Source: Coleofasciculaceae cyanobacterium
GTDB taxonomy: Bacteria > Cyanobacteriota > Cyanobacteriia > Cyanobacteriales > Xenococcaceae
Reading direction: 5' to 3'
Length of the DNA stretch: 64,000 nt
Assembly: GCA_036703275.1 (NCBI GenBank)
Contig: DATNPK010000011.1
Coordinates: forward strand, 186,001 to 250,000
Shown here: piece by piece, positions 1 to 64,000 of the stretch
Layout of the letters: each line of letters starts with the position of its first letter
Position numbering within the stretch: the stretch's first letter is position 1
Notes under the pieces: model-generated
What the model was told of the DNA's origin: nothing
Seen by the model: the letters and a program-made list of their open reading frames with translations, nothing else
Database searches by the model: none
Position numbers and translations under genes: made by a program

Positions 1-411
1 ATCGCTGAGGATGCACGAGATGAAGTAATTAGATCGACTCGCCTGCAACTAGCAGTTTATGGTATTGCGATCGCTATTTCTCTAATCTTCAAGCAGCCTT
101 GGTTTTTCACACTTTGGTTGCTACCTTTAGCTGTAGGACAGCCAATTTTACGATTTATTTTGTTAGCCGAACATACAGGATGCACTAACAATGATAATCC
201 TCTAACTAACACCCGCACTACTCTAACCTGGTTTTCTTCGATGATGTGGAATATTCCCTTTCATGCCGAACATCACCTTTACCCTTCTATTCCCTTTCAT
301 GCTTTACCCCAAGCACATCAGCAGTTAAAGGAGCATTTTGAAGTAGTCGAGGACGGTTATTTAAAAGTGCATCGAGGTATTGTGGCATCCCTTCGCCCAA
401 ACCAGAATTAG
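1..411 (+). CDS. Fatty acid desaturase family protein, 3' part only
   Basis: The frame is open from the first base of the window, so the start lies upstream. The visible 136 residues are the C-terminal part of a membrane fatty acid desaturase-type di-iron enzyme. A hydrophobic stretch comes first, then AEHTGC, and then the histidine box HAEHH followed by LYPSIPFHALP, a layout typical of the last histidine cluster of the family. These enzymes introduce double bonds or hydroxyls into lipid-linked substrates in the membrane; the substrate cannot be judged from this part. The sequence around the box does not look like CrtR or CrtW carotenoid enzymes. The gene ends in TAG. Confidence 0.8.
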   Translation: MAEDARDEVIRSTRLQLAVYGIAIAISLIFKQPWFFTLWLLPLAVGQPILRFILLAEHTGCTNNDNPLTNTRTTLTWFSSMMWNIPFHAEHHLYPSIPFHALPQAHQQLKEHFEVVEDGYLKVHRGIVASLRPNQN

Positions 412-756
412 TATCGAATTAATGTAAATTATGGTTGAAACAGCAGATATTGTTGTTTTAGACAGTGGCTGTATTAGTACTGCGATCGCTTAACCATAAT
501 AGCCAAATTTTTTTTAGTCTAGATTAGATTTTCTTAAGCTTAGATAAGCACTTATCTTAGTTTGATTCTACAAATCCAGCTTGATTTATAACTTTTGATA
601 GAAGCAAACTATACAATCAAACACCAAATTAAAAACTTAATTTTATTTACAGATCGACTGCAATTATTTATTAATTAAGTCTTAATTTTTTCGGCTTCAT
701 TATTAATAGATCATTGTCTAAATTTGAAACATAACGTTATTGTTTAGCAGAAAATT
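412..756. other. AT-rich intergenic region with a possible 20-codon gene remnant
   Basis: The gap in front of xfp. It holds a tiny frame at 431-493 (+) beginning MVETADIVV, which resembles the first beta strand of an FAD-binding Rossmann fold, but the expected GxGxxG has become DSGCIS. The frame ends within a few bases of a GCGATCGC octamer at 482-489. It may be the stump of a deleted oxidoreductase gene. The rest is AT-rich and presumably carries the xfp promoter; no clear operator was recognised. Confidence 0.35.
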
Positions 757-3165
757 ATGGTTTCTACCCCAAAGAATTCTCAACAAACATCCCAAAACTT
801 AACGTCTGAAGAACTGAGAAAAATAAACGCATATTGGCGTGCTTGTAATTACCTTGCTGTTGGTATGATCTATCTACGAGATAATCCGCTGTTAAAACAA
901 CCTTTAAAAGCAGAACATATCAAACATCGTTTATTAGGGCATTGGGGTTCGTCTCCAGCACTCAGCTTTACCTATATCCATCTCAATCGATTAATCAAAA
1001 AATACGACCTCAATTCAATCTTTATTGCAGGGCCAGGACACGGTGCGCCAGGAGTATTAGGGCCTGTATATTTAGAAGGAACATATTCGGAAATTTATCC
1101 TGATAAAAGTGAAGACGAATCGGGAATGCAGAAGTTTTTTCGTGAATTCTCTTTTCCTGGTTACATCGGTAGTCATTGCACCCCCGAAACTCCAGGCTCG
1201 ATTCATGAAGGGGGAGAACTAGGCTACAGCATATCTCATGCCTATGGTGCAGTATACGATTATCCCGATCTAATTGCTGCTTGCGTTGTAGGCGATGGCG
1301 AAGCCGAGACAGGGGCATTGGCAACCGCGTGGCATTCCAATAAGTGGCTCAATCCCATTCGTGATGGGGCAGTATTGCCGATTTTAAACTTAAATGGCTA
1401 TAAAATCGCTAATCCGACCATGCTGGCTCGTATTAGCCGCGAAGAACTGGAAAATTTATTTAAAGGTTATGGTTATACTCCATATATAGTAGAAGGGTCA
1501 GACCCAGAAACCATGCACTCTCGGATGGCAACAGTTATGGAAGAGTGTATCGTTAAAATTCGGGAGATACAACAAGAAGCCCGTAGCCAAAACAAAGCCT
1601 TTCGACCCCGTTGGCCGATGATTATTTTGCGGAGTCCTAAAGGCTGGACAGGGCCTAAAGAAGTAGATGGACGTAAAGTCGAAGGATTTTGGCGATCGCA
1701 TCAAGTTCCCATGGGAGGAATGCACTCTAACCCAGAACACGTCAAGCTCCTAGAAGAATGGATGAAGGGCTATAAGCCAGAGGAATTATTCGATCAAAAT
1801 GGTACTTTAATCCCTGAGTTAAAAGAATTAGCTCCTGTGGGGATTAAGCGCATGAGTGCTAACCCAGTAGCTAACGGTGGTTTACTCCGTAAGGATTTAA
1901 TGTTGCCAGACTTCCGTGACTATGCCGTGGCAATAGACAAGCCAGGAACAGTGGAAGTAGAAAATACCAGAGTATTAGGTAAGTTTCTCCGAGATGTCAT
2001 GAAAAACAACATGACCAATTTCCGTGTCTTTGGCCCTGATGAAACCGCTTCTAATCGTCTGCAAGATATTTATGAAGTAACTAAAAAAACCTGGATGGCG
2101 GATTATCTCCCAGAAGATGAAGGTGGAAGTCAATTATCTCCTGACGGTAGAGTCATGGAAATGTTGAGCGAACATACCCTAGAAGGTTGGTTAGAAGGAT
2201 ATCTGCTCACTGGCAGACATGGCTTTTTCCACAGCTATGAAGCTTTTATTCATGTAATTAGCTCGATGTTCAATCAGCACGCCAAATGGTTGGATATTTC
2301 TAAAAAACACGTTCCTTGGCGCTCTCCTGTTTCCTCTCTCAATATCTTGCTCTCTTCCGTAGTCTGGCGACAAGACCACAATGGTTTTTCCCATCAAGAT
2401 CCAGGCTTTATTGATGTGGTAACTAATAAAAGTGCCGATGTTACCCGCATTTATTTCCCACCCGATGCTAACTGCTTGCTTTCGGTTGCCAACCACTGTT
2501 TGAAAAGCAAAGATTACATCAACGTGATTGTGTCTGACAAACAGATGCACCTGCAATATTTAACAATGGATCAAGCAATTAAGCACTGTACTAAAGGCAT
2601 TAGCATTTGGTCGTGGGCGAGCAACGACGACTATGGTAAAGAGCCTGATGAGCCTGATGTAATTATGGCGTGCTGTGGCGATATTCCGACGATGGAATCA
2701 TTGGCAGCTACGGCAATTTTGCGCGAAGAATTTCCCCAACTAAAAGTTAGATTTATTAATGTCGTCGATCTTTATAAGCTACAGTCAGAAGGTGAACATC
2801 CCCACGGTTTATCTAATAAAGAATTTGATACTCTGTTTACTGCCAATAAACCCGTGCTGTTTAACTTTCATGGCTATCCTTGGTTGATTCACAAGCTGGC
2901 ATACCGCCGTACTAATCAAGAGCGCATCCACGTTAGGGGCTACAAAGAACTGGGTAATATTAACACCCCACTACAGCTAGCAATTATTAATCAAATTGAT
3001 CGCTTTGACCTGGTAATTGATGTGATCGATTACGTTCCTCAGTTGGGTTCTCGTGCTGCTCACGTTAGAGAAAGGATGAGGGACGAAATCATCGATAATC
3101 TCGCTTATGCCAAAGAACACGGCATGGATAAGCCAGAAATTACTAACTGGAAATGGATGGTTTAG
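757..3165 (+). CDS. xfp: Xylulose-5-phosphate/fructose-6-phosphate phosphoketolase
   Basis: 802 residues, the normal size for the family. This thiamine diphosphate enzyme cleaves xylulose-5-P or fructose-6-P with phosphate to acetyl phosphate plus glyceraldehyde-3-P or erythrose-4-P, in the cytoplasm. Visible signatures are GHWGSSPA (residues 61-68), GPGHGAPG (about 92-99) and the ThDP/Mg motif beginning GDGEAETG (about 178) with its downstream Asn (HSNKW). The C-terminal half is complete and ends in WKWMV. The ATG is preceded by an AT-rich leader without a strong Shine-Dalgarno. The next gene downstream is a dead glycogen phosphorylase, which suggests this locus once grouped carbohydrate catabolism genes. 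The enzyme looks fully intact. Confidence 0.97.
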
Positions 3166-3450
3166 AAGTTAGAAGTTAGAAGTCAGCCCTAAAGCACTAG
3201 CCCTAAAGGATTAGCGCCTGGAGGCGCATCCTTCGCGTCGTCCTTTAGGACTGCTTCAAGAAGCTACGAGACCGAAGGGCGGAGTGCGGTTTATCCGTGA
3301 ATCCGCGATTGCCCTAAAGGACTCTATCACGGATACCGCTTCGCGACACGAAGTTAGTCCTTTAGGGCATATAGCTTCGCGTCGCAAATCATGCACGGGC
3401 ATAAAGTTAGAAGTAGGTGCGAATCGCCCGTACAGAAGTTAGAAGGTAGT
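3166..3450. repeat. Modular intergenic repeat cluster (copy A)
   Basis: The xfp stop is followed by AGAAGTT tandem fragments and then a mosaic of short modules: CCCTAAAGG / CCTTTAGGG arms, GCTTCGCG/CGCGAAGC hairpin arms and CATGCACGGGC. Positions 3268-3304 hold a 37-bp core that recurs unchanged at 50448-50484 and, inverted, at 34301-34337; 35 bp of it also occur inverted at 7432-7466. No coding potential is visible. The arms could fold into hairpins in RNA or single-stranded DNA. Confidence 0.8.
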
Positions 3451-3588
3451 CTATTGACCATAAGTAAGAGGAAATATTTGATTACTGCTCATTGTTTAGC
3501 TTCTAACCTTTTTTTGTCAACATCTTATTCTCTTCACGATTACTTTTTCCAGTAGATAAACAAAAACTTTTTAGGAGTAAGCAATGCA

Positions 3589-4284
3589 ATGACAATATCT
3601 CAGGACAGATCTAAGAATCAGGTTGTAATTGAAGACGATCGCACTGGCTTAGATACCGCTACGATTAAAAGAGCGATCGCTGTTGCCGAATTGATGCGCT
3701 TATTAGTTGACGAGCATAGTTTGGATTGGGATCGAGCTTGGAAAATTACTCAAAGTACTTTGGGATACACTTAATATGAAATTTGCCTTGAACGGTGGGT
3801 TAACTATTGGTACTCTTGATGGGGCAAATGTCGAAATTAGTTCCGAAGTAGGTGAGTCAAATTGCTTTTTGTTTGGCTTAAAAAGTGGCGAAGTAGACAA
3901 ATTAAAAGCTGAGGGTTACAACCCTGAGAAATATTACGCCGAAAATAGCGAACTTAAATTAGTTATCGATTGCCTGGCTGCGGGTGATTTTTCTGAGGGA
4001 GACAAAGAATTTCAACCTCTGGTTGATAAACTGCTCAATCAAGATCCCTTTTGTTATTAGCCGACTATCAATCGTATATCGAATGTCAGGAGCGAGTCGA
4101 TCGAGCCTATAAAGAGCGAGAAAATTGGACGCGGATGTCTATTTTTAATGTAGCGCGGATGGGTAAGTTTTCTAGCGATCGCTCTATTAGAGAATACTGT
4201 CAAGATATTTGGCATACTCAAGCCGTACCAATTGAACTACAAGAATATAAGCAAGCTGATGCAGCATTGCCAGTCACCGATTAG
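3589..4284 (+). pseudogene. glgP: Glycogen phosphorylase remnant with internal deletions and frameshifts
   Basis: Three blocks of glycogen/starch phosphorylase are fused. Block 1 (3589-3672) is the N-terminal region ending in DTATIKRA. Block 2 (3673-3770) is the mid-protein [14 protein letters not shown] segment. Block 3 (from 3776) starts MKFALNGGLTIGTLDG, the region near the pyridoxal-phosphate site, and runs to the C-terminus. The block 1/2 joint lies on a GCGATCGC octamer at 3673-3680. Between blocks 2 and 3 the frame shifts with a stop at 3772-3774. At about 4050 a T appears to be missing from a T run, so the tail (ADYQSYIEC onward) is read one frame over, from 4051. Most of the catalytic protein (normally above 800 residues) is gone, so no activity is expected. 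An intact copy may exist elsewhere. Confidence 0.9.
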
Positions 4285-4478
4285 CAATAAACTATTATTT
4301 CTTGCTTACAGTAGTTTTTATGCTTGATAGACTACGCTGTTGATTAGTTAGCTCTTAGCTTTTTGACTTGTATGTTCCACTCAACCGAAAAGCGCAGTAA
4401 GATTCTTCGCCAGTGCCTTAACCAAATTCATTTAAAATAAAAAGTAATAAACAGTAAATAAGCGTCACATCACTTTTC

Positions 4479-5327
4479 ATGAATACTTGGCAAGCTGATT
4501 TTTACTATCTTCCATCACTTTCAGTCAGCCAAGATAGACAATGGGAATTGGTAATTTGTCAGGCTGACGGGGTTTTGTCTAATCAGACAAAACCAAAAGT
4601 TTACTTGGCACAATGTTCTTCTAGAGAGGCTAATGCTTCTTGGTTAGAGCAGCAAATATTGTTAGCAGCAAAAGAGTTACCCGACAAAATTCAAGTTTTT
4701 CGCCCTCAAGCGCTCGGTTTATTAGGTGTTGCAGCAAACAAGCTAGGTATTGAAGTTGAAGCGACTAGAAATACAGAGGCTTTAAAACAAATATTAAGCC
4801 AAAGACATAAAAACAATCTTCACTATAATCCTCTGGAATTAGAAAAGCCCCCGCCACAAGCATTACCAGAAAATCTTTGGGGCGAACAATGGCAAATAGC
4901 CAATATAGCTGCGGGGCAAATTATCGATTTGTTTAGCGATCGCCCCATACCAATATGTAGTTTACCAGAGAAATTTTATCCAATTAATTTAGGACTTGGT
5001 TCTGATATTTTTCTTCCTGGTATTGTCGTCTACGGTGGCAAAAAATCAATGCAGCTGGCTCGTTGGATCGAGCAGCAGATACCAGCCTTGATTAACTATA
5101 TTCCTACGGAGGTGGGCAAGTCTGGAGGCTTTATTTTAGAGACAGGTTTAGTCGATCGCTGGGTGTTTAATACTTTTGAATCCGAACAGGCTGCCGAGAT
5201 CGCCAAAAGCTATGAAGAGAAGAAACAAATTAGTCAAGGACTGCATTTTTTGTTAATTCAACCAGATGATTCAGGAATGACAACTACGGCTTTTTGGTTA
5301 CTAAGACAGAGTATTGATTTGCCATAA
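4479..5327 (+). CDS. Tab2/Atab2 family RNA-binding protein (DUF1092)
   Basis: 282 residues. It begins WQADFYYLPSL, and the central QALGLLGVAANKLGI then VEATRNTEALK region and the C-terminal GLHFLLIQPDDSG match the Tab2/Atab2 family. In algae and plants these proteins bind the psaB leader and promote translation of photosystem I and II core proteins. The cyanobacterial member is assumed to act similarly in the cytoplasm; this is inference from family. It stands alone between two pseudogenes, with a 194-bp leader after the glgP remnant. The reading frame is intact and the length is normal. Confidence 0.88.
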   Translation: MNTWQADFYYLPSLSVSQDRQWELVICQADGVLSNQTKPKVYLAQCSSREANASWLEQQILLAAKELPDKIQVFRPQALGLLGVAANKLGIEVEATRNTEALKQILSQRHKNNLHYNPLELEKPPPQALPENLWGEQWQIANIAAGQIIDLFSDRPIPICSLPEKFYPINLGLGSDIFLPGIVVYGGKKSMQLARWIEQQIPALINYIPTEVGKSGGFILETGLVDRWVFNTFESEQAAEIAKSYEEKKQISQGLHFLLIQPDDSGMTTTAFWLLRQSIDLP

Positions 5328-5599
5328 ATTTTTCAGACAACCTCTAAATTTCCTAATAGAGTTTTTGCTTCTGGCTGAAAGATAATTTTCATATTTGACT
5401 CCTGTTTATTGCTTTAAATAAACTGTAACTATTTAACTTTCAATCTACAAAAAAAAAAGCATGATAAGTATGAGTAAAATTAATAGTTAAACATCGCATC
5501 TCAAAATAGCCTGTAAAATAATTTGTTGAGGGAGCAAACTAAATTAATCTAAGTTAGACATTCGACCCAAATATTCCGCAGAGATTGATAATTAGATTT

Positions 5600-6268
5600 A
5601 TGAGTGCGATCGATCCATATAAACTGAAAATTTCACAGCTACAAATTTTAGTGAGGCTGCTTTACATCTAGAAATTTCCCAGTCAGCCGTTAATCATGCG
5701 ATCGCAGCGCAGCAACTCATATCTTACCTGCATTAATTGCTCAGTTTGATAGTCAGTTTCCTTTAATTACCGTAAGCGTTACCGAGGCTGACGAACATAT
5801 CGAGATTGAAAATATTTTGCGTTCAGGTAAAGCTGATATTAGTTTAATTGATTTACCCTGTTCCCAAAAGTTGGAAACTTGGGAAATTTATCGAGACGAA
5901 TATGTGGTATTGCTATCCCACAGCTTAGATTTGAGCCAAACTAAACTTACTTGGAAAAAGTTGGCGACATATCCTTTAATTCTCTCAGGTATTGAAAGTT
6001 GTTCGACAACGATTCGTAGATATTTAGAGCGTTCAGAAGCATCAGTAAATATCGCTTATCAGATGCGCGAAGATTCAACCATTACCAGTATGGCAATGCA
6101 AGGATTAGGTGTTGCAATTATGCCTCGACTGGCTGCTCAACTTATCCCTGCTGAGCTTAAAGTGTATTCTTAATTCCTTTAGAAAGAGTTATTAAAGCAG
6201 CAGTTGTCAAAAATGCTCTCCACAGCCCAGCAGTTTTTGCTTATCTAGATACGCTGAGAAAACAGTAA
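5600..6268 (+). pseudogene. LysR-type transcriptional regulator, collapsed
   Basis: An ATG at 5600 opens MSAIDPYKLKISQLQ. The helix-turn-helix continues in another frame as FSEAALHLEISQSAVNHAIA, typical of LysR N-termini. A GCGATCGC octamer at 5698-5705 marks a joint, after which the frame shifts again and the substrate-binding domain follows (THILPALIAQF, then ADISLID, QGLGVAIMPRLA). A last frameshift near 6173 leaves the tail PLERVIKAAVVK to the stop at 6268. The linker and first part of the effector domain (roughly 60 residues by family length) are missing. The first joint reads sensibly in two frames, consistent with collapse between near-identical direct repeats. It is not functional as it stands. 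Confidence 0.85.
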
Positions 6269-6311
6269 GATTAATCGAGTTAAAAGAAGTAGCATCTTTC
6301 AGGTGATTAAC

Positions 6312-7082
6312 ATGGTTTCAATTCAAGAGCGGATTGTCGTAATTACGGGAGCGAGTAGTGGTATCGGCGCATCTTGTGCCAAAATGTTTGCTAAAGAAGG
6401 TGCATCGTTAATTTTAGCTGCTCGTCGTTTAGAAAAACTTAAAGTAGTTGCAGCAGAACTAAAAGAGGCTTATCAGAGCAAAATTCATTTATTAGCAATG
6501 GATGTTAGCGATCGCAACTTGGTAGCAAGTTCGTTTGCATCCTTGCCCGAATCTTGGCACAATGTCGATATTTTAGTCAATAATGCGGGATTAAGTCGAG
6601 GTCTAGATAAATTTCAGTCGGGGGATATTCAGAATTGGGAAGAAATGATCGATACTAATATCAAAGGTTTACTGTATGTAACGCGATCGCTTTTACCAGG
6701 AATGGTCGAACGTCAACGTGGACATATTATTAATATTGGCTCAATTGCAGGACATCAAACCTATCCTGGGGGAAATATCTATTGTGCTACTAAAGCAGCA
6801 GTACGAGCCTTGTCAGAAGGGTTGAAACTAGATTTATTTGGTACTCCAATTCGTGTAACTTCCGTCGATCCTGGTACAGTAGAAACTGATTTTAGTAATG
6901 TGCGATTTCGTGGGGATACGGAAAAAGCTAAAAAGGTTTATCAAGGAATGAATCCCCTAACTCCTGATGACATTGCCGAGATTGTGGTTTTCTGTGCTAC
7001 ACGCCCTGCCAACGTCAATATGAGCGAAGTATTGGTGTTAGCCACAGATCAATCAAGCGCAACTATGATTAATCGACACTAG
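6312..7082 (+). CDS. Short-chain dehydrogenase/reductase (YdfG-like)
   Basis: 256 residues from the ATG at 6312, which has AGGTG six bases upstream; a GTG at 6303 in the same frame is less likely. Classical SDR signatures are present: TGASSGIG near the N-terminus for NAD(P) binding, NNAG, the catalytic Ser in NIGSIAG and the YCATK active site. The C-terminal VDPGTVETDFSNVRF and NMSEVLVLATDQ resemble YdfG-type 3-hydroxy acid dehydrogenases, cytoplasmic NADP enzymes acting on serine or 3-hydroxy acids. Substrate preference cannot be confirmed here. It is monocistronic, followed by a repeat-rich gap. Confidence 0.9.
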   Translation: MVSIQERIVVITGASSGIGASCAKMFAKEGASLILAARRLEKLKVVAAELKEAYQSKIHLLAMDVSDRNLVASSFASLPESWHNVDILVNNAGLSRGLDKFQSGDIQNWEEMIDTNIKGLLYVTRSLLPGMVERQRGHIINIGSIAGHQTYPGGNIYCATKAAVRALSEGLKLDLFGTPIRVTSVDPGTVETDFSNVRFRGDTEKAKKVYQGMNPLTPDDIAEIVVFCATRPANVNMSEVLVLATDQSSATMINRH

Positions 7083-7939
7083 CTCAATCTATACCTGCAA
7101 ACCTTTAAAGTGCGATCGCTCTAAGGATAGCAACAAAGATAACCGCACTTTTGCCAGCCAAAATAAAAATGTCAAAAATGTTGAAAAGATAAATCAGAAA
7201 AATTAGCAACCTTCATGCTCAATAAGAAAGCAAAAATCGAGAATTGGTCGATAAACAGATAAACCATCTGTGTTCTTGATGCAGTCGCTCTTTGTACGGC
7301 GCGTTTTGGGTAAGAATCTTCTTACAAGGCGCGTTTTGAGTGGGAAGCTTCCCACTCAAAAGCCGCCGCCCAAAAGCCGCCTTTGGAAACCAACAAGATC
7401 GCGGACGCGAAGCTTATACTAAAGCCCTAAAGGATTCACGGATAAACCGCACTCCGCCCTTCGGTCACATTTGCGAAGCTTATCCTAAAGGACTCGCTTC
7501 GCGACGCGAAGCTAGTCCTTTAGGGCATCGTCCGAAGGTGTCCCTGAACGGATACACCTGCGGATATACCATGCACGGGAATCCTTTAGGGCTGCATCGC
7601 TTTATCTGCGTTCATCTGTGGACAACATTTTTTGAATAATCTCTAAAACGTACTGGATTCGATAACTAAGTCTCCAATTACTTTTGATAAACGCTATAAA
7701 AGCTAAGAGCTAGAAACTAATTAGAAAACAATAAATCCTAATTGAGTTTTAGATGATTCACTTGTAAGCTTAGATTGATTACTTTAGTAATCCAGACTAT
7801 TCTTATGTACGGGTTTTATTACTAAGTAGTATTAATGTAGTATTTTTAATAGCCACACTTTTTTCGGCTGTACGACAAACATAGCGGACTGCACAAGCAC
7901 CCCAAAATTAATCTAAGGCAATCTCGATCTTGATTTAAA
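7083..7939. other. Long non-coding gap between SDR and amine oxidase genes
   Basis: About 860 bp. The central third (7294-7600) is repeat DNA described separately. Both flanks are AT-rich and show no credible coding. An apparent 99-codon frame at 7340-7639 consists entirely of repeat modules and is rejected as a gene. The last 300 bp before 7940 probably contain the amine oxidase promoter; I could not identify specific elements. Confidence 0.6.
7294..7600. repeat. Modular intergenic repeat cluster (copy B) with tandem hairpins
   Basis: It begins with two tandem 30-bp units that share GGCGCGTTTTG (7298-7308 and 7328-7338), each followed by a different inverted repeat. The second is a perfect 28-bp palindrome at 7334-7361 centred on AAGCTT. 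Then follow the family modules: the core in inverted orientation at 7432-7466, and at 7500-7528 a 29-bp stretch identical to 50514-50542 that includes the CGCGACGCG hairpin arms. No gene is present. Confidence 0.85.
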
Positions 7940-9547
7940 ATGACACATACAATTTTATTCCAAAAGTTTCGACGCACTTTACACAAAGCCTATGGTCAAG
8001 ATCTTGACAGTATGGGAGTTGCTGAATCTCAAGCTTCCAAAACAGCTAAATATAAACGCAGAAAATTTCTGAAAATGGGTACTTTGGCTGGGGGTGCAGC
8101 GATCGCAACAACCGCAATTCCTTTCGCCAAAGCAGCCCAAAGCCGATCGACCACGCCAAAAATCGCGATCGTGGGTGGCGGCATAGCAGGTTTAAATGCT
8201 GCTTACCAGTTGAAAAAAGCAGGATTAGAAGCCACTGTCTATGAAGCTAGATCCCGCGTTGGTGGACGCATTCATTCTGTTACGGGAGTAGCAGGAGAAG
8301 AATTAGTGACAGATTTAGGTGGCGCGTTTATCAATACCAATCATGAAGATATGTTGGCATTGGTAAAAGAATTTAACTTAAGCTTGTTTAATCGCGTTGC
8401 AACTGCCGAAAAATTACCCTTCCCCACCGAAGGATATTTCTTTAATGGCAGATTGTATCCAGAAGCGGAAGTAGCTGAGAAATTGCGCCCTATTGCCCGA
8501 CAGATTGTCGCTGATGCTACTTTATTAGAGCAAGATTCTGAACAATATGCACCTATTTTTGATCGCCTTTCCGTAGCCCAATACTTAGAACAACACGCCG
8601 ATCAGATCACCGAACCCTTTATTAAAGTTTTACTGGAAAATACAATTCGCACTGAATATGGTGTCGAACCAGAATCATCTTCAACCTTGCATTTACTCTA
8701 TAATCTTACTACTGTTGAAAACAATAAGGTTACAGTTTTAGGCGGAAGTGACGAAACCTACGTGGTGCAAGGCGGTATTGGTAAAATCACTGAATCTTTA
8801 GCCGCAGCATTGCCTCAACAGATTCAAACTAGAAAGCGTTTACAAGCAATCAGATCGGATGGAGATGGTTATCGCTTGACATTTAGCGATCGCTCAACTG
8901 TTAATGCAGATTATGTAATTATTGCTATTCCTCTGGCTGTGCTGCGTAATCTCGATCTCCAAGTTAAATTAAAACCTAAATTCAGAAAATTTATTCGAGA
9001 AGTAAACTTGGGTCAAAACGAAAAAGTATTTGCTGGTTTTAAAGAACGGGTTTGGCTACAAAAACAGGGATTTTCGGGAAGTATTTGGACTGATCTTGGT
9101 TTTTCAACCATCTATGATGAAACCCAACGTCAACCAGATGCAGCAACTAGTGCTTTGACTTTTTTCCTAGGAAGCAAAGAAGTGACCGCAATCAGTTCAG
9201 AATCTTTATCTTCTGTCCAACAATCCTTTCTAGAACGCTTTGAGCAAATTATTCCCCAGGCAAAATCTGCGGCAACAGGCAAATTTTTCCGTACTAACTG
9301 GTGTCAAGATCCTTTAACCACGGGAGGTTATACTAATTTTGAACCTGGACAATATACAGAATTTAGTGAGTTTCTCTACGTCGAATCAGAAGTTCCCGAA
9401 GAACGTCAAAACGTTGTTTTTGGCAATCTTATTTTTGCAGGAGAACATTTTAGTGATGAATTTTATGGCTATATGAATGGTGGGGCTCAAACAGGAAGAC
9501 TCGCAGCAGCAGCTATCACTACAAAAGTTGGTGTGGTAAAAACTTAG
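7940..9547 (+). CDS. Tat-exported FAD-dependent amine oxidase
   Basis: 535 residues. A twin-arginine signal RRKFLK (residues 40-45) is followed by a hydrophobic segment ending near AKAAQ, so export in folded form to the periplasm or thylakoid lumen is predicted. Next comes the dinucleotide fold VGGGIAGLNAAYQL and the YEARSRVGGRIHS motif typical of flavin monoamine oxidases and L-amino acid oxidases. The C-terminal FAD contact region FAGEHFSDEFYGYMNGG is intact. Such enzymes oxidise amines or amino acids with release of H2O2 and ammonia. The long pre-RR stretch suggests the real start could be the Met at residue 25. Substrate is unknown. Confidence 0.88.
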   Translation: MTHTILFQKFRRTLHKAYGQDLDSMGVAESQASKTAKYKRRKFLKMGTLAGGAAIATTAIPFAKAAQSRSTTPKIAIVGGGIAGLNAAYQLKKAGLEATVYEARSRVGGRIHSVTGVAGEELVTDLGGAFINTNHEDMLALVKEFNLSLFNRVATAEKLPFPTEGYFFNGRLYPEAEVAEKLRPIARQIVADATLLEQDSEQYAPIFDRLSVAQYLEQHADQITEPFIKVLLENTIRTEYGVEPESSSTLHLLYNLTTVENNKVTVLGGSDETYVVQGGIGKITESLAAALPQQIQTRKRLQAIRSDGDGYRLTFSDRSTVNADYVIIAIPLAVLRNLDLQVKLKPKFRKFIREVNLGQNEKVFAGFKERVWLQKQGFSGSIWTDLGFSTIYDETQRQPDAATSALTFFLGSKEVTAISSESLSSVQQSFLERFEQIIPQAKSAATGKFFRTNWCQDPLTTGGYTNFEPGQYTEFSEFLYVESEVPEERQNVVFGNLIFAGEHFSDEFYGYMNGGAQTGRLAAAAITTKVGVVKT

Positions 9548-9653
9548 AGAATATAGTATTCGGCTGCGATCGCCAATGCCATCAATCGCGCATCATGGGT
9601 TCTTTTCGGTTTAATTTGCTCTCTGACAAAGCAGCAATTGACTAACTCAATGA

Positions 9654-10232
9654 TTAAAGGTCAAAATTACTGTCACTGAAATCGTCAAACTGCAAACGAG
9701 CTGCCCCTAAATATATTCCTTGAGATTTTTCGCCCGCTGGAAAAGCAGTAACACCAAACAGATAAGTACCGCCAAAATCAGGATTGCGTTTGGGTTTCAA
9801 ACCAACCGTAAAGGTAGTTCCAGGAGATATAGGTTTTGCTAGAGTTATCGTTACGGTTTCTGTTTCTGGATCGAATAGGGTTTCAGCGATCGCAATTTCC
9901 TCAGTTCTGTTTCTCGCTGTTCCCACTGCTGCGATCGTTTCATCGAGTCGATAGTCAATTTCATCTGTTCCCTGACGCAGATTGATAGTTATCTTTTGCA
10001 GTGGTTCGTCGGCTGTTTGAGGCAGAAGTAAAGTGAAATAGTATTTAGCTCCTCTGGCTCTAACAGCCCTAAAAGTAGTTATGGCATCGATTAACGTGGG
10101 CGGCTTGGCAAAAGCAACTGTCCCATCAGCTAGCTGAACTGCTTGAGTAGCTGAAACAGCTAATCCCCATAGACTTGTTCCCAATGCCAAAGTAATTCCT
10201 AATCGTCGAAATTTTAACATTATCCTATTCAT
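9654..10232 (-). CDS. DUF2808 domain secreted protein
   Basis: 192 residues. An N-terminal signal peptide (LALGTSLWGLAVSATQAVQ) precedes a beta-rich domain with YYFTLLLPQTADEPLQKI, ITINLRQGTDEIDYRL and a C-terminal FGGTYLFGVTAFPAGE, matching the cyanobacterial DUF2808 family. Members are exported and of unknown function, found mainly in cyanobacteria. It sits 48 bp downstream of the persulfide dioxygenase-like gene on the same strand and may be cotranscribed with it. Length is normal and no lesions are seen. Confidence 0.8.
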   Translation of the reverse strand: MNRIMLKFRRLGITLALGTSLWGLAVSATQAVQLADGTVAFAKPPTLIDAITTFRAVRARGAKYYFTLLLPQTADEPLQKITINLRQGTDEIDYRLDETIAAVGTARNRTEEIAIAETLFDPETETVTITLAKPISPGTTFTVGLKPKRNPDFGGTYLFGVTAFPAGEKSQGIYLGAARLQFDDFSDSNFDL

Positions 10233-10280
10233 TGGCTTATTTATTGTCTTGTTTAGTTAAAAATCAGCTATAGTAAATCA

Positions 10281-10982
10281 TTAACTGCTAGCGCTAACAA
10301 CCTGTCCACACGATTTATTAGCTGGAATTGCTTCCATCATCTTTTTCGGATCGGGAAGATTGAGATTACTCATCAACTGAATAAAATTGCTGCGATCTCT
10401 ACCCACAAAGCGCGGATTCCAGCTTTTTTCTTCACCGATAGTTGAAACTGTCTGTCCCCGATAATCATGGGCGGGATAAACTAAAGTTGCATCGGGCAAA
10501 GTAAATAGTTTTTTGGTTACCGAATCGTACAACCTGCCTGCATCACCATTTTGAAAGTCAGTACGGCCACAACCACGAATAAACAAAACATCTCCAGTTA
10601 ACACTCGTTCTCCATTGACCAAATAAGCCATGTGGCTGTCGGTATGTCCAGGAGTAGCGATCGCTTCAATCACAATTGAACCCAATTCTAAATCTTCTTC
10701 ATCTTGGATATGGCGATCGGCACAATCAGCCTGAGCATTTTCAGGTACAATGCCAGAACAGCCAGTTAGCTCTCGCAGTTTACCCGTACCCGTAATATGA
10801 TCGGCATGGATATGAGTTTCTAAGCAGTGACGCAGACTTAAATCCAATTCTTTGAGTAGTTGCCAATCTCTTTCCACCTGCTCTAAAACAGGATCGACTA
10901 GAATCGCCTCTTTTAATGCCAAATCCGCTAATAAATAAGTATAAGTACTAGATTCACTGTCATATAGCTGGCGAAATAACAT
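10281..10982 (-). CDS. MBL-fold persulfide dioxygenase (ETHE1-like)
   Basis: 233 residues. Metal-site motifs are HIHADH near residue 58, then TPGHTDS, TGDVLFIRGCGRTDFQ and YPAHDYRG. The GCGRTDFQ signature separates ETHE1/persulfide dioxygenases from glyoxalase II. The expected reaction is oxidation of glutathione persulfide to sulfite at a mononuclear iron in the cytoplasm. A Cys near the C-terminus (NKSCGQVVSAS) is notable but not catalytic in the family. It is followed on the same strand by the DUF2808 gene. The gene is complete. Confidence 0.9.
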   Translation of the reverse strand: MLFRQLYDSESSTYTYLLADLALKEAILVDPVLEQVERDWQLLKELDLSLRHCLETHIHADHITGTGKLRELTGCSGIVPENAQADCADRHIQDEEDLELGSIVIEAIATPGHTDSHMAYLVNGERVLTGDVLFIRGCGRTDFQNGDAGRLYDSVTKKLFTLPDATLVYPAHDYRGQTVSTIGEEKSWNPRFVGRDRSNFIQLMSNLNLPDPKKMMEAIPANKSCGQVVSASS

Positions 10983-11894
10983 CTTATCGCTTCCATCTTA
11001 TAAGGTAGATTACTCCTCACTCTAAGATTAATCCAACAAATTGAGAAATCCGTGAGGTTATTTATTAGTTTATAACTATGCTAGGAGTAAGTGTCTTCGA
11101 TCGCATTAGCGCTTTGACTATCTTGGAATTATGTGACTTTAGTAGGCGATCGCCTTGTAGAACAAATGCAGTAAGATTCGGAACGGTTCAAACAATTTCC
11201 CGCGTTTAAGCTAGATTAGATTAGGCATTGTTTTCTTAATTAAACATTATATATTCAACATAGATTAAGTATTTTAGATGTAAAAAAATAATTAACTTTT
11301 TTAAACTATTTCGCTACCGATTATATTTATTAGCTACTATTAGAAAAAGAGAAATGTTAGTTTCACAAATTGCAAGTAATATTCTGGCATTGTCGGGATA
11401 AAAGTAAATATTGTAAATATCGAATCACAAAAAGCTTAATCTAAAATACAGCTTTTTACTTCGGTTTTTATCGCTCTGCATCTCTTTTGCTAGAAATTAG
11501 TTTAAAAACACTTACTAGCTTTATTTTGCTATTTATAGTTTGAGGCTTATTGTTTGAGTAAATATACAATTCACAATAACCAGAAAAATATTTAAGGCTT
11601 AAAACTTATTTAATCAGCTAGACATTTTGCCAAGAATGTTGTTGATTTAAAGCTGTAAGAAAGTTGTTTGATTCGCTAAAAAGTTAGCAATAACTTTTTT
11701 TTAATAAGAACTACGATCGATATTGGTAAAAATTAATCAGCTCAAAATGGTGAATAGTTACGAATCAAAAGCCATTTACATAGTTTACTTGAGATTTTTT
11801 TAGGTGGCTTATTACTTAACTTGCAAGGAATAAATGTGATTTAGGTTAACTTCGTCATTTTGGTTGCATAAATGAATTAATCAGGAGAAATGAC
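10983..11894. other. Long AT-rich gap with no recognised gene
   Basis: About 910 bp between the divergent persulfide dioxygenase gene and the RTX gene. I see no convincing reading frame, hairpin cluster or member of the repeat family. A short frame beginning at 11078 (MLGVSVFDRIS) has no recognisable family. The last 60 bp include AGGAGAAATGAC ahead of the RTX start codon, a good ribosome binding site. Confidence 0.6.
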
Positions 11895-13412
11895 ATGAGT
11901 AATTTATTGCATGAAGAAAGCCAATCCCATTCCTCTTCGGTAGATTCTGGAGAAATGAATCATGAAGAGATGAATCATGAAGAGATGCACGATTCAGCAA
12001 CATCCATACTGAGCGTTCCCGACTTCAATGGAGACGGTAGTGTAGACAATGCTGACGTTCAAGATATCATCTCTCGTTACGAAGCAGTTGATGGAGACGA
12101 TCTGTAGCATCCTTTATATGATTCAAATGCCAATGGAGCAATAGACAATGATGACCTAGAAAGCGTTATTCATGCTTTAGGCGAAGATGTGCCTCTGGTA
12201 GACCAGCAGATTGCCCAAGCGACTCAAGCCACAATGAAATATTATGGTTCAGGTGGACTAGAAGAGGCGATCGCTGATGGCTACATTCCTTTTACCCAAG
12301 AAGTTGCGGGACACGGTATCCACTATTACAATCTAGCTTTGTCTAATGAAATTGGGAACTTAGAAGAGTTGAATATCGAAACTCCTTTAGGTTTGAACTA
12401 TGACAACGAAGGAAATCTGTTGGCTGTATTCTACACCCGCATTCCTGAAATTCAGAATGTAACACCAGAAAATCCTCTAGGCGATCTTGTGGTAAATCCA
12501 GCAGACGATTTTCCGCCCTCTTAGTTTGATAGTTTGACGGCTGATGATTGGCATATTTATCAAAATTTTTGGTTTGCAGGTCTTGGCAGCTCAAATTCAG
12601 AATTAGTTTATGGATTTGAAGAAGGTATACCCTTAGACGCTGCTGTTTCGCGCTTACAAAACATTGATTTTCAAATATTCCCAGCAACAGATGAAGGGTT
12701 TAGTCCCAAGTTTTGGATGTTACATGGATGGTTTCATTCGTTTAATTCAGCAGGTAATTTTGCTAATTTAGATTCGGATGTAGCTATTTATGCCCCAGAA
12801 GAATTAGGAGTACATGCTGGACATCATTCAGGCAATAGCGATCCTGTAATTGCAGGAACAGATGCAGGAGAAGGATTGCTCGGTACAAATAACAGCGATC
12901 GCATGAATGGCTTGAACGGTGACGATTGGATACAGAGCGGTCTGGGTGACGATTTTGTCTGGGGTGGTCAAGGCAATGACTGGATTAGAGGAGATGATAA
13001 TTATGCCTCTGAAGGTGGCGATGATATGCTCTATGGTGGTCCTGGAGATGATTTGATTTTTGGACATGGTGGCAGCGATCGCTTATTTGGTGGTACTGAA
13101 GAAGATCGCCTAGTCGGTGGAGAGGGAGACGATTTATTAAGAGGAAGTTTAGGTTACGACATTCTGACAGGGGACGAAGGCAGCGATAGTTTTGTAATTG
13201 CTGTTGGTGAAGGTACAGACATCATTACTGATTTTCAAATCGAGTCTGATACTTTAGTGTTTTACACTGGCATTAATTCAGACACTGTTTCAATCACTCA
13301 GCTTGATAGTAACACTGCGCTTTCTTTTGGTAATCAAACTTTAGCTATTCTCAATGGAGTCAAAGCTGACGATTTAATCGCTGCGGGAGGTGATGTTTTT
13401 TTAGATGCTTAA
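11895..13412 (+). pseudogene. EF-hand plus RTX calcium-binding exoprotein, one frame with two TAG codons
   Basis: A single frame of 505 codons runs from ATG 11895 (AGGAG upstream) to TAA 13410-13412, interrupted only by TAG at 12105-12107 (codon 71) and 12522-12524 (codon 210). Order: a Met/His/Glu-rich repeat (NHEEM twice); two dockerin/EF-hand-like loops (DFNGDGSVDNAD at 43-54 and DSNANGAIDNDD at 76-87); a domain with GYIPFTQEVAGHGIHY, DDWHIY and MLHGWFH; RTX nonapeptides of GGxGxD type from about 315; and a C-terminal DFQIESDTLVF segment. RTX proteins are usually exported by type I secretion and fold on binding calcium. By analogy with other dockerin-like modules codon 71 was probably Tyr (LYHPLYD). 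It is either a very recent pseudogene or needs amber readthrough; I cannot decide. Confidence 0.75.
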
Positions 13413-13425
13413 GTCATCCGCGGTT

Positions 13426-13455
13426 AGTAGGGGCGAATAGCCGTTCGCCCCTACT
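13426..13455. terminator. Strong hairpin between convergent genes, possible bidirectional terminator
   Basis: AGTAGGGGCGAA pairs with TTCGCCCCTACT across a six-base loop, a 12-bp perfect stem. It lies between the RTX frame (+) and sulP (-), and the sulP stop codon (13451-13453) is inside the right arm. T-rich sequence follows on the + strand only weakly. Very similar GTAGGGGCGAA hairpins are common interspersed repeats in cyanobacteria, so it may be a mobile repeat serving as a terminator. Confidence 0.6.
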
Positions 13456-15151
13456 TTAATTTCTGTTGTTCAAAAGCGGCGATCGCCGTATGGAGTGTAG
13501 GATAAATATGTTCGGCTCGAATATTTTTGAGAAACCCGGCTTTTTTTAGTTCAAGATATAAATCCTGTTTAACTCGCGTCATCGCAAAAACAATATTTTT
13601 AGCGGTTAATTCAGCTCTTAATTCTTCCAGCATATCAATAGCGGTGATGTCTATTTCTACGTTGGCTTCCATATTTAAAACCAACCATTCAACAGGAGTT
13701 CTTTCGGCTTGAATGGCTTCGAGCGATCGCTGTTTAAAATTTTCCGCATTGGCAAAACACAAAGGCGCATCATAACGATAGATTAACAATCCTGGGATGG
13801 TTGTTGCTCCTTCCCAGTCATCGATATCATGGAGTCCAGGTAGATCGGGAACTGTACCTAATACGGCATCGTGGGGGCGGGCAACCCTGTAAAATAGCTC
13901 AATTACCGATAAGCTAACGGCAATTCCCACTCCGACTAAAATATCGGTTGCTAGTACGGCAATGGTAGTGGCGATCGCTAAAATAAATTCACTACGGCGA
14001 AATCGATACAGCCGAACAAATTCTGAGACTTCAATTAATTTAGTGGCAGCATAGATGACAATCGCACCTAAAGCTGCATTGGGAAACAGTGCCAACACAG
14101 GACGTAGAAACAGCAGGACAATAATTACCGCTACCATTGCTACTAAAGAAAACAGCTGACTTTTACTACCCAAAGAATCGCCAATTACGGCACGACTACC
14201 GCTACTGCTGATCGGAAACCCCTGCATCAATCCATTACCTAGGTTAGCCACTCCCAATGCCAACAGCTCTTGATTAGCATCAATTTTATAGTTATTACGA
14301 TTAGCAAAAGCTCTACCTGTCAATACGTTATCAGAATAACCGACAATCGAGATTCCTACTGCCGAAGCAACCAAAGAGCTTAAATCTTTAACCGATACTT
14401 GGGGAATGGCAAAATGGGGTAACCCAGCAGGTATTTCTCCTACGAGCGTTACACCAAAATTATCTAGATTGAATATTGCCACCGCAGCGGTGGATAGTAA
14501 AACAGCAATCAAGGGGATGGGTGCATTCGGAAAGCGATGCTGGAGAGCAAACAAAAAAACCAAAACGGCAATGCCTAAAATCAGCGTAGGAATATGAGCT
14601 AACTGTAGCTTACTGACAAATTCGCTAATTTGACCAAAAAAAGCATTGGCTTCAATATCGAGCTTGCCAATCTTGCCTAGTTGTCCGCCGATCATAATCA
14701 GGGCAATACCAGCCAGATAACCAATCAAAACTGGTTTGGAAAGTAAGTCAGCTAAAAAACCTAGTCGGGCAATATAGGCAATGATACACACTAGCCCCAT
14801 GATAATTGCCAGTAAAGCAGCCAGACTAACATAAGTATCGCTTCTCGCTGCTGCCAAAGGGGCGATCGCCACTGCCGTCATCACGGCGGTACTAGATTCT
14901 GGACCAATGGAAAGCTGGGGTGATGAACCAAAGATTGCGTAAATAATCATCGGCGGGAGAATTCCCCACAAACCCGCTACAGGCTCAACTCCTGCCAACT
15001 CTCCATAAGCCATACATTGTGGAATCAAATAAGCGGCCACCGTCAAACCCGCCAGTACATCTCCTCGTAACCATGACCGACGATAGGACAGTAATTTTTT
15101 CAACCCAGGCATTTGAATTGAAAACGAGTTACGGGTTTTGGCTTTGAACAT
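13451..15151 (-). CDS. SulP family anion transporter with STAS domain
   Basis: 566 residues from the preferred ATG at 15151 (MFKAKTRN); a start at 15214 would add 21 atypical residues. The signature RGDVLAGLTVAAYLIPQCMAYGELAGVEPVAGLWG opens the transmembrane domain, followed by the usual hydrophobic segments and FPISSSGSRAVIGDSLGS. The cytoplasmic STAS domain lies at the C-terminus (from about FKQRSLEAIQ, with LNMEANVEIDITAIDMLEEL). SulP proteins move sulfate or bicarbonate coupled to protons or sodium across the plasma membrane. The N-terminal motif does not look like BicA, so sulfate or another anion is more likely. Its stop codon is supplied by a repeat hairpin. Confidence 0.88.
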   Translation of the reverse strand: MFKAKTRNSFSIQMPGLKKLLSYRRSWLRGDVLAGLTVAAYLIPQCMAYGELAGVEPVAGLWGILPPMIIYAIFGSSPQLSIGPESSTAVMTAVAIAPLAAARSDTYVSLAALLAIIMGLVCIIAYIARLGFLADLLSKPVLIGYLAGIALIMIGGQLGKIGKLDIEANAFFGQISEFVSKLQLAHIPTLILGIAVLVFLFALQHRFPNAPIPLIAVLLSTAAVAIFNLDNFGVTLVGEIPAGLPHFAIPQVSVKDLSSLVASAVGISIVGYSDNVLTGRAFANRNNYKIDANQELLALGVANLGNGLMQGFPISSSGSRAVIGDSLGSKSQLFSLVAMVAVIIVLLFLRPVLALFPNAALGAIVIYAATKLIEVSEFVRLYRFRRSEFILAIATTIAVLATDILVGVGIAVSLSVIELFYRVARPHDAVLGTVPDLPGLHDIDDWEGATTIPGLLIYRYDAPLCFANAENFKQRSLEAIQAERTPVEWLVLNMEANVEIDITAIDMLEELRAELTAKNIVFAMTRVKQDLYLELKKAGFLKNIRAEHIYPTLHTAIAAFEQQKLK

Positions 15152-15341
15152 GTGATGCGATCGCTTTCTTGAAACTAAGTATAGTGAAGAGCTAATTAGC
15201 AAAAAATTAAGCAAAAAAAATAATGTCGCCTCATTCCCAAATTACGCTGAAAAACAGTGTAACCATAGAAGCAAAGCGACATAGTAGGTACTCTATTAAA
15301 TAAATGTTGGTTAATACCACAATTTACTATTAGATTTTGTC

Positions 15342-15617
<276 letters not shown>

Positions 15618-15854
15618 TTAAATCGTATTCTAAATAGAATCAAGAGTTAGTTTACCCTATGCCCCTATTCTGACTCGGCAAAAGACGAGATAACTTTAAA
15701 TTCTGTTACAAGCGGTTCGGGTTATATAGGGATTTGTTGATTAAGTTTAATATTTCTTAAGCAAGTTAGCTGTATTGGCTTGCGTCAATAGTCAAAGTTC
15801 GCTAAATAATTAAGAAAGACGCAGTTGTCCTCGAATGGGGATAAATAGTAAAGC

Positions 15855-16316
15855 ATGGTCAACCCTAATTCCAATCGACAAAAATCAACAATCCTACCAT
15901 TCCCAGTCCAGCTAAGCGACACCTACTATGGTTTGATGGGTTTGCATCCCTCTGTTTCTAATATCGCGATCCGTCGTACCTATCGCCAACTGAGCAAAAA
16001 ATATCATCCCGATACCACCGAGTTACCACCAAGTGTAGCCACTGCTAAATTTCAGCGATTGAATGAGGCTTATGCTGTATTGAGTAGTCCCGAACAGCGA
16101 TCGCTCTACGATCTAAAAATCGGCTATTCTCGTATCAACGTAATTCAAGCACCTAATTGGTCTGAACCAAATTCTCAGCAATATTCGAGAACAGCTTATT
16201 TAGACCCTACAGATCGTCCTCTCTCTTCTGGTGAAATTTTTGTTTTGCTGCTGTTAGGAATGACTTTTGTCGGCTGTTTGCTTTTAGTTCTGGTTGTGGC
16301 TTATTTGCGGGGATGA
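15855..16316 (+). CDS. Membrane-anchored J-domain protein
   Basis: 153 residues. A J domain occupies roughly residues 22-92, with the Hsp70-stimulating HPD tripeptide at 51-53 and the helix LNEAYAVLSSPEQRSLYD. A variable linker is followed by a C-terminal transmembrane segment (EIFVLLLLGMTFVGCLLLVLVV), so the J domain should face the cytoplasm while tethered to a membrane. It lacks the zinc and substrate domains of DnaJ, so it is a type III cochaperone. The next gene is convergent and starts only 5 bp after its stop. Confidence 0.88.
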   Translation: MVNPNSNRQKSTILPFPVQLSDTYYGLMGLHPSVSNIAIRRTYRQLSKKYHPDTTELPPSVATAKFQRLNEAYAVLSSPEQRSLYDLKIGYSRINVIQAPNWSEPNSQQYSRTAYLDPTDRPLSSGEIFVLLLLGMTFVGCLLLVLVVAYLRG

Positions 16317-16321
16317 ATTAC

Positions 16322-17230
16322 TTATTGAACATGATTATGCTCGCGCATTTTACAATATTCATTGAGATATTCAATCTCTACAGTGATGTGTTCGAGATGC
16401 AAACTCTCACCTAGATGCTGAATTGTACTTTTTATTCCCTGTATTTCCTCCCTAGTAGTTTCATTTTTAATGACAACGTGGGTAGTTAAAACATGATGTT
16501 CCCCATCCAAAGACCAAACATGAGTATGATGCAGTGAATCAACTTTGTCTAGAGCCACAATACTTTTTTCTAGCTGCTGAATATTAATATTTTCTGGTAC
16601 AGCCTGAAGAAATAATAAAAGAGTTTGGCGTAAATTGGCGATCGCATTATACAAAATGTAGACAGCAATCAAAATTGACAGAATCGGATCGAGAATATAG
16701 ATATCGGTAAACACAAGAGCAATACTAACTATCAATACGGCTATCCAACCCAGCGCATCCTCTAATAAATGCCAGGCTACGACACGAGCATTAAGTGAGC
16801 TTTGTTTAGACAAACGCAACATAGCTAATCCGTTGACTGCTACACCTAAAATGGCAAACAAAATCATTCCCTTAGCATCTGTCGGTTCAGGATTTAATAG
16901 CCTGGGTATAGCCTGGGAAATAACATACAGCGAACCAACAAACAAAATTAAAGTATTAATTAAAGCTGCCAAGGAAGAGAGACGACGATAACCATAAGAA
17001 AAAGCCGCATCACTTTTTTTATTTGAGTATTTTTCTAAGTACCAAGCCAATCCTAAAGACACGCTATCACCAAGATCGTGAACCGCATCGGAAACTATGG
17101 CTAAACTATTAGTCCAAAGTCCACCAAATATTTCTAAAATAGCAAAACCCAAGTTAAGCCAAAAAGCTAGTTTTATATCTTTAGTAACTTGATGAGAATG
17201 AGAGTGATTATGGTTATGATTATGAGCCAT
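16322..17230 (-). CDS. CDF family cation efflux transporter
   Basis: 302 residues. The His-rich N-terminus (MAHNHNHNHSHSH) is followed by six hydrophobic segments. Metal-site motifs SDAVHDLGDS (helix II, HxxxD) and WHLLEDALGW (helix V, HxxxD) are typical of zinc-type cation diffusion facilitators, which export Zn2+ in exchange for protons. The C-terminal cytoplasmic metallochaperone-like domain holds HHTHVWSLDGEHHVLTTHV. No metalloregulator is adjacent. The family call is secure; Zn versus Co or Cd is inference. Confidence 0.93.
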   Translation of the reverse strand: MAHNHNHNHSHSHQVTKDIKLAFWLNLGFAILEIFGGLWTNSLAIVSDAVHDLGDSVSLGLAWYLEKYSNKKSDAAFSYGYRRLSSLAALINTLILFVGSLYVISQAIPRLLNPEPTDAKGMILFAILGVAVNGLAMLRLSKQSSLNARVVAWHLLEDALGWIAVLIVSIALVFTDIYILDPILSILIAVYILYNAIANLRQTLLLFLQAVPENINIQQLEKSIVALDKVDSLHHTHVWSLDGEHHVLTTHVVIKNETTREEIQGIKSTIQHLGESLHLEHITVEIEYLNEYCKMREHNHVQ

Positions 17231-17290
17231 TTTTTTTAGTCATTAGGTTTTTAAATTATATAATCTTAAAATTGTCTAAATATAAAAAGC

Positions 17291-17599
17291 ATGATTTTAG
17301 AAGTGGCTATTTTAAAGATAAAACCCCAATTGAGTCAGGAATTTGAGATTGCTTTTGTTGAAGCATCGAGTATTATTACTTCTATACCTGGATATATCTC
17401 CCACGATCTGCAAAAGTGTCTGGAGGTAAAAAATCAATATTTATTATTAGTTAATTGGCAAACACTTGAAGATCATACTATCGGCTTTAGACAATCAAAA
17501 GAATATCAAACTTGGAAAAAACTATTACATCACTTTTACGATCCTTTTCCGACGGTAGAACACTATCAGACTGTGATTTGTCCTGTTGAGCCCAATTAA
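17291..17599 (+). CDS. Antibiotic biosynthesis monooxygenase (ABM) family protein
   Basis: 102 residues with the dimeric ferredoxin-like ABM pattern: an N-terminal ILEVAILKIKP strand, GYISHDLQKCLE in the centre, LLLVNWQTLEDHTIGFRQS and a C-terminal PFPTVEHYQ. These small cytoplasmic proteins include monooxygenases and haem- or quinone-related enzymes, but many have no known activity. It is divergent from the CDF gene with 60 bp between them. Confidence 0.78.
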   Translation: MILEVAILKIKPQLSQEFEIAFVEASSIITSIPGYISHDLQKCLEVKNQYLLLVNWQTLEDHTIGFRQSKEYQTWKKLLHHFYDPFPTVEHYQTVICPVEPN

Positions 17600-17669
17600 G
17601 CGGATTGATAGTAGCGATCGCCATAAAATTCAGTCTAAAGATGACTAGATATTTAACGCTAGATAAATT

Positions 17670-17756
17670 ACAGCTATTAGCTATTAGCCCTTCGGGTTCG
17701 ACAGTTTGCTCAACGGGGGGAACCCCCGCAACGCAACTGTCTCACTGTTAGCTTTT
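17670..17756. repeat. Intergenic hairpin repeat (second repeat type)
   Basis: AGCTATTAGCCCTTCGGGTT is followed by a folded unit at 17700-17743 in which GACAGTT pairs with AACTGTC and an inner GGGGG pairs with CCCCC. Related pieces recur in the opposite orientation near 33374-33432. It is non-coding, between the ABM gene and the peptidase. Confidence 0.6.
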
Positions 17757-17814
17757 TAGTAAACAGCGGGGAATTATCTATACTAATTTATATTGATTAG
17801 TAAAAGTATTATTA

Positions 17815-19197
17815 ATGGTTGTACTTTCTACCGTAAATGAGCGATTTATTGCCAGTTTAAAACAAAGAAGAGATAAGTTGGCACAATTAATTGAGCAGCC
17901 AGTTATTTTATGGTCTGGTAATCTAATTGGGCGCAATTTTCAAGCTAACAAGTTACCCTTCCGTGCTAGTAGTCATTTTCTCTATTTTGCGGGAATACCT
18001 CTAACCAATGCGGTTATTCGTTTGGAAGCTGGTAAACTAGAGTTGTTTATGGACGATCCGCCACCAGCAGCAACTTTATGGCATGGCGCAACGCCTCAAA
18101 GAGAAGAAATTGGTGCAGCAATTGGTGCAGATTGGGTTTATCCTCTGGCTGAATTATCAGCAAAAACAGCAGGGGCAGCCACTATAGCAGTACAAGACTT
18201 ATCTACCTATCAGCAGCAATGCCACTTATTAAATCGCACGGTAGCTTTATCTAATCAGGCAGAAAGTATCGATCTAAAACTAGCTCAAGCTTTGGTAGAA
18301 TTGCGATCGCGTCACGATGATCTCGCCTTAGAGGAATTACGCTACGCTGCTGCGGTATCAGTTAAAGCTCACAAAGCAGGAATGCTCGCTACCAAACACT
18401 CTACAACCGAAGCAGAAATACGCGGAGCAATGGAAGGGGTAATTATCGCCCACAATATGTCTTGTGCCTACAACAGCATTGTTACGGTACAGGGAGAAGT
18501 ACTGCATAACGAGTCTTACGATCATCAGCTACACTCGCAGGATCTATTGCTGGCAGATGTCGGGGCAGAAACTCCCAACGGTTGGGCAGCAGACATTACT
18601 CGTACCTGGGCAGTTTCGGGTAAGTTTTCTAGTACCCAAAAAGATATTTATCAGGTTGTCTTACAAGCCCACGATGAATGTATTGCCAAGCTACGCCCTG
18701 ATGTAGAGTATCAGGATATTCATTTACTGGCAGCCGAAATAATTGCCGCAGGTTTAGTAGATTTAGGCATTCTTCAAGGCAACCCAGAAGATTTAGTGGC
18801 AATGGATGCTCATGCCCTGTTTTTTCCTCACGGTGTCGGACATTTATTAGGTTTAGATGTTCACGACATGGAAGACTTAGGCGACGTGGCAGGATATGAA
18901 CCAGGAAGAAGTAGAAGCGATCGCTTTGGCTTAGGATATCTGAGATTAAACCGCCCCCTACAGTCAGGAATGTTAGTTACGATCGAACCAGGCTTTTATC
19001 AAGTACCCGCTATTTTAAACGATCCTGATTTTCGCGTTAAGTATCAGAATGTAGTTAACTGGGAACGTTTGGCACAGTTTGCTGATGTTAGAGGTATCCG
19101 CATTGAAGACGATGTTTTAGTTACTGAATCTGGTTCAGAAGTTTTAACAGCAGAGTTACCAACTAAGATAAATGAGATTGAAGACTTAATATTATAA
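17815..19197 (+). CDS. pepP: Aminopeptidase P family metallopeptidase (M24B)
   Basis: 460 residues. An N-terminal creatinase-like domain (FRASSHFLYFAGIP) precedes the pita-bread catalytic domain. Ligands of the dinuclear metal site are recognisable: Asp in LLADVGAE, Asp in GWAADITRTW, His in FPHGVGHLLGLDVHDME, Glu in VTIEPGFY and Glu in IRIEDDVLV. The enzyme removes N-terminal residues preceding proline in the cytoplasm. It is complete and monocistronic; the gap downstream carries a group II intron. Confidence 0.93.
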   Translation: MVVLSTVNERFIASLKQRRDKLAQLIEQPVILWSGNLIGRNFQANKLPFRASSHFLYFAGIPLTNAVIRLEAGKLELFMDDPPPAATLWHGATPQREEIGAAIGADWVYPLAELSAKTAGAATIAVQDLSTYQQQCHLLNRTVALSNQAESIDLKLAQALVELRSRHDDLALEELRYAAAVSVKAHKAGMLATKHSTTEAEIRGAMEGVIIAHNMSCAYNSIVTVQGEVLHNESYDHQLHSQDLLLADVGAETPNGWAADITRTWAVSGKFSSTQKDIYQVVLQAHDECIAKLRPDVEYQDIHLLAAEIIAAGLVDLGILQGNPEDLVAMDAHALFFPHGVGHLLGLDVHDMEDLGDVAGYEPGRSRSDRFGLGYLRLNRPLQSGMLVTIEPGFYQVPAILNDPDFRVKYQNVVNWERLAQFADVRGIRIEDDVLVTESGSEVLTAELPTKINEIEDLIL

Positions 19198-19351
19198 ACA
19201 TTCAATTACCAAGAATAAACCTGACTATTAATGTTAAATAAATATAAATGCCTAATCTTTTGGATAATCGACATGACAAAGAGGCTTTAAAAGAACTTAA
19301 GTCAAGACCAAAAAGATGGCATTGTTTCCCTGGTTTTAATATCTAATAAGA

Positions 19352-20174
19352 GTTAGGGGTCGAGCCAGAGATCGCTCTCTGACACTCCCATTCAAAACCG
19401 TGCTTGCGACTTTCACCGCACACGGCTCCTCCTGGCTTTTCGGTACTTTATATTTCGTTCCTTTTAATCTCACGCTAAACCGCCTTGGAAGGGTCAGTTT
19501 TAAATCCTTCTGTACGCATTTGCGTATTAAGCATATTAAGAACTACTTATTTTCCTATTCAGCTCAGGGCTGTACGTCAGCGTATCTCAGATATTACATC
19601 CATCCCTGTCGGGCATTACCTGTTAATTCAGGTTAAGCATTGGCTTTTTACAGCATCCTACTCCCATATTTCATACGCTTCACATCTGGTTTATCAAGAT
19701 AAGGTCTTGATAGAAATATGGGGTTATCTCGTTCCCTAAACTCATTTCGCGTTGTTGTTAGTCCCTAATCTCTACTCCGAGAGGTATATTGATGAGATAA
19801 TATTATTAATAAATAGAATTAATATCTTTTAATCTCTTTCTTATAAAAGAGATTCAACCTCTATTGCCTTTTGGCTGTAGTGTATTAAGCCGTTCCACTA
19901 CTTTATATTTACGAAGCTTAAAATTAGTTAGACTTTGTTGAACTTAAACAACTTCCCTTGCGGAGTTACCGAATTCGGCTATCAGCTATCCGCTTTTATC
20001 CTAGCTTTGCACCACGGGCGATGTTACCTAGCAGCACATAGGATATGGATTCAAAATGTCTCATTCATTGGTAGGAATTTAACCTACATGAGTTTAGAGT
20101 TATTGTATTTTCTAGGTACTAGATTATACCCTCAGCGTTCCTACAAATTGTAGTTAGGCTGAAACGAGTCGCAC
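19352..20174 (-). mobile_element. ORF-less group II intron, about 823 nt
   Basis: Read on the minus strand, the element begins GTGCGAC at 20174-20168, fitting the GUGYG 5' consensus. Domain V is the 34-nt segment 19428-19395 (starts GAGCCGTGTGCGG, has GAAAGTCGCA, ends CACGGTTT). Domain VI follows, with stem CAGAGA-GCGA-TCTCTG, a candidate bulged branch A in CTCGACC eight bases from the end, and a terminal AC at 19352. EBS1 sits in a hairpin loop at 19838-19844 and is the exact 7-nt complement of the 5' exon end (IBS1, 20175-20181). No maturase frame is present, so splicing or mobility would need a protein in trans. All features appear intact. The flanks belong to no recognised gene. Confidence 0.88.
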
Positions 20175-20221
20175 ATAAGAATATATAATATAGCAATTCT
20201 TACCTTTATAAGGTACACCTC

Positions 20222-20372
20222 AATTAGCCCGTGCATGATTAGCGTCTGGAGACGCGTCCCATGAACCATTAGCCCGTGCATGATTAGCTCCTTACGTCCT
20301 AAAGGACGACGCGAAGCTAGTGCTTTAGCATACACCTTCGGATATCGCGTCCCATTGACTATTAGCAAAAAC
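20222..20372. repeat. Modular intergenic repeat cluster (copy C)
   Basis: Short modules of the window-wide repeat family: ATTAGCCCGTGCATGATTAG occurs twice, then CCTAAAGGAC, GACGCGAAGCTAGT and CACCTTCGGATATCG. It lies between the intron 5' end and the methyltransferase gene. It lacks the 37-bp core found in copies A, B, E and F. Confidence 0.7.
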
Positions 20373-20415
20373 CAAGGTGTCAGACTGTACCTTACGTAAA
20401 TGAGAACCGCTATAT

Positions 20416-21198
20416 ATGTGGAATCCAGAAGATTATGCCAAAAACTCTGATGCTCAATTAAAATGGGCGCGATCGCTAACCAAGAATTTAAACTTAGAAG
20501 ACTATCAGTCGATTCTTGATGTTGGGTGTGGAGATGGCAAAATTACCGCTGACTTTGCAACTACTTCACCTCAAAGCCGAATAGTCGGGGTAGATAGTTC
20601 ACCTGAGATGATTACTTATGCCGAGCGCAAATATCCTCTAAGTCAATATTCCAATCTAGCTTTTAATTGCATAGACGCGCGATTAATTAATTTCCAGCAA
20701 GAGTTTGATTTAATTTTTTCCAATGCCACTCTTCATTGGGTAAACGATCATCAGGCATTTCTCAAAGGTGCAAATAAAGCGTTAACACATCGGGGAAGAC
20801 TAATTATTTCCTGTGGCGGGAAGGGTAATGCTGCTGAGATTTTAGAGACTTTTGATGAGTTAACAACTTCTGATGATTGGCAAGCTTACTTTAATGATTT
20901 TCATAATCCTTATTTCTTTTATGGACTTGAAGATTATCGGATTTGGTTAGAAAAATCTGGTTTTGCGATCGCGCGTTTGGAGTTAGTGCCAAAGGATATG
21001 ACTCACCAGGGAAGAGAGGGATTAGCAGGTTGGATACGCACTACCTGGATGCCCTTTACTAAGTATGTTCCAGAAGAACACAGAGATGAATTTATTGCTC
21101 AGTTTGTCGAGTTGTATTTGGCTAACAATCCTTTGGATGAGAATGGATTAACTCACGTTTCCATGGTTAGATTAGAAGTCGATGCTAATAAAGTTTAA
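20416..21198 (+). CDS. Class I SAM-dependent methyltransferase (trans-aconitate methyltransferase-like)
   Basis: 260 residues. Motif I is ILDVGCGDGKIT, followed by VGVDSSPEM and a DLIFSNATLHWVNDH post-motif segment. The opening MWNPEDYAKNSDAQLKWA and the TLHWV motif resemble trans-aconitate 2-methyltransferases and related small-molecule methyltransferases in the cytoplasm. The actual substrate is uncertain. It starts immediately after repeat copy C, so its promoter must lie within or beside the repeat. Confidence 0.82.
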   Translation: MWNPEDYAKNSDAQLKWARSLTKNLNLEDYQSILDVGCGDGKITADFATTSPQSRIVGVDSSPEMITYAERKYPLSQYSNLAFNCIDARLINFQQEFDLIFSNATLHWVNDHQAFLKGANKALTHRGRLIISCGGKGNAAEILETFDELTTSDDWQAYFNDFHNPYFFYGLEDYRIWLEKSGFAIARLELVPKDMTHQGREGLAGWIRTTWMPFTKYVPEEHRDEFIAQFVELYLANNPLDENGLTHVSMVRLEVDANKV

Positions 21199-21233
21199 AT
21201 TGGTATAAGATTCAATGCTTCACCATCCAATTC

Positions 21234-23400
21234 TTAACAAAGCTGCTTTTCAAATTCATTTAAAACTTGAGAACAACTTTCCCAATCAATATTCTCAACC
21301 TTGCTATATCGCTCGTCAAACGGATGTTTAGGTCTGATATTATCGATTATCTTGGCTTCTTCTGCCTCAGCGATCGCTACATTAACCCAAGCATCTTGCA
21401 GAACATCGGGGATCTGTCCAAACAAGCCATGTATTTCTTCCAACCTTAATGAAAGTAGTTCGTGAACTCTGTCTTCTACTGAGTCGCGATACCGTAGATT
21501 GAGAATCCATACTTCATCTTGTATTTGTCCAATACGTTGAATACGCCCCTTACGCTATTCTAGTCTGGTTGGATTCCAAGGCAAGTCAAGATTAATTAAG
21601 AGTTCCCAGTTTTTGTAGATTAAGCCCTTCGCTAGCTGCATCCGTACCGATAATGAGGCGCAACTCGCCTCGGCGAACCATTTGCTTGATCTCTTCTCTT
21701 GCCAGACGTTGAAACAAACTCTGGTGCATGATACCCGATCGCGATTCTCCTGAATAGATGCCTATTCTTTCTTCGGGTAAATCTTCTGATGATAGTTGAG
21801 AAGCAAGCCACATAACCGAATCATAGTATTGCGAAAAGATGATGCAGCCTCTTTCTAGCCAGCCTCGATCGATTAAATACTTTTTCACCTCTTTGTACTT
21901 GGGATCTTTTTCTTGATTATCTTCGAGTAATTGCCAACACTGGCGTAAAAGCTTGATTTCATCAGCAGCTAAATCGCGATTTTCAGAAGGATCGGTATCA
22001 TTTTCTAGTTCCTCGTCTTCCTCACTCCACCCTTCTATAGTATTGTCAGTTTCTGATTCGTTTTTGTTTAGCAGGTTTTCAATTGTCTTCTGCCCTGCCA
22101 ACATAGTACTGCCGATTCTTCTGAGTAAGAGAGTCTTATAAAGTCCTGCCGATCTAATTCTTCTGCCTAGAAGTTCACAAAATTCTTCTGCGTGTTGATA
22201 GGCTTCTCGACAGTAAAAAGGTAGTTCTAACGATTCATGGTTATCTTCTCCAAATAACCTGACGTTTACAGGTTTAAGATATGGTTCGCCAGTAGTTTCA
22301 TCGATAGTATTTTCTAGATATGCATGAGTTCTTCTAACAATATGCCGAATAAAGGGATTATATTGCCGTCCATAATCGTTAAGGACTTTTTGTAGTTTGG
22401 TAAGCTCGGGACGCTTTAGTTTGTCTATATCGCCACCCTGAATCACAAAATCGCTATCTTTCATTCCTAAACTTTTGCGGATAGCACGAAAGCTACGGTG
22501 TTCGGATTCAGGTGGAAAGGGATTTCGCAGCCAATTCCAAGCATCGTGGACATTCTCGAAAATATGTTCTTCACCCATGACTATAGGAATAACCTCAGAA
22601 GCTCTGCGCCAGTTGCTCCAAGCATTACCTAAAACTTGTTCGTTACCTTTACTAAGTATATTGAGCGTATCCCAAGCTTCTATTGGGTGAAGCTAAACGG
22701 GTGTTGCCGTAGCTAAAATCATGCTTTTAGTGCGATCGCTTATCTCTCGCAAAAAACGCATTAAGTTATTGGGATTAACGTCTTCATTAGGGCTATTGTC
22801 GTTAATTTTCTTTCTTCTCGCCCGATGTGCTTCATCGACGATGACACATTCATAATTCATTACCTTAAGAAAATCAATAATCTCTGAACCAGAAGTAATT
22901 AAACCCTGAGAGATGATGCCGATACGACGGGGGCAGTTTTTAATCGATTCTGCGCCTTTTGACGGGTATTCCAATCCATTTTCGTCGATCCACTGACGAC
23001 CATTCCAAATTGCAGAGGGGATACCGACTAAATCTTTTAATTCTCCTTGCCATTGCAATACTAAAGGTTTGGGAGCAATAACCAATACTGGTTTATTTCC
23101 ATGTAAAGCCATTAACAATCCTGAGATAGCAAGCTGCACTGTTTTGCCCAAACCAACCTGATCGGCAAGGATATAACGCGCACCACCTTTAAGGTGATCT
23201 TCAAAAGCTTTCTTGATGAAGAACTTTTGATGCGCCCATAAACCTAGTTCTTGGCGATAAATAGGTGTTTCAACAATTGCCGAGGCGGGATCTGGTTTTG
23301 GTGATTCTCGCCATTTCTGGTGATTGATTTTTGATCGCTTCTATTGTGTTCTATCTACTAACTCTTTGATTATTCGTTCTTGTTCTCCAGCAATATAAGC
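21234..23400 (-). pseudogene. SNF2-type helicase (anti-phage-associated type), decayed
   Basis: Read from 23400 downward: an interdomain segment AYIAGEQERIIKELVDRTQ; TAG at 23341-23343; KWRESPKPD; Walker A in LADQVGLGKTVQL; the DEAH box in VIVDEAHRA; motif III ATATPV; TAG at 22693-22695 where Gln is expected (ATPVQ); and the C-terminal helicase lobe with CIIFSQYYDS and GTDAASEGLNLQ. A frameshift lies near 21590-21597 (one extra A), and a third TAG at 21555-21557 replaces Gln in RLEQRKGR. RIQRIGQ follows, then a C-terminal tail. The expected N-terminal domain (phospholipase D-like in relatives) is missing. Such helicases accompany DUF499 ATPases in defence islands, as here. It is inactive unless repaired by readthrough. 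Confidence 0.85.
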
Positions 23401-23489
23401 TTAACTCGTGAAAGTTGACAATAAGTTCTCAATATGCAAACATTATAGATAAGTTTTCGTTTTGAAAACATAGTTTGTCATAGATTCAA

Positions 23490-23789
23490 ATGCACCTCAT
23501 TTCGGCTGGAAAGCTAAAAAAAGCTGCATCCAAGTATCCCGATGTTGTCATTGCAATTAAGGCATTCTGTAAAACAATTGAGCAGGCGCAATGGCAAAGT
23601 TTAGTTGATGCACAGCACATTTATAAAGATGCAGAAGCAGTGGGAAACTTGACCGTTTTTAATATTAAAGGCAATAAATACCGCTTGATTCTTGATATAG
23701 ACTACGAAGAACAGGTTGCTTATTTTAAGTATTTTTTAACTCATGCTGAGTATGACAAGGGGAAGTGGAAGAATGACTCTTACTATTGA
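23490..23789 (+). CDS. higB: HigB-type toxin (mRNA interferase)
   Basis: 99 residues. MHLISAGKLKKAASKYPD, then VFNIKGNKYRLILDIDYEEQVAYFKYFLTHAEYDKGKW, fits the HigB toxin family of ribosome-dependent mRNA endonucleases. The conserved His in LTHAEYDK and basic KGNKYRL are present. Its 3' end overlaps the antitoxin start by 17 bp, the usual toxin-first order of higBA. It is intact, inside an otherwise decayed defence island and on the opposite strand. Confidence 0.9.
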   Translation: MHLISAGKLKKAASKYPDVVIAIKAFCKTIEQAQWQSLVDAQHIYKDAEAVGNLTVFNIKGNKYRLILDIDYEEQVAYFKYFLTHAEYDKGKWKNDSYY

Positions 23790-24192
23790 TCGAGAAAATT
23801 ATCTTAAGCTTTTGGATGAAGTAAAGTTGATTCCCAAAGTTATTGAAACAGAAACAGAATACGAACAAAATCTTGCTGTAGCGGAGAAATTAATTGCTAA
23901 AAAAAAGCATCGTTCTCCTGAAGAAACCGCTTTACTTCGTTTGCTAGTTAGATTAATTGAAGATTACGAAGAAACTAACTATCATCTGAAAGAGTGGCAA
24001 GATCTTCCTCCTCACGAAGTTTTGCAGCATCTTCTAGAAGTTAGTCATACCAAACAAGCCGACTTGGTAGGAATTATTAGCCCTTCAAAAGGATTAATTT
24101 CAGCGATCGTTAATGGTAAACGAGCAATTAGTAAAGAACAAGCCAAGAAGCTAGGACAATACTTCAAAATTTCTCCAAGTTTATTTATTTGA
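23773..24192 (+). CDS. higA: HigA-type antitoxin with HTH domain
   Basis: 139 residues from the ATG at 23773, with GGAAG just upstream; an earlier in-frame start at 23743 would give ten unlikely residues. The N-terminal half is helical and charged (LAVAEKLIAKKKHRSPEE). The C-terminal half is a XRE-like helix-turn-helix (LLEVSHTKQADLVGIIS through GKRAISKEQAKKLGQYF). It should bind the HigB toxin and repress the pair. Start and stop overlap with the toxin suggests translational coupling. Confidence 0.9.
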   Translation: MTLTIDRENYLKLLDEVKLIPKVIETETEYEQNLAVAEKLIAKKKHRSPEETALLRLLVRLIEDYEETNYHLKEWQDLPPHEVLQHLLEVSHTKQADLVGIISPSKGLISAIVNGKRAISKEQAKKLGQYFKISPSLFI

Positions 24193-24243
24193 CTTTTGAC
24201 CCTTCGACAAACTCAGGGCAATGCTTTTGACTTTTAACTTTAC

Positions 24244-25190
24244 TCACCCATGATCGTTCTCCACAGCGCCAGCCAAAACTCTCGCGACTTCAGCATCTTT
24301 TTTCCAATGTGGCAGGTGGGGTATATGTTCTAATCGGCTTACATAGCGAAGAATTTCCAGCCCACGTTTGCGATCGCTCCAATAATTGGCAACTTCAACT
24401 TTAAGGTAATTCAAACCTTCCTGAACGGTTTCTTTACTTACTGTTTCGTGAATCGCAAATAACAGATGTCCTACTAAAGTTAGATCGAAGCCATCGCCTT
24501 TTAAGTTAGTTCGCTTAAACTCGGAAGCTATTTTAAATCTTGCTTCATTGGATTTTTTTGTAGCATACATGAAATTATAGTCCCGCACACCAAATCCTTT
24601 GGCTAGTTCTTGATAAGCACCATTTCTAAATTCACCGTGTTTTTCTAGTTCCACACCTTTGAGGTAAAGACGTTCATCGGCGGTGAGACTCTTCCAATGA
24701 AACTCGGCAAAATATTCGCGAACGAGGTGATTACAGGCAATTTCTACGGCGCGATCAATTACCTTTTCAAACTCCGATTTCTCTCCTTTTCCTCTTTCGC
24801 GAAAAAGTTCGTGTTTGATATCCATTCCTTCAATTTCGCTATACTGAGCCAGCACTCGCAGGGCAGCAGCATAGGCAGCAAGCTGGTAGTCGGTGTCGCC
24901 AAAGTTAGGAGCATCTTCATCGTCAATAACCCAAGCGCAATCATACTATGGGTTTTACCACCACCCATTGCCTGAGCTAATAGAAACGTACCTGCTTGAC
25001 TACTTGTATTTTCTAATCGCCCAAAAGCTTTATCAATGAGCGTCCCCATCCCCGCAGTTATATAATTTTCCTCAAAGAAGCGATCGCAATTAATTCGGTC
25101 TTCAAGTAAATCTGAAATATTCAGAACCACATCTGTTCGAGAGCGATCAAATACTGATTGACGTGGTTTGCAGGCTTGGCTCAAATACAT
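24244..25190 (-). pseudogene. DUF499 family ATPase with a large internal deletion
   Basis: The N-terminal part starts at ATG 25190 (MYLSQACKPRQSVFD) and reaches the P-loop in LLAQAMGGGKTHSMIALGLL. The frame then shifts within GCGCTTGGGTTATTG and continues as AWVIDDEDAPNFGDTDYQLA, the C-terminal part of the same family, to a natural end at VENDHG. Family members are roughly a thousand residues, so most of the middle is gone. DUF499 proteins are anti-phage-associated ATPases found with SNF2-type helicases and DUF1156 methyltransferases. No DUF1156 gene is in the window. Confidence 0.82.
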
Positions 25191-25347
25191 ATAAAAACCT
25201 TTCTGAAAATCATTAAGTCATGAGACATAATCGCTCTTGGATAAACTTATGATTCCCATCGGTACTAAAAAACAATCATCTACTTTTTTAGATTATTAAA
25301 AAAATATAAAGTAGTAGCTTTTAGTTTTTAGACTAAATCCGAGCCGT

Positions 25348-26841
25348 TTATTTAGCCCAGGTAAAGCAAAACTTGCACCCTCTAGGGGAATTTTCTTCAA
25401 GCCAAAGTTTGCCGCCTTCTTCCTGAATAATCTTTTTGACCAGTGCCAAGCCAATGCCTGTATTAGTAGTTGAGGAACTATTTTCTATGGTTTGGAAAAT
25501 TTCCAAAATACGTTCTCGATCTGTCTGAAGAATTCCTGGGCCATCATCAGCGATCGCCAATTGATAATGTGTATTGCAATCTTGGGCTGTAACTTCAATC
25601 TGCCCCATATCGCGATCGTGATGTTTGATGGCATTACTAATCAAGTTAGACAATACCTGGCTTAACAATAGACGTTTAGTAGCCAAAACTGGCAGTGCAA
25701 CGCTAGTAATCTTGAAGCCAGCAGGAGGAGATAGAGAATCTATTACCTCTTGTAGTAACTCACTCACGTCCACAGTTTCTACAGGTAACTCTTGTCGTCC
25801 TACCCGCGATAGTTTCAGCAAGCCGTTAATCAAAGCATCCATTCTTCTTACCCGCTGACCGAGAAGATCTAGATATTCTTGGGTTTCATCGGGTACTCGA
25901 TCGCCAAGATCTTCAGTAATCCACTCCGATAAATTAGCAATTCCCCGTAGCGGTGCTTTAAGGTCGTGAGAAACAATATAAGTAAAGCGATTTAATTCTT
26001 GATTACGCTTTTTCAACGCTTGTTCGGCTATTTTTCTGGCTGTAATATCCCGCGAAACAGAGAGAATTTCCTCCACCCGATTGTTTTCATCGAGTATTGG
26101 TGTGACAATCACCTCCCACCATTTGGGTCTTCCCTTTGCCGTAGCACAGTAGCCATCAAACCTAGCGATCTTACCTGCTTTGGCTGTGGCAAAAGCTTTC
26201 TCGGCTGACTGGCGATCGCAACCTTGCCAAAAATCAAGCCCGGGTAAGTATTGTACTTGAGTAAAATTATCAATCTCCATAATGACTTGTCCCCCATCAT
26301 TCATATAAAGGAGGCGACCTTGAAGATCCAATACTTTAATACAGTCTGGACTACTTTCGAGGATGCGACGAACAGATTCTATATTACGCTGTAGCTTGAT
26401 TTCTTTGTGTTTATAATTGCTCAGGTCAGGTTCAACAAGAGTTGATCCAGTTGATTTGGCGCTCGCATCTGGGATAATAGATGCAGTACCAATCCAAAGC
26501 AATGTGTTGTAGTTTGGACTTAATAGTTCCAACTCTATGTCAAACAAACTGTAGTTACCCTGAGCATCTTTTAGCTGTAGCTGGTCTTGCCAAATCTCAG
26601 AAGAAGAATTATGCCATCGTGCCTGGATTTGCGACTCTGGTGCAATCAAATCCCAGAGAAAACTTGGTTCGGAGGTTAGTAGCGATCGCCCTGTGTAGTT
26701 TTCCCAAGCAGTATTGACTAAATGTATTGCACCTGAACGTTCCATCAGCCAAGCTGGGTCACAAATGCGGTTGAGTAGTCTTTGATAGCCAACGTAATTT
26801 GAATCCAACAACACCGTCAAAAATTGAAGTAACAATTGCAC
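25348..26841 (-). CDS. PAS domain sensor histidine kinase
   Basis: 497 residues starting with GTG. Two PAS-like segments come first: about residues 24-115 (DPAWLMERSGAIHLVNTAWENYTG) and about 150-270 (SSPDCIKVLDLQGRLLYMN, with WWEVIVTPILDENN then SVSRDITARK). The HisKA H-box is FTYIVSHDLKAPLRGIANL. HATPase motifs are LSNLISNAIKHHDRD (N), IADDGPGI (G1) and GIGLALVKKI (G2). No transmembrane segment is seen, so it is a cytoplasmic sensor. No response regulator is adjacent. The start is uncertain because no clear Shine-Dalgarno precedes the GTG. Confidence 0.9.
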   Translation of the reverse strand: MQLLLQFLTVLLDSNYVGYQRLLNRICDPAWLMERSGAIHLVNTAWENYTGRSLLTSEPSFLWDLIAPESQIQARWHNSSSEIWQDQLQLKDAQGNYSLFDIELELLSPNYNTLLWIGTASIIPDASAKSTGSTLVEPDLSNYKHKEIKLQRNIESVRRILESSPDCIKVLDLQGRLLYMNDGGQVIMEIDNFTQVQYLPGLDFWQGCDRQSAEKAFATAKAGKIARFDGYCATAKGRPKWWEVIVTPILDENNRVEEILSVSRDITARKIAEQALKKRNQELNRFTYIVSHDLKAPLRGIANLSEWITEDLGDRVPDETQEYLDLLGQRVRRMDALINGLLKLSRVGRQELPVETVDVSELLQEVIDSLSPPAGFKITSVALPVLATKRLLLSQVLSNLISNAIKHHDRDMGQIEVTAQDCNTHYQLAIADDGPGILQTDRERILEIFQTIENSSSTTNTGIGLALVKKIIQEEGGKLWLEENSPRGCKFCFTWAK

Positions 26842-27045
26842 AGATTAAAAAGTTAATCGAGGCAAGAACCTATATATATAAGCTTTTTACATCAGATTAA
26901 CCTTAATTATTATAAGACGTACTTTCTATTAAACGTATACAAAAGCAGGAAAATATTCTCTATGCCGATCGGCAGAAGTTTTGTCTGGGTATAGCTGACA
27001 TTTGGTGAGGTAAAACCCGATAAAACCATAGTATTCAGCGGACGA

Positions 27046-27861
27046 CTAAAAGTTAAAAAAAGTCTGGAGGTAGGCATCGATCATTGCATCCCCAAAAAAT
27101 AGGCTCAACGCAGCACCCAGAGCTAAAAATGGTCCAAAAGGCATCGGTTGTTTTTTGTTAATCATTCCCAAGGCGATCGCGCCACCGCCAATAATTGAGC
27201 CAACCCCACAGGCAATAAAGCTAGACAGCAAAACATATTTCCAGCCAATCCAAGCGCCGATAGTTGCCATCAGCTTACCATCGGCATCTCCCATTGCCTG
27301 TTGTCCGAGCATGATTAAACCCAGCAAGGCAATAATCTCTAGCAACCAAATCCCCGATACTGCACCACCAATACCAAACATCAACTGATTGGCTATTCCT
27401 TCTCCCCGAGCGATTTGCCAACCAATAACTCCCTGAAATACTAATCCTAATATTAATCCTGACTTGGTTAAGCAAGAAGGTAAGGTCATCGTGTCTAAAT
27501 CAATTACAGATAGAGACAACAGCCAAGACAAAAAAGCACAGTAGCCGACAGTTTTAATACTATAGCCAAAATGCCAGAAAACTAGCATAAAGACCAATCC
27601 CGTCACAGCTTCAACAATTGGGTAACGGCTCGAAATTTTGGCTTTGCACCACCGACAAGATCCTCTAAGCCATAGCCAGCCAAATACAGGAACATTTTCG
27701 GTAATACCTAAAGAGTGCTTACAGTGGGGACAACGAGATGCAGGATGAACTAAAGATATCCCTGTGGGAATACGATATATAACTACGTTGAGGAAACTAC
27801 CAATACAAGCACCAAAGGTAAAAGCAGTAGTAAATCCAAGCGCTGAAACCAGCGTTTCCAT
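27046..27861 (-). CDS. pilD: Prepilin peptidase / N-methyltransferase (PilD, A24)
   Basis: 271 residues and strongly hydrophobic. The N-terminal methyltransferase domain has the two CxxC pairs (CPHCKHS and CRWCKAK). Catalytic aspartates of the aspartyl protease are in SVIDLDTMTLPS and MGDADGKLMA. It cleaves and N-methylates type IV prepilins at the plasma membrane, supporting pili used for motility and DNA uptake. It is monocistronic with no pilin gene nearby. Complete. Confidence 0.93.
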   Translation of the reverse strand: METLVSALGFTTAFTFGACIGSFLNVVIYRIPTGISLVHPASRCPHCKHSLGITENVPVFGWLWLRGSCRWCKAKISSRYPIVEAVTGLVFMLVFWHFGYSIKTVGYCAFLSWLLSLSVIDLDTMTLPSCLTKSGLILGLVFQGVIGWQIARGEGIANQLMFGIGGAVSGIWLLEIIALLGLIMLGQQAMGDADGKLMATIGAWIGWKYVLLSSFIACGVGSIIGGGAIALGMINKKQPMPFGPFLALGAALSLFFGDAMIDAYLQTFFNF

Positions 27862-27911
27862 AATTTAGTTTTAAGTTTAAATAATATAGTTAAAAATGAA
27901 AAATATTAATT

Positions 27912-28178
27912 TTAATATGCTTCAGTTTCTATCTGCTTCAGAGGAATAAAACACTCTCTAGGCAAAAGTATTGGCTTAGGATTAAAGGTTAATTGTCCGC
28001 GATGACTATCTCGATTAATTACTATTCCCATCGGTTGATTATCGGCTGGAATATTAAGATTGCAGTAGTTACGATAGATATTTCTCGCTGCTTTAACCAA
28101 ACTTGGATCGAAAAATACCATGTTAGGCTCTTTGGTTTTAGCCGAATTATTAGTGCGCGTAGACGGTTTAGAATTCAT
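27912..28178 (-). CDS. Small hypothetical protein
   Basis: 88 residues, no recognised family. A polar N-terminus is followed by FFDPSLVKAARNIYRNYCNLNI and a beta-like MGIVINRDSHRGQLTFN segment. It is 50 bp upstream of pilD on the same strand, so cotranscription is possible. The sequence has coding-like composition and an ATG start, but it could be spurious. Confidence 0.45.
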   Translation of the reverse strand: MNSKPSTRTNNSAKTKEPNMVFFDPSLVKAARNIYRNYCNLNIPADNQPMGIVINRDSHRGQLTFNPKPILLPRECFIPLKQIETEAY

Positions 28179-28366
28179 AGAGCGATCTTAAAAAGACAAC
28201 TTCAAATTTAACCTAATTTTTGGCAGAAAGAAGGTAGGAACAATAAATTTATATTACAAAAGTTGTTTTATTGCGAGGTAAAGGTTATGTAACCAGTGAT
28301 TTTCCAAGATATAAATCTGAAACTAGGAAATGGGCAATATAAGATTGAACTTCAATCAAAATTGTT

Positions 28367-28708
28367 ATGAGATTATTTGCTAGATTACTGGGGTTAGAAC
28401 TACTGCTGTTAGGAGTTTATTTTTTAGGGAAAAACATCTACTTTACCAACGAGATTTTTCCTTATTGGTGGCGAGGAGTTGCTGCGGACGTATCTATTTT
28501 ATTTCTCACCGCAGGAGTATTAATGCTTTTTATCTTGCCACGATATCATAAAAATCTGGCTGGTGTTGCGATCGCCATTGGCATTGCAGCAGTTTTTGTC
28601 AGCAGTAGAGCAATCTTACAGCCTACTAGTCTTTGGCAGTTTGTTCTTTCTCTGGTTAGTTTCACGGGAGGATATCAGCTATTGGCCACAGGAAGACTAA
28701 ATCTTTGA
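28367..28708 (+). CDS. Small integral membrane protein, unknown function
   Basis: 113 residues with about four hydrophobic segments (LLGLELLLLGVYFLG; VSILFLTAGVLMLFIL; VAIAIGIAAVFVS; FVLSLVSFTGGYQLL) and short polar loops. A plasma or thylakoid membrane location is predicted. No family is recognised. It lies 86 bp upstream of coaBC on the same strand and may share its transcript. Confidence 0.55.
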   Translation: MRLFARLLGLELLLLGVYFLGKNIYFTNEIFPYWWRGVAADVSILFLTAGVLMLFILPRYHKNLAGVAIAIGIAAVFVSSRAILQPTSLWQFVLSLVSFTGGYQLLATGRLNL

Positions 28709-28794
28709 TTAGTTAACATTCAAGATAATATGTTTGTAGACTCAAAAGCTAAAAAAACACCTTTGAAACCAAAACAAACCAACCTCAAACATCA

Positions 28795-30066
28795 ATGAAT
28801 GATTGGGATTTTCAGCCACCTCCTCAATCTGAATCAGGCGATTACGCATCCGCCTACCCTACGGATCGCCAAGTCGCACTAGAATCAAACCATCTGCAAA
28901 ATAAACGTATTGCTTTACTAATTACGGGAAGCATTGCAGCGATAAAAGCTCCTTTAATTGCCCGTACTTTACGCCGTCAGGGTGCAGAAGTGGTAGCTTT
29001 CGTTTCTTCAGAAGCTTTGAGATATACCACTGTTGATGCTCTAGAATGGAGTACGATCAATCCTGTTATTACCAAGTTAACGGCGAATGCCGAACACCTT
29101 AGCGACGAAAATCCCTTTGCTGCTTATCTCGTTGCTCCTGCAACCTATAACACGATTAATAAAATGGCTTTGGGTATAGCAGATGGGGTGATTACTTCGG
29201 CTTTAGGTTCGGCTATTGGCAGAATGGAGCAAGGTAAAACCCAGATTATAATTGCCCCGACGATGCACGGCAGTTTACACAATTCGATCTTGACTGAATC
29301 TTTGCATAAGTTAGCTCGTATGGGTGTAAAAATTATCCCGCCTAAAGTTGCTAACGGTAAAAATAATTTGCCTGAAGAAAAAGCGATCGCCTATTATGTA
29401 TGTCGCGCAGTTAGCCGATCCTCTCTTAAAAATATCCCTATTTTAGTTACAGGAGGTCCTACACCCGTACTCCTGGACAATATCCGTCGTCTAACTAATC
29501 GCTTTACAGGAAGATTGGGAACTTGTATTGCTGAAGAATTATATCTACGGGGGGCAAAGGTAAAATTAATTCATGGACAAGGCAGTTATTCTCCACCTAG
29601 CTATCTGACTCACAAGATTGTTACTACCTACGATGAATATCTAACCGAAGTAATGAGCGAATTACAGCAACGATATCACTTTGGCATTTTTTCGGCTGCG
29701 GTTGCCGATTATCAACCTGCTCGAGTCTTTCCTGGTAAGATACCTAGCGGTGGCGCATTGTCTAAAATCGATTTAGTACCTACCCAAAAAGTCATTAGCG
29801 AGGTAAGAGCTAAGTTTCCCAGCTTAAAGATGATTACTTTTAAATATCAGGAAAATGTCTCTCATGAAGAATTAATCGATATTGCCCAAACTAGACTAAA
29901 GCAGGGTTATCAAATGGTGGTAGCCAACCGAGGCGAAGAACATCAAGCAAGCGCGCAGGTAGCTTATTTGGTAACCGCAGAGCAACCACCCCAAAAAGCA
30001 GTAGGCAAACAAGAAATTGCCAAGGCGATCGCCGATTATTTAGAATTAATGAATGATAAATACTAG
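28795..30066 (+). CDS. coaBC: CoaBC-like phosphopantothenoylcysteine decarboxylase/synthetase, divergent
   Basis: 423 residues. The N-terminal flavoprotein domain (ALLITGSIAAIKAPLIAR, then VAPATYNTINKMALGIADG and APTMHGSLHNS) matches the CoaC decarboxylase. The C-terminal ligase domain has VTGGPTPVLLDNIRRLTNR, where standard CoaB has AGPT.E.iDpVR and NRSSG, and AAVADYQPARVFPGKI with the conserved Lys. Together the two halves convert phosphopantothenate and cysteine to phosphopantetheine for coenzyme A. The departures from the usual bacterial signature suggest a divergent subfamily or a paralogue. An extra polar N-terminus of about 30 residues is present. Confidence 0.8.
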   Translation: MNDWDFQPPPQSESGDYASAYPTDRQVALESNHLQNKRIALLITGSIAAIKAPLIARTLRRQGAEVVAFVSSEALRYTTVDALEWSTINPVITKLTANAEHLSDENPFAAYLVAPATYNTINKMALGIADGVITSALGSAIGRMEQGKTQIIIAPTMHGSLHNSILTESLHKLARMGVKIIPPKVANGKNNLPEEKAIAYYVCRAVSRSSLKNIPILVTGGPTPVLLDNIRRLTNRFTGRLGTCIAEELYLRGAKVKLIHGQGSYSPPSYLTHKIVTTYDEYLTEVMSELQQRYHFGIFSAAVADYQPARVFPGKIPSGGALSKIDLVPTQKVISEVRAKFPSLKMITFKYQENVSHEELIDIAQTRLKQGYQMVVANRGEEHQASAQVAYLVTAEQPPQKAVGKQEIAKAIADYLELMNDKY

Positions 30067-30156
30067 AGGAAATCATCAAGTTATTTGAATTGGCTTTTTG
30101 GTGCTGGTGCGCCAGGTAATAATCCTTTGCTTAAGTCCTCGTCTATATTTGATTAT

Positions 30157-31281
30157 ATGAATCAAAAACTAGTTGTCATAGGTGGTGGACATTCTCATGC
30201 GATCGCGCTGAAGCAGTGGGGACTCAAACCCATGCCAAACGTCGATTTAACTTTAATTAGTGATGTCGAGCAAACGCCTTATTCGGGGATGCTTCCTGGT
30301 TATGTAGCGGGTTTTTATAGCTACGAGCAAACTCATATAGACTTGCGGAGTTTGGCAAAATTTGCTGGTGCGGAATTAATTATTGATCGCGCAGTTGGCA
30401 TAGATACGGATAACCACAAAATTACTTGTGAGAATCACCTGCTTGAGTTTGATTATTTATCTTTAGATATTGGTAGCACTCCTCAAACTATTACCGTCCC
30501 TGGTGCTAAAAAATATGCTATTCCCGCTAAACCTGTCCCTGTGTTTCTTGAGGCTTGGTATAAGTTAAAGCGATTGGCAGCATCTAATTCTCAACTATCA
30601 ATTGTCATTGTTGGCGGTGGTGCGGGGGGAGTGGAGTTGGCTTTGAATATGCAGACTTGTTTAAAAGCAATTTTAAGTCAAGGAAAAAATACTCTCGAAA
30701 TTCATTTAATCCATCGCGATAAACAATTACTGTCTAATCATAATAATTGGGTGAGTCATCAGCTAGAAAAAATTATGCGACAACGAAACATTAAGCTGCA
30801 CTTACAACAAAGCGTTGCGGAAGTTTTACCAGATCGAGTTATTTGCGAATCAGGACTGAAAATTAAAAGCAGCCACACTTTTTGGGTGACTCAAGCTACT
30901 GCACCAAGCTGGATTAAAGAGTCTAACCTAGCTACCGACGATCGCGGCTTTATCTTAGTTTCTGATACACTTCAGTCAATATCCCATCCTCAAGTGTTTG
31001 CAGCAGGAGATATTGCTACTATGACTAACTATAACCGTCCCAAAGCTGGAGTTTTTGCCGTACGCCAAGGACAACCATTATTTAACAATTGGCAGTATCT
31101 ACTTTCAGGCCAACCAGTACAACCCTATATCCCCCAGGACAAATATTTGGCTTTAATCGGCACAGGAGATCGTAAAGCGATCGCCTCTTGGAGTTCTTTT
31201 GGCTGGCGATCTGCGCTTTTGTGGTGGATTAAAGACTATATCGATCGTAAATTTATGAATCAGTTTATTGATTTGAATTAA
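30157..31281 (+). CDS. FAD/NAD(P)-dependent oxidoreductase of the SelD N-terminal type
   Basis: 374 residues from the ATG at 30157; a start at 30085 would add a low-quality leader. The first dinucleotide fold is LVVIGGGHSHAIALKQWGL, and the second is SIVIVGGGAGGVELALNM. The sequence following the first (TLISDVEQTPYSGMLPGYVAGFYSYEQTHIDLRSLAKFA) is characteristic of the NDH-2-like module often fused to selenide, water dikinase. FAAGDIATM is the C-terminal FAD motif. Here no SelD domain or gene follows. It may be a quinone or thiol oxidoreductase. It is 90 bp downstream of coaBC. Confidence 0.8.
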   Translation: MNQKLVVIGGGHSHAIALKQWGLKPMPNVDLTLISDVEQTPYSGMLPGYVAGFYSYEQTHIDLRSLAKFAGAELIIDRAVGIDTDNHKITCENHLLEFDYLSLDIGSTPQTITVPGAKKYAIPAKPVPVFLEAWYKLKRLAASNSQLSIVIVGGGAGGVELALNMQTCLKAILSQGKNTLEIHLIHRDKQLLSNHNNWVSHQLEKIMRQRNIKLHLQQSVAEVLPDRVICESGLKIKSSHTFWVTQATAPSWIKESNLATDDRGFILVSDTLQSISHPQVFAAGDIATMTNYNRPKAGVFAVRQGQPLFNNWQYLLSGQPVQPYIPQDKYLALIGTGDRKAIASWSSFGWRSALLWWIKDYIDRKFMNQFIDLN

Positions 31282-31292
31282 ATCTAATCCAG

Positions 31293-32102
31293 TTAATCAA
31301 GCAAATTGTGTTCCGTATTTTGCTCGCCAGAATCATAGAAGTTAAATGAAAATATTAGCACGATTAAAGCAATACTTAATCCGATCGCCGTCCCGGAAAT
31401 GAGGATAATCTCGGAATTTTTAATCGCGATCGCAATTAACGCCCAAACAAAAACGCCAGCATAGGCTAAATCGAACCGCGGAATCGTCACAAAATGAGTG
31501 ATGAAGCCAGCGACTAACAACATAATTACCGTCCATCCTGCGGCACTTATTCCCCAGCCACCCCACTGCCAAGATGATAAAACGACTGCACCATTAACTA
31601 TAGTCGCCACACTAATCCAAGCTAAATAAATACTAATGGGAGTGCGAATCAACCACCTTTGCCATCTGGAAATACGCGATTTAAAAGGCAAACTCCAATA
31701 GGCAGCAATTAAAGGCAGCAGTATACATAACATCGCCAAAAACGAAACAGCATATTGCCGATAGAGAAAACAAATCACCCAGATAGTTTGCGCTATGGAT
31801 GCGATCGCTAATTTGTAGCCAATTTGTCGTAATAAAGCATCATTTCTTTGACCAGGCAAAGCTTGATAAATAGCTAAACTAATCAAACCTAGATAGATTA
31901 AGCCCCAGATAGCAAAAGCATAGCTAGCAGGAGTAATCAAGACATTCGGGAAAATTTGTTGGGAAATCTCGCCGATAGTTAATCCATTGGGAGGACTAAT
32001 ATTAGCTAATATATTTACCCCAAAAGCCGTAAGTATGCTCAATAAGGTCACTATTTGTCTAATGATGGTTGACCTACTATTTACTATGTAGCGATCGCGC
32101 AT
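31293..32102 (-). CDS. TspO/MBR-like tryptophan-rich membrane protein
   Basis: 269 residues and very hydrophobic, with seven to eight predicted segments. TPASYAFAIWGLIYLGL and the Trp-rich SSWQWGGWGISAAGW are characteristic of the cyanobacterial long TspO/MBR-related family. TspO proteins bind tetrapyrroles and influence pigment or stress regulation; function here is inference. Convergent with the upstream oxidoreductase, with 11 bp between the stops. Confidence 0.72.
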   Translation of the reverse strand: MRDRYIVNSRSTIIRQIVTLLSILTAFGVNILANISPPNGLTIGEISQQIFPNVLITPASYAFAIWGLIYLGLISLAIYQALPGQRNDALLRQIGYKLAIASIAQTIWVICFLYRQYAVSFLAMLCILLPLIAAYWSLPFKSRISRWQRWLIRTPISIYLAWISVATIVNGAVVLSSWQWGGWGISAAGWTVIMLLVAGFITHFVTIPRFDLAYAGVFVWALIAIAIKNSEIILISGTAIGLSIALIVLIFSFNFYDSGEQNTEHNLLD

Positions 32103-32166
32103 GAATTAACTTTAAATTTTTTTACTAATAGCTTTGCTATTTTATTGTAGATATTTTCAATCGTAA

Positions 32167-33006
32167 TCAATCAAATAGAGGATGATAAACTCCTTTGAAA
32201 AATCGCTGATGTTTAGGAGCTAGTCGATCAATAACCTCTGGAGGAGTACTAGGCTTGTGATGGCGCACATTTATATGATTATAAGCACAAAAAATTGCTA
32301 CACGAGGATTACGAGGATTTTGCCAAAAGTCAGCCGAATGCCTAACTGCTTCGGAAAAGATAACCAGTGAGCCAGGAGGACAGCTATAGCTTTCCCAAAG
32401 TCCCGAATCTCTGGCATCAATACTAGCAACAGGATTAGTTCGTATATTATAGTTAGCTTTGTGACTACCTGGAATAAAGCAAGTTCCACCTTGATCTTCA
32501 ATTACTTCAGCCAATTCCCAAACCACGCGCGTCATACCTGCATAAATCCGTCCATCATGGAAATTGTAGGCATAGTTGGGGTTAGTAGTACGTCCTCCTG
32601 CATGAGGTTTCCATTCTCCCTCCCCTTGCTCCCGATAGCTCAAAAAGACATTTTCCAAGCGAATTTTCTCAATATCAGGATCGATTACATCTAACAGCAC
32701 GTTCATTACCGCAGAATGATCGATTAGCGGAGCAAAAGGACCTCCAGGCAAACAACGCTCATGGGGCGGTAATGATTCTGGATTATCTTTCTGGCGCAGT
32801 ACGAATTCTTTGAGAATTTTAACTTCACTTTCTGTTAGCACCGCTGGTTTAACGATATAACCTTTGAGGTCGAATACAACACGGTCATGCTGAGTCATGT
32901 TTCCTTCTAGCAGAGCAAAACGATTTTGAATTAGGTTAGTTGCTTTTTTAGCAGCTTGCCAAGTTTTGGCGGTAATTTTGGTTTGAAGTCGGGATAAATG
33001 GCTCAT
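32167..33006 (-). CDS. Phytanoyl-CoA dioxygenase family protein
   Basis: 279 residues. The double-stranded beta-helix Fe(II)/2-oxoglutarate dioxygenase fold is indicated by VFDLKGYIVKPAVLTESEV at the N-terminus, GGTCFIPGSHKANYN in the middle, and a distal His in AVRHSADFWQNPRNPRVAIFCAYNH. Members hydroxylate lipids, amino acids or small metabolites in the cytoplasm; the substrate is not predictable. It may be cotranscribed with the TspO-like gene 65 bp downstream. The region ahead of it is repeat DNA. Confidence 0.83.
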   Translation of the reverse strand: MSHLSRLQTKITAKTWQAAKKATNLIQNRFALLEGNMTQHDRVVFDLKGYIVKPAVLTESEVKILKEFVLRQKDNPESLPPHERCLPGGPFAPLIDHSAVMNVLLDVIDPDIEKIRLENVFLSYREQGEGEWKPHAGGRTTNPNYAYNFHDGRIYAGMTRVVWELAEVIEDQGGTCFIPGSHKANYNIRTNPVASIDARDSGLWESYSCPPGSLVIFSEAVRHSADFWQNPRNPRVAIFCAYNHINVRHHKPSTPPEVIDRLAPKHQRFFKGVYHPLFD

Positions 33007-33178
33007 TTATTAAAGGCGACACCTTAAATACACCATAATTCAATCTGATGAGCTTAGGTCGCTTTGGCTCATAATACATATCTTTTTAGCTTAATCGATT
33101 TTATAATTTAATTGGCACAACAGTTTTTTCAAAAACAGGCGTTGATGATTTAACGTATGACTTACAACAGCCAAACTT

Positions 33179-33211
33179 GCCCTTGTCGAGGTTTCCTCGA
33201 CGGGCTTTTTT
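33179..33211 (+). terminator. Rho-independent terminator, possibly of a small RNA
   Basis: The stem GCCC..GTCGAGG pairs with CCTCGAC.GGGC around a TTT loop and is followed by TTTTTT. It points along the + strand, but there is no + strand gene in the preceding 1.9 kb, since phyH and tspO-like genes run the other way. It therefore could end a short non-coding transcript starting somewhere in 33040-33150. The minus strand lacks the T run. Confidence 0.65.
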
Positions 33212-33231
33212 GCTAAAAATGTTTCGGTTCG

Positions 33232-33436
33232 TAGTGAAGCACTTTCGTCCTAAAGGATACCGCTCCGCGACGCGATTGCGTAGGACGCGAAGCTTATCCG
33301 AAGGTGTACCCTTTAGGGAATCCTTTAGGGCAAGTTGAAGACTCAGCTAGTCCTTTAGGGCTTGACCGTGAACCCCCGTTAGAGAAACTGTTTCAAGAAG
33401 TGCTGAACCCGAAGGGCTAATAGCTATTAGCTTCTT
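33232..33436. repeat. Modular intergenic repeat cluster (copy D)
   Basis: Contains CCTAAAGGATACC, CGCGACGCGATTGCG, GACGCGAAGCTTATCC, GAAGGTGTACCCTTTAGGG and CTAGTCCTTTAGGGC. From about 33374 it continues into the second repeat type (GAACCCCCGTTAGAG and CCCGAAGGGCTAATAGC), a rearranged inverse of the element at 17670-17756. The 37-bp core is absent. Non-coding. Confidence 0.75.
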
Positions 33437-33558
33437 AAATTCAATTAAGATTTGAAAATCTTAAGAATCATACCTGGATTCACCAACGCCCAAAAATAAT
33501 CATCAAAATTTTGTTTTAAATGCTGTCGGCAAGCAGTACAAAAATATTAAAATATTAT

Positions 33559-33777
33559 TTAGGTTGTCTTGAATTTAATTTGGTCGGGTTTAATTAAACT
33601 AGATTGAGCAGCAATATTAATTTGTCGATCGCCTTGAGAATGTTCTCTTTTGATTGCTTTTAAATTTATGGGTGGCATTTTTTGCCAACATCGACGACAG
33701 AACCAGTAGTCGTGATGATTACCGATGTGATGAATTAGTTTATTAGAGCAGCAAGGACAAACAGCATAGCTTTTCAT
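33559..33777 (-). CDS. Small zinc-ribbon protein
   Basis: 72 residues. CPCC (Cys 7, 9, 10) and CRRC (Cys 27, 30) with the linker HHIGNHHDYWF form a compact zinc ribbon, followed by WQKMP. Similar small cyanobacterial proteins with YWFCxxCWQ motifs exist; their function is not established. It stands alone between two repeat clusters, with an AT-rich leader of about 700 bp on its 5' side. Confidence 0.7.
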   Translation of the reverse strand: MKSYAVCPCCSNKLIHHIGNHHDYWFCRRCWQKMPPINLKAIKREHSQGDRQINIAAQSSLIKPDQIKFKTT

Positions 33778-34495
33778 GATGGAGCAACCTTATTATAGTG
33801 ATTTGAACAGGATAAAATTAGCTGTACGTTTAGCTGAAGCTTTGACAAAGCTCAATAATTAAATTGTTATGACGGACTAAAGAACTACTTGCAAAAAATT
33901 AGCACGGTCGTATTATTGCTAAAAATCCGAGCTAAATTAGAAATGCAACATTAGATCGCTTTTAAACACTTAAAAAGTTTTAAATCTGGAGCGACTCAAA
34001 TATTAAGCTTAAGTTAATAACTTAAAGACAGTGCAAAGTTCTACCTGTTTTCATTATAGGAGCTGATTTTTTTTCGCTGGTAAAGTATTATTAATTTTAA
34101 GTTTTTAAATCCCCATAAATGCTGGTATTTAAAAAAAGGGATCGCCTCAATTGCAAATACGCCGAATAATCGGGAAACGTAGCGAATCATGAGTCATAAA
34201 AGACGTACAACCCTGTCATAATAGTCATAATAAATAATCGTGTTTTGAGCAGCAGTAATACCGTTTATAAAAACTGTCCCCTAAAGGATATGCCAATCAC
34301 GGATTCACGGATAAACCGCACTCCGCCCTTCGGTCTCGGAGCGGTATGCTTTAGCATTTGCGAAGCTAGTCCTAAAGGACTGCATCAAGAACACGGATGA
34401 TTTATCTGTTTAGCGACTAATTCTTGGTTTTGCTTTGGGCTTAGTTTAACAAACTAAATTAATAACTAAATTTTAAATTTACATTTTAAATTACA
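33778..34495. other. Non-coding gap with a repeat cluster
   Basis: 718 bp between the divergent zinc-ribbon gene and the 134-residue protein gene. The first 480 bp are AT-rich with no credible frame. The repeat copy E follows at 34272-34402. The final 90 bp are AT-rich leader for the + strand gene. Confidence 0.6.
34272..34402. repeat. Modular intergenic repeat cluster (copy E)
   Basis: Carries the 37-bp core at 34301-34337, identical to the reverse complement of 3268-3304 and 50448-50484, flanked by CCCTAAAGG, GGAGCGGTATGC and GCGAAGCTAGTCCTAAAGG modules. The shared core without coding function supports a single repeat family. Confidence 0.82.
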
Positions 34496-34900
34496 ATGAC
34501 GACTAATTTAGACCCCAACACTTTTGAATATGAACCCCAAACAGTTCAAAGAGCCAAAAAAGCTTTGTCTTGTTCGCCGTTTCGTCTTAAATTATTCCAG
34601 GAGATGCGGAATCAGAGTGTCCCGATTCAACAAATTGCGCAGGAGACAGGAATTAGATCTGGCTATGCAAAGTTTGCTTTGAGCGAATCGAGGACAGAAG
34701 ATAAATTAGTTTGGTTAATCAATGTGGGCTTATTGCGTCGAGAAGTGGATGGACAGGGTTTGACTGATAGTTTTCGTCTGACTCCTTTGGGTAGACAAAT
34801 CGTAGACCAGTGGGAACAGTTAGAAAATAAAATTCCTGCTGCCTCATTAGGCGATCGAGTTTCCCATTGGCTAAATCGTTGGTTAAAATTGTCACTTTAA
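34496..34900 (+). CDS. Conserved cyanobacterial protein with winged-helix features (Npun_F0494-like)
   Basis: 134 residues. RAKKALSCSPFRLKLFQEM, then IAQETGIRSGYAKFALSES and LVWLINVGLLRREVDGQGLTDSFRLTPLGRQIVDQWEQLE, resembles the Npun_F0494 family and looks like a winged helix. No function is established for the family. The gene ends 50 bp before cobQ on the same strand, so the two may be cotranscribed. The family name is from memory and should be checked. Confidence 0.62.
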   Translation: MTTNLDPNTFEYEPQTVQRAKKALSCSPFRLKLFQEMRNQSVPIQQIAQETGIRSGYAKFALSESRTEDKLVWLINVGLLRREVDGQGLTDSFRLTPLGRQIVDQWEQLENKIPAASLGDRVSHWLNRWLKLSL

Positions 34901-34952
34901 AGTACTGAACTGCTGTTATAACAGTGTATATATTCCAGCACAGGAGCGATTG

Positions 34953-36443
34953 ATGAAAGCGATTATGGTTGTCGGGACAACATCTCATGCAGGAAAATCC
35001 TTTCTGACTGCTGCATTATGTCGTATTCTAGCTAGGCAAGGTTGGCGCGTCACTCCCTTCAAAGGGCAAAACATGGCATTAAATGCTTACGTCACTTCAA
35101 CAGGCGGAGAAATAGGTCACGCTCAGGCAGTTCAAGCCTGGGCAGCGGGGGTTGCTCCACGAGTAGAAATGAATCCTATTCTACTTAAGCCCCAAGGAAA
35201 TATGACCTCACAGATAATCATTAAAGGTAAGTCGGTTGGCACGGTAAAAGCCACAGAATATTACGAACAATACTTTGAGCAGGGCTGGGAAGTGGTTCAA
35301 GAATCTCTGTATCGACTTTCTTTAGAATTCGACATGGTTGTTTGCGAGGGTGCAGGCAGCCCAGCGGAAATAAATCTTAAGCATCGCGACCTAACTAATA
35401 TGCGGGTGGCAAAACATCTCAATGCTCCAACTATTCTAATTGTAGACATAGAACGAGGTGGGGCATTTGCTCATGTCGTAGGGACTTTAGAACTGCTAGA
35501 TGCTCAAGAGCGATCGCTGGTAAAGGGAGTCGTAATTAATAAATTTAGAGGACAAAAAGAACTGCTAGATTCGGGTATTGAGTGGCTAGAAGCAAAAACA
35601 GGAGTACCTGTGCTGGGAGTAATTCCCTGGAGTCATCAGCAATTTCCCGCCGAAGATTCACTCGATTTGTTAGAAAGAAATCGTCGCCGTAGTAGTCAAG
35701 ACATCAATATTAGCGTTATTAGATTACCGAGAATTGCCAATTTTACCGATTTCGATCCTTTAGAAGCAGAATCAAGCGTCGGAGTAAACTATATCGATAT
35801 TCAAGACTCTTTGGGACATCCCGATGCGGTAATTATTCCTGGAACAAAAACTACTATTCCCGACTTGTTGGCAATGGAAAGAAGCGGTATGACAGAACAA
35901 ATTAGAAACTATGCTGCTGCGGGAGGAACTGTATTAGGCATTTGTGGCGGATTCCAAATCTTGGGTCAACGCATCATCGATCCTGAAGGATTTGAAGGAG
36001 AACCAGGAGAATTTACTGCTCTTGATTTATTACCAATTACGACTATCCTTTCGCCCAATAAAGTAGCACGTCAAAGACAGGTAGTTTCGCAATTTCCTCA
36101 AGCTGGTTTACCCGTAGACGGCTATGAAATACATCAAGGTCGTAGTCGTATCAGTCGTCGTTTGAAAGAAGGTGCTGATGAATATCAACCTATATTCGAC
36201 GATCCTGGGTTGGGGTTAGTTGATAAAAGTCAGTCAATTTGGGGTTGCTACATTCATGGTCTGTTTGATAATGGTGCTTGGCGACGTTCCTGGATTAACC
36301 AATTACGCAAACAAAGAGGAATGTCATCCTTAGCTACTGGTATTTCTAATTATCGTGACCAAAGAGAGTCTACTTTAAATACTTTGGCAGACATTGTCGA
36401 AACAAACTTAGATTTGAAAACATTTTTGTCTAGTTATTATTGA
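34953..36443 (+). CDS. cobQ: Cobyric acid synthase (CobQ)
   Basis: 496 residues from the ATG at 34953, with AGGAG upstream; the preceding TTG is less likely. The N-terminal P-loop-like ATPase has VGTTSHAGKSFLTAALC and FKGQNMALNAYVT. The C-terminal class I glutamine amidotransferase has its catalytic Cys in LGICGGFQILG and His in GCYIHGLFD. It amidates four carboxyls of adenosylcobyrinic acid diamide in cobalamin synthesis using glutamine. No B12 riboswitch was recognised in the short 52-bp upstream gap. Confidence 0.96.
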   Translation: MKAIMVVGTTSHAGKSFLTAALCRILARQGWRVTPFKGQNMALNAYVTSTGGEIGHAQAVQAWAAGVAPRVEMNPILLKPQGNMTSQIIIKGKSVGTVKATEYYEQYFEQGWEVVQESLYRLSLEFDMVVCEGAGSPAEINLKHRDLTNMRVAKHLNAPTILIVDIERGGAFAHVVGTLELLDAQERSLVKGVVINKFRGQKELLDSGIEWLEAKTGVPVLGVIPWSHQQFPAEDSLDLLERNRRRSSQDINISVIRLPRIANFTDFDPLEAESSVGVNYIDIQDSLGHPDAVIIPGTKTTIPDLLAMERSGMTEQIRNYAAAGGTVLGICGGFQILGQRIIDPEGFEGEPGEFTALDLLPITTILSPNKVARQRQVVSQFPQAGLPVDGYEIHQGRSRISRRLKEGADEYQPIFDDPGLGLVDKSQSIWGCYIHGLFDNGAWRRSWINQLRKQRGMSSLATGISNYRDQRESTLNTLADIVETNLDLKTFLSSYY

Positions 36444-36524
36444 GATATTGATGATTTGAGGTGGGCAATTATTGCTGCTAAAAACTAATCCGACCACTAA
36501 CTAAATATCGAGCGTGAAAATGAT

Positions 36525-36764
36525 ATGAGTATTAAGGTTTGTTTTCTGCCAGACAATATCACCGTGGAAGCAGAACCAGGAGAACCAATGTTACAGGTAG
36601 CAGAAAGAGCAGGAGTGTTTATCGCCACAGGATGTTTGATGGGGTCTTGTCATGCTTGTGAAGTAGAACTAGAGGATGGAGAGGCTGTTTGTGCTTGTAT
36701 TAGTTCTATTTCTGGTGAGCAACCAGAATTGACGGTGAATATTTACGAAGATCCTACTTGGTAG
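36525..36764 (+). CDS. Short [2Fe-2S] ferredoxin-like protein
   Basis: 79 residues. Cys 37, 42, 45 fit the 2Fe-2S loop (TGCLMGSCHACEVE), with further Cys at 56 and 58 (VCACI). The fourth ligand would come only 10-12 residues after the third, shorter than in plant-type ferredoxins, as seen in this small cyanobacterial family. Probably a soluble electron carrier; the partner is unknown. Its last 11 bp overlap the convergent hydrolase gene. Confidence 0.85.
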   Translation: MSIKVCFLPDNITVEAEPGEPMLQVAERAGVFIATGCLMGSCHACEVELEDGEAVCACISSISGEQPELTVNIYEDPTW

Positions 36765-37623
36765 ATTTGATTACCGATTGTTGACTGCTAATTACCGAAT
36801 TAATAAATTGTTTCAACCTGAGTGTATATTGCTGAGCTCCAAATTCAGGTAAATTGTCGTGGTTTGCTTGGTCAATAATTGCTAGTTGCTTGGGTTCTGG
36901 TGCAGCAGCATACAGCCGATTTGCCATGGATACAGGAATAGTCCGATCGCTCCTACCATGCAAGATTAAAACAGGAGTCTTTACCACCTTAATTTTGGTA
37001 ATGGAGTCGAAACGCTGAGTTATTAGCCAGTCCAAGGGAAAAATTGCTAAAAATGGGATTGAGTCTGCCATATCTTTCATCGAGGTAAAAGTTCCTTCGA
37101 CAATTAACCCAGCCATGTCAGGATGTTTGCTCGCTAGGTCAATGGCGATCGCGCCTCCTAAAGAATGACCATAGACAAATGTACGTTGCGGTTCAAACAA
37201 AAGCTCTGTAGTTAAATATCGCCAGGCTGCTTCTGCATCTTGATATACTCTGGTTTCGTTAGGGAAGATCGGACTACTTTTACCATAACCTCGATAGTCG
37301 ATTAGCAGTACCGCAAGTCCTAAGGAATGAAAAATTGCGGCAATTTCAGTTAGATCGCCATTGTTACTACCGTTGCCATGAAAATACAGCAAAGCTGGTG
37401 CTGTAGGTCGTGCAGCAGGAATCCACCAACCATGAATTTTGTCCTGTTCGACATCAAACCAAACATCTTGATAATCTAAGTTGTATTCTTGGGGAGTCGA
37501 TTTTAGATTGCTATCTGGAAGAAAGATTAGTTTATCTTGTCGCCAGCGCAACAGTATAATAATTGCCAGATAAAGCGTTACTGAGATTCCCAGAAAAATC
37601 AAACTAAGTTTCTTGAACATCAA
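36754..37623 (-). CDS. Membrane-anchored alpha/beta hydrolase
   Basis: 289 residues. An N-terminal transmembrane helix (LSLIFLGISVTLYLAIIILL) precedes a hydrolase domain with oxyanion region LLYFHGNGSNNG, nucleophile elbow YGHSLGGAI, acid in HGRSDRTIP and His in QANHDNLPE. This is the bem46/YfhR-type hydrolase family, attached to a membrane; substrate unknown. Convergent with and overlapping the ferredoxin gene by 11 bp. Complete. Confidence 0.85.
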   Translation of the reverse strand: MMFKKLSLIFLGISVTLYLAIIILLRWRQDKLIFLPDSNLKSTPQEYNLDYQDVWFDVEQDKIHGWWIPAARPTAPALLYFHGNGSNNGDLTEIAAIFHSLGLAVLLIDYRGYGKSSPIFPNETRVYQDAEAAWRYLTTELLFEPQRTFVYGHSLGGAIAIDLASKHPDMAGLIVEGTFTSMKDMADSIPFLAIFPLDWLITQRFDSITKIKVVKTPVLILHGRSDRTIPVSMANRLYAAAPEPKQLAIIDQANHDNLPEFGAQQYTLRLKQFINSVISSQQSVIKSTK

Positions 37624-37877
37624 TCAATTTTGGAAATTTGGTAGTTATAGCACTCGAAGCAAAGGTTAAGATACGTCGCTCAAAAGCTAATAGCTAATAG
37701 CTAAAAACCAGTTGACTTTAAAAGCGTAGTCCCTTAACTTGTCACGATTGGCTAATTAATCAAACTAAAAGCTATTTTTGAGTCGAGCTTATTGTTCTGG
37801 TTATTTTAATAGCAACACTATACAAGCAATTAAAATTATTAGGGTATATTGCTGTCGAAATCAAGTCTATAACTATA

Positions 37878-38582
37878 ATGGAGATTTTAATAGTTGAAAA
37901 TGAGCGTGAAATAGCAGAAATCATTCAAGAATGCTTAAAGGCTGAGGGGTTTTCCTGTCGTGTCTGTCATGATGGTCATTCTGCCTTAAGACTAGTTGTC
38001 CAACAACAACCAGACTTAATTATTCTCGATCTCAGGCTACCTGATATTGATGGTTTAGAAGTGTGTACCCAAATTCGCCATAAGCCAGTAGCTAATGATC
38101 CTTATATCTTAATGTTGACTTCTAAAGGAAAAGAAACAGACCGCATTACTGGTCTATCTACAGGGGCGGATGATTATTATATTAAACTTTTTAGCCCTAG
38201 AGAATTAATTGCTAGGGTACGGGCTTTGTTACGCCGTCGTCTACGAGATCTTGGCGATCGCTCCAGAGCGATCCGAACTCAATCCTTTAATATTGACCTC
38301 GAACAACATTGTATAATTTCTCATGCCAATTCTGATTCACGCCGACAGTTAGATCTATCTGCTGTTGAATTTAAGTTGATGACTTTGTTGGTTAAACATC
38401 CGGGCAGGGTATGGCAAAGAGGACAACTGATGGAAAAGCTTTGGGGAGATAACTTTTTTGACAAAGAACGAGTTATTGATACTCACATCGCCCGACTGCG
38501 GAAAAAAATTGAATTTAATCCCAGTCAACCTCAGTTTATTAAAACAGTATTTGGCGTTGGCTACAAATTTGAGGACGCATAA
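37878..38582 (+). CDS. OmpR-family response regulator with an atypical receiver
   Basis: 234 residues. The receiver domain has acidic residues near the N-terminus (ENEREIAEII), the phosphoacceptor Asp in LIILDLRLPDIDG and the Thr/Ser switch in LMLTSKG. The C-terminal winged helix ends GVGYKFED. The conserved Lys-Pro after the beta5 strand reads YYIKLFSPRELIARV, so the usual Pro is Leu. Acts as a transcription factor; no kinase gene is adjacent. Stands alone upstream of tRNA-Thr. Confidence 0.9.
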   Translation: MEILIVENEREIAEIIQECLKAEGFSCRVCHDGHSALRLVVQQQPDLIILDLRLPDIDGLEVCTQIRHKPVANDPYILMLTSKGKETDRITGLSTGADDYYIKLFSPRELIARVRALLRRRLRDLGDRSRAIRTQSFNIDLEQHCIISHANSDSRRQLDLSAVEFKLMTLLVKHPGRVWQRGQLMEKLWGDNFFDKERVIDTHIARLRKKIEFNPSQPQFIKTVFGVGYKFEDA

Positions 38583-38655
38583 GCAACCTTGGCGTTGCTA
38601 AATCTCAAATCTCAATTTGATTAACAACAACTTTAGTTGATTAAGCCGATTTCTA

Positions 38656-38727
<72 letters not shown>

Positions 38728-38838
38728 ATGAATAATTATCTTATCATGAGTCGATTAGCTTTGGCGTAACATCAGTTAATCAGTAATTTTTTTAATTCGC
38801 GATCGCGCCATTTCTTCTGACTAGATTTTGCTAGATCT

Positions 38839-39012
38839 TTAATTATTTCTGACAGTCATTAATAACAAAGCGATCGCACTTAGAGTAAAGACGCTGCCAC
38901 AAATAAAAGTTGCTTTAGGGCTAATTATTTGCCACAGACTGCCTGCGATTAAGTTAGCTGGTAACAAGGCAATCCCCATAGCTAAATTAAAATAGTGAGT
39001 CAATAGCTCATA
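38839..39012 (-). pseudogene. C-terminal fragment of an MFS transporter
   Basis: A minus-strand frame of about 57 codons with no start codon. It reads HYFNLAMGIALLPANLIAG, then LWQIISPKATFICGSV and the terminal FTLSAIALLLMTVRNN. The NLAMGIALLPANLIAGSLW pattern is typical of the last helices of major facilitator proteins. A stop interrupts the frame just upstream at about 39015. No upstream part exists between here and the GH57 gene, so only the tail survives, next to tRNA-Thr. Confidence 0.7.
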
Positions 39013-39051
39013 CTATAAATAATTACCTTCTTGTAATCCTAGAGGACAACT

Positions 39052-40530
39052 ATGGCGATCGCAACAGCACCTCAAAATAATCTAGAAATAGTAACCAATG
39101 GCTTACCCAATATCTGTGGTTGGGAGTCAGACATCGCGACCGTCGTTAATTACAATCAGCCAGTCTTTTTACCCCACAGCAAGATTAATCTCGAACAGGT
39201 TAACGCTGGTTTTGCCTGCGCCCTTCATATGCACCAGCCCACCATCCCCGCAGGAGCAAACGGTGAATTAATCGGTAATCTGCAAAATATGTTTGAACAT
39301 CCTGATAATGGCGACAATCATAACGCAGGAGTTTTTGCCTGGTGCTATTCTCGCATGGGTGATTGGATACCGGAACTAGTAGCTAACGGCTGCAACCCCA
39401 GGATTATGCTGGATTATTCTGGCAATCTTCTTTGGAGCTTTCAGCAGATGGGGCGTAACGATATTATCGATAACCTCAAAAAAATTACCTGCGACGCAAA
39501 TTATCAGCCCTATGTGGAATGGCTGGGTACGATGTGGAGTCATGCAGTGATTCCTTCAACTCCTATTCCCGATCTCAAGCTACATATTCAGGCTTGGCAA
39601 CATTACTTTGCTGCTATTTTCGGCTTTGATGCCCTACAACGGATCAAAGGGTTTTCTCCTCCAGAAATGCACCTACCTAACAACCCCGATACTCTTTATG
39701 AATATATCAAAGCTCTTAAGGAATGTGGTTATCGTTGGCTGTTGGTACAGGAACATTCCGTAGAAAGATTAGACGGTTCAGGCTTGCACCACGATGATAA
39801 GTATATCCCCAATCGCTTAGTTGCTCGTAATACTCACGGAGAAACGATCGCTATTACGGCCTTAATTAAAACCCAAGGTTCAGATACCAAACTAGTAGCT
39901 CAGATGCAGCCCTATCATGAAGCTAAAGGTAGAGGCAGACAACAAATTGGCAGCGTTTCTATACCTAGTTGTGTAAGTCAAATTGCCGACGGTGAAAATG
40001 GTGGGGTGATGATGAACGAGTTCGCCCGTGACTTTCAGCCTGTATGGTACGAACTAAAAGACAATCAAAATATCGTCGGGTTGAACGGTACAGAATATTT
40101 GGAATTAATTGAAGCGGCGGGAGTAAAGCCTGAAGACTATCCTACTTGCCAAGCCGTCGGACAGCATAAAATTTGGCAACAGGTAGATCCTGAAACTGCT
40201 ACGCCTAACAAAGTACAAAGTGCGATCGCTCATTTAGAGGCAACAGATCATCAGTTTCACATGGATGGAGCATCTTGGACAGACGATCTTAGTTGGGTTA
40301 AAGGTTATGAAAATGTCCTCGAACCAATGAACCAATTGAGCGCTATGTTTCACCTGAAATATGATGCTCTAGTCGCTCAAGATCCTGCGGTAACTAAAAC
40401 TAAAGAGTATCAAGAAGCATTGCTTTATGTGTTGCTACTAGAAACAAGCTGCTTCCGTTATTGGGGGCAGGGTACTTGGACAGATTATGCCAGAGAATTA
40501 TTCCGCCGAGGAGAAGCCTTATTGAAATAA
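39052..40530 (+). CDS. Glycoside hydrolase family 57 protein
   Basis: 492 residues. FACALHMHQPTIPAG carries the family's N-terminal His-containing strand, and the (beta/alpha)7 barrel continues with LDYSGNLLWSFQQM, WLGTMWSHAVIP, FSPPEMHLPN (candidate nucleophile Glu) and WLLVQEHSVERLDG. GH57 enzymes are retaining amylases or alpha-glucan branching enzymes; this subgroup's specificity is unknown. It may act in glycogen metabolism, since the glgP in this window is dead. The short 5' leader follows the MFS fragment. Confidence 0.85.
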   Translation: MAIATAPQNNLEIVTNGLPNICGWESDIATVVNYNQPVFLPHSKINLEQVNAGFACALHMHQPTIPAGANGELIGNLQNMFEHPDNGDNHNAGVFAWCYSRMGDWIPELVANGCNPRIMLDYSGNLLWSFQQMGRNDIIDNLKKITCDANYQPYVEWLGTMWSHAVIPSTPIPDLKLHIQAWQHYFAAIFGFDALQRIKGFSPPEMHLPNNPDTLYEYIKALKECGYRWLLVQEHSVERLDGSGLHHDDKYIPNRLVARNTHGETIAITALIKTQGSDTKLVAQMQPYHEAKGRGRQQIGSVSIPSCVSQIADGENGGVMMNEFARDFQPVWYELKDNQNIVGLNGTEYLELIEAAGVKPEDYPTCQAVGQHKIWQQVDPETATPNKVQSAIAHLEATDHQFHMDGASWTDDLSWVKGYENVLEPMNQLSAMFHLKYDALVAQDPAVTKTKEYQEALLYVLLLETSCFRYWGQGTWTDYARELFRRGEALLK

Positions 40531-40596
40531 TTTTCCTAAGGTGAGCATAAATGGAAACATCATAAATGAGCGATTAATTTGTAATGCCCACCAAAA

Positions 40597-41169
40597 TCAA
40601 TTTGCCGACGAAAATTGACGCATAGATTCAATTAACCGCTCAAAATAGGGTTCGATCTCATTCTGCTGTGCTGGTTCAAAATGCTTCAGACTAAAAACTT
40701 TTAATTGTTCCAAGCCCAAAATCATGGCATCCAAAGGAACTTGCAGTTCTTGATATAGCTGCTCCATATACTCTAAACCGCGATCGCTCGTATAGTCTAC
40801 TCTTTGACCGCTGATACCATAGCTAATACAGCGCATAAAGTGCCAAAAGTCACGCCAGCAGGCTTCGGCTCGCATAGTCGGATATAAACCGCCTCCAGGC
40901 TCGGTAATCCCTGGACAAGCATTCAAAACCACTCCTCGAGCCTGGGAAACTATTTCTACCACATTGTCTCTTAATAGTTTTCCTTGAGCTAATCCTGTCG
41001 ATAAGCTGGACACAATCGCCTCAATTTTGGCAATATCTTTATCTGTCAAATATCTTCCCTCATTATCTGCCTGCTGGAAAATATCAATTACTTCGGTAGG
41101 ATAATTCTGCCAATCCAAACTAACAATACGAGACTTTTTGATTAATTCTTGTACTTTATCACTGAGCAT
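40597..41169 (-). CDS. Divergent phycobiliprotein-family protein
   Basis: 190 residues, slightly longer than allophycocyanin subunits. The phycobilisome globin core is recognisable: IVSSLSTGLAQGKLLRDNVVEIVSQARGVV near the middle, YPTMRAEACWRDFWHFMRCISYGISG aligned with the YxxRxxAACxRDxxYxLRY motif, and LEYMEQLYQELQVPLDAMILGLEQLK near the C-terminus. The Cys in EACW sits where phycocyanobilin is attached in ApcA/CpcA, so a bilin could be bound. It is divergent from a HEAT-repeat gene of the lyase/NblB type (112 bp between). Role unknown. Confidence 0.75.
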   Translation of the reverse strand: MLSDKVQELIKKSRIVSLDWQNYPTEVIDIFQQADNEGRYLTDKDIAKIEAIVSSLSTGLAQGKLLRDNVVEIVSQARGVVLNACPGITEPGGGLYPTMRAEACWRDFWHFMRCISYGISGQRVDYTSDRGLEYMEQLYQELQVPLDAMILGLEQLKVFSLKHFEPAQQNEIEPYFERLIESMRQFSSAN

Positions 41170-41281
41170 TTTGTGTCTCCAAGATCTGGGCTTATTTACT
41201 ATATATCCTTCGTCAGACAGCTATCTAGCAACAGCAATGTAAAGTAAAGTAAACTCATAATTCAATTTTAAGCTCATAGAT

Positions 41282-41938
41282 ATGGATATAGAACAAATTA
41301 AAATCGCTATAGATAACTCCGATCCTCAGCAAAGAATGAAAGGGATTCGACAACTCAGAAATTACGAAGCGGATATTGCTGTACCTTTACTGTTGAATCA
41401 TGTTGATGATCGCGAGTTTTTAGTCCGTTCTTTTGTCGCGATGGGATTAGGCAGAAAGCAAAGTGATGCAGCTTTTGCGGCACTATTAGGCATGATCAAA
41501 GATGATCGCGATCCTAACGTCAGGGCAGAAGCAGCAAATTCCTTATCTTTTTATGGCGATGTAGCAGTGCCTCATCTGAGACAAATGTATGAACAGGACG
41601 ATCATTGGTTAGTTCGACGTAGCGTAATTGCAGCTATGGCAGATCTTAATAGTGCTCAAGAGTTATTAGAAATTTGCGCTATTGGATTATCAGGCGAAGA
41701 TCAGCCAGTTATGGAGTCATGTATCAGCGCTTTAGGACTTCTGGCAAATACAGAACAGCAAGCAGAAGCTTTGAAATTACTTTTACCCTTAGCAGCGGAT
41801 GAATGTTGGCGCATGAGGTTACAGGTGGCTAAATCTTTGGGCAAATATAATCATCAAGGGGCGATCGCTGCCTTAGAGCAGCTTAAAACAGATGAGGACC
41901 ATCGCGTAGTTGGTGCAGTCTTAGAAAGTCTACTCTAA
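41282..41938 (+). CDS. HEAT-repeat protein, NblB/CpcE-like
   Basis: 218 residues made of about six HEAT-like repeats (for example ADIAVPLLLNHVDDREFLVRSFVAMGLG and DDHWLVRRSVIAAMADL). Proteins of this layout include bilin lyase subunits (CpcE/F, PecE/F) and NblB, which help attach or remove bilins on phycobiliproteins. Divergent placement beside the phycobiliprotein-like gene suggests that pair may be its substrate. No catalytic residue can be identified, so a general scaffold role is possible. Confidence 0.7.
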   Translation: MDIEQIKIAIDNSDPQQRMKGIRQLRNYEADIAVPLLLNHVDDREFLVRSFVAMGLGRKQSDAAFAALLGMIKDDRDPNVRAEAANSLSFYGDVAVPHLRQMYEQDDHWLVRRSVIAAMADLNSAQELLEICAIGLSGEDQPVMESCISALGLLANTEQQAEALKLLLPLAADECWRMRLQVAKSLGKYNHQGAIAALEQLKTDEDHRVVGAVLESLL

Positions 41939-42039
41939 ACTCCAAATAATTAATCTTTCTAGAATCTCGATCAATAAAATAAATGACTCTTTGATAAAAT
42001 CATTAGAGAAACATTAACAAATATTACAAAATTCCTTAA

Positions 42040-43020
42040 ATGAAATTATTGGTAGTTGGCGCGACTGGCACTTTAGGCAGACAGGTGGTTCGTCAAGCTT
42101 TAGATGAAGATCACGAAGTACGCTGCTTGGTACGCAACCCTAACAAAGCAATTTTTCTTAAAGAGTGGGGTGCAGAAATAGTCAAGGGCGATTTGTGCGA
42201 TCGATCAACTCTTGCTCCTGCATTAAAAGGTGTTGATGCCGTTATTGATGCTGCTACTGCTAGAGTTACCGATAATCTCAGTGCCAAGGAAGTCGATTGG
42301 ATAGGCAAAGTTAATTTGATCCAGGCTACTAAAGCCGCTGGAATAGAGCGATATATCTTTTTCTCAATTCTTAATGCCGACAAGTATCCAGAAGTTCCTT
42401 TAATGAACATCAAGCGATGCACAGAATTATTTCTGGCTGAATCTGGCTTAAATTACACTGTTTTACAGCTTGCTGGTTTTATGCAAGGATTGATTAGTCA
42501 ATATGCGATACCGATCTTGGAAGAACAGGTTGTGTGGGTAACGGGAGAAAGCACACCTATTGCCTACATGAATACCCAAGATATTGCTAAGTTTGCGATT
42601 CGGGCTTTGTCAGTATCGGCTACGGAGAAGAAAACTTTTCCTGTAGTGGGAACAAAAGCCTGGGGTGCCTATGAAATTATGAATCTGTGCGAAAATCTTA
42701 CTGGAAAAAATTCTCGCATCTCTCGCGTATCTTTAGGTGTACTTGGCTTGATGCGCCGCATAACTCGCTTTTGTGAATGGGGACAAAACACCGCAGATCG
42801 CCTCACTTTTGCCGAAGTATTAACCAGTGGTAAACCATTAGATGCACCAATGGAAGATGTTTACGCAACCTTTGGTTTAGATCCTCAAAAGACTACTACT
42901 TTAGAAGAATATATGCAGGAATATTTCGGCCGCATTATGAAAAAACTCAAAGAAATTGATTACGAGAAAAATAAAGGCAAGAAAAAGAAAAGTAAAATAC
43001 CTTACCGTAACCAGTTTTAA
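42040..43020 (+). CDS. ycf39: Ycf39 / HCF244-like photosystem II assembly factor
   Basis: 326 residues. An atypical SDR with the NAD(P)-binding GATGTLGRQVVRQAL and C-terminal YATFGLDPQKTTTLEEYMQEYF. Ycf39 binds chlorophyll synthase complexes and D1 precursors and helps insert chlorophyll into photosystem II at the thylakoid. The basic C-terminus (KNKGKKKKSK) is more lysine-rich than is usual but otherwise the gene is intact. A weak hairpin at about 43087-43135 may end transcription. Confidence 0.9.
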   Translation: MKLLVVGATGTLGRQVVRQALDEDHEVRCLVRNPNKAIFLKEWGAEIVKGDLCDRSTLAPALKGVDAVIDAATARVTDNLSAKEVDWIGKVNLIQATKAAGIERYIFFSILNADKYPEVPLMNIKRCTELFLAESGLNYTVLQLAGFMQGLISQYAIPILEEQVVWVTGESTPIAYMNTQDIAKFAIRALSVSATEKKTFPVVGTKAWGAYEIMNLCENLTGKNSRISRVSLGVLGLMRRITRFCEWGQNTADRLTFAEVLTSGKPLDAPMEDVYATFGLDPQKTTTLEEYMQEYFGRIMKKLKEIDYEKNKGKKKKSKIPYRNQF

Positions 43021-43437
43021 GCTCTAATTTGAGTATGATATTGTTCAATTAAGTTGCGTAACCCAAAATTGTAAATAATAAGTATTAAGGATCGAAGACT
43101 AGATATAAATTTAGTTTTTAGTCCTTATTTTTTGCGTTTTGAATTTTATGTTTTACGCTTAATCTACGTAAGTTTGTTAACTATGTAAGTCAAGAGATAG
43201 TATTTAATATTTATTGTTTATTCTGTAACAAACATCAAGAAATCGATCGTCGATAGTTATAATCAAATGGTTCTTCTACCCTTTTTTAAAAATAACTTTT
43301 ATTTTTTAGTAATTAGCTGCCAAATATACAAATATTTTATTTTGACTTGAAAATGACTTATAAAGCAAAATGTTATTTTTTATAGTTTGATTGGGAATTA
43401 TGAATATGTAGAAAAAATAATGTTATGAACTGCTGCT
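43021..43437. other. AT-rich non-coding gap
   Basis: 417 bp with no credible frame. Possible weak hairpin (AAGGA...TCCTT followed by TTTTTT) at about 43087-43135 in line with termination of ycf39. The rest is AT-rich and has no repeat modules. Confidence 0.5.
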
Positions 43438-43878
43438 ATGTCTGGTAAAATTGTTTATTTTAATACAAAAAACTTTATAAAAAGAGGAATGTTTGACCAA
43501 TCTGGCACAAAATGCACCATAGACGGGTTGGTTTTAAAAAAAGGCGACAGATCGGGACATGATGATATTCAAAAAATAATGAGTTCCTGCCGTCAATACA
43601 ATCTTCTTGGCATCAATACCATAGTCGTCAAAGGAGATAATGATTTAACTATTTGGATTGAGGAGAAATCTCAAACTATTCAAGAAGCTGGAGTTACAAA
43701 AGATGATGAAGTAACCAGGCAACCACTGGCAAATAATCAGTCACTTCCCACTAAAACAGTGACTAAGCAATATCGAGGTCAAGTATATGAAGAAGTCGTT
43801 GTAGATTGGGCAGCAATGCAGCAAACAAACCAGCAAAACAAGCCTCGTCGTAAGTATCGAGGACAATATATTGATTAA
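43438..43878 (+). CDS. Small protein with YRG motifs (DUF4278-like tail)
   Basis: 146 residues. N-terminal half KIVYFNTKNFIKRGMFDQ, then LVLKKGDRSGHDDIQKI, is unrecognised. The C-terminus has two YRG motifs, KQYRGQVYEEVVVDWAAM and RKYRGQYID, resembling the YRGxxY repeats of cyanobacterial DUF4278 proteins, whose function is not established. The gene has an AT-rich leader and stands alone. The DUF4278 link is only a motif-level resemblance. Confidence 0.55.
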   Translation: MSGKIVYFNTKNFIKRGMFDQSGTKCTIDGLVLKKGDRSGHDDIQKIMSSCRQYNLLGINTIVVKGDNDLTIWIEEKSQTIQEAGVTKDDEVTRQPLANNQSLPTKTVTKQYRGQVYEEVVVDWAAMQQTNQQNKPRRKYRGQYID

Positions 43879-43973
43879 CTAAATAATAAATAATAATTTA
43901 GAGTTAAATATTAAGTTTTATGAAATAAGTTACTAGTCTATTGCCATCTCTTAGCTATTTAAACCGCTAGATA

Positions 43974-45032
43974 TTAGCTTTCTTCGGTGATTTTCTTTGG
44001 CTTAGTTAGATCGACTGCCACTTTTTCGTCCTGAGTATCGATCGCAACTAAGGATGTTTCTTCTAGCTTAACAATTTGGGGTTGAAAGTTGGCTGCTATC
44101 TTATCTCGCTGATTGATTAGGTAGATACTAGCTATTGTTAGGCATACTCCTGCTGATTGAAGAGTGCTTAATACTTCCGCAAGAATAATTGTGCTAAACA
44201 ACAGAGCAAAGATCGGAGTCAAAAAAGTTAAGGCACTCAAACTAGTCAAATTACCCTTAGATGCCAAATAAAAGAAGATTCCATAGGCGATCGCGCTACC
44301 GAAAACCGTGGCGTATCCCAGTGCCAGCCAACCTTCTAAGGTAATATTACTCCACTGTTGTGATTCTTGTAGCCAAGACAAACCAAACAAAGGCAATCCA
44401 CCTAAAATCATATGCCAACCTGTAGCCACTACAGGATCGCTATAACGACTAATGTAGGGAATCATAACCGTACCTACAGCCATGGATAAAGAAGCTAGCA
44501 GCATTAACCACTCACCGTTATCAAATAATCCCAGCCAGTTCAAATTTATTGCCCCAAAATCTCCAGCAAACAGACTATAGATCCAGCGATCGGGTAAACC
44601 AATTAAGCTGATACCTAAAATGCCAATACCTAATCCTAACCAACCCCACAGACCAATAATTTCACCAAACAACCAGCTAGACAAAAGAGCAACTGCTAAG
44701 GGTTGAGAATCAATCATAACTGAACCTAAACCAGCCCCAGTTTTAACAATTCCTTGAGCTAAAAAACCTTGAAACATCGCCCCGTCAACTATAGCAAAAG
44801 CCAGAATCCATAACCAAGCTTGCCAAGTTTTAGGCTGAGGTAATTTTAAAATAGCTGCTACTACCAATACTAAAATTCCCGCTGGTACTAATCTAACTCC
44901 CGCCATAAAAAAAGGTGTAGTGTAGGGAATAACTCCTTTCATAGCTACCATTGCAGTTCCCCAGAGGAAAAAAGGAGCAATCAGCAATAAGGCTTTAGGA
45001 ATTGATGAGGTTGAATTAGAACTGAGTTGCAT
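43974..45032 (-). CDS. EamA/DMT family transporter
   Basis: 352 residues with ten predicted transmembrane segments, two EamA repeats (LIAPFFLWGTAMVAMKG at the N-terminus and GYATVFGSAIAYGIFFYLA in the second). Members export amino acids or metabolites across the plasma membrane. The polar C-terminal 50 residues extend beyond the normal end. Divergent from the TPS exoprotein gene, with a perfect 32-bp palindrome between. Confidence 0.88.
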   Translation of the reverse strand: MQLSSNSTSSIPKALLLIAPFFLWGTAMVAMKGVIPYTTPFFMAGVRLVPAGILVLVVAAILKLPQPKTWQAWLWILAFAIVDGAMFQGFLAQGIVKTGAGLGSVMIDSQPLAVALLSSWLFGEIIGLWGWLGLGIGILGISLIGLPDRWIYSLFAGDFGAINLNWLGLFDNGEWLMLLASLSMAVGTVMIPYISRYSDPVVATGWHMILGGLPLFGLSWLQESQQWSNITLEGWLALGYATVFGSAIAYGIFFYLASKGNLTSLSALTFLTPIFALLFSTIILAEVLSTLQSAGVCLTIASIYLINQRDKIAANFQPQIVKLEETSLVAIDTQDEKVAVDLTKPKKITEES

Positions 45033-45098
45033 TAAATTCGAGATAACGGACTACCTGTATATGAGTTTACTCAATTCTCAAAAAATTTGTACTTTTGT

Positions 45099-45130
45099 TA
45101 AGCAGTTAGTGCGATCGCACTAACTGCTTA
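45099..45130. promoter_or_regulatory. Perfect 32-bp palindrome centred on GCGATCGC
   Basis: The half-sites TAAGCAGTTAGTGCGA and its exact complement meet at the HIP1 octamer. It lies in the 176-bp spacer between the divergent EamA and TPS genes, so it could be a dimeric operator or a structured repeat. It has no T run on either side that would make a clear terminator. Confidence 0.55.
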
Positions 45131-45208
45131 CTTTTGACTTTTAACTGTCACTGGCTGTCTTGTTTTACTTAAGTTAGCATTGCGTGAGGTCTTGACTAAA
45201 TATTCCTT

Positions 45209-47449
45209 ATGCTGTCTGTTAATCTTGGTAGCCATAGTTTTAAAGTCGGTGCAACGACTGTATTTGCCCTAATGCTGCTTGACGGTGGTGTTCAGGCACA
45301 GATAACTAGCGACAATAGCACTAACACTAAAGTTCAAGCCGACCAAAATAGATCCGTGGTTACTGGCGGTATTCAATCGGGAAATAATCTGTTTCATAGT
45401 TTTGAGCAATTTTCTTTAAGCACTGGTGCAACAGCTAATTTCGATCATGCTTTAGAGATTGAAAATATTTTTAGCCGAGTTACAGGAGGAACAGTTTCCG
45501 AGATTGATGGTTTAATTCAGACACAGGGCAATGCTAATTTATTTTTACTCAACCCCGCAGGAATTGTTTTTGGCGCGAATGCTCAGCTAGATATAGGAGG
45601 TTCATTTATTGCCACTACAGGCGATCGCCTGATCTTTGAAGACGACGTTGAATTTAGTGCATCTATCACCGAAGACAAGCCTTTATTAACTATCAGTTCA
45701 CCCATTGGTTTACAGTATGGTGGCAGCGTAGGCAACATTGAAGTGTTACCTAATGCCAATCGTAGCCCTAATGATCGTGGTTTAAATATTAGACCTGGTA
45801 ACACTCTAGCTTTACTGGGTGGTGATGTATCGATGAGCAGAAACAGTCTTAATGGTATTGGCAGTAATGTTGAAATTGGTAGCGTCAAGTCTGGCGTAAT
45901 TAAGCTACAAACTCACGAGAATGGTTGGCAATTTAATTATCAAGCTGCTCAAGATTTGGGCAATATCAGTTTTAGTAATCGAGCCTTAATTAACAATAGT
46001 GGTGGCAAAGTCAATTTTCGGGGCAAAACCATTAGTCTAGCAACTGGTTCAGGCATACGCGATTTCAATAACCTGAATCGAACCAGAAGCAGCATCAATA
46101 TAGAAGCTAACGAATCAATTAATCTCAACGGTGGCTTGCTATTAACTCAGGTAGGACAACAGCGTAACGATCTAGCTCAAGCGATCGCTAATGTGGGTGG
46201 AGACATTTTACTTCAGTCTCCTCAAATCTTTTTAAATAATGGCTCAGTGGTTTCGGCTGGTACTCTGAGCAATGGTGCAGGGGGCAACATTGCTATTAAC
46301 GCTCAAAATCTCGTGCAGCTATCTAGCGACACAGGAAACCCTTCAATAGTTAGCACCTCTACCCAAGGAATGGGTAACGGAGGTCAAATAGAAATTAATA
46401 CAGGAAAATTAATCATCAACGGAGGAAGTCAGGTTCAGGCTTTAGCAGGAAACGGTGCAGGAGGTACAATTACGGTGAATGCTAGCCAAGGTGTAAATAT
46501 CTCTGGCACAGGAATCTTGCGATCGCGAGACAGAGCCGGCAATTCATCAGAAATTGAACTAAATAGCGGTTTTTCCGCTTCTTCGGGGATTGAGGGCTTA
46601 CCCGCCTTACAGCAACCCCAAGGTAAAAGTGGCAACTTGGTAATTAATACTCCTAATTTGACTATACAAGAGGACGCGCAAATATCGGTTAGCAATTATG
46701 GTTTGGCTGATGCAGGAGATATTCAAATTACGACCTCAACTCTCAGCTTAGATACGGCAGGAAAAATCGTGGCTAACACCGCATCTGGAGAAGGCGGTTC
46801 GATCTCCATAATTGCCGAAAAATTAGTTATTTTAGACCAGGCAAGTTCTATATCTACCGCCGCCAAGCAAAATGGTAATGGGGGTAACATCAAGGTAAAA
46901 ACGGCAAATTTAGTTTTGCTGGACTTTAATCAAGTTAGTGCTAATGCGAGTCAGGGAAATGGAGGGAAGATTACGATTGATACCCAAGGACTATTTATCG
47001 ATCCAACTAGTAAAATTACCGCTAGTTCCGAAGTTGAACAAAAAAAAGGTACTGTAGAAATCAATACCTTAGATCTTAGTTCGAGACTGGAAACAGATTA
47101 TTATGAACAGTCTCCCCTGGCAGCAGAAAATCAGATTAACACCGGCTGCGGTGTCGGTACAAGTCTCGCCCAGAATCAATTTCGCGATCTTGGTCGTGGC
47201 GGTATTCCTAATAATCTACTCCAAGAAACCTCTAATTTAGAAACTCTAGCTGACTTGGGCAAACATGAGCCTAAAACATCAAACTCAATCAAGCAGAGTA
47301 AAGATACTTTTGAGCAATCTACTGATTTAGAAGATCGACCGCTCACTGAAGCTAATAGTTGGATTGTTAACTCTCAAGGTGTGGTTGAACTAATTGCCCA
47401 ACCGCAAGTCGCCACATCAACGCAACCATCAAACTGCGGACTTCGTTAA
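45209..47449 (+). CDS. Two-partner secretion exoprotein (filamentous haemagglutinin-like)
   Basis: 746 residues. A signal peptide (FALMLLDGGVQAQ) is followed by the TPS domain with GNNLFHSFEQFSLSTGATANF, NIFSRVTGG and the motif NPAGIVFGANAQLDIGGSF. The rest is beta-helix repeats rich in Gly and Asn. The C-terminal segment around NTGCGVGTSLAQNQFRDLGRGG is common in cyanobacterial members. Exported to the outer membrane or beyond by a TpsB/CdiB-type transporter; no such gene is in the window. Possible role in adhesion or surface coat; inference. Confidence 0.87.
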   Translation: MLSVNLGSHSFKVGATTVFALMLLDGGVQAQITSDNSTNTKVQADQNRSVVTGGIQSGNNLFHSFEQFSLSTGATANFDHALEIENIFSRVTGGTVSEIDGLIQTQGNANLFLLNPAGIVFGANAQLDIGGSFIATTGDRLIFEDDVEFSASITEDKPLLTISSPIGLQYGGSVGNIEVLPNANRSPNDRGLNIRPGNTLALLGGDVSMSRNSLNGIGSNVEIGSVKSGVIKLQTHENGWQFNYQAAQDLGNISFSNRALINNSGGKVNFRGKTISLATGSGIRDFNNLNRTRSSINIEANESINLNGGLLLTQVGQQRNDLAQAIANVGGDILLQSPQIFLNNGSVVSAGTLSNGAGGNIAINAQNLVQLSSDTGNPSIVSTSTQGMGNGGQIEINTGKLIINGGSQVQALAGNGAGGTITVNASQGVNISGTGILRSRDRAGNSSEIELNSGFSASSGIEGLPALQQPQGKSGNLVINTPNLTIQEDAQISVSNYGLADAGDIQITTSTLSLDTAGKIVANTASGEGGSISIIAEKLVILDQASSISTAAKQNGNGGNIKVKTANLVLLDFNQVSANASQGNGGKITIDTQGLFIDPTSKITASSEVEQKKGTVEINTLDLSSRLETDYYEQSPLAAENQINTGCGVGTSLAQNQFRDLGRGGIPNNLLQETSNLETLADLGKHEPKTSNSIKQSKDTFEQSTDLEDRPLTEANSWIVNSQGVVELIAQPQVATSTQPSNCGLR

Positions 47450-47450
47450 C

Positions 47451-48089
47451 CTAGACAAGATGCAAAAAATTCTTAGTTTCTTGCCAAATTCTCTCCTGAA
47501 CATCATTTAAACCATGGTCGCTATTAAGTTCAATTAACTTGACCTGGGAATGTTGTTTGGCATAGTCTCGGCTAACTTGAATGGGTACTACATCATCATG
47601 AATACCGTGAATAATTAAGGTGGGGAGCGATCGCTTTAATCCCGACAGGGGATAATTTTCTGCATCGAGCCAAAATTGATAATGTAGCGGTATTTGTTTA
47701 CCCTCGCCATAGTGATATACAGATAAATAACCAGACTCGCGCCATTGTTCAATTTGCTTAGGTTGCAACCTCGAATACCAACTGTGAGGAAACCCAAAAG
47801 CAGGTGCCAGCAAAATTAGGTTTTGTACCTGGCTATATTTTTGCGCCACCCAAGCCGAAGTCAAACCACCAAAGCTTGAACCAATCAAGGTAACGGGTAC
47901 AGATGAATGGGGCAATGCTGCCACGACTTGTTCGATCTGTCGCGTTAGGGTAAGACGAGAAAAGTCTCCCTGATTGAGATCTAACACATTTAGATCGAAG
48001 CCGATCTCAGTAAAGCGATCGCGCAAATATTGAGCTTTACTAGATCGGGGACTAGAGGCAAAACCATGAAGATAAATATAGGCTGTCAT
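47451..48089 (-). CDS. YqiA/YcfP-like alpha/beta hydrolase
   Basis: 212 residues. Starts YIYLHGFASSPRSSKAQYL, with nucleophile elbow LIGSSFGGLTS, acid region HGIHDDVVPI and His in LNSDHGLND. These YqiA/YcfP-type esterases are small, cytoplasmic and of undefined substrate. Convergent with the exoprotein gene, one base between the stops. Confidence 0.85.
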   Translation of the reverse strand: MTAYIYLHGFASSPRSSKAQYLRDRFTEIGFDLNVLDLNQGDFSRLTLTRQIEQVVAALPHSSVPVTLIGSSFGGLTSAWVAQKYSQVQNLILLAPAFGFPHSWYSRLQPKQIEQWRESGYLSVYHYGEGKQIPLHYQFWLDAENYPLSGLKRSLPTLIIHGIHDDVVPIQVSRDYAKQHSQVKLIELNSDHGLNDVQERIWQETKNFLHLV

Positions 48090-48129
48090 AATTTCAACTA
48101 CCGCTTTAAATTCATGTGTTTAGCTTAAA

Positions 48130-48741
48130 CTACTTTATTTCAGCCAAAAAGCTTTGTTTAAGGACTCTAGGATTACCATTCAAAGCCTGAGCAATATATT
48201 TGGTTAATAGTTTAGCTTCAATCCTGGGTAAATTAAAACTATTTTGTTGCTCTTGATAAACATCATCCAGCAAAACATAAATCTTCAGCCTGCTGTTAAT
48301 CCAAAACCAAACTTCTTGAACTCCTAATTTTTGATATTTTTTTAAATCATCAGTACCACCACTGCTAAAAACTATTGCGATCGCTAGATCGGGAATTTTT
48401 TGCAGATTATTAAAGCAAAAGCTGGTATCTGGTTCTTTGCCTACTTGTTTACTGCGATCTTTATAAGTGGTTGAGCCTGTAGGATAGTAATCTAAATCAA
48501 AGGCATCGCAATAGGTAATTACTAATAAAAAAATAAAGTCTTTAATCACTTCATGATTTTGACTAGGAGACATTAAAGTAATTACTCCATCGAGAAAAGA
48601 TGTACGATAGCCCAAATATTCTGCTGTATCAAACTTTTCGTAATCCTCCCAAGCCATACCCGAAAAGCTTAAAGTCCGATCTTGCTTTAAAAGATGAGCT
48701 TTATTGATTGGTAATCGGTCATCAATTAACATAGCTATCAA
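48130..48741 (-). CDS. Uma2 family (DUF820) endonuclease-like protein
   Basis: 203 residues. The motif core is GYRTSFLDGVITLMSPSQNHE, EPDTSFCF (the PD part of the PD-(D/E)xK active site) and PDLAIAIVFSSGGTDDLKKYQKLGVQEVWFW. Uma2 genes are abundant in cyanobacterial genomes, of unknown function, possibly mobile-element-linked. Cotranscription with the adjacent hydrolase is possible (40-bp gap). Confidence 0.87.
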   Translation of the reverse strand: MIAMLIDDRLPINKAHLLKQDRTLSFSGMAWEDYEKFDTAEYLGYRTSFLDGVITLMSPSQNHEVIKDFIFLLVITYCDAFDLDYYPTGSTTYKDRSKQVGKEPDTSFCFNNLQKIPDLAIAIVFSSGGTDDLKKYQKLGVQEVWFWINSRLKIYVLLDDVYQEQQNSFNLPRIEAKLLTKYIAQALNGNPRVLKQSFLAEIK

Positions 48742-48763
48742 TAGTTTTTTTTCCTAGAGAACT

Positions 48764-50293
48764 CTATTTTAAAATTTTCAAATGCTTTTGTAGCGGGGCA
48801 ATAGTGTTAGCTGCGATCGCGCCACTGGCAGCCACCGCAGGAATTCCAATACCAGGAAAGGTCGAATCACCACAGCATAACAAGCCCGACACAGGAGTAG
48901 TCGAGCCAGGGAATAATGCTTGACCCGCCCGATGTGCAGGACCATAAGTACCATGATGACGACGGAGATAACGCTTGTGGGTTAAGGGCGTGCCAATTAA
49001 AGTTAGTTCAGTGCGAGCGCGAATATCAGGAATCACTCGTTCTAATCCCTGCCACATGACTTCTGCTCGTTGCTGTTTCTGTTGCTGATAAGCCTCGCTA
49101 CGGCGATCCATTCCTGCCCAAAGCTCATAAGGTTCATTGCCAGGAGTATAAACATGAATCGCGTGTTTTCCAGAAGGAGCAAGGCTGGGGTCTAATACTG
49201 AAGGAATAGAGATTACAACTACATTTTGAGGTGCGGTTATGCCCTTGTCCCAATCATTAACTACGATGTAATGACATTCTAAATCTTCTAGTCCAGTAGC
49301 ATCTATTCCCAAATGTAAGTGCATAAAGCTGGCACATTCTGGGGTATTGGCTCTTTCTGTTACAAAGCTTTTTGGTAAGACTGTTTCAGGAATTAAAGAC
49401 AAAGTATCCCATACCGAAGCGTTAGAAACTACTGCCTTATTTGCTCTAATTTCTAGACCATCGCGTAAACGTACCCCAACAGCGCGCTTATTTTTCACTA
49501 ATATCTGCTCAACATGAGCATTATAAATAATCTCGCCACCCTCTTTTGTCAGTCCCCGCACCAAAGCATTAACAATTGCTCCGCTACCCCCGATTGGATA
49601 ATCTAGCTGAACACCAGGTTTGTACCATTCGGCGAACATAAAAGCCATTTCTGCTCCGACAGTGCCACTAGCAGGCAAACCTGACAGCAGAAAACAGAGT
49701 AAATCTAGCCAGTTACGAATAAATGGGTCGGTGACCACCCCGTCCATAATCTTGCTAAATGGGCTAGTCATCCGTAGAATATTTGGCAAATGCCAGAGAG
49801 TACTTGGTAAATATTGACCCAGACTAAACGCTGCGCCCAAATCGAAGCGCATCGCCAAAGGAGGCAATGCATTAACCGCATCAGCTAACGGCTTCATTTC
49901 TGTCTGAAGTTTACGCCATTGATTTACCGCATCTTCACCCCGAAATTTCCTTAACACCTCACAAAAATGATCTGCCCCTACGTAGGCATTAAAATCTCCT
50001 TCGGGCATCCGACAACCCCAGGCATCGTAGTTTGCCCATGCTAAGTCTTCCTCGATGACATCTAGCACCTGGCGCAAAGGATTATTAGTAGGGCTAGAAG
50101 ACAAACCTGAATATAGAGATGGCCCCGAATCAAATTTATAGCCATTTCGTTCAAAACTATGGGCAGCACCTCCAGGAATCGAATGACTTTCGCACACCAC
50201 TACCCGATAGCCATATTTTGCCAGTAGCGCAGCGCAACACAACCCTCCCACACCGCTACCAATTACTACCACATCTACTTTTTCTAGACTCAT
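48764..50293 (-). CDS. CrtISO-like carotenoid isomerase/desaturase family oxidoreductase
   Basis: 509 residues from the ATG at 50293 (MSLEKVDVVVIGSG); a start at 50326 adds 11 residues. Dinucleotide fold VVVIGSGVGGLCCAALLAKYGYRVVVCESHSIPGGAAHSFER is followed by the C-terminal LLCCGDSTFPGIGIPAVAASGAIAAN, typical of CrtISO/CrtI-type FAD enzymes. In CrtISO the reaction is cis-trans isomerisation of poly-cis lycopene in thylakoid-associated carotenoid synthesis. Substrate not proven. Its upstream region is repeat copy F. Confidence 0.82.
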   Translation of the reverse strand: MSLEKVDVVVIGSGVGGLCCAALLAKYGYRVVVCESHSIPGGAAHSFERNGYKFDSGPSLYSGLSSSPTNNPLRQVLDVIEEDLAWANYDAWGCRMPEGDFNAYVGADHFCEVLRKFRGEDAVNQWRKLQTEMKPLADAVNALPPLAMRFDLGAAFSLGQYLPSTLWHLPNILRMTSPFSKIMDGVVTDPFIRNWLDLLCFLLSGLPASGTVGAEMAFMFAEWYKPGVQLDYPIGGSGAIVNALVRGLTKEGGEIIYNAHVEQILVKNKRAVGVRLRDGLEIRANKAVVSNASVWDTLSLIPETVLPKSFVTERANTPECASFMHLHLGIDATGLEDLECHYIVVNDWDKGITAPQNVVVISIPSVLDPSLAPSGKHAIHVYTPGNEPYELWAGMDRRSEAYQQQKQQRAEVMWQGLERVIPDIRARTELTLIGTPLTHKRYLRRHHGTYGPAHRAGQALFPGSTTPVSGLLCCGDSTFPGIGIPAVAASGAIAANTIAPLQKHLKILK

Positions 50294-50394
50294 ATTTAAT
50301 CTTGATTTCTTATTCCTGCCGCTCAATGTTAAATGTCAAGGCGTTGTTGAATTAAAACATGAAACCGATAATAATACTGTTCGTCTATTACGGA

Positions 50395-50634
50395 TACACT
50401 CAATGCGATAAGTGCGACACGAAGTTAGTCCGTGCATGATAAGCTTCGAGACCGAAGGGCGGAGTGCGGTTTATCCGTGAATCCTTTAGGGCAAATGCTA
50501 AAGCATACCGCTCCGCGACGCGAAGCTAGTCCTTTAGGGCATATCCTTTAGGGCAAGCCGCTTCGCGACGCGTAGGACGGACGCGAAGCTAATCATGCAC
50601 GGGCATATAGCTAAAAGCTAATAGCTAATAGCTT
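50395..50634. repeat. Modular intergenic repeat cluster (copy F)
   Basis: Contains the 37-bp core at 50448-50484, identical to 3268-3304, and the 29-bp module at 50514-50542 shared with 7500-7528. Further TCCTTTAGGGC, CGCTTCGCGACGCG and CATGCACGGGC modules follow. Located between the CrtISO-like gene and rsmG (both minus), so rsmG and the CrtISO-like gene are probably not one operon. Confidence 0.85.
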
Positions 50635-50718
50635 TTTCAAAAGATATATAAAATTGAATTTGTTATATTTCATACCCCGATTCAGCAACGCTAATGTTAA
50701 ATGTTAAATGTTAAATGA

Positions 50719-51462
50719 TTAAAGCGGTTGCTTATCTGGAACCCCCACGGCGCGAGGAAATTGTTTAGGGGTAGCCAAATGTTTACGTACATAAATGCAG
50801 TGCCGTATCCCTTTAGTCAGAGGAGTTGACCAAGGATGTATCAATTCAATCTTGCCCCCTAACTGAGCTATTGCCGATTCTAAACTAGCGGTTTCTCGAT
50901 CGTTCCAATGTCCTCGATAGAGAACGGCTAATCCACCTTTTTTAACAAAGGGCAAGCTGTATTCAGCACAGACAGAAGCCTTGCTTACTGCTCTGACTAA
51001 AGCTAAATCATAGCTAGAGCGATCGCCTGGCACTCTGCCTAAAGCTTCTGCCCGAGCGACTATGCCCTTAGCGTTATTAAGCTGTAATTTAGCAATCAAG
51101 TCATTGACAAAGGTAATTTTCTTACGAGTAGAATCGAGCAAAGTTATCTGCCAGCGGGGAAAAGCGATCGCCAAAGGAATTCCTGGAAAACCCGCCCCTG
51201 TACCAACATCGATGATCTGTAATTTCTGATTGAGAATTTCTGCTGGTAAACCAACTATTCCTGACAACGAATCCCACAAATGCTTTTCCCAAAAGTCTTC
51301 GGGCGAGGTAATGCGGGTCAAGTTTTGTTGACGATTTCCGACCAAGACTTCTTGATAAACCTGTTGAAACAATTGCTCTTGAGCATCACTGGGTTGCCAG
51401 TCAAGAGTTCGTGACCAAACGTCAATCATTTGGGGCAGCGTATTAGTTTCAATCTGACTCAT
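50719..51462 (-). CDS. rsmG: 16S rRNA (guanine-527 N7) methyltransferase RsmG
   Basis: 247 residues. SAM motif IIDVGTGAGFPGIPLAIAFP, followed by LLDSTRKKITFVNDL and ARAEALGRVPGDRSSYDLALVRAVSKA, typical of RsmG/GidB. It methylates 16S rRNA G527 on the small ribosomal subunit. It lies 12 bp downstream of the ABC ATPase, same strand. Intact. Confidence 0.95.
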   Translation of the reverse strand: MSQIETNTLPQMIDVWSRTLDWQPSDAQEQLFQQVYQEVLVGNRQQNLTRITSPEDFWEKHLWDSLSGIVGLPAEILNQKLQIIDVGTGAGFPGIPLAIAFPRWQITLLDSTRKKITFVNDLIAKLQLNNAKGIVARAEALGRVPGDRSSYDLALVRAVSKASVCAEYSLPFVKKGGLAVLYRGHWNDRETASLESAIAQLGGKIELIHPWSTPLTKGIRHCIYVRKHLATPKQFPRAVGVPDKQPL

Positions 51463-51474
51463 AAGCTTATAGAA

Positions 51475-52122
51475 TTATCGGTTCAAAGCGGTTGGCTCAA
51501 TCGATTGTAAAACTCCTTGATCGATTGTCCAACAGCGATCGGCTATTTCAATTAATTCCCCAGGATCGTGAGTTACTATTAGTAGCGTCCAATGTTGCTT
51601 CAATTTTGCTAGCAGTTTAGCTAACTGAATTCGCATTGACCAATCTAGTCCTGCTGTTGGCTCATCTAACATCAACACGTTAGGCTGACGAATTAGCTGC
51701 ACCGCTAGGGCTAAACGGCGCTGTTGTCCTCCACTAAGATCATGAGGAGATATTTTTAAGGATATATGCTCTAATCCTACCTCGCTTAAAGCATCTCTGA
51801 CTCTTTTTATATCTAATTCAGGATGACCCAAACGCAATTCTTCTAGTATCGTACCGCCACAAAAATGCCGTTCGGGAAACTGAAACACCAATCCCGCAAG
51901 CTGCTGCAATTCAATGTCTGTCAGTTCTTTGGTGCGCCAATAAATTTTTCCTTTGGTTGGTTCAGCTAATCCTGCCAAAATTTCTAAAATTGTGGTTTTT
52001 CCTGAACCACTAACACCCACAATCAATCCGAGCTTTTGTGCTGGTAGCTCTAGGTTAATATTATTGAGAATCGGTTGCACAGTAGCAGCAGGATGATAAG
52101 TTAAATTTTGCAGACGCAGCAT
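51475..52122 (-). CDS. ABC transporter ATP-binding protein
   Basis: 215 residues. Walker A GVSGSGKTT, Q-loop LVFQFPERHF, signature LSGGQQRRLALA, Walker B VLMLDEP and H-loop VTHDP. It is a soluble ATPase of the ECF/cobalt-like and chloroplast ABCI11-like type. No permease gene is adjacent. 12 bp upstream of rsmG, so likely cotranscribed with it. Substrate unknown. Confidence 0.9.
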   Translation of the reverse strand: MLRLQNLTYHPAATVQPILNNINLELPAQKLGLIVGVSGSGKTTILEILAGLAEPTKGKIYWRTKELTDIELQQLAGLVFQFPERHFCGGTILEELRLGHPELDIKRVRDALSEVGLEHISLKISPHDLSGGQQRRLALAVQLIRQPNVLMLDEPTAGLDWSMRIQLAKLLAKLKQHWTLLIVTHDPGELIEIADRCWTIDQGVLQSIEPTALNR

Positions 52123-52293
52123 TGGTGGATAATTCTAAAGTTTTATTATTTGATTATACGAGTTCAAATTAAGTAAATATAATTTTATGATTGGCTATAT
52201 TTGAACATGATATTTGTAATACTTTTAGGAACTAGGTTTTTACTATTAACGTCCATATTTATCCAGATTATTAAAATTTTCTAATTAAGCATA

Positions 52294-53229
52294 ATGAATC
52301 ACCAAACTAAATTTATTAGCTTCAAAAAGCAGTTAAAACAAATGGTATTGAGTATTCCGTTGGCTATTACGATGATTGTCGGCTTGAGTAATAGTTATGC
52401 CTGGGCAGAAGATCCTTTTCGCCGAGATAATGCTCGCGATATTGGCAAATATACAGAAAAAGCTTTTAAAACTATTTTCTTGGAAGGAGATTATCAAACC
52501 GTTAGTAAAGAACTAGAATTAGCTGAATCTAAAGAACCTGAAGAACCTCTAGTTCATGCGATGCTTGCTTCTTTAGCCTATACCAAAGAAGACTGGGAAA
52601 GCATCAAAAAATATGCTACACAAACTTTACAATCGGCTCAGTTATTAAGCAAAACCGATCCAGTTAGAGGCAATCTTTATTTAGCTGTAGGACATTTTTT
52701 AGACGGAGCTTATATTTATGAAAAAAAAGGGGCATTAGATGCAATTAATAAGCTACAGCTAGTATTCAAATATTTAGATCGTGCCGAAGCTAGCGATCCT
52801 AACGATCCTGAATTAAATCTGATTAAAGGCTACATGGATCTATTATTGGCAGTGAATCTACCTTTTTCCAAACCCGAGCAGGCGATCGCTCGTTTTGAAG
52901 ATTATGCTGCACCAAATTACTTGGTTGAACGCGGTTTAGCCGTTGCTTATCGCGATTTAAAACAATATAATAAAGCCTTAAAATATGCCGATCAAACTCT
53001 CAAAATTGCTCCTAAAAATCCCGAACATTATTACCTTAAAGGACAGATCTTAAGAAAAATTGGTCAAGCCGAAAATAACCCCGAGATTTTGGCAGAAGCA
53101 GTCGAAAATTTTGAACTAGCTCTGGAAAAATCAGCACAGCTTCCCAATTTTGTCCTCGAAACTTTAGAACGAGAAAACCGTTTAACTAAAGAAACAATTA
53201 CCGAAATTACCTCGGCTAAGCAAAATTAG
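52294..53229 (+). CDS. TPR-repeat exported protein (Sll0314/Alr1548 type)
   Basis: 311 residues. N-terminal signal (LSIPLAITMIVGLSNSYAWAE), then EDPFRRDNARDIG and several TPR motifs (VERGLAVAYRDLKQYNKALKYADQ and similar). It matches a conserved cyanobacterial TPR family, periplasmic or luminal, of unknown function. Intact and monocistronic. Confidence 0.75.
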   Translation: MNHQTKFISFKKQLKQMVLSIPLAITMIVGLSNSYAWAEDPFRRDNARDIGKYTEKAFKTIFLEGDYQTVSKELELAESKEPEEPLVHAMLASLAYTKEDWESIKKYATQTLQSAQLLSKTDPVRGNLYLAVGHFLDGAYIYEKKGALDAINKLQLVFKYLDRAEASDPNDPELNLIKGYMDLLLAVNLPFSKPEQAIARFEDYAAPNYLVERGLAVAYRDLKQYNKALKYADQTLKIAPKNPEHYYLKGQILRKIGQAENNPEILAEAVENFELALEKSAQLPNFVLETLERENRLTKETITEITSAKQN

Positions 53230-53407
53230 AGTAGTTTTGGGTCTAATTGGCAAATTTACAGCAACCGATAGCGGGTTAATTCCCAAATACGATCGCATTT
53301 GGATCGTGTTTAATCCTCACGCTCAATAGTTAAAAGTTGTGAGCTAATGGCGATCTCTGATGGGAATTAAATTAACCTGAGTGATAATCAAATAAACTTT
53401 TCTTTCC

Positions 53408-54502
53408 TTGTGTATGAATCCGATAACGTTTTTAACTCTGATAGCAGGATTAGTATTGCTAGTGATCGGGGCAGAGTTTTTGGTAAAGGGCTCGTCTAGA
53501 CTTGCCGCAATACTCCGAATCTCCCCTTTGATTATTGGATTAACTGTAGTAGCTTATGGCACTAGTGCGCCAGAAATGTCCGTCAGCGTTATGTCCAGCT
53601 TGTCTGAACAGGGTGCTGATATTGCGATCGGTAACGTAGTGGGAAGTAATATTTGTAATGTTTTACTGATACTGGGTTTATCTGCCTTAATCGCTCCTCT
53701 AGCTGTTACCAAGCAAATGATTCGCTCTGAAGTACCAATGATGATTGGGGTTTCACTGCTGTTGTTAATGTTTTCCTTTGATGGTCAACTCAGCAGAGTA
53801 GACAGTATTATCCTATTTATTGGTGGGGTACTATATACTCTCTCTTTGATTTATCAAAGCAGTAAACAAAATGCAGAACAAGAGGAGTTTGCAGAGTACA
53901 GTTTCTTTAATCCAGTTACGCCGATAGTGTGGATTAAGAATACGGCATATATTATTGGGGGTTTAGTTTTACTAGTCTTGGGTTCTCGCTGGCTAGTAAA
54001 TTCGGCGATAACAATTGCCGAATATTTCCAGGTTAGTAAATTAATAGTTGGTTTAACTATCGTCGCTTTAGGTACATCTCTACCAGAATTGTTTACTTCG
54101 GTAATCGCTAGTCTTCGAGGAGAGACAGACATTGCAGTAGGAAATGTCTTGGGCAGTAATATTTTTAATATCTTGGCAGTGTTAGGTGTATCGGGAATAG
54201 TTGCACCCAACGGCATTAATGTCAGTCCAACCGTGATTAGTTTTGATACGCCAGTAGCAATCGCCGTGGCATTTGCTTGTTTACCTATTTTCTACTCGAG
54301 AAAAAGAATCGACCGCTGGGAAGGCTTACTATTTTTGTTTTATTATTTGGCATACACCACCTATCTAATCTTGAACGCTACCGATCATCAGTTTCTGGCT
54401 TCATATGTCAATATCATGCTTGCGGTTGTTATCCCCATAACGGTAATTGCTTTAATCACCGTAGCGATTCTAGAAAAACGGGCAGAAAGAAAAGCAGGAT
54501 GA
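53408..54502 (+). CDS. Calcium/sodium antiporter, CaCA (YrbG-like) family
   Basis: 364 residues. Two alpha repeats are visible, VVAYGTSAPEMSVSVMSSL and IVALGTSLPELFTSVIASL, each followed by GNVVGSN or GNVLGSN. Ten transmembrane helices are predicted. Exchanges cations (Ca2+ for Na+ or H+) at the plasma membrane. Start GTG is possible but ATG 53414 is close. Convergent with the following hypothetical gene. Confidence 0.92.
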   Translation: MCMNPITFLTLIAGLVLLVIGAEFLVKGSSRLAAILRISPLIIGLTVVAYGTSAPEMSVSVMSSLSEQGADIAIGNVVGSNICNVLLILGLSALIAPLAVTKQMIRSEVPMMIGVSLLLLMFSFDGQLSRVDSIILFIGGVLYTLSLIYQSSKQNAEQEEFAEYSFFNPVTPIVWIKNTAYIIGGLVLLVLGSRWLVNSAITIAEYFQVSKLIVGLTIVALGTSLPELFTSVIASLRGETDIAVGNVLGSNIFNILAVLGVSGIVAPNGINVSPTVISFDTPVAIAVAFACLPIFYSRKRIDRWEGLLFLFYYLAYTTYLILNATDHQFLASYVNIMLAVVIPITVIALITVAILEKRAERKAG

Positions 54503-54525
54503 ATCCGTTCATTCGAGTTAATTGC

Positions 54526-54954
54526 TTATTGATTATCGTCTGCCGTGGTTGGTAGTTCTTCTAACTCGCTGGTAAAATCTCCAGCCAAAAAATATTCGAC
54601 TATTTCCAGTTCCTGCTCAATTTTTGACACAATAGAGTTGGTTGCATCTACTGCGGTAGTAATTGAGTCCATCATAGATGCCATTTCATCTTCATCCTCG
54701 ATTGAACTATTTACTCTAATTTCTAAAACAGATTGCCAGTCTGGTTCAATTTCACCCAAAATACGACAATACAGCCAAATTTTGCCAAATTTTGCCAAAG
54801 ATGACCTAATTACTGCTGTAAAAATTCTCTGCTGAAGCTGCGGATAGTCAAGTTTTGCTTGGGTTGGCCGATTGATATAAATATGGAGCGTACTATTTTG
54901 AATAATTATCTGAAAGCGCAGCTTATCATCTTCACAGGCAAAGAGCGATCGCAT
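54526..54954 (-). CDS. Conserved hypothetical protein
   Basis: 142 residues. A beta-rich N-terminal half (LRFQIIIQNSTLHIYINRP) with WLYCRILGEIEPDWQSVLEIR is followed by an acidic C-terminal tail of about 50 residues (LEIVEYFLAGDFTSELEEL). No known function recognised. It is convergent with the antiporter gene (24-bp gap). Confidence 0.6.
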   Translation of the reverse strand: MRSLFACEDDKLRFQIIIQNSTLHIYINRPTQAKLDYPQLQQRIFTAVIRSSLAKFGKIWLYCRILGEIEPDWQSVLEIRVNSSIEDEDEMASMMDSITTAVDATNSIVSKIEQELEIVEYFLAGDFTSELEELPTTADDNQ

Positions 54955-55057
54955 TTAAAATCTGTTCTTCAGTCATGTTTAATTAGGCAAATCTTAGGTT
55001 TAGTTTGCCCAAAACCAGCAATTAATTAACTGAGCGATAAAAGTCTAAAAGCGATCG

Positions 55058-55141
55058 CTCCTTGCAGAAAAAGGATCGCGCAACAGTCTAATTAAAGAAG
55101 CAGTCAAGCTTTTGATGGAGAAAAGAGAAGCCAGAGATTAG
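55058..55141 (+). pseudogene. C-terminal fragment of a ribbon-helix-helix antitoxin
   Basis: A 28-codon frame just after a GCGATCGC octamer (55051-55058) reads LLAEKGSRNSLIKEAVKLL, then MEKREARD and a stop. This matches the C-terminal helix region of CopG-like antitoxins. No start codon or N-terminal strand precedes it. The octamer may mark the deletion joint. Located between the hypothetical gene and ligA. Confidence 0.5.
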
Positions 55142-55158
55142 TTAAAATACGTTTCTAG

Positions 55159-57231
<2,073 letters not shown>

Positions 57232-57234
<3 letters not shown>

Positions 57235-57560
57235 CATTTTTTTAGAGATATCAGCCTTTGTGCCGAGGCGATCGACTATGGCATAAATATCATCACCGCT
57301 TGAGCGATTTCCGTAGCTAGCGTTGTCTAGGGCAATAAATAGTCGTGCGTTACTGTCAGTAATCCCCCTAGCAGTTAATCATTACTGATATGGCGATCGC
57401 TATTTTGGGACTTCAGCTAACGATCTCTATCAGTCCCCCGATTTTTACCCAAGATCGACAGAGTATTATTTTCTAGCTCAAAATCATTAATATTAGTCAG
57501 GGAAATCTCCTAGCGACTTAAGGTATTACCCCAAAGCGATCGCAACAATGAATGCTTATC
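57232..57560 (-). pseudogene. Tyrosine recombinase (XerC/D-like integrase) remnant
   Basis: Read on the minus strand from 57560: DKHSLLRSLWGNTLSR, TAG, EISLTNINDFELENNTLSI and LGKNRG, TAG, LAEVPK, frameshift into IAIAISVM, TAG, and, after a further shift, TDSNARLFIALDNASYG, then NRSSGDDIYAIVDRLG and a final ADISKKMS. This resembles the catalytic domain of cyanobacterial tyrosine integrases up to just before the HRIRHS box. The remaining C-terminus, with the active-site Tyr, is lost at the ligA stop codon. GCGATCGC octamers lie inside. Probably a trace of past mobile DNA. Confidence 0.7.
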
Positions 57561-57580
57561 AAGCTACAATAAAAGCTATA

Positions 57581-57606
57581 TGCCCTAAAGGATAAGCTAA
57601 AAGCTA
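57581..57606. repeat. Short fragment of the modular repeat family (copy G)
   Basis: TATATGCCCTAAAGGATAAG followed by CTAAAAGC matches the outer modules seen beside copies A, E and F. No core is present. It sits just beyond the integrase remnant. Confidence 0.5.
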
Positions 57607-57639
57607 AACACAGATGATTGATTGGTTTACCAACTAGAT

Positions 57640-57858
57640 CTAAGTTTTTGGTAAGTTATCAATCGCACTACGAGTGTTGTTTATTGTTTTAGCTAATGCG
57701 CAAAAATTGGTATTCTCGATAGTTTTTAAATGTTTTTCAATAAGTTTTTGATACTTTTGAGCTGAAACAACCTCAGCAAAACATGAATACCAAAGAGATA
57801 AATTCCGCCAATAAATGGAATAAGCAATGATGGACTGATGTGCATATGAACCTTGTAC
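57640..57858 (-). pseudogene. Start-less minus-strand frame of about 72 codons
   Basis: Reads SYAHQSIIAYSIYWRN, LSLWYSCFAEVVSAQK, LIEKHLKTIENTNF and SAIDNLPKT before TAG at 57640-57642. The sequence looks protein-like (amphipathic helices) but lacks any ATG, GTG or TTG near its 5' end. It is not recognised and may be a truncated gene or chance. Confidence 0.25.
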
Positions 57859-58067
57859 TTATACTGTTTTTTTCAACAACGGTCATTTTTCATTCAACTA
57901 AGAATGCAATTAATCTCTAAAAAATATGTCCCATCCGTTGTTTAATTTTGACAACATACATGGCTTAACGAATTGCATTTAATTAGGAATAAGCCCGTAC
58001 CAAAATTAAGCATTACAATTTAATACGCATAGGATATATAGTCATAAATTACTGTGGAACATCTTAT

Positions 58068-58093
58068 GAAAAATTGCTTTAGAGCAATTTTTC
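58068..58093. repeat. Perfect 11-bp inverted repeat with 4-nt loop
   Basis: GAAAAATTGCT-TTAG-AGCAATTTTTC. Being A/T-rich on both flanks it could work as a weak terminator in either direction, but no gene ends nearby. It stands alone in a non-coding stretch. Confidence 0.45.
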
Positions 58094-58496
58094 ACCCAGT
58101 CGCACCAAGTAATAAAGCGTACGTATTTAATAACTAACTTCCACAAAAATTAGAAGATGTACAGATATTTCAAGTGAGTTTTATCGCTAACAACTAAGCT
58201 GCATTAAAGCTAATTTACTAATTTTCTAACTGAATAGTCCAAAATTGAAATACCAAATTAGAAAATAACATTCGTGTCGTTTTACGACTGCATAAACTGC
58301 TAAACCAAACAAAGTCGATCGCTAACACTCAACTTAACGTACATTTGCCGTTATTAATTGTTTTCTTAGTGTTGCCATATATGATAAACAACATTTACTA
58401 GTTTAGCAAATGAAAAATATCTTTATATACCCAAACAAGTAAATTTTTGGCGGAGAAACAGGTTGGCTAAATCTTACTGAACAGTATTGTATTTTT

Positions 58497-59528
58497 TTAT
58501 TTGCTACTTCTTTGGGCTAGAGAAGAGATATCTAGATTAAACTTAATGGCTATTTGGCTGAGAATTTCTTGCTCGGCAAGAGTTATATTTCCTGTAGACA
58601 TAGCAATGTCATAACATCTATTTAAAGTTATCAGAGCAAACTCAGGCAACAGTTCATCAAGTAATGTTGATAAATCTTCTGATTGTTGAAGATTAGCTGC
58701 GATCGTTTCTACAGAAGCTGGTGCAATTTCTTTAATTTTGAGTAAAATCTCTGCCCAGTCTCGATCGCGATAGCTAACTTTGACCATTTGTGCCAAAATG
58801 CGATCCATAATTTTAGACTGATTTAAAGCCACCTGCCAGTCAGTATCAGTTTTTTGCTGCATAGATGCAAATTCTGTTTGATTAACTTTGGCATCATAAA
58901 AACGACAGGCTGTTTGGCCCAAAACATAAAGCATGGCAGCATTAGTAGAAGCCCCCACCACTGCGCCAATTCCTGGGATGATTTCAACTATACTTAAGCC
59001 GGTTTTTAACACGTCTGCACCCAAAGACAAGCCAAAGACAGCCAGTACTTCTCCTCTGCGGGCAGGTTCTTCGAGATCTAAATCATAGGCTGCTGCAATT
59101 TCATAAACCATTTCGGTTTGCAATTTGGTAGTGGCAATCAGTTCAACTCCCAACAATAGTGCTGCAACAGGAGGAATAATATTAGTGATCAGTCCCAAGC
59201 GTCCCCCTGACCATGTCTTCTCGACAATTAAGCGGTGAGCAATCTCAGCGGGAGATTCATCAGGATGTTGCGATCGCATCAGATCCACCGTAGCTTTTAC
59301 TTTAGCAGTATCCACTTTACCCAAGAAAGTCATAATCCAGTCTAAACCGATTATCCGATCGGCCGACTTGAGAACAGGGTTAGAGGCGATCGCATCCATA
59401 GTCTGCCCCGTGGTAACGGTAGTCTGTTCCACCAGTTGTTGCACCTGGGTAGTTAAACTGGCAGTCAATTCACCAATAGCATTAGCTGCTTCAGCGATCG
59501 CCTTAAATGGTTGATCTGATTGAGACAT
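58497..59528 (-). CDS. EcsC-like protein
   Basis: 343 residues. N-terminal helical segment with LTTQVQQLVEQTTVTTG, then hydrophobic LGLITNIIPPVAALLLGVE and ADVLKTGLSIVEIIPGIGAVVGASTNAAMLY, typical of EcsC-type proteins, followed by a helical C-terminus with NITLAEQEILSQIAIKFNLD resembling TerB-like segments. Function unknown; possibly membrane-associated. Intact and monocistronic. Confidence 0.6.
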   Translation of the reverse strand: MSQSDQPFKAIAEAANAIGELTASLTTQVQQLVEQTTVTTGQTMDAIASNPVLKSADRIIGLDWIMTFLGKVDTAKVKATVDLMRSQHPDESPAEIAHRLIVEKTWSGGRLGLITNIIPPVAALLLGVELIATTKLQTEMVYEIAAAYDLDLEEPARRGEVLAVFGLSLGADVLKTGLSIVEIIPGIGAVVGASTNAAMLYVLGQTACRFYDAKVNQTEFASMQQKTDTDWQVALNQSKIMDRILAQMVKVSYRDRDWAEILLKIKEIAPASVETIAANLQQSEDLSTLLDELLPEFALITLNRCYDIAMSTGNITLAEQEILSQIAIKFNLDISSLAQRSSK

Positions 59529-59688
59529 ATTATATTTTGGATACAGTAAATAAATATTAAAATTCCTGACTACACCTATTCATCAAAGGATTAGGAATAA
59601 TCAGGTTTTCAAAGATTAAATGGTCTTGACTATTTAGCTGGCGTAAACAGCGAACATCTGCCCAAATCTAAAACTAATCATGTTTTCA

Positions 59689-60042
59689 TTAGTTTGGTTT
59701 CAAATTATTTAGCAAATCAGCAGCTTTGTCTCTAACTGTAGTTGCATTAGTATCTTCGGGTTTAATCATCTTTTCTTTGTCGGCACCACCTTGGACTTCG
59801 TTTGTTCCTTGCTGTGCTCTGTTAATTGTTTCTTCAAGTCCCATGGGGTTAGCATCGCCTTGACCAACTTTCTCGGTTTCAGCTTGTATACCTTTTAATT
59901 TTGCTTCTTTATCAGTAGGGTTGCTGGTGGTTCCTGCCTGGACGGGATAAGCAATAGAAATAAATAGTAAGCCACAGATAAAAGCTGTCAATATCAAACG
60001 CAAGGATGATTTTAACCAGTTGTTTAATTTATTGAATAACAT
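59689..60042 (-). CDS. Small secreted or lipid-phase protein with low-complexity tail
   Basis: 117 residues. A signal peptide (ILTAFICGLLFISIAYPVQA) precedes a mature part rich in Glu, Lys, Asn and Thr with no recognised fold. A disordered stress-related protein is possible. Same general style as the partial protein at 63646. Confidence 0.6.
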   Translation of the reverse strand: MLFNKLNNWLKSSLRLILTAFICGLLFISIAYPVQAGTTSNPTDKEAKLKGIQAETEKVGQGDANPMGLEETINRAQQGTNEVQGGADKEKMIKPEDTNATTVRDKAADLLNNLKPN

Positions 60043-60412
60043 ACGTATTCCTCAACATTCATTTAGGCGGTCGACTATATTAATAACAATTGTCATAACC
60101 TGAAGACATCATCCTTTAGAGGTAAATTGCTCTCAAATTAGTAAAAACCGCTTCAAAGATAGATGAATAATCAAATTTTATTGTTATCAAATTGTCTGAA
60201 TTTTATTATACGTTAATTGCAATCTATCTAATGATAGATCTCGCCTTAACTACAGCGAACAAACTCTACTTATAGGCACGATTGCGACGAGATAAGTTGC
60301 TTTTGTAAAAAAACTTAAAATTATTATAACTTTCGGTAGAAGGTAAGTAAATCTTTAAAGATTAGTTTGAATGTAAATAAATAAATAATTGTATTAAAAA
60401 TTAATATTTTTA
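60043..60412. other. AT-rich leader region between secreted protein gene and nblA
   Basis: 370 bp shared by the two divergent genes. No repeat module or coding frame. I looked for a GTA-N8-TAC (NtcA) pattern close to nblA and did not find a convincing one. Confidence 0.4.
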
Positions 60413-60430
60413 TTGAGGAGATTTTCGATC

Positions 60431-60625
60431 ATGGATAGTAATATTTCCAATCTAAACTTAAACATCAATTTAAGTTTAGAACAAAAGTTTAAAATAAGAA
60501 TTTTTCAAGAGTCTGTCCAGGCGTTGAATCCAGAAGAGGCACGCTCTTTGCTAGTTGAAGCTTCAAAATTGTTAATGGTGAAAGATAATATTATTAAAGG
60601 ACTAATTAAGCAAAATTTAGCTTAG
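60431..60625 (+). CDS. nblA: NblA family phycobilisome degradation protein
   Basis: 64 residues from ATG 60431, with AGGAG at 60416-60420; a TTG at 60413 in the same frame is unlikely. The core LSLEQKFKIRIFQESVQALNPEEARSLL, then LMVKDNIIKGLIK, fits NblA, a small dimeric adaptor that directs phycobilisome breakdown by Clp protease under nitrogen or sulfur stress. Followed by a peptidase gene 37 bp later. Confidence 0.9.
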   Translation: MDSNISNLNLNINLSLEQKFKIRIFQESVQALNPEEARSLLVEASKLLMVKDNIIKGLIKQNLA

Positions 60626-60662
60626 TAGCGAACCATAACAACATAGAGTGTAAGTCGTAAAA

Positions 60663-61532
60663 ATGAGTAGTAATATTTGGTTAAATTGGCGCTCGCCAAC
60701 AGTAGCGTTAGGATTAATTAGTCTTAATATCCTACCTGTGTCTGCTAGCCAAAGCACAAAACCCAACACAGAATTTTTCCAAGAGCGGTCAGAATTGGTA
60801 GCAATAGACATTATCGACGCTATCCAAGGTGCAGTCCAATATATTCAGGTGTCTAACATTTCCGATGAACAAGAAGTGGCGATCGGACAACAGACTAACG
60901 AGCAGGTTTTGTCACAATATCAGCTGTATGATAACCCTCAAATCCAGGAATATGTAAGTAATCTAGGACAAGAATTGGTAAGTAATAGCGATAGTCGTAA
61001 TATTCCTTTCAATTTTCAAGTGGTGGCTAGCGATGAAGTTAATGCTTTTGCTACTCCTGGAGGCTTTGTTTACATTACCACAGGACTGCTTAAAACCGCC
61101 GAAAATAGAGCGCAGCTAGCATCGGTAATGGCTCATGAAATTGCCCACATCAATGAAAAACACGGTATTAAAAATTTAAAACAAGCAGTGGCAGCCAGAG
61201 GTATTGCTAGCACTGTCGGAGTAGATACTAATACTTTGGCGCAAATAGCATATCAGTTAACGGTCGATCTGCCTCAAAGTCGTTCTTTTGAATACGAAGC
61301 CGACAGTAGTGGATTGAGTATATTAGAGCAGGCTGGCTATCCAGCGCAAGCATTTGCCGATTTCCTTGTCAAACTTGAGTCTAGTGGCGGTACACCAGAA
61401 TTTCTTCGTACTCATCCCTCCAGCGAAAACAGAATTGACGCGATCGCTCAGGAATCTCAAACTACTCAGGCGGCTAATAGCAAAGGACAAGATAATACAG
61501 AGTACCAAAACAATGTTCTGGCGCTTTTATAG
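60663..61532 (+). CDS. M48 family metallopeptidase
   Basis: 289 residues. An N-terminal hydrophobic signal (ALGLISLNILPVSAS) precedes an Oma1/HtpX-like peptidase with the zinc motif HEIAH and the downstream ligand Glu in SFEYEADSSGL. Probably periplasmic or membrane-attached quality control. It follows nblA closely and may be cotranscribed. Confidence 0.9.
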   Translation: MSSNIWLNWRSPTVALGLISLNILPVSASQSTKPNTEFFQERSELVAIDIIDAIQGAVQYIQVSNISDEQEVAIGQQTNEQVLSQYQLYDNPQIQEYVSNLGQELVSNSDSRNIPFNFQVVASDEVNAFATPGGFVYITTGLLKTAENRAQLASVMAHEIAHINEKHGIKNLKQAVAARGIASTVGVDTNTLAQIAYQLTVDLPQSRSFEYEADSSGLSILEQAGYPAQAFADFLVKLESSGGTPEFLRTHPSSENRIDAIAQESQTTQAANSKGQDNTEYQNNVLALL

Positions 61533-61689
61533 CAAAATGTCCAATGTAAATTTAATCACTGATAAAAATTTAAAATCCGAATTAGTATATTAGATTTATG
61601 ACGGTCAGTTTAATCTATCAATAGCTAGATCACAATTATCTTGAAATAGCTTTTAATAGTGGTTAATAGGGAATTTAAATAAAGCAATT

Positions 61690-61983
61690 ATGAGTAATAA
61701 AGAACACGAAAAAGTATATAATGAAAGCCACGACGAAGATGCGTTTCGCACCTCTAATGAAGGTGATGTAGTTGACGAATCTAAATCTTTAGAAGAAAAG
61801 AAAGAGCAGATTGCTGTAGAAAGTTGGGATATTGCAGGTCATGTTAAAACTCCCGCTTATTTTGTTGTAGAAGAACCAGACGGAGAAGAAAAAGCACTAC
61901 ATCACGTAAAAGATGCAGAGGAAATTTCTGATGTTATTCGCCAGGCGAGAACAGATGAAGATGGCGATCGCAAATGGTGGTAA
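61690..61983 (+). CDS. Small acidic conserved hypothetical protein
   Basis: 97 residues, rich in Glu, Asp, Lys. ESWDIAGHVKTPAYFVVEE is the most ordered part; EDGDRKWW is the end. No family recognised. The terminator at 62062-62096 closes its transcript. Confidence 0.55.
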   Translation: MSNKEHEKVYNESHDEDAFRTSNEGDVVDESKSLEEKKEQIAVESWDIAGHVKTPAYFVVEEPDGEEKALHHVKDAEEISDVIRQARTDEDGDRKWW

Positions 61984-62061
61984 TTTGAACGAACATTGAA
62001 CATTTAGTTTAGGTCAACACGTTTGCTTAAACTACCTAAACCATATTTAGTAAATATTAAA

Positions 62062-62096
62062 GGCTGTAGTTATTTAAGTTAGCTACAGTCTTTTTT
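62062..62096 (+). terminator. Rho-independent terminator
   Basis: GGCTGTAG pairs with CTACAGTC across a loop of about 14 nt and is followed by TTTTTT. It is 80 bp after the stop of the 97-residue gene and oriented along the same strand. Confidence 0.75.
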
Positions 62097-62262
62097 AACT
62101 AGTTAGCTTTACTTAGATCTAATTCTTTATAGTAACTAAAAAATAAAATATCTAGCTGAAGATTTATACCTATTGAAAGATGCGAGTTTAAATTGACTTT
62201 CATATACTGTTGAAATCGTTACAAATTTTATAATCTATTATTCATACATAATAACTACGGTC

Positions 62263-63531
62263 ATGTTGACAAAAAATAGAGGGAAAATAGCTCTTATCTC
62301 CGTTCATGGCGATCCTGCAATAGACATTGGTAAAGAAGAAGCAGGAGGACAAAACGTTTATGTTAGAGAGGTGGGAGAAGCCTTAGCGCGTCAGGGTTGG
62401 CAGGTTGATATGTTTACTCGTTGTAGTGATGCGCAACAAGAAAAAATTGTCGAACATAGTCCTAATTGCCGCACAATTCGCTTAACCGCAGGGCCTCAAG
62501 AGTTTATCGCCAGGCAAAAAATATTTAAGTATTTGCCTGAATTTCTCGATGCCTTCATTCAGTTTCAACATGATCAAAGAACAATTTATCCTATAGTTCA
62601 TACTAACTACTGGCTTTCTGCCTGGGTAGGCATGGAGCTAAAAAAACGCCAGTTAGTTCAGCATCTGCATACTTATCATTCTCTAGGTGCAGTGAAATAT
62701 AGATCGATAAACACAGTGCCAATGATTGCCAAAACTCGCTTAAAAGTTGAGAAGCAGTGTTTGGAAACTGCGGATCTGGTGATTGCTACCTCGCCGCAAG
62801 AAAAAGAGCATATGCGATCGCTTGTATCAACCAAAGGCAACATCAAAGTAATCCCTTGTGGAACTGATGTTAGTGCTTTTGGTAGTATTTCAACCGAAGC
62901 AGCAAGAACTAAACTTGGGTTACAGCCAGAAGATAAAGTGGTTCTTTACGTCGGACGTTTTGACCCGCGTAAAGGCATTGAAACCTTGGTTAGAGCAGTT
63001 GGTCAATCTAAGGTTAGAGAACAGCAAAATCTGAAGCTAATCATCGCTGGCGGTAGCACGCCTGGCAGAAAAGACGGCAAAGAAAGAGAACGTATTGAAA
63101 GTATTGTTAACGAACTAGGACTGCAAGATATCACTACTTTTCCTGGTTTAGTTAACCATCAAGATTTAATTTACTACTATGCAGCAGCGGATGTCTGCGT
63201 TGTCCCCAGTCACTACGAACCCTTTGGGTTGGTGGCAATAGAAGCCATGGCTTCTGGCACTCCTGTAGTAGCTTCTGAAGTTGGAGGCTTAAAATATACC
63301 GTTGTCGATGAGGTAACGGGATTACTTGCTCCACCTCAAGAAGAACAGGCTTTTGCTAGCGCGATCTCCCAAATTTTGTCTAACCCATCATGGTGTCAGC
63401 AACTTGGTAAAAACGCTAGGGAAAGAGTTGAGTCTAAATTTAGCTGGGATGGCGTAGCCTCTCAATTAGACCAACAATATCTATCCGAGTTGAATAAGTT
63501 ACACCAGGAGTTTTTAACCCCAGCCGTGTAA
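62263..63531 (+). CDS. GT4 family glycosyltransferase (sucrose/MshA-like)
   Basis: 422 residues. An N-terminal acceptor domain has GGQNVYVREVGEALARQGW, and the C-terminal nucleotide-sugar domain has YVGRFDPRKGIETLVRAV, PSHYEPFGLVAIEAMASGTPVVAS and GGLKYTVVDEVTGLL. The EPFGLVAIEAMASG region is the E-x7-E of retaining GT4 enzymes. The donor and acceptor are not determined; sucrose phosphate synthase or glycan synthesis are options. Confidence 0.88.
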   Translation: MLTKNRGKIALISVHGDPAIDIGKEEAGGQNVYVREVGEALARQGWQVDMFTRCSDAQQEKIVEHSPNCRTIRLTAGPQEFIARQKIFKYLPEFLDAFIQFQHDQRTIYPIVHTNYWLSAWVGMELKKRQLVQHLHTYHSLGAVKYRSINTVPMIAKTRLKVEKQCLETADLVIATSPQEKEHMRSLVSTKGNIKVIPCGTDVSAFGSISTEAARTKLGLQPEDKVVLYVGRFDPRKGIETLVRAVGQSKVREQQNLKLIIAGGSTPGRKDGKERERIESIVNELGLQDITTFPGLVNHQDLIYYYAAADVCVVPSHYEPFGLVAIEAMASGTPVVASEVGGLKYTVVDEVTGLLAPPQEEQAFASAISQILSNPSWCQQLGKNARERVESKFSWDGVASQLDQQYLSELNKLHQEFLTPAV

Positions 63532-63645
63532 TTACTCTTCGTGGCGTTGCTTAGTTTGAATATGTACAAAAACAATAATTAATTTTATCTGCGTATTCTA
63601 ATTCAGCATCGTCACATCAACTAAAAATATAATTAGGAGTTTCTT

Positions 63646-64000
63646 ATGAACTTAACTAAATTAACTACAGCTACTATTATTACTCTTAGTCTAACTGTAC
63701 CCGCTGGCATAGCCTTGAGCCAGGATAAAGAAGGAACTGTAGACCAAAACCTAAACCAGGCTGAACAAAACATGGATAACATGGGCGAAAACCTCAATGA
63801 TGCAGGAAACGCCCTTGATAACGGTGTTGAAAATACTGGCAAAGCTGCCGAACAGGGTTTAGACAATACTGGTGCAGCGATAGAACAAGGAGCGCAAGAT
63901 GGGGGTGCTGTTATTGAACGCAACTCTAATCAGGCCCAACAGCAAGTAGAACAAACTGCGGCAGAAGCACAAAGAAACATCAACCAGGCTGCTGAAGCAG
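63646..64000 (+). CDS. Secreted low-complexity protein, 3' end outside window
   Basis: The frame starts at ATG 63646, with AGGAG at 63636-63640, and remains open to the last base. Signal peptide (IITLSLTVPAGIALSQ) is followed by a repeat-rich region of Gln, Asn, Glu and Ala (NLNQAEQNMDNMGENLND; NTGKAAEQGLDNTGAAIEQ). Predicted extracytoplasmic and disordered or coiled-coil; no family recognised. Confidence 0.7.
   Translation, partial: MNLTKLTTATIITLSLTVPAGIALSQDKEGTVDQNLNQAEQNMDNMGENLNDAGNALDNGVENTGKAAEQGLDNTGAAIEQGAQDGGAVIERNSNQAQQQVEQTAAEAQRNINQAAEA

Follow-up and report, generated by a model that had tools for sequence, protein, structure and literature searches.

A family of ORF-less group IIB introns in a cyanobacterial genome, with two tandem hairpins where EBS1 is expected

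ORF-less group II introns have been called rare in bacteria, where they nearly always occur together with related ORF-bearing introns (PMC4424553; here and below each source is cited for selected passages). The closest described systems are cyanobacterial: in Thermosynechococcus elongatus, introns lacking an ORF move with the help, in trans, of proteins encoded by other introns (PMC2882425), and 10 of the 17 introns documented to splice in vivo in Trichodesmium are without an ORF (PMC4649490). The intron described here is of an already known kind, group IIB, ORF-less and T. elongatus-like. It shares with the TeI3 families F3-F6 a cyanobacterial host, class IIB, the lack of an ORF, a high copy number and matched EBS/IBS pairs, and the likeness extends to insertion into other introns and an IS element, apparent exon shuffling between copies and the presence of ORF-bearing introns in the genome. 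It differs from the T. elongatus introns, as portrayed in those passages, in that a closely related ORF-bearing RNA was not found in the genome and in having two tandem hairpins, either of which may fit the exon, depending on the copy (PMC2882425). Trichodesmium erythraeum likewise has ORF-less introns and an intron within an intron; its twintron, however, joins two distantly related introns that each carry an ORF, whereas here inner and outer intron are of one family and no ORF is seen (PMC4649490). C.te.I1 of Clostridium tetani is also ORF-less, its EBS1 region is unusual and an EBS2 is not evident, but it belongs to class B, has a shifted 5' splice site and resides in a genome without an intron-protein gene (PMC3919590, PMC4424553).

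We analysed a 64,000-nt stretch (the window) of contig C11 from a host genome of 5.62 Mb in 116 contigs, and confirm that the element listed first in Table 1 is a complete ORF-less group II intron. We estimate at about 85% the probability that it is a IIB intron whose family expanded in this cyanobacterium through retrohoming, at sites picked by base pairing. For splicing and reverse splicing, the intron RNA would rely on a reverse transcriptase/maturase encoded by another intron. As pairing across copies suggests, the 6-9 nt that end the 5' exon would pair with the domain I loop EBS1, and base 1 of the 3' exon with EBS3. EBS1 would lie in the first tandem hairpin (H1) in some copies, that of the window included, and in the second (H2) in others. 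Below, copies are named after their contigs.

Table 1. Positions of the intron and its parts in the window
Feature	Position	Strand	Basis or remark
Complete ORF-less group II intron, 823 nt	19352..20174	-	shared ends, RF00029, covarying fold
Intron ends	5' end 20174, 3' end 19352	-	
IBS1, TTCTTAT, final 7 nt of 5' exon	20175..20181	-	7 Watson-Crick pairs with H1 loop
Hairpin H1, intron nt 321-344	19831..19854	-	holds EBS1; fold, position, pairing
EBS1, AUAAGAA, intron nt 331-337, inside H1	19838-19844	-	
Hairpin H2, intron nt 349-379	19796..19826	-	fold, pairing tests; loop misfits window exon, fits in C15 and C111
EBS3, intron nt 403, G	19772	-	G-U pair with 3' exon base 1 (T)
IBS3, 3' exon base 1, T on minus strand	19351	-	
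Domain V, 34 nt	19395..19428	-	RF00029 alignment
Domain VI hairpin, candidate branch A at 19360	19356..19389	-	four compensated pairs
Domain IV, short, without ORF	19449..19538, approximate	-	alignment; limits judged by eye

The limits of the element follow from its copies. The ends GTGCGAC...CCTAAC are common to six full-length copies in the host genome and one copy in Chondrocystis sp. NIES-4102, with differing flanks (the C60 copy ends in CCTGAC), and GTGCG...AC at the exact copy ends agrees with the group II rule of 5' GUGYG and 3' AY. A preliminary description of the locus, made from its letters alone, had thus given the coordinates, the strand and the GTGCGAC 5' end exactly. It had also named a canonical 34-nt domain V, a candidate bulged A eight bases from the terminal AC in domain VI and a 7-nt EBS1 match to the 5' exon, and had proposed a covariance-model search and folding into domains I-VI as checks. 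Its account is borne out, the bulge of the A staying a candidate: domain V matches RF00029 with 52.3 bits (E 2.2e-7; gathering score 40), the candidate branch A is intron nt 815 with 8 nt 3' of it, and the seven Watson-Crick pairs of the EBS1 loop are equalled at 0.35% of random sites. The minimum free energy has a z-score of -5.1 against 20 shuffles. An RNAalifold consensus of eight complete copies (the six of the host, NIES-4102 and G001_L079, from a relative) contains 211 pairs, 49 of them with both partners replaced in one or more copies, and describes a conserved fold around domains I-VI, the domains being assigned by eye; in domain VI, four pairs have both sides changed, in three sequences. 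The single ORF of at least 80 aa inside the intron is antisense and without a Pfam match. Within domain IV lies the sequence TTAAAAC/TGACC, the point where the C34/C68 copy is interrupted by a second intron. A different ORF-less intron (C34n, L063:924-1973) has an approximately 80-nt domain IV segment 90% like that of the family, the rest differing; a like segment occurs in L087 of genome G024.

As the preliminary description had it, the location is intergenic: the intron lies between an M24 peptidase gene (17815-19197, plus strand) and a methyltransferase gene (20416-21198, plus strand), antisense to both. Among 13 loci of relatives compared, L157 of G024 alone also matched along the methyltransferase gene; the neighbouring genes recur there with no intron between them, and the intergenic DNA is too divergent to show the exact empty-site junction. 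The nearest copies are 89% identical, so the window copy itself is not recent. It might then be a dead relic that no longer splices or moves, activity being confined to other or past copies: its intergenic, antisense position fits this, as do the lack of a near-identical copy and of any promoter-like site found on the intron strand within 19150-20500. The fold and both the EBS1 and EBS3 pairings are nonetheless intact, and we regard a relic as unlikely, though a serious contender. Two neighbouring features may be recorded. Thirteen bases beyond the intron 5' end begins a MITE-like stretch (20188-20415) with 30-nt imperfect inverted ends (73% complementary), and 19248-19347 holds a truncated small ORF, whose counterpart at this position in G024 (L157) is intact and matches it over 59 bases.

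The host genome contains 31 domain V matches. Besides the window copy, full-length copies occur in C111 (89% identity to that of the window), C60 (89%), C15 (88%), C16 (85%) and C25 (84%); recent multi-copy spread to EBS-fitting sites is indicated by these six, by the exon pairing and by identical stretches at contig ends. The contig ends C108/C64, C34/C111 and C99/C103 have exactly 141 bases in common, of which 135, 135 and 140, respectively, are intron, and their flanks differ. We read 141 as the assembler's word length, so that these pairs would be identical stretches at different sites; identical intron between different flanks in three pairs points to recent copying. C68 and C70 also agree over 141 bases, with one difference in 218. 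Among the matches listed in a similarity search of the genome, no contig holds the interiors of the contig-end copies, and C108/C64 were left out of the copies with known hairpins. C60 is inserted in sense in a PAS/histidine-kinase-like frame and C25 in sense in a TnpB-like frame (gene names by eye); both frames run on in phase beyond the intron, and splicing would restore the interrupted messages. A separate group II family, with one domain V-VI sequence in L067 (C86), L058 (C84), L059 (C17) and L061 (C32), includes a member with a stop-free 598-aa RT frame.

A seventh copy is split. Its nt 1-678 lie at C34:9865-10514 and run directly into the start of another copy, and on C68 the end of a copy runs directly into nt 676-823 of the split one. 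In the relative G019 the C34 5' flank (85%) and the C68 3' flank (70%) occur in one locus, approximately 0.9 kb apart with order and strand kept, which supports an intron nested in an intron, although the argument is weakened by the many partial matches of the C68 flank elsewhere, 44 of them in the host genome. The last bases of the 5' exon of the inner copy at C34 agree at 14 of 15 positions with the exon of the copy starting C111. C34/C68 is thus a probable twintron. The 3' flank at L064 contains (query 597-650) a short dispersed repeat with many matches in the host genome, G014 and others.

C16 possibly has a different history. Judged by eye, part of a sensor is encoded in its 5' exon and a receiver domain in its 3' exon; the relative G014 has matches to both flanks on one contig, approximately 2.5 kb from each other, in two adjacent frames of the same strand. 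C16 could be a chimera, formed when two intron copies recombined and the intervening DNA was lost, a case like that reported in T. elongatus (cited passages of PMC2882425); recombination would explain why its 5' exon fits neither loop while its EBS3 fits. Against this, receiver domains are common, the 3' flank having matches in 25 of 27 genomes, with the best in G001 rather than G014. For C15, the 3' flank has a 93% match in G020, where the 5' flank has none, and a recombination-free origin of this copy is not demonstrable.

One domain I column, where EBS3 is expected, pairs with the +1 base of the 3' exon in all eight copies (seven Watson-Crick pairs, one G-U) and is the only alignment column to do so; when the +1 bases were shuffled, a column of this kind arose in 108 of 5000 trials. 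Because a domain I base pairs with +1 in 8/8 copies, assignment of the family to subgroup IIB is supported.

For the 5' exon, the region between AGAGG and CCTCT, where EBS1 is expected, folds into two tandem hairpins in all six full host copies and in G001_L079. Five partial relatives whose 5' exon is uncertain (L080, L100, L131, L132, L083) have the two-hairpin look by eye, the NIES-4102 and G005_L104 introns have one hairpin each, and the outer C34 copy has lost DNA here, leaving neither hairpin clear. The end of the 5' exon fits H1 in three copies (window, C60, C25) and H2 in two (C15, C111); the exons of C16 and G001_L079 fit neither. IIB-type EBS1-IBS1 pairing is therefore found in five of the six full host copies, through one or other hairpin, C16 being the exception. 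Pairing was required to start inside the loop and from exon base -1, and its score was compared with 20,000 sites drawn at random from the window; loop borders were set by hand. The loop-start rule was tightened after the data had been seen; an earlier rule let pairing begin in the 5' arm and gave strong off-diagonal matches, such as C11 H2 with the C60 exon. Fractions of random sites for H1/H2 are 0.0035/0.48 in C11, 0.0046/0.29 in C60 and 0.0088/0.58 in C25, as against 0.12/0.0021 in C111 and 1.0/0.0025 (0.00245) in C15; C16 (0.66/1.0) and G001_L079 (0.94/0.77) stand apart. The single stretches score 0.0023 in NIES-4102, 0.011 in G005_L104 and 0.0034 in the outer C34 copy, the last carrying little weight since its fold has no hairpin exposing the stretch; C34 outer and C111 have a common loop and hence are not independent.

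Over the six host copies, Fisher combination gives 2.5e-4 for H1 and 3.5e-3 for H2. The true assignment of exons to loops is the best of all 720 by the sum of better-loop scores, and the true value is reached by 21/720 permutations for H1 alone and 17/720 for H2 alone; the looser rule with 13 exons gives permutation values of 0.0047 (H1), 0.049 (H2) and 0.0008 (better loop). It thus seems that either of two neighbouring hairpins, depending on the copy, recognises the insertion site, a detail that may be new, drawn from a handful of copies and statistics; in the literature listings searched and the passages of a few papers, no precedent for two EBS1 hairpins was recognised. H1 could instead be the sole EBS1, the H2 matches of C15 and C111 being due to chance. 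H1 does fit the window copy, C60, C25 and the single-hairpin NIES-4102 and G005_L104 introns, and the permutation values of H2 alone are modest under both rules, but chance would have to yield two H2 matches at 0.0021 and 0.00245 of random sites in the very copies whose H1 loops score 0.12 and 1.0, which makes this improbable.

In the canonical IIB order EBS2 comes before EBS1. H1 might accordingly be EBS2 and H2 EBS1, with the H1 matches at the exon junction secondary. C15 lends itself to such an arrangement, its H2 pairing with -7 to -1 and UAAUU of its H1 being able to pair with AAUUA at -12 to -8, as well as is seen at 0.375 of random sites; the exons of C15, C108 and C64 moreover have in common an IBS2-like CAAT[TC]A at -13 to -8, overlapping the place of IBS2 in TeI3c. 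H1, however, pairs with -1 to -6 or -7 in three copies whose H2 does not pair there, and upstream exon pairing of the unused hairpin, as expected of an EBS2, is not above chance in five copies. We consider this order the least probable of the alternatives, and retain alternate use of the two hairpins. The IBS1 GAATTA at contig ends C108 and C64 fits H1 of C15 (fractions of random sites 0.006 and 0.010). Over 135 nt the C108 sequence does not differ from C15, nor does that of C99 over 140 nt, but the 3' exons at C99 and C103, which probably belong to the C108/C64 copies, start with A, a misfit to the EBS3 A of C15, so the interiors probably differ.

A bolder extension, to which we give somewhat less than even odds, is that every two-hairpin RNA possesses two interchangeable EBS1 loops, that a single lineage can thereby home to two unrelated targets and that loss of one hairpin leaves a working intron, as NIES-4102 suggests. 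If a single ribozyme can receive its 5' exon from either of two hairpins, recognition of exons would have a modularity not appreciated so far, one that recalls the U5 loop that holds exons (a parallel drawn in a passage of PMC4424553), and intron-based gene targeting would gain a second programmable site. The preliminary description did not include the second hairpin, EBS3, the remaining copies or the RT genes found elsewhere.

That description had found no maturase, which holds in cis; genome-wide it does not, as there are 10 GIIM (maturase-domain) and 11 RVT_1 (RT) matches elsewhere. Nor is dependence on a maturase in trans the rarity it was taken for, being not unusual in cyanobacteria going by the passages on T. 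elongatus (PMC2882425) and Trichodesmium (PMC4649490). That the window intron, if mobile, would need a protein in trans is supported. The related ORF-bearing intron for which it had proposed a genome search did not turn up: none in the host genome has a closely similar RNA, the nearest by ends and domain V being the weakly similar C24b and C84a. C24b encodes an intact intron protein in a 624-aa frame, with RVT_N, RVT_1, GIIM and HNH domains, that passes TIGR04416; its RNA has chiefly the 5' end and domain V in common with the family. The C24b protein as maturase partner is a guess. In G001, an ORF-less family member at locus L099 directly precedes DNA resembling a C24b-type intron from domain I to the ORF, a hint that the member is nested in such an intron; its upstream side is not in the contig, and the G001 sequence also occurs in Hyella patelloides records. 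The origin of spliceosomal introns is modelled on ORF-less introns of this protein-borrowing sort.

Among genomes of the same family, 21 of 27 (host included) have a match at E 0.001 or better, nine of the 21 having none better than 1e-15; in the same order, 19 of 291 genomes match at 1e-15, scoring being limited to two candidates per genome. Viral contigs and phages yielded no family members, and a genome contig collection yielded three matching stretches. Plasmids were also searched, and over all searches few members had hairpins and a sure 5' exon; one that does, G001_L079, is the copy whose exon fits neither hairpin. We take the host for a cyanobacterium from the neighbourhood of Chondrocystis sp. 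NIES-4102, since plasmid 3 of that strain carries the related copy (83% over 79% of the query), with pieces of an IS66 transposase annotated on both sides.
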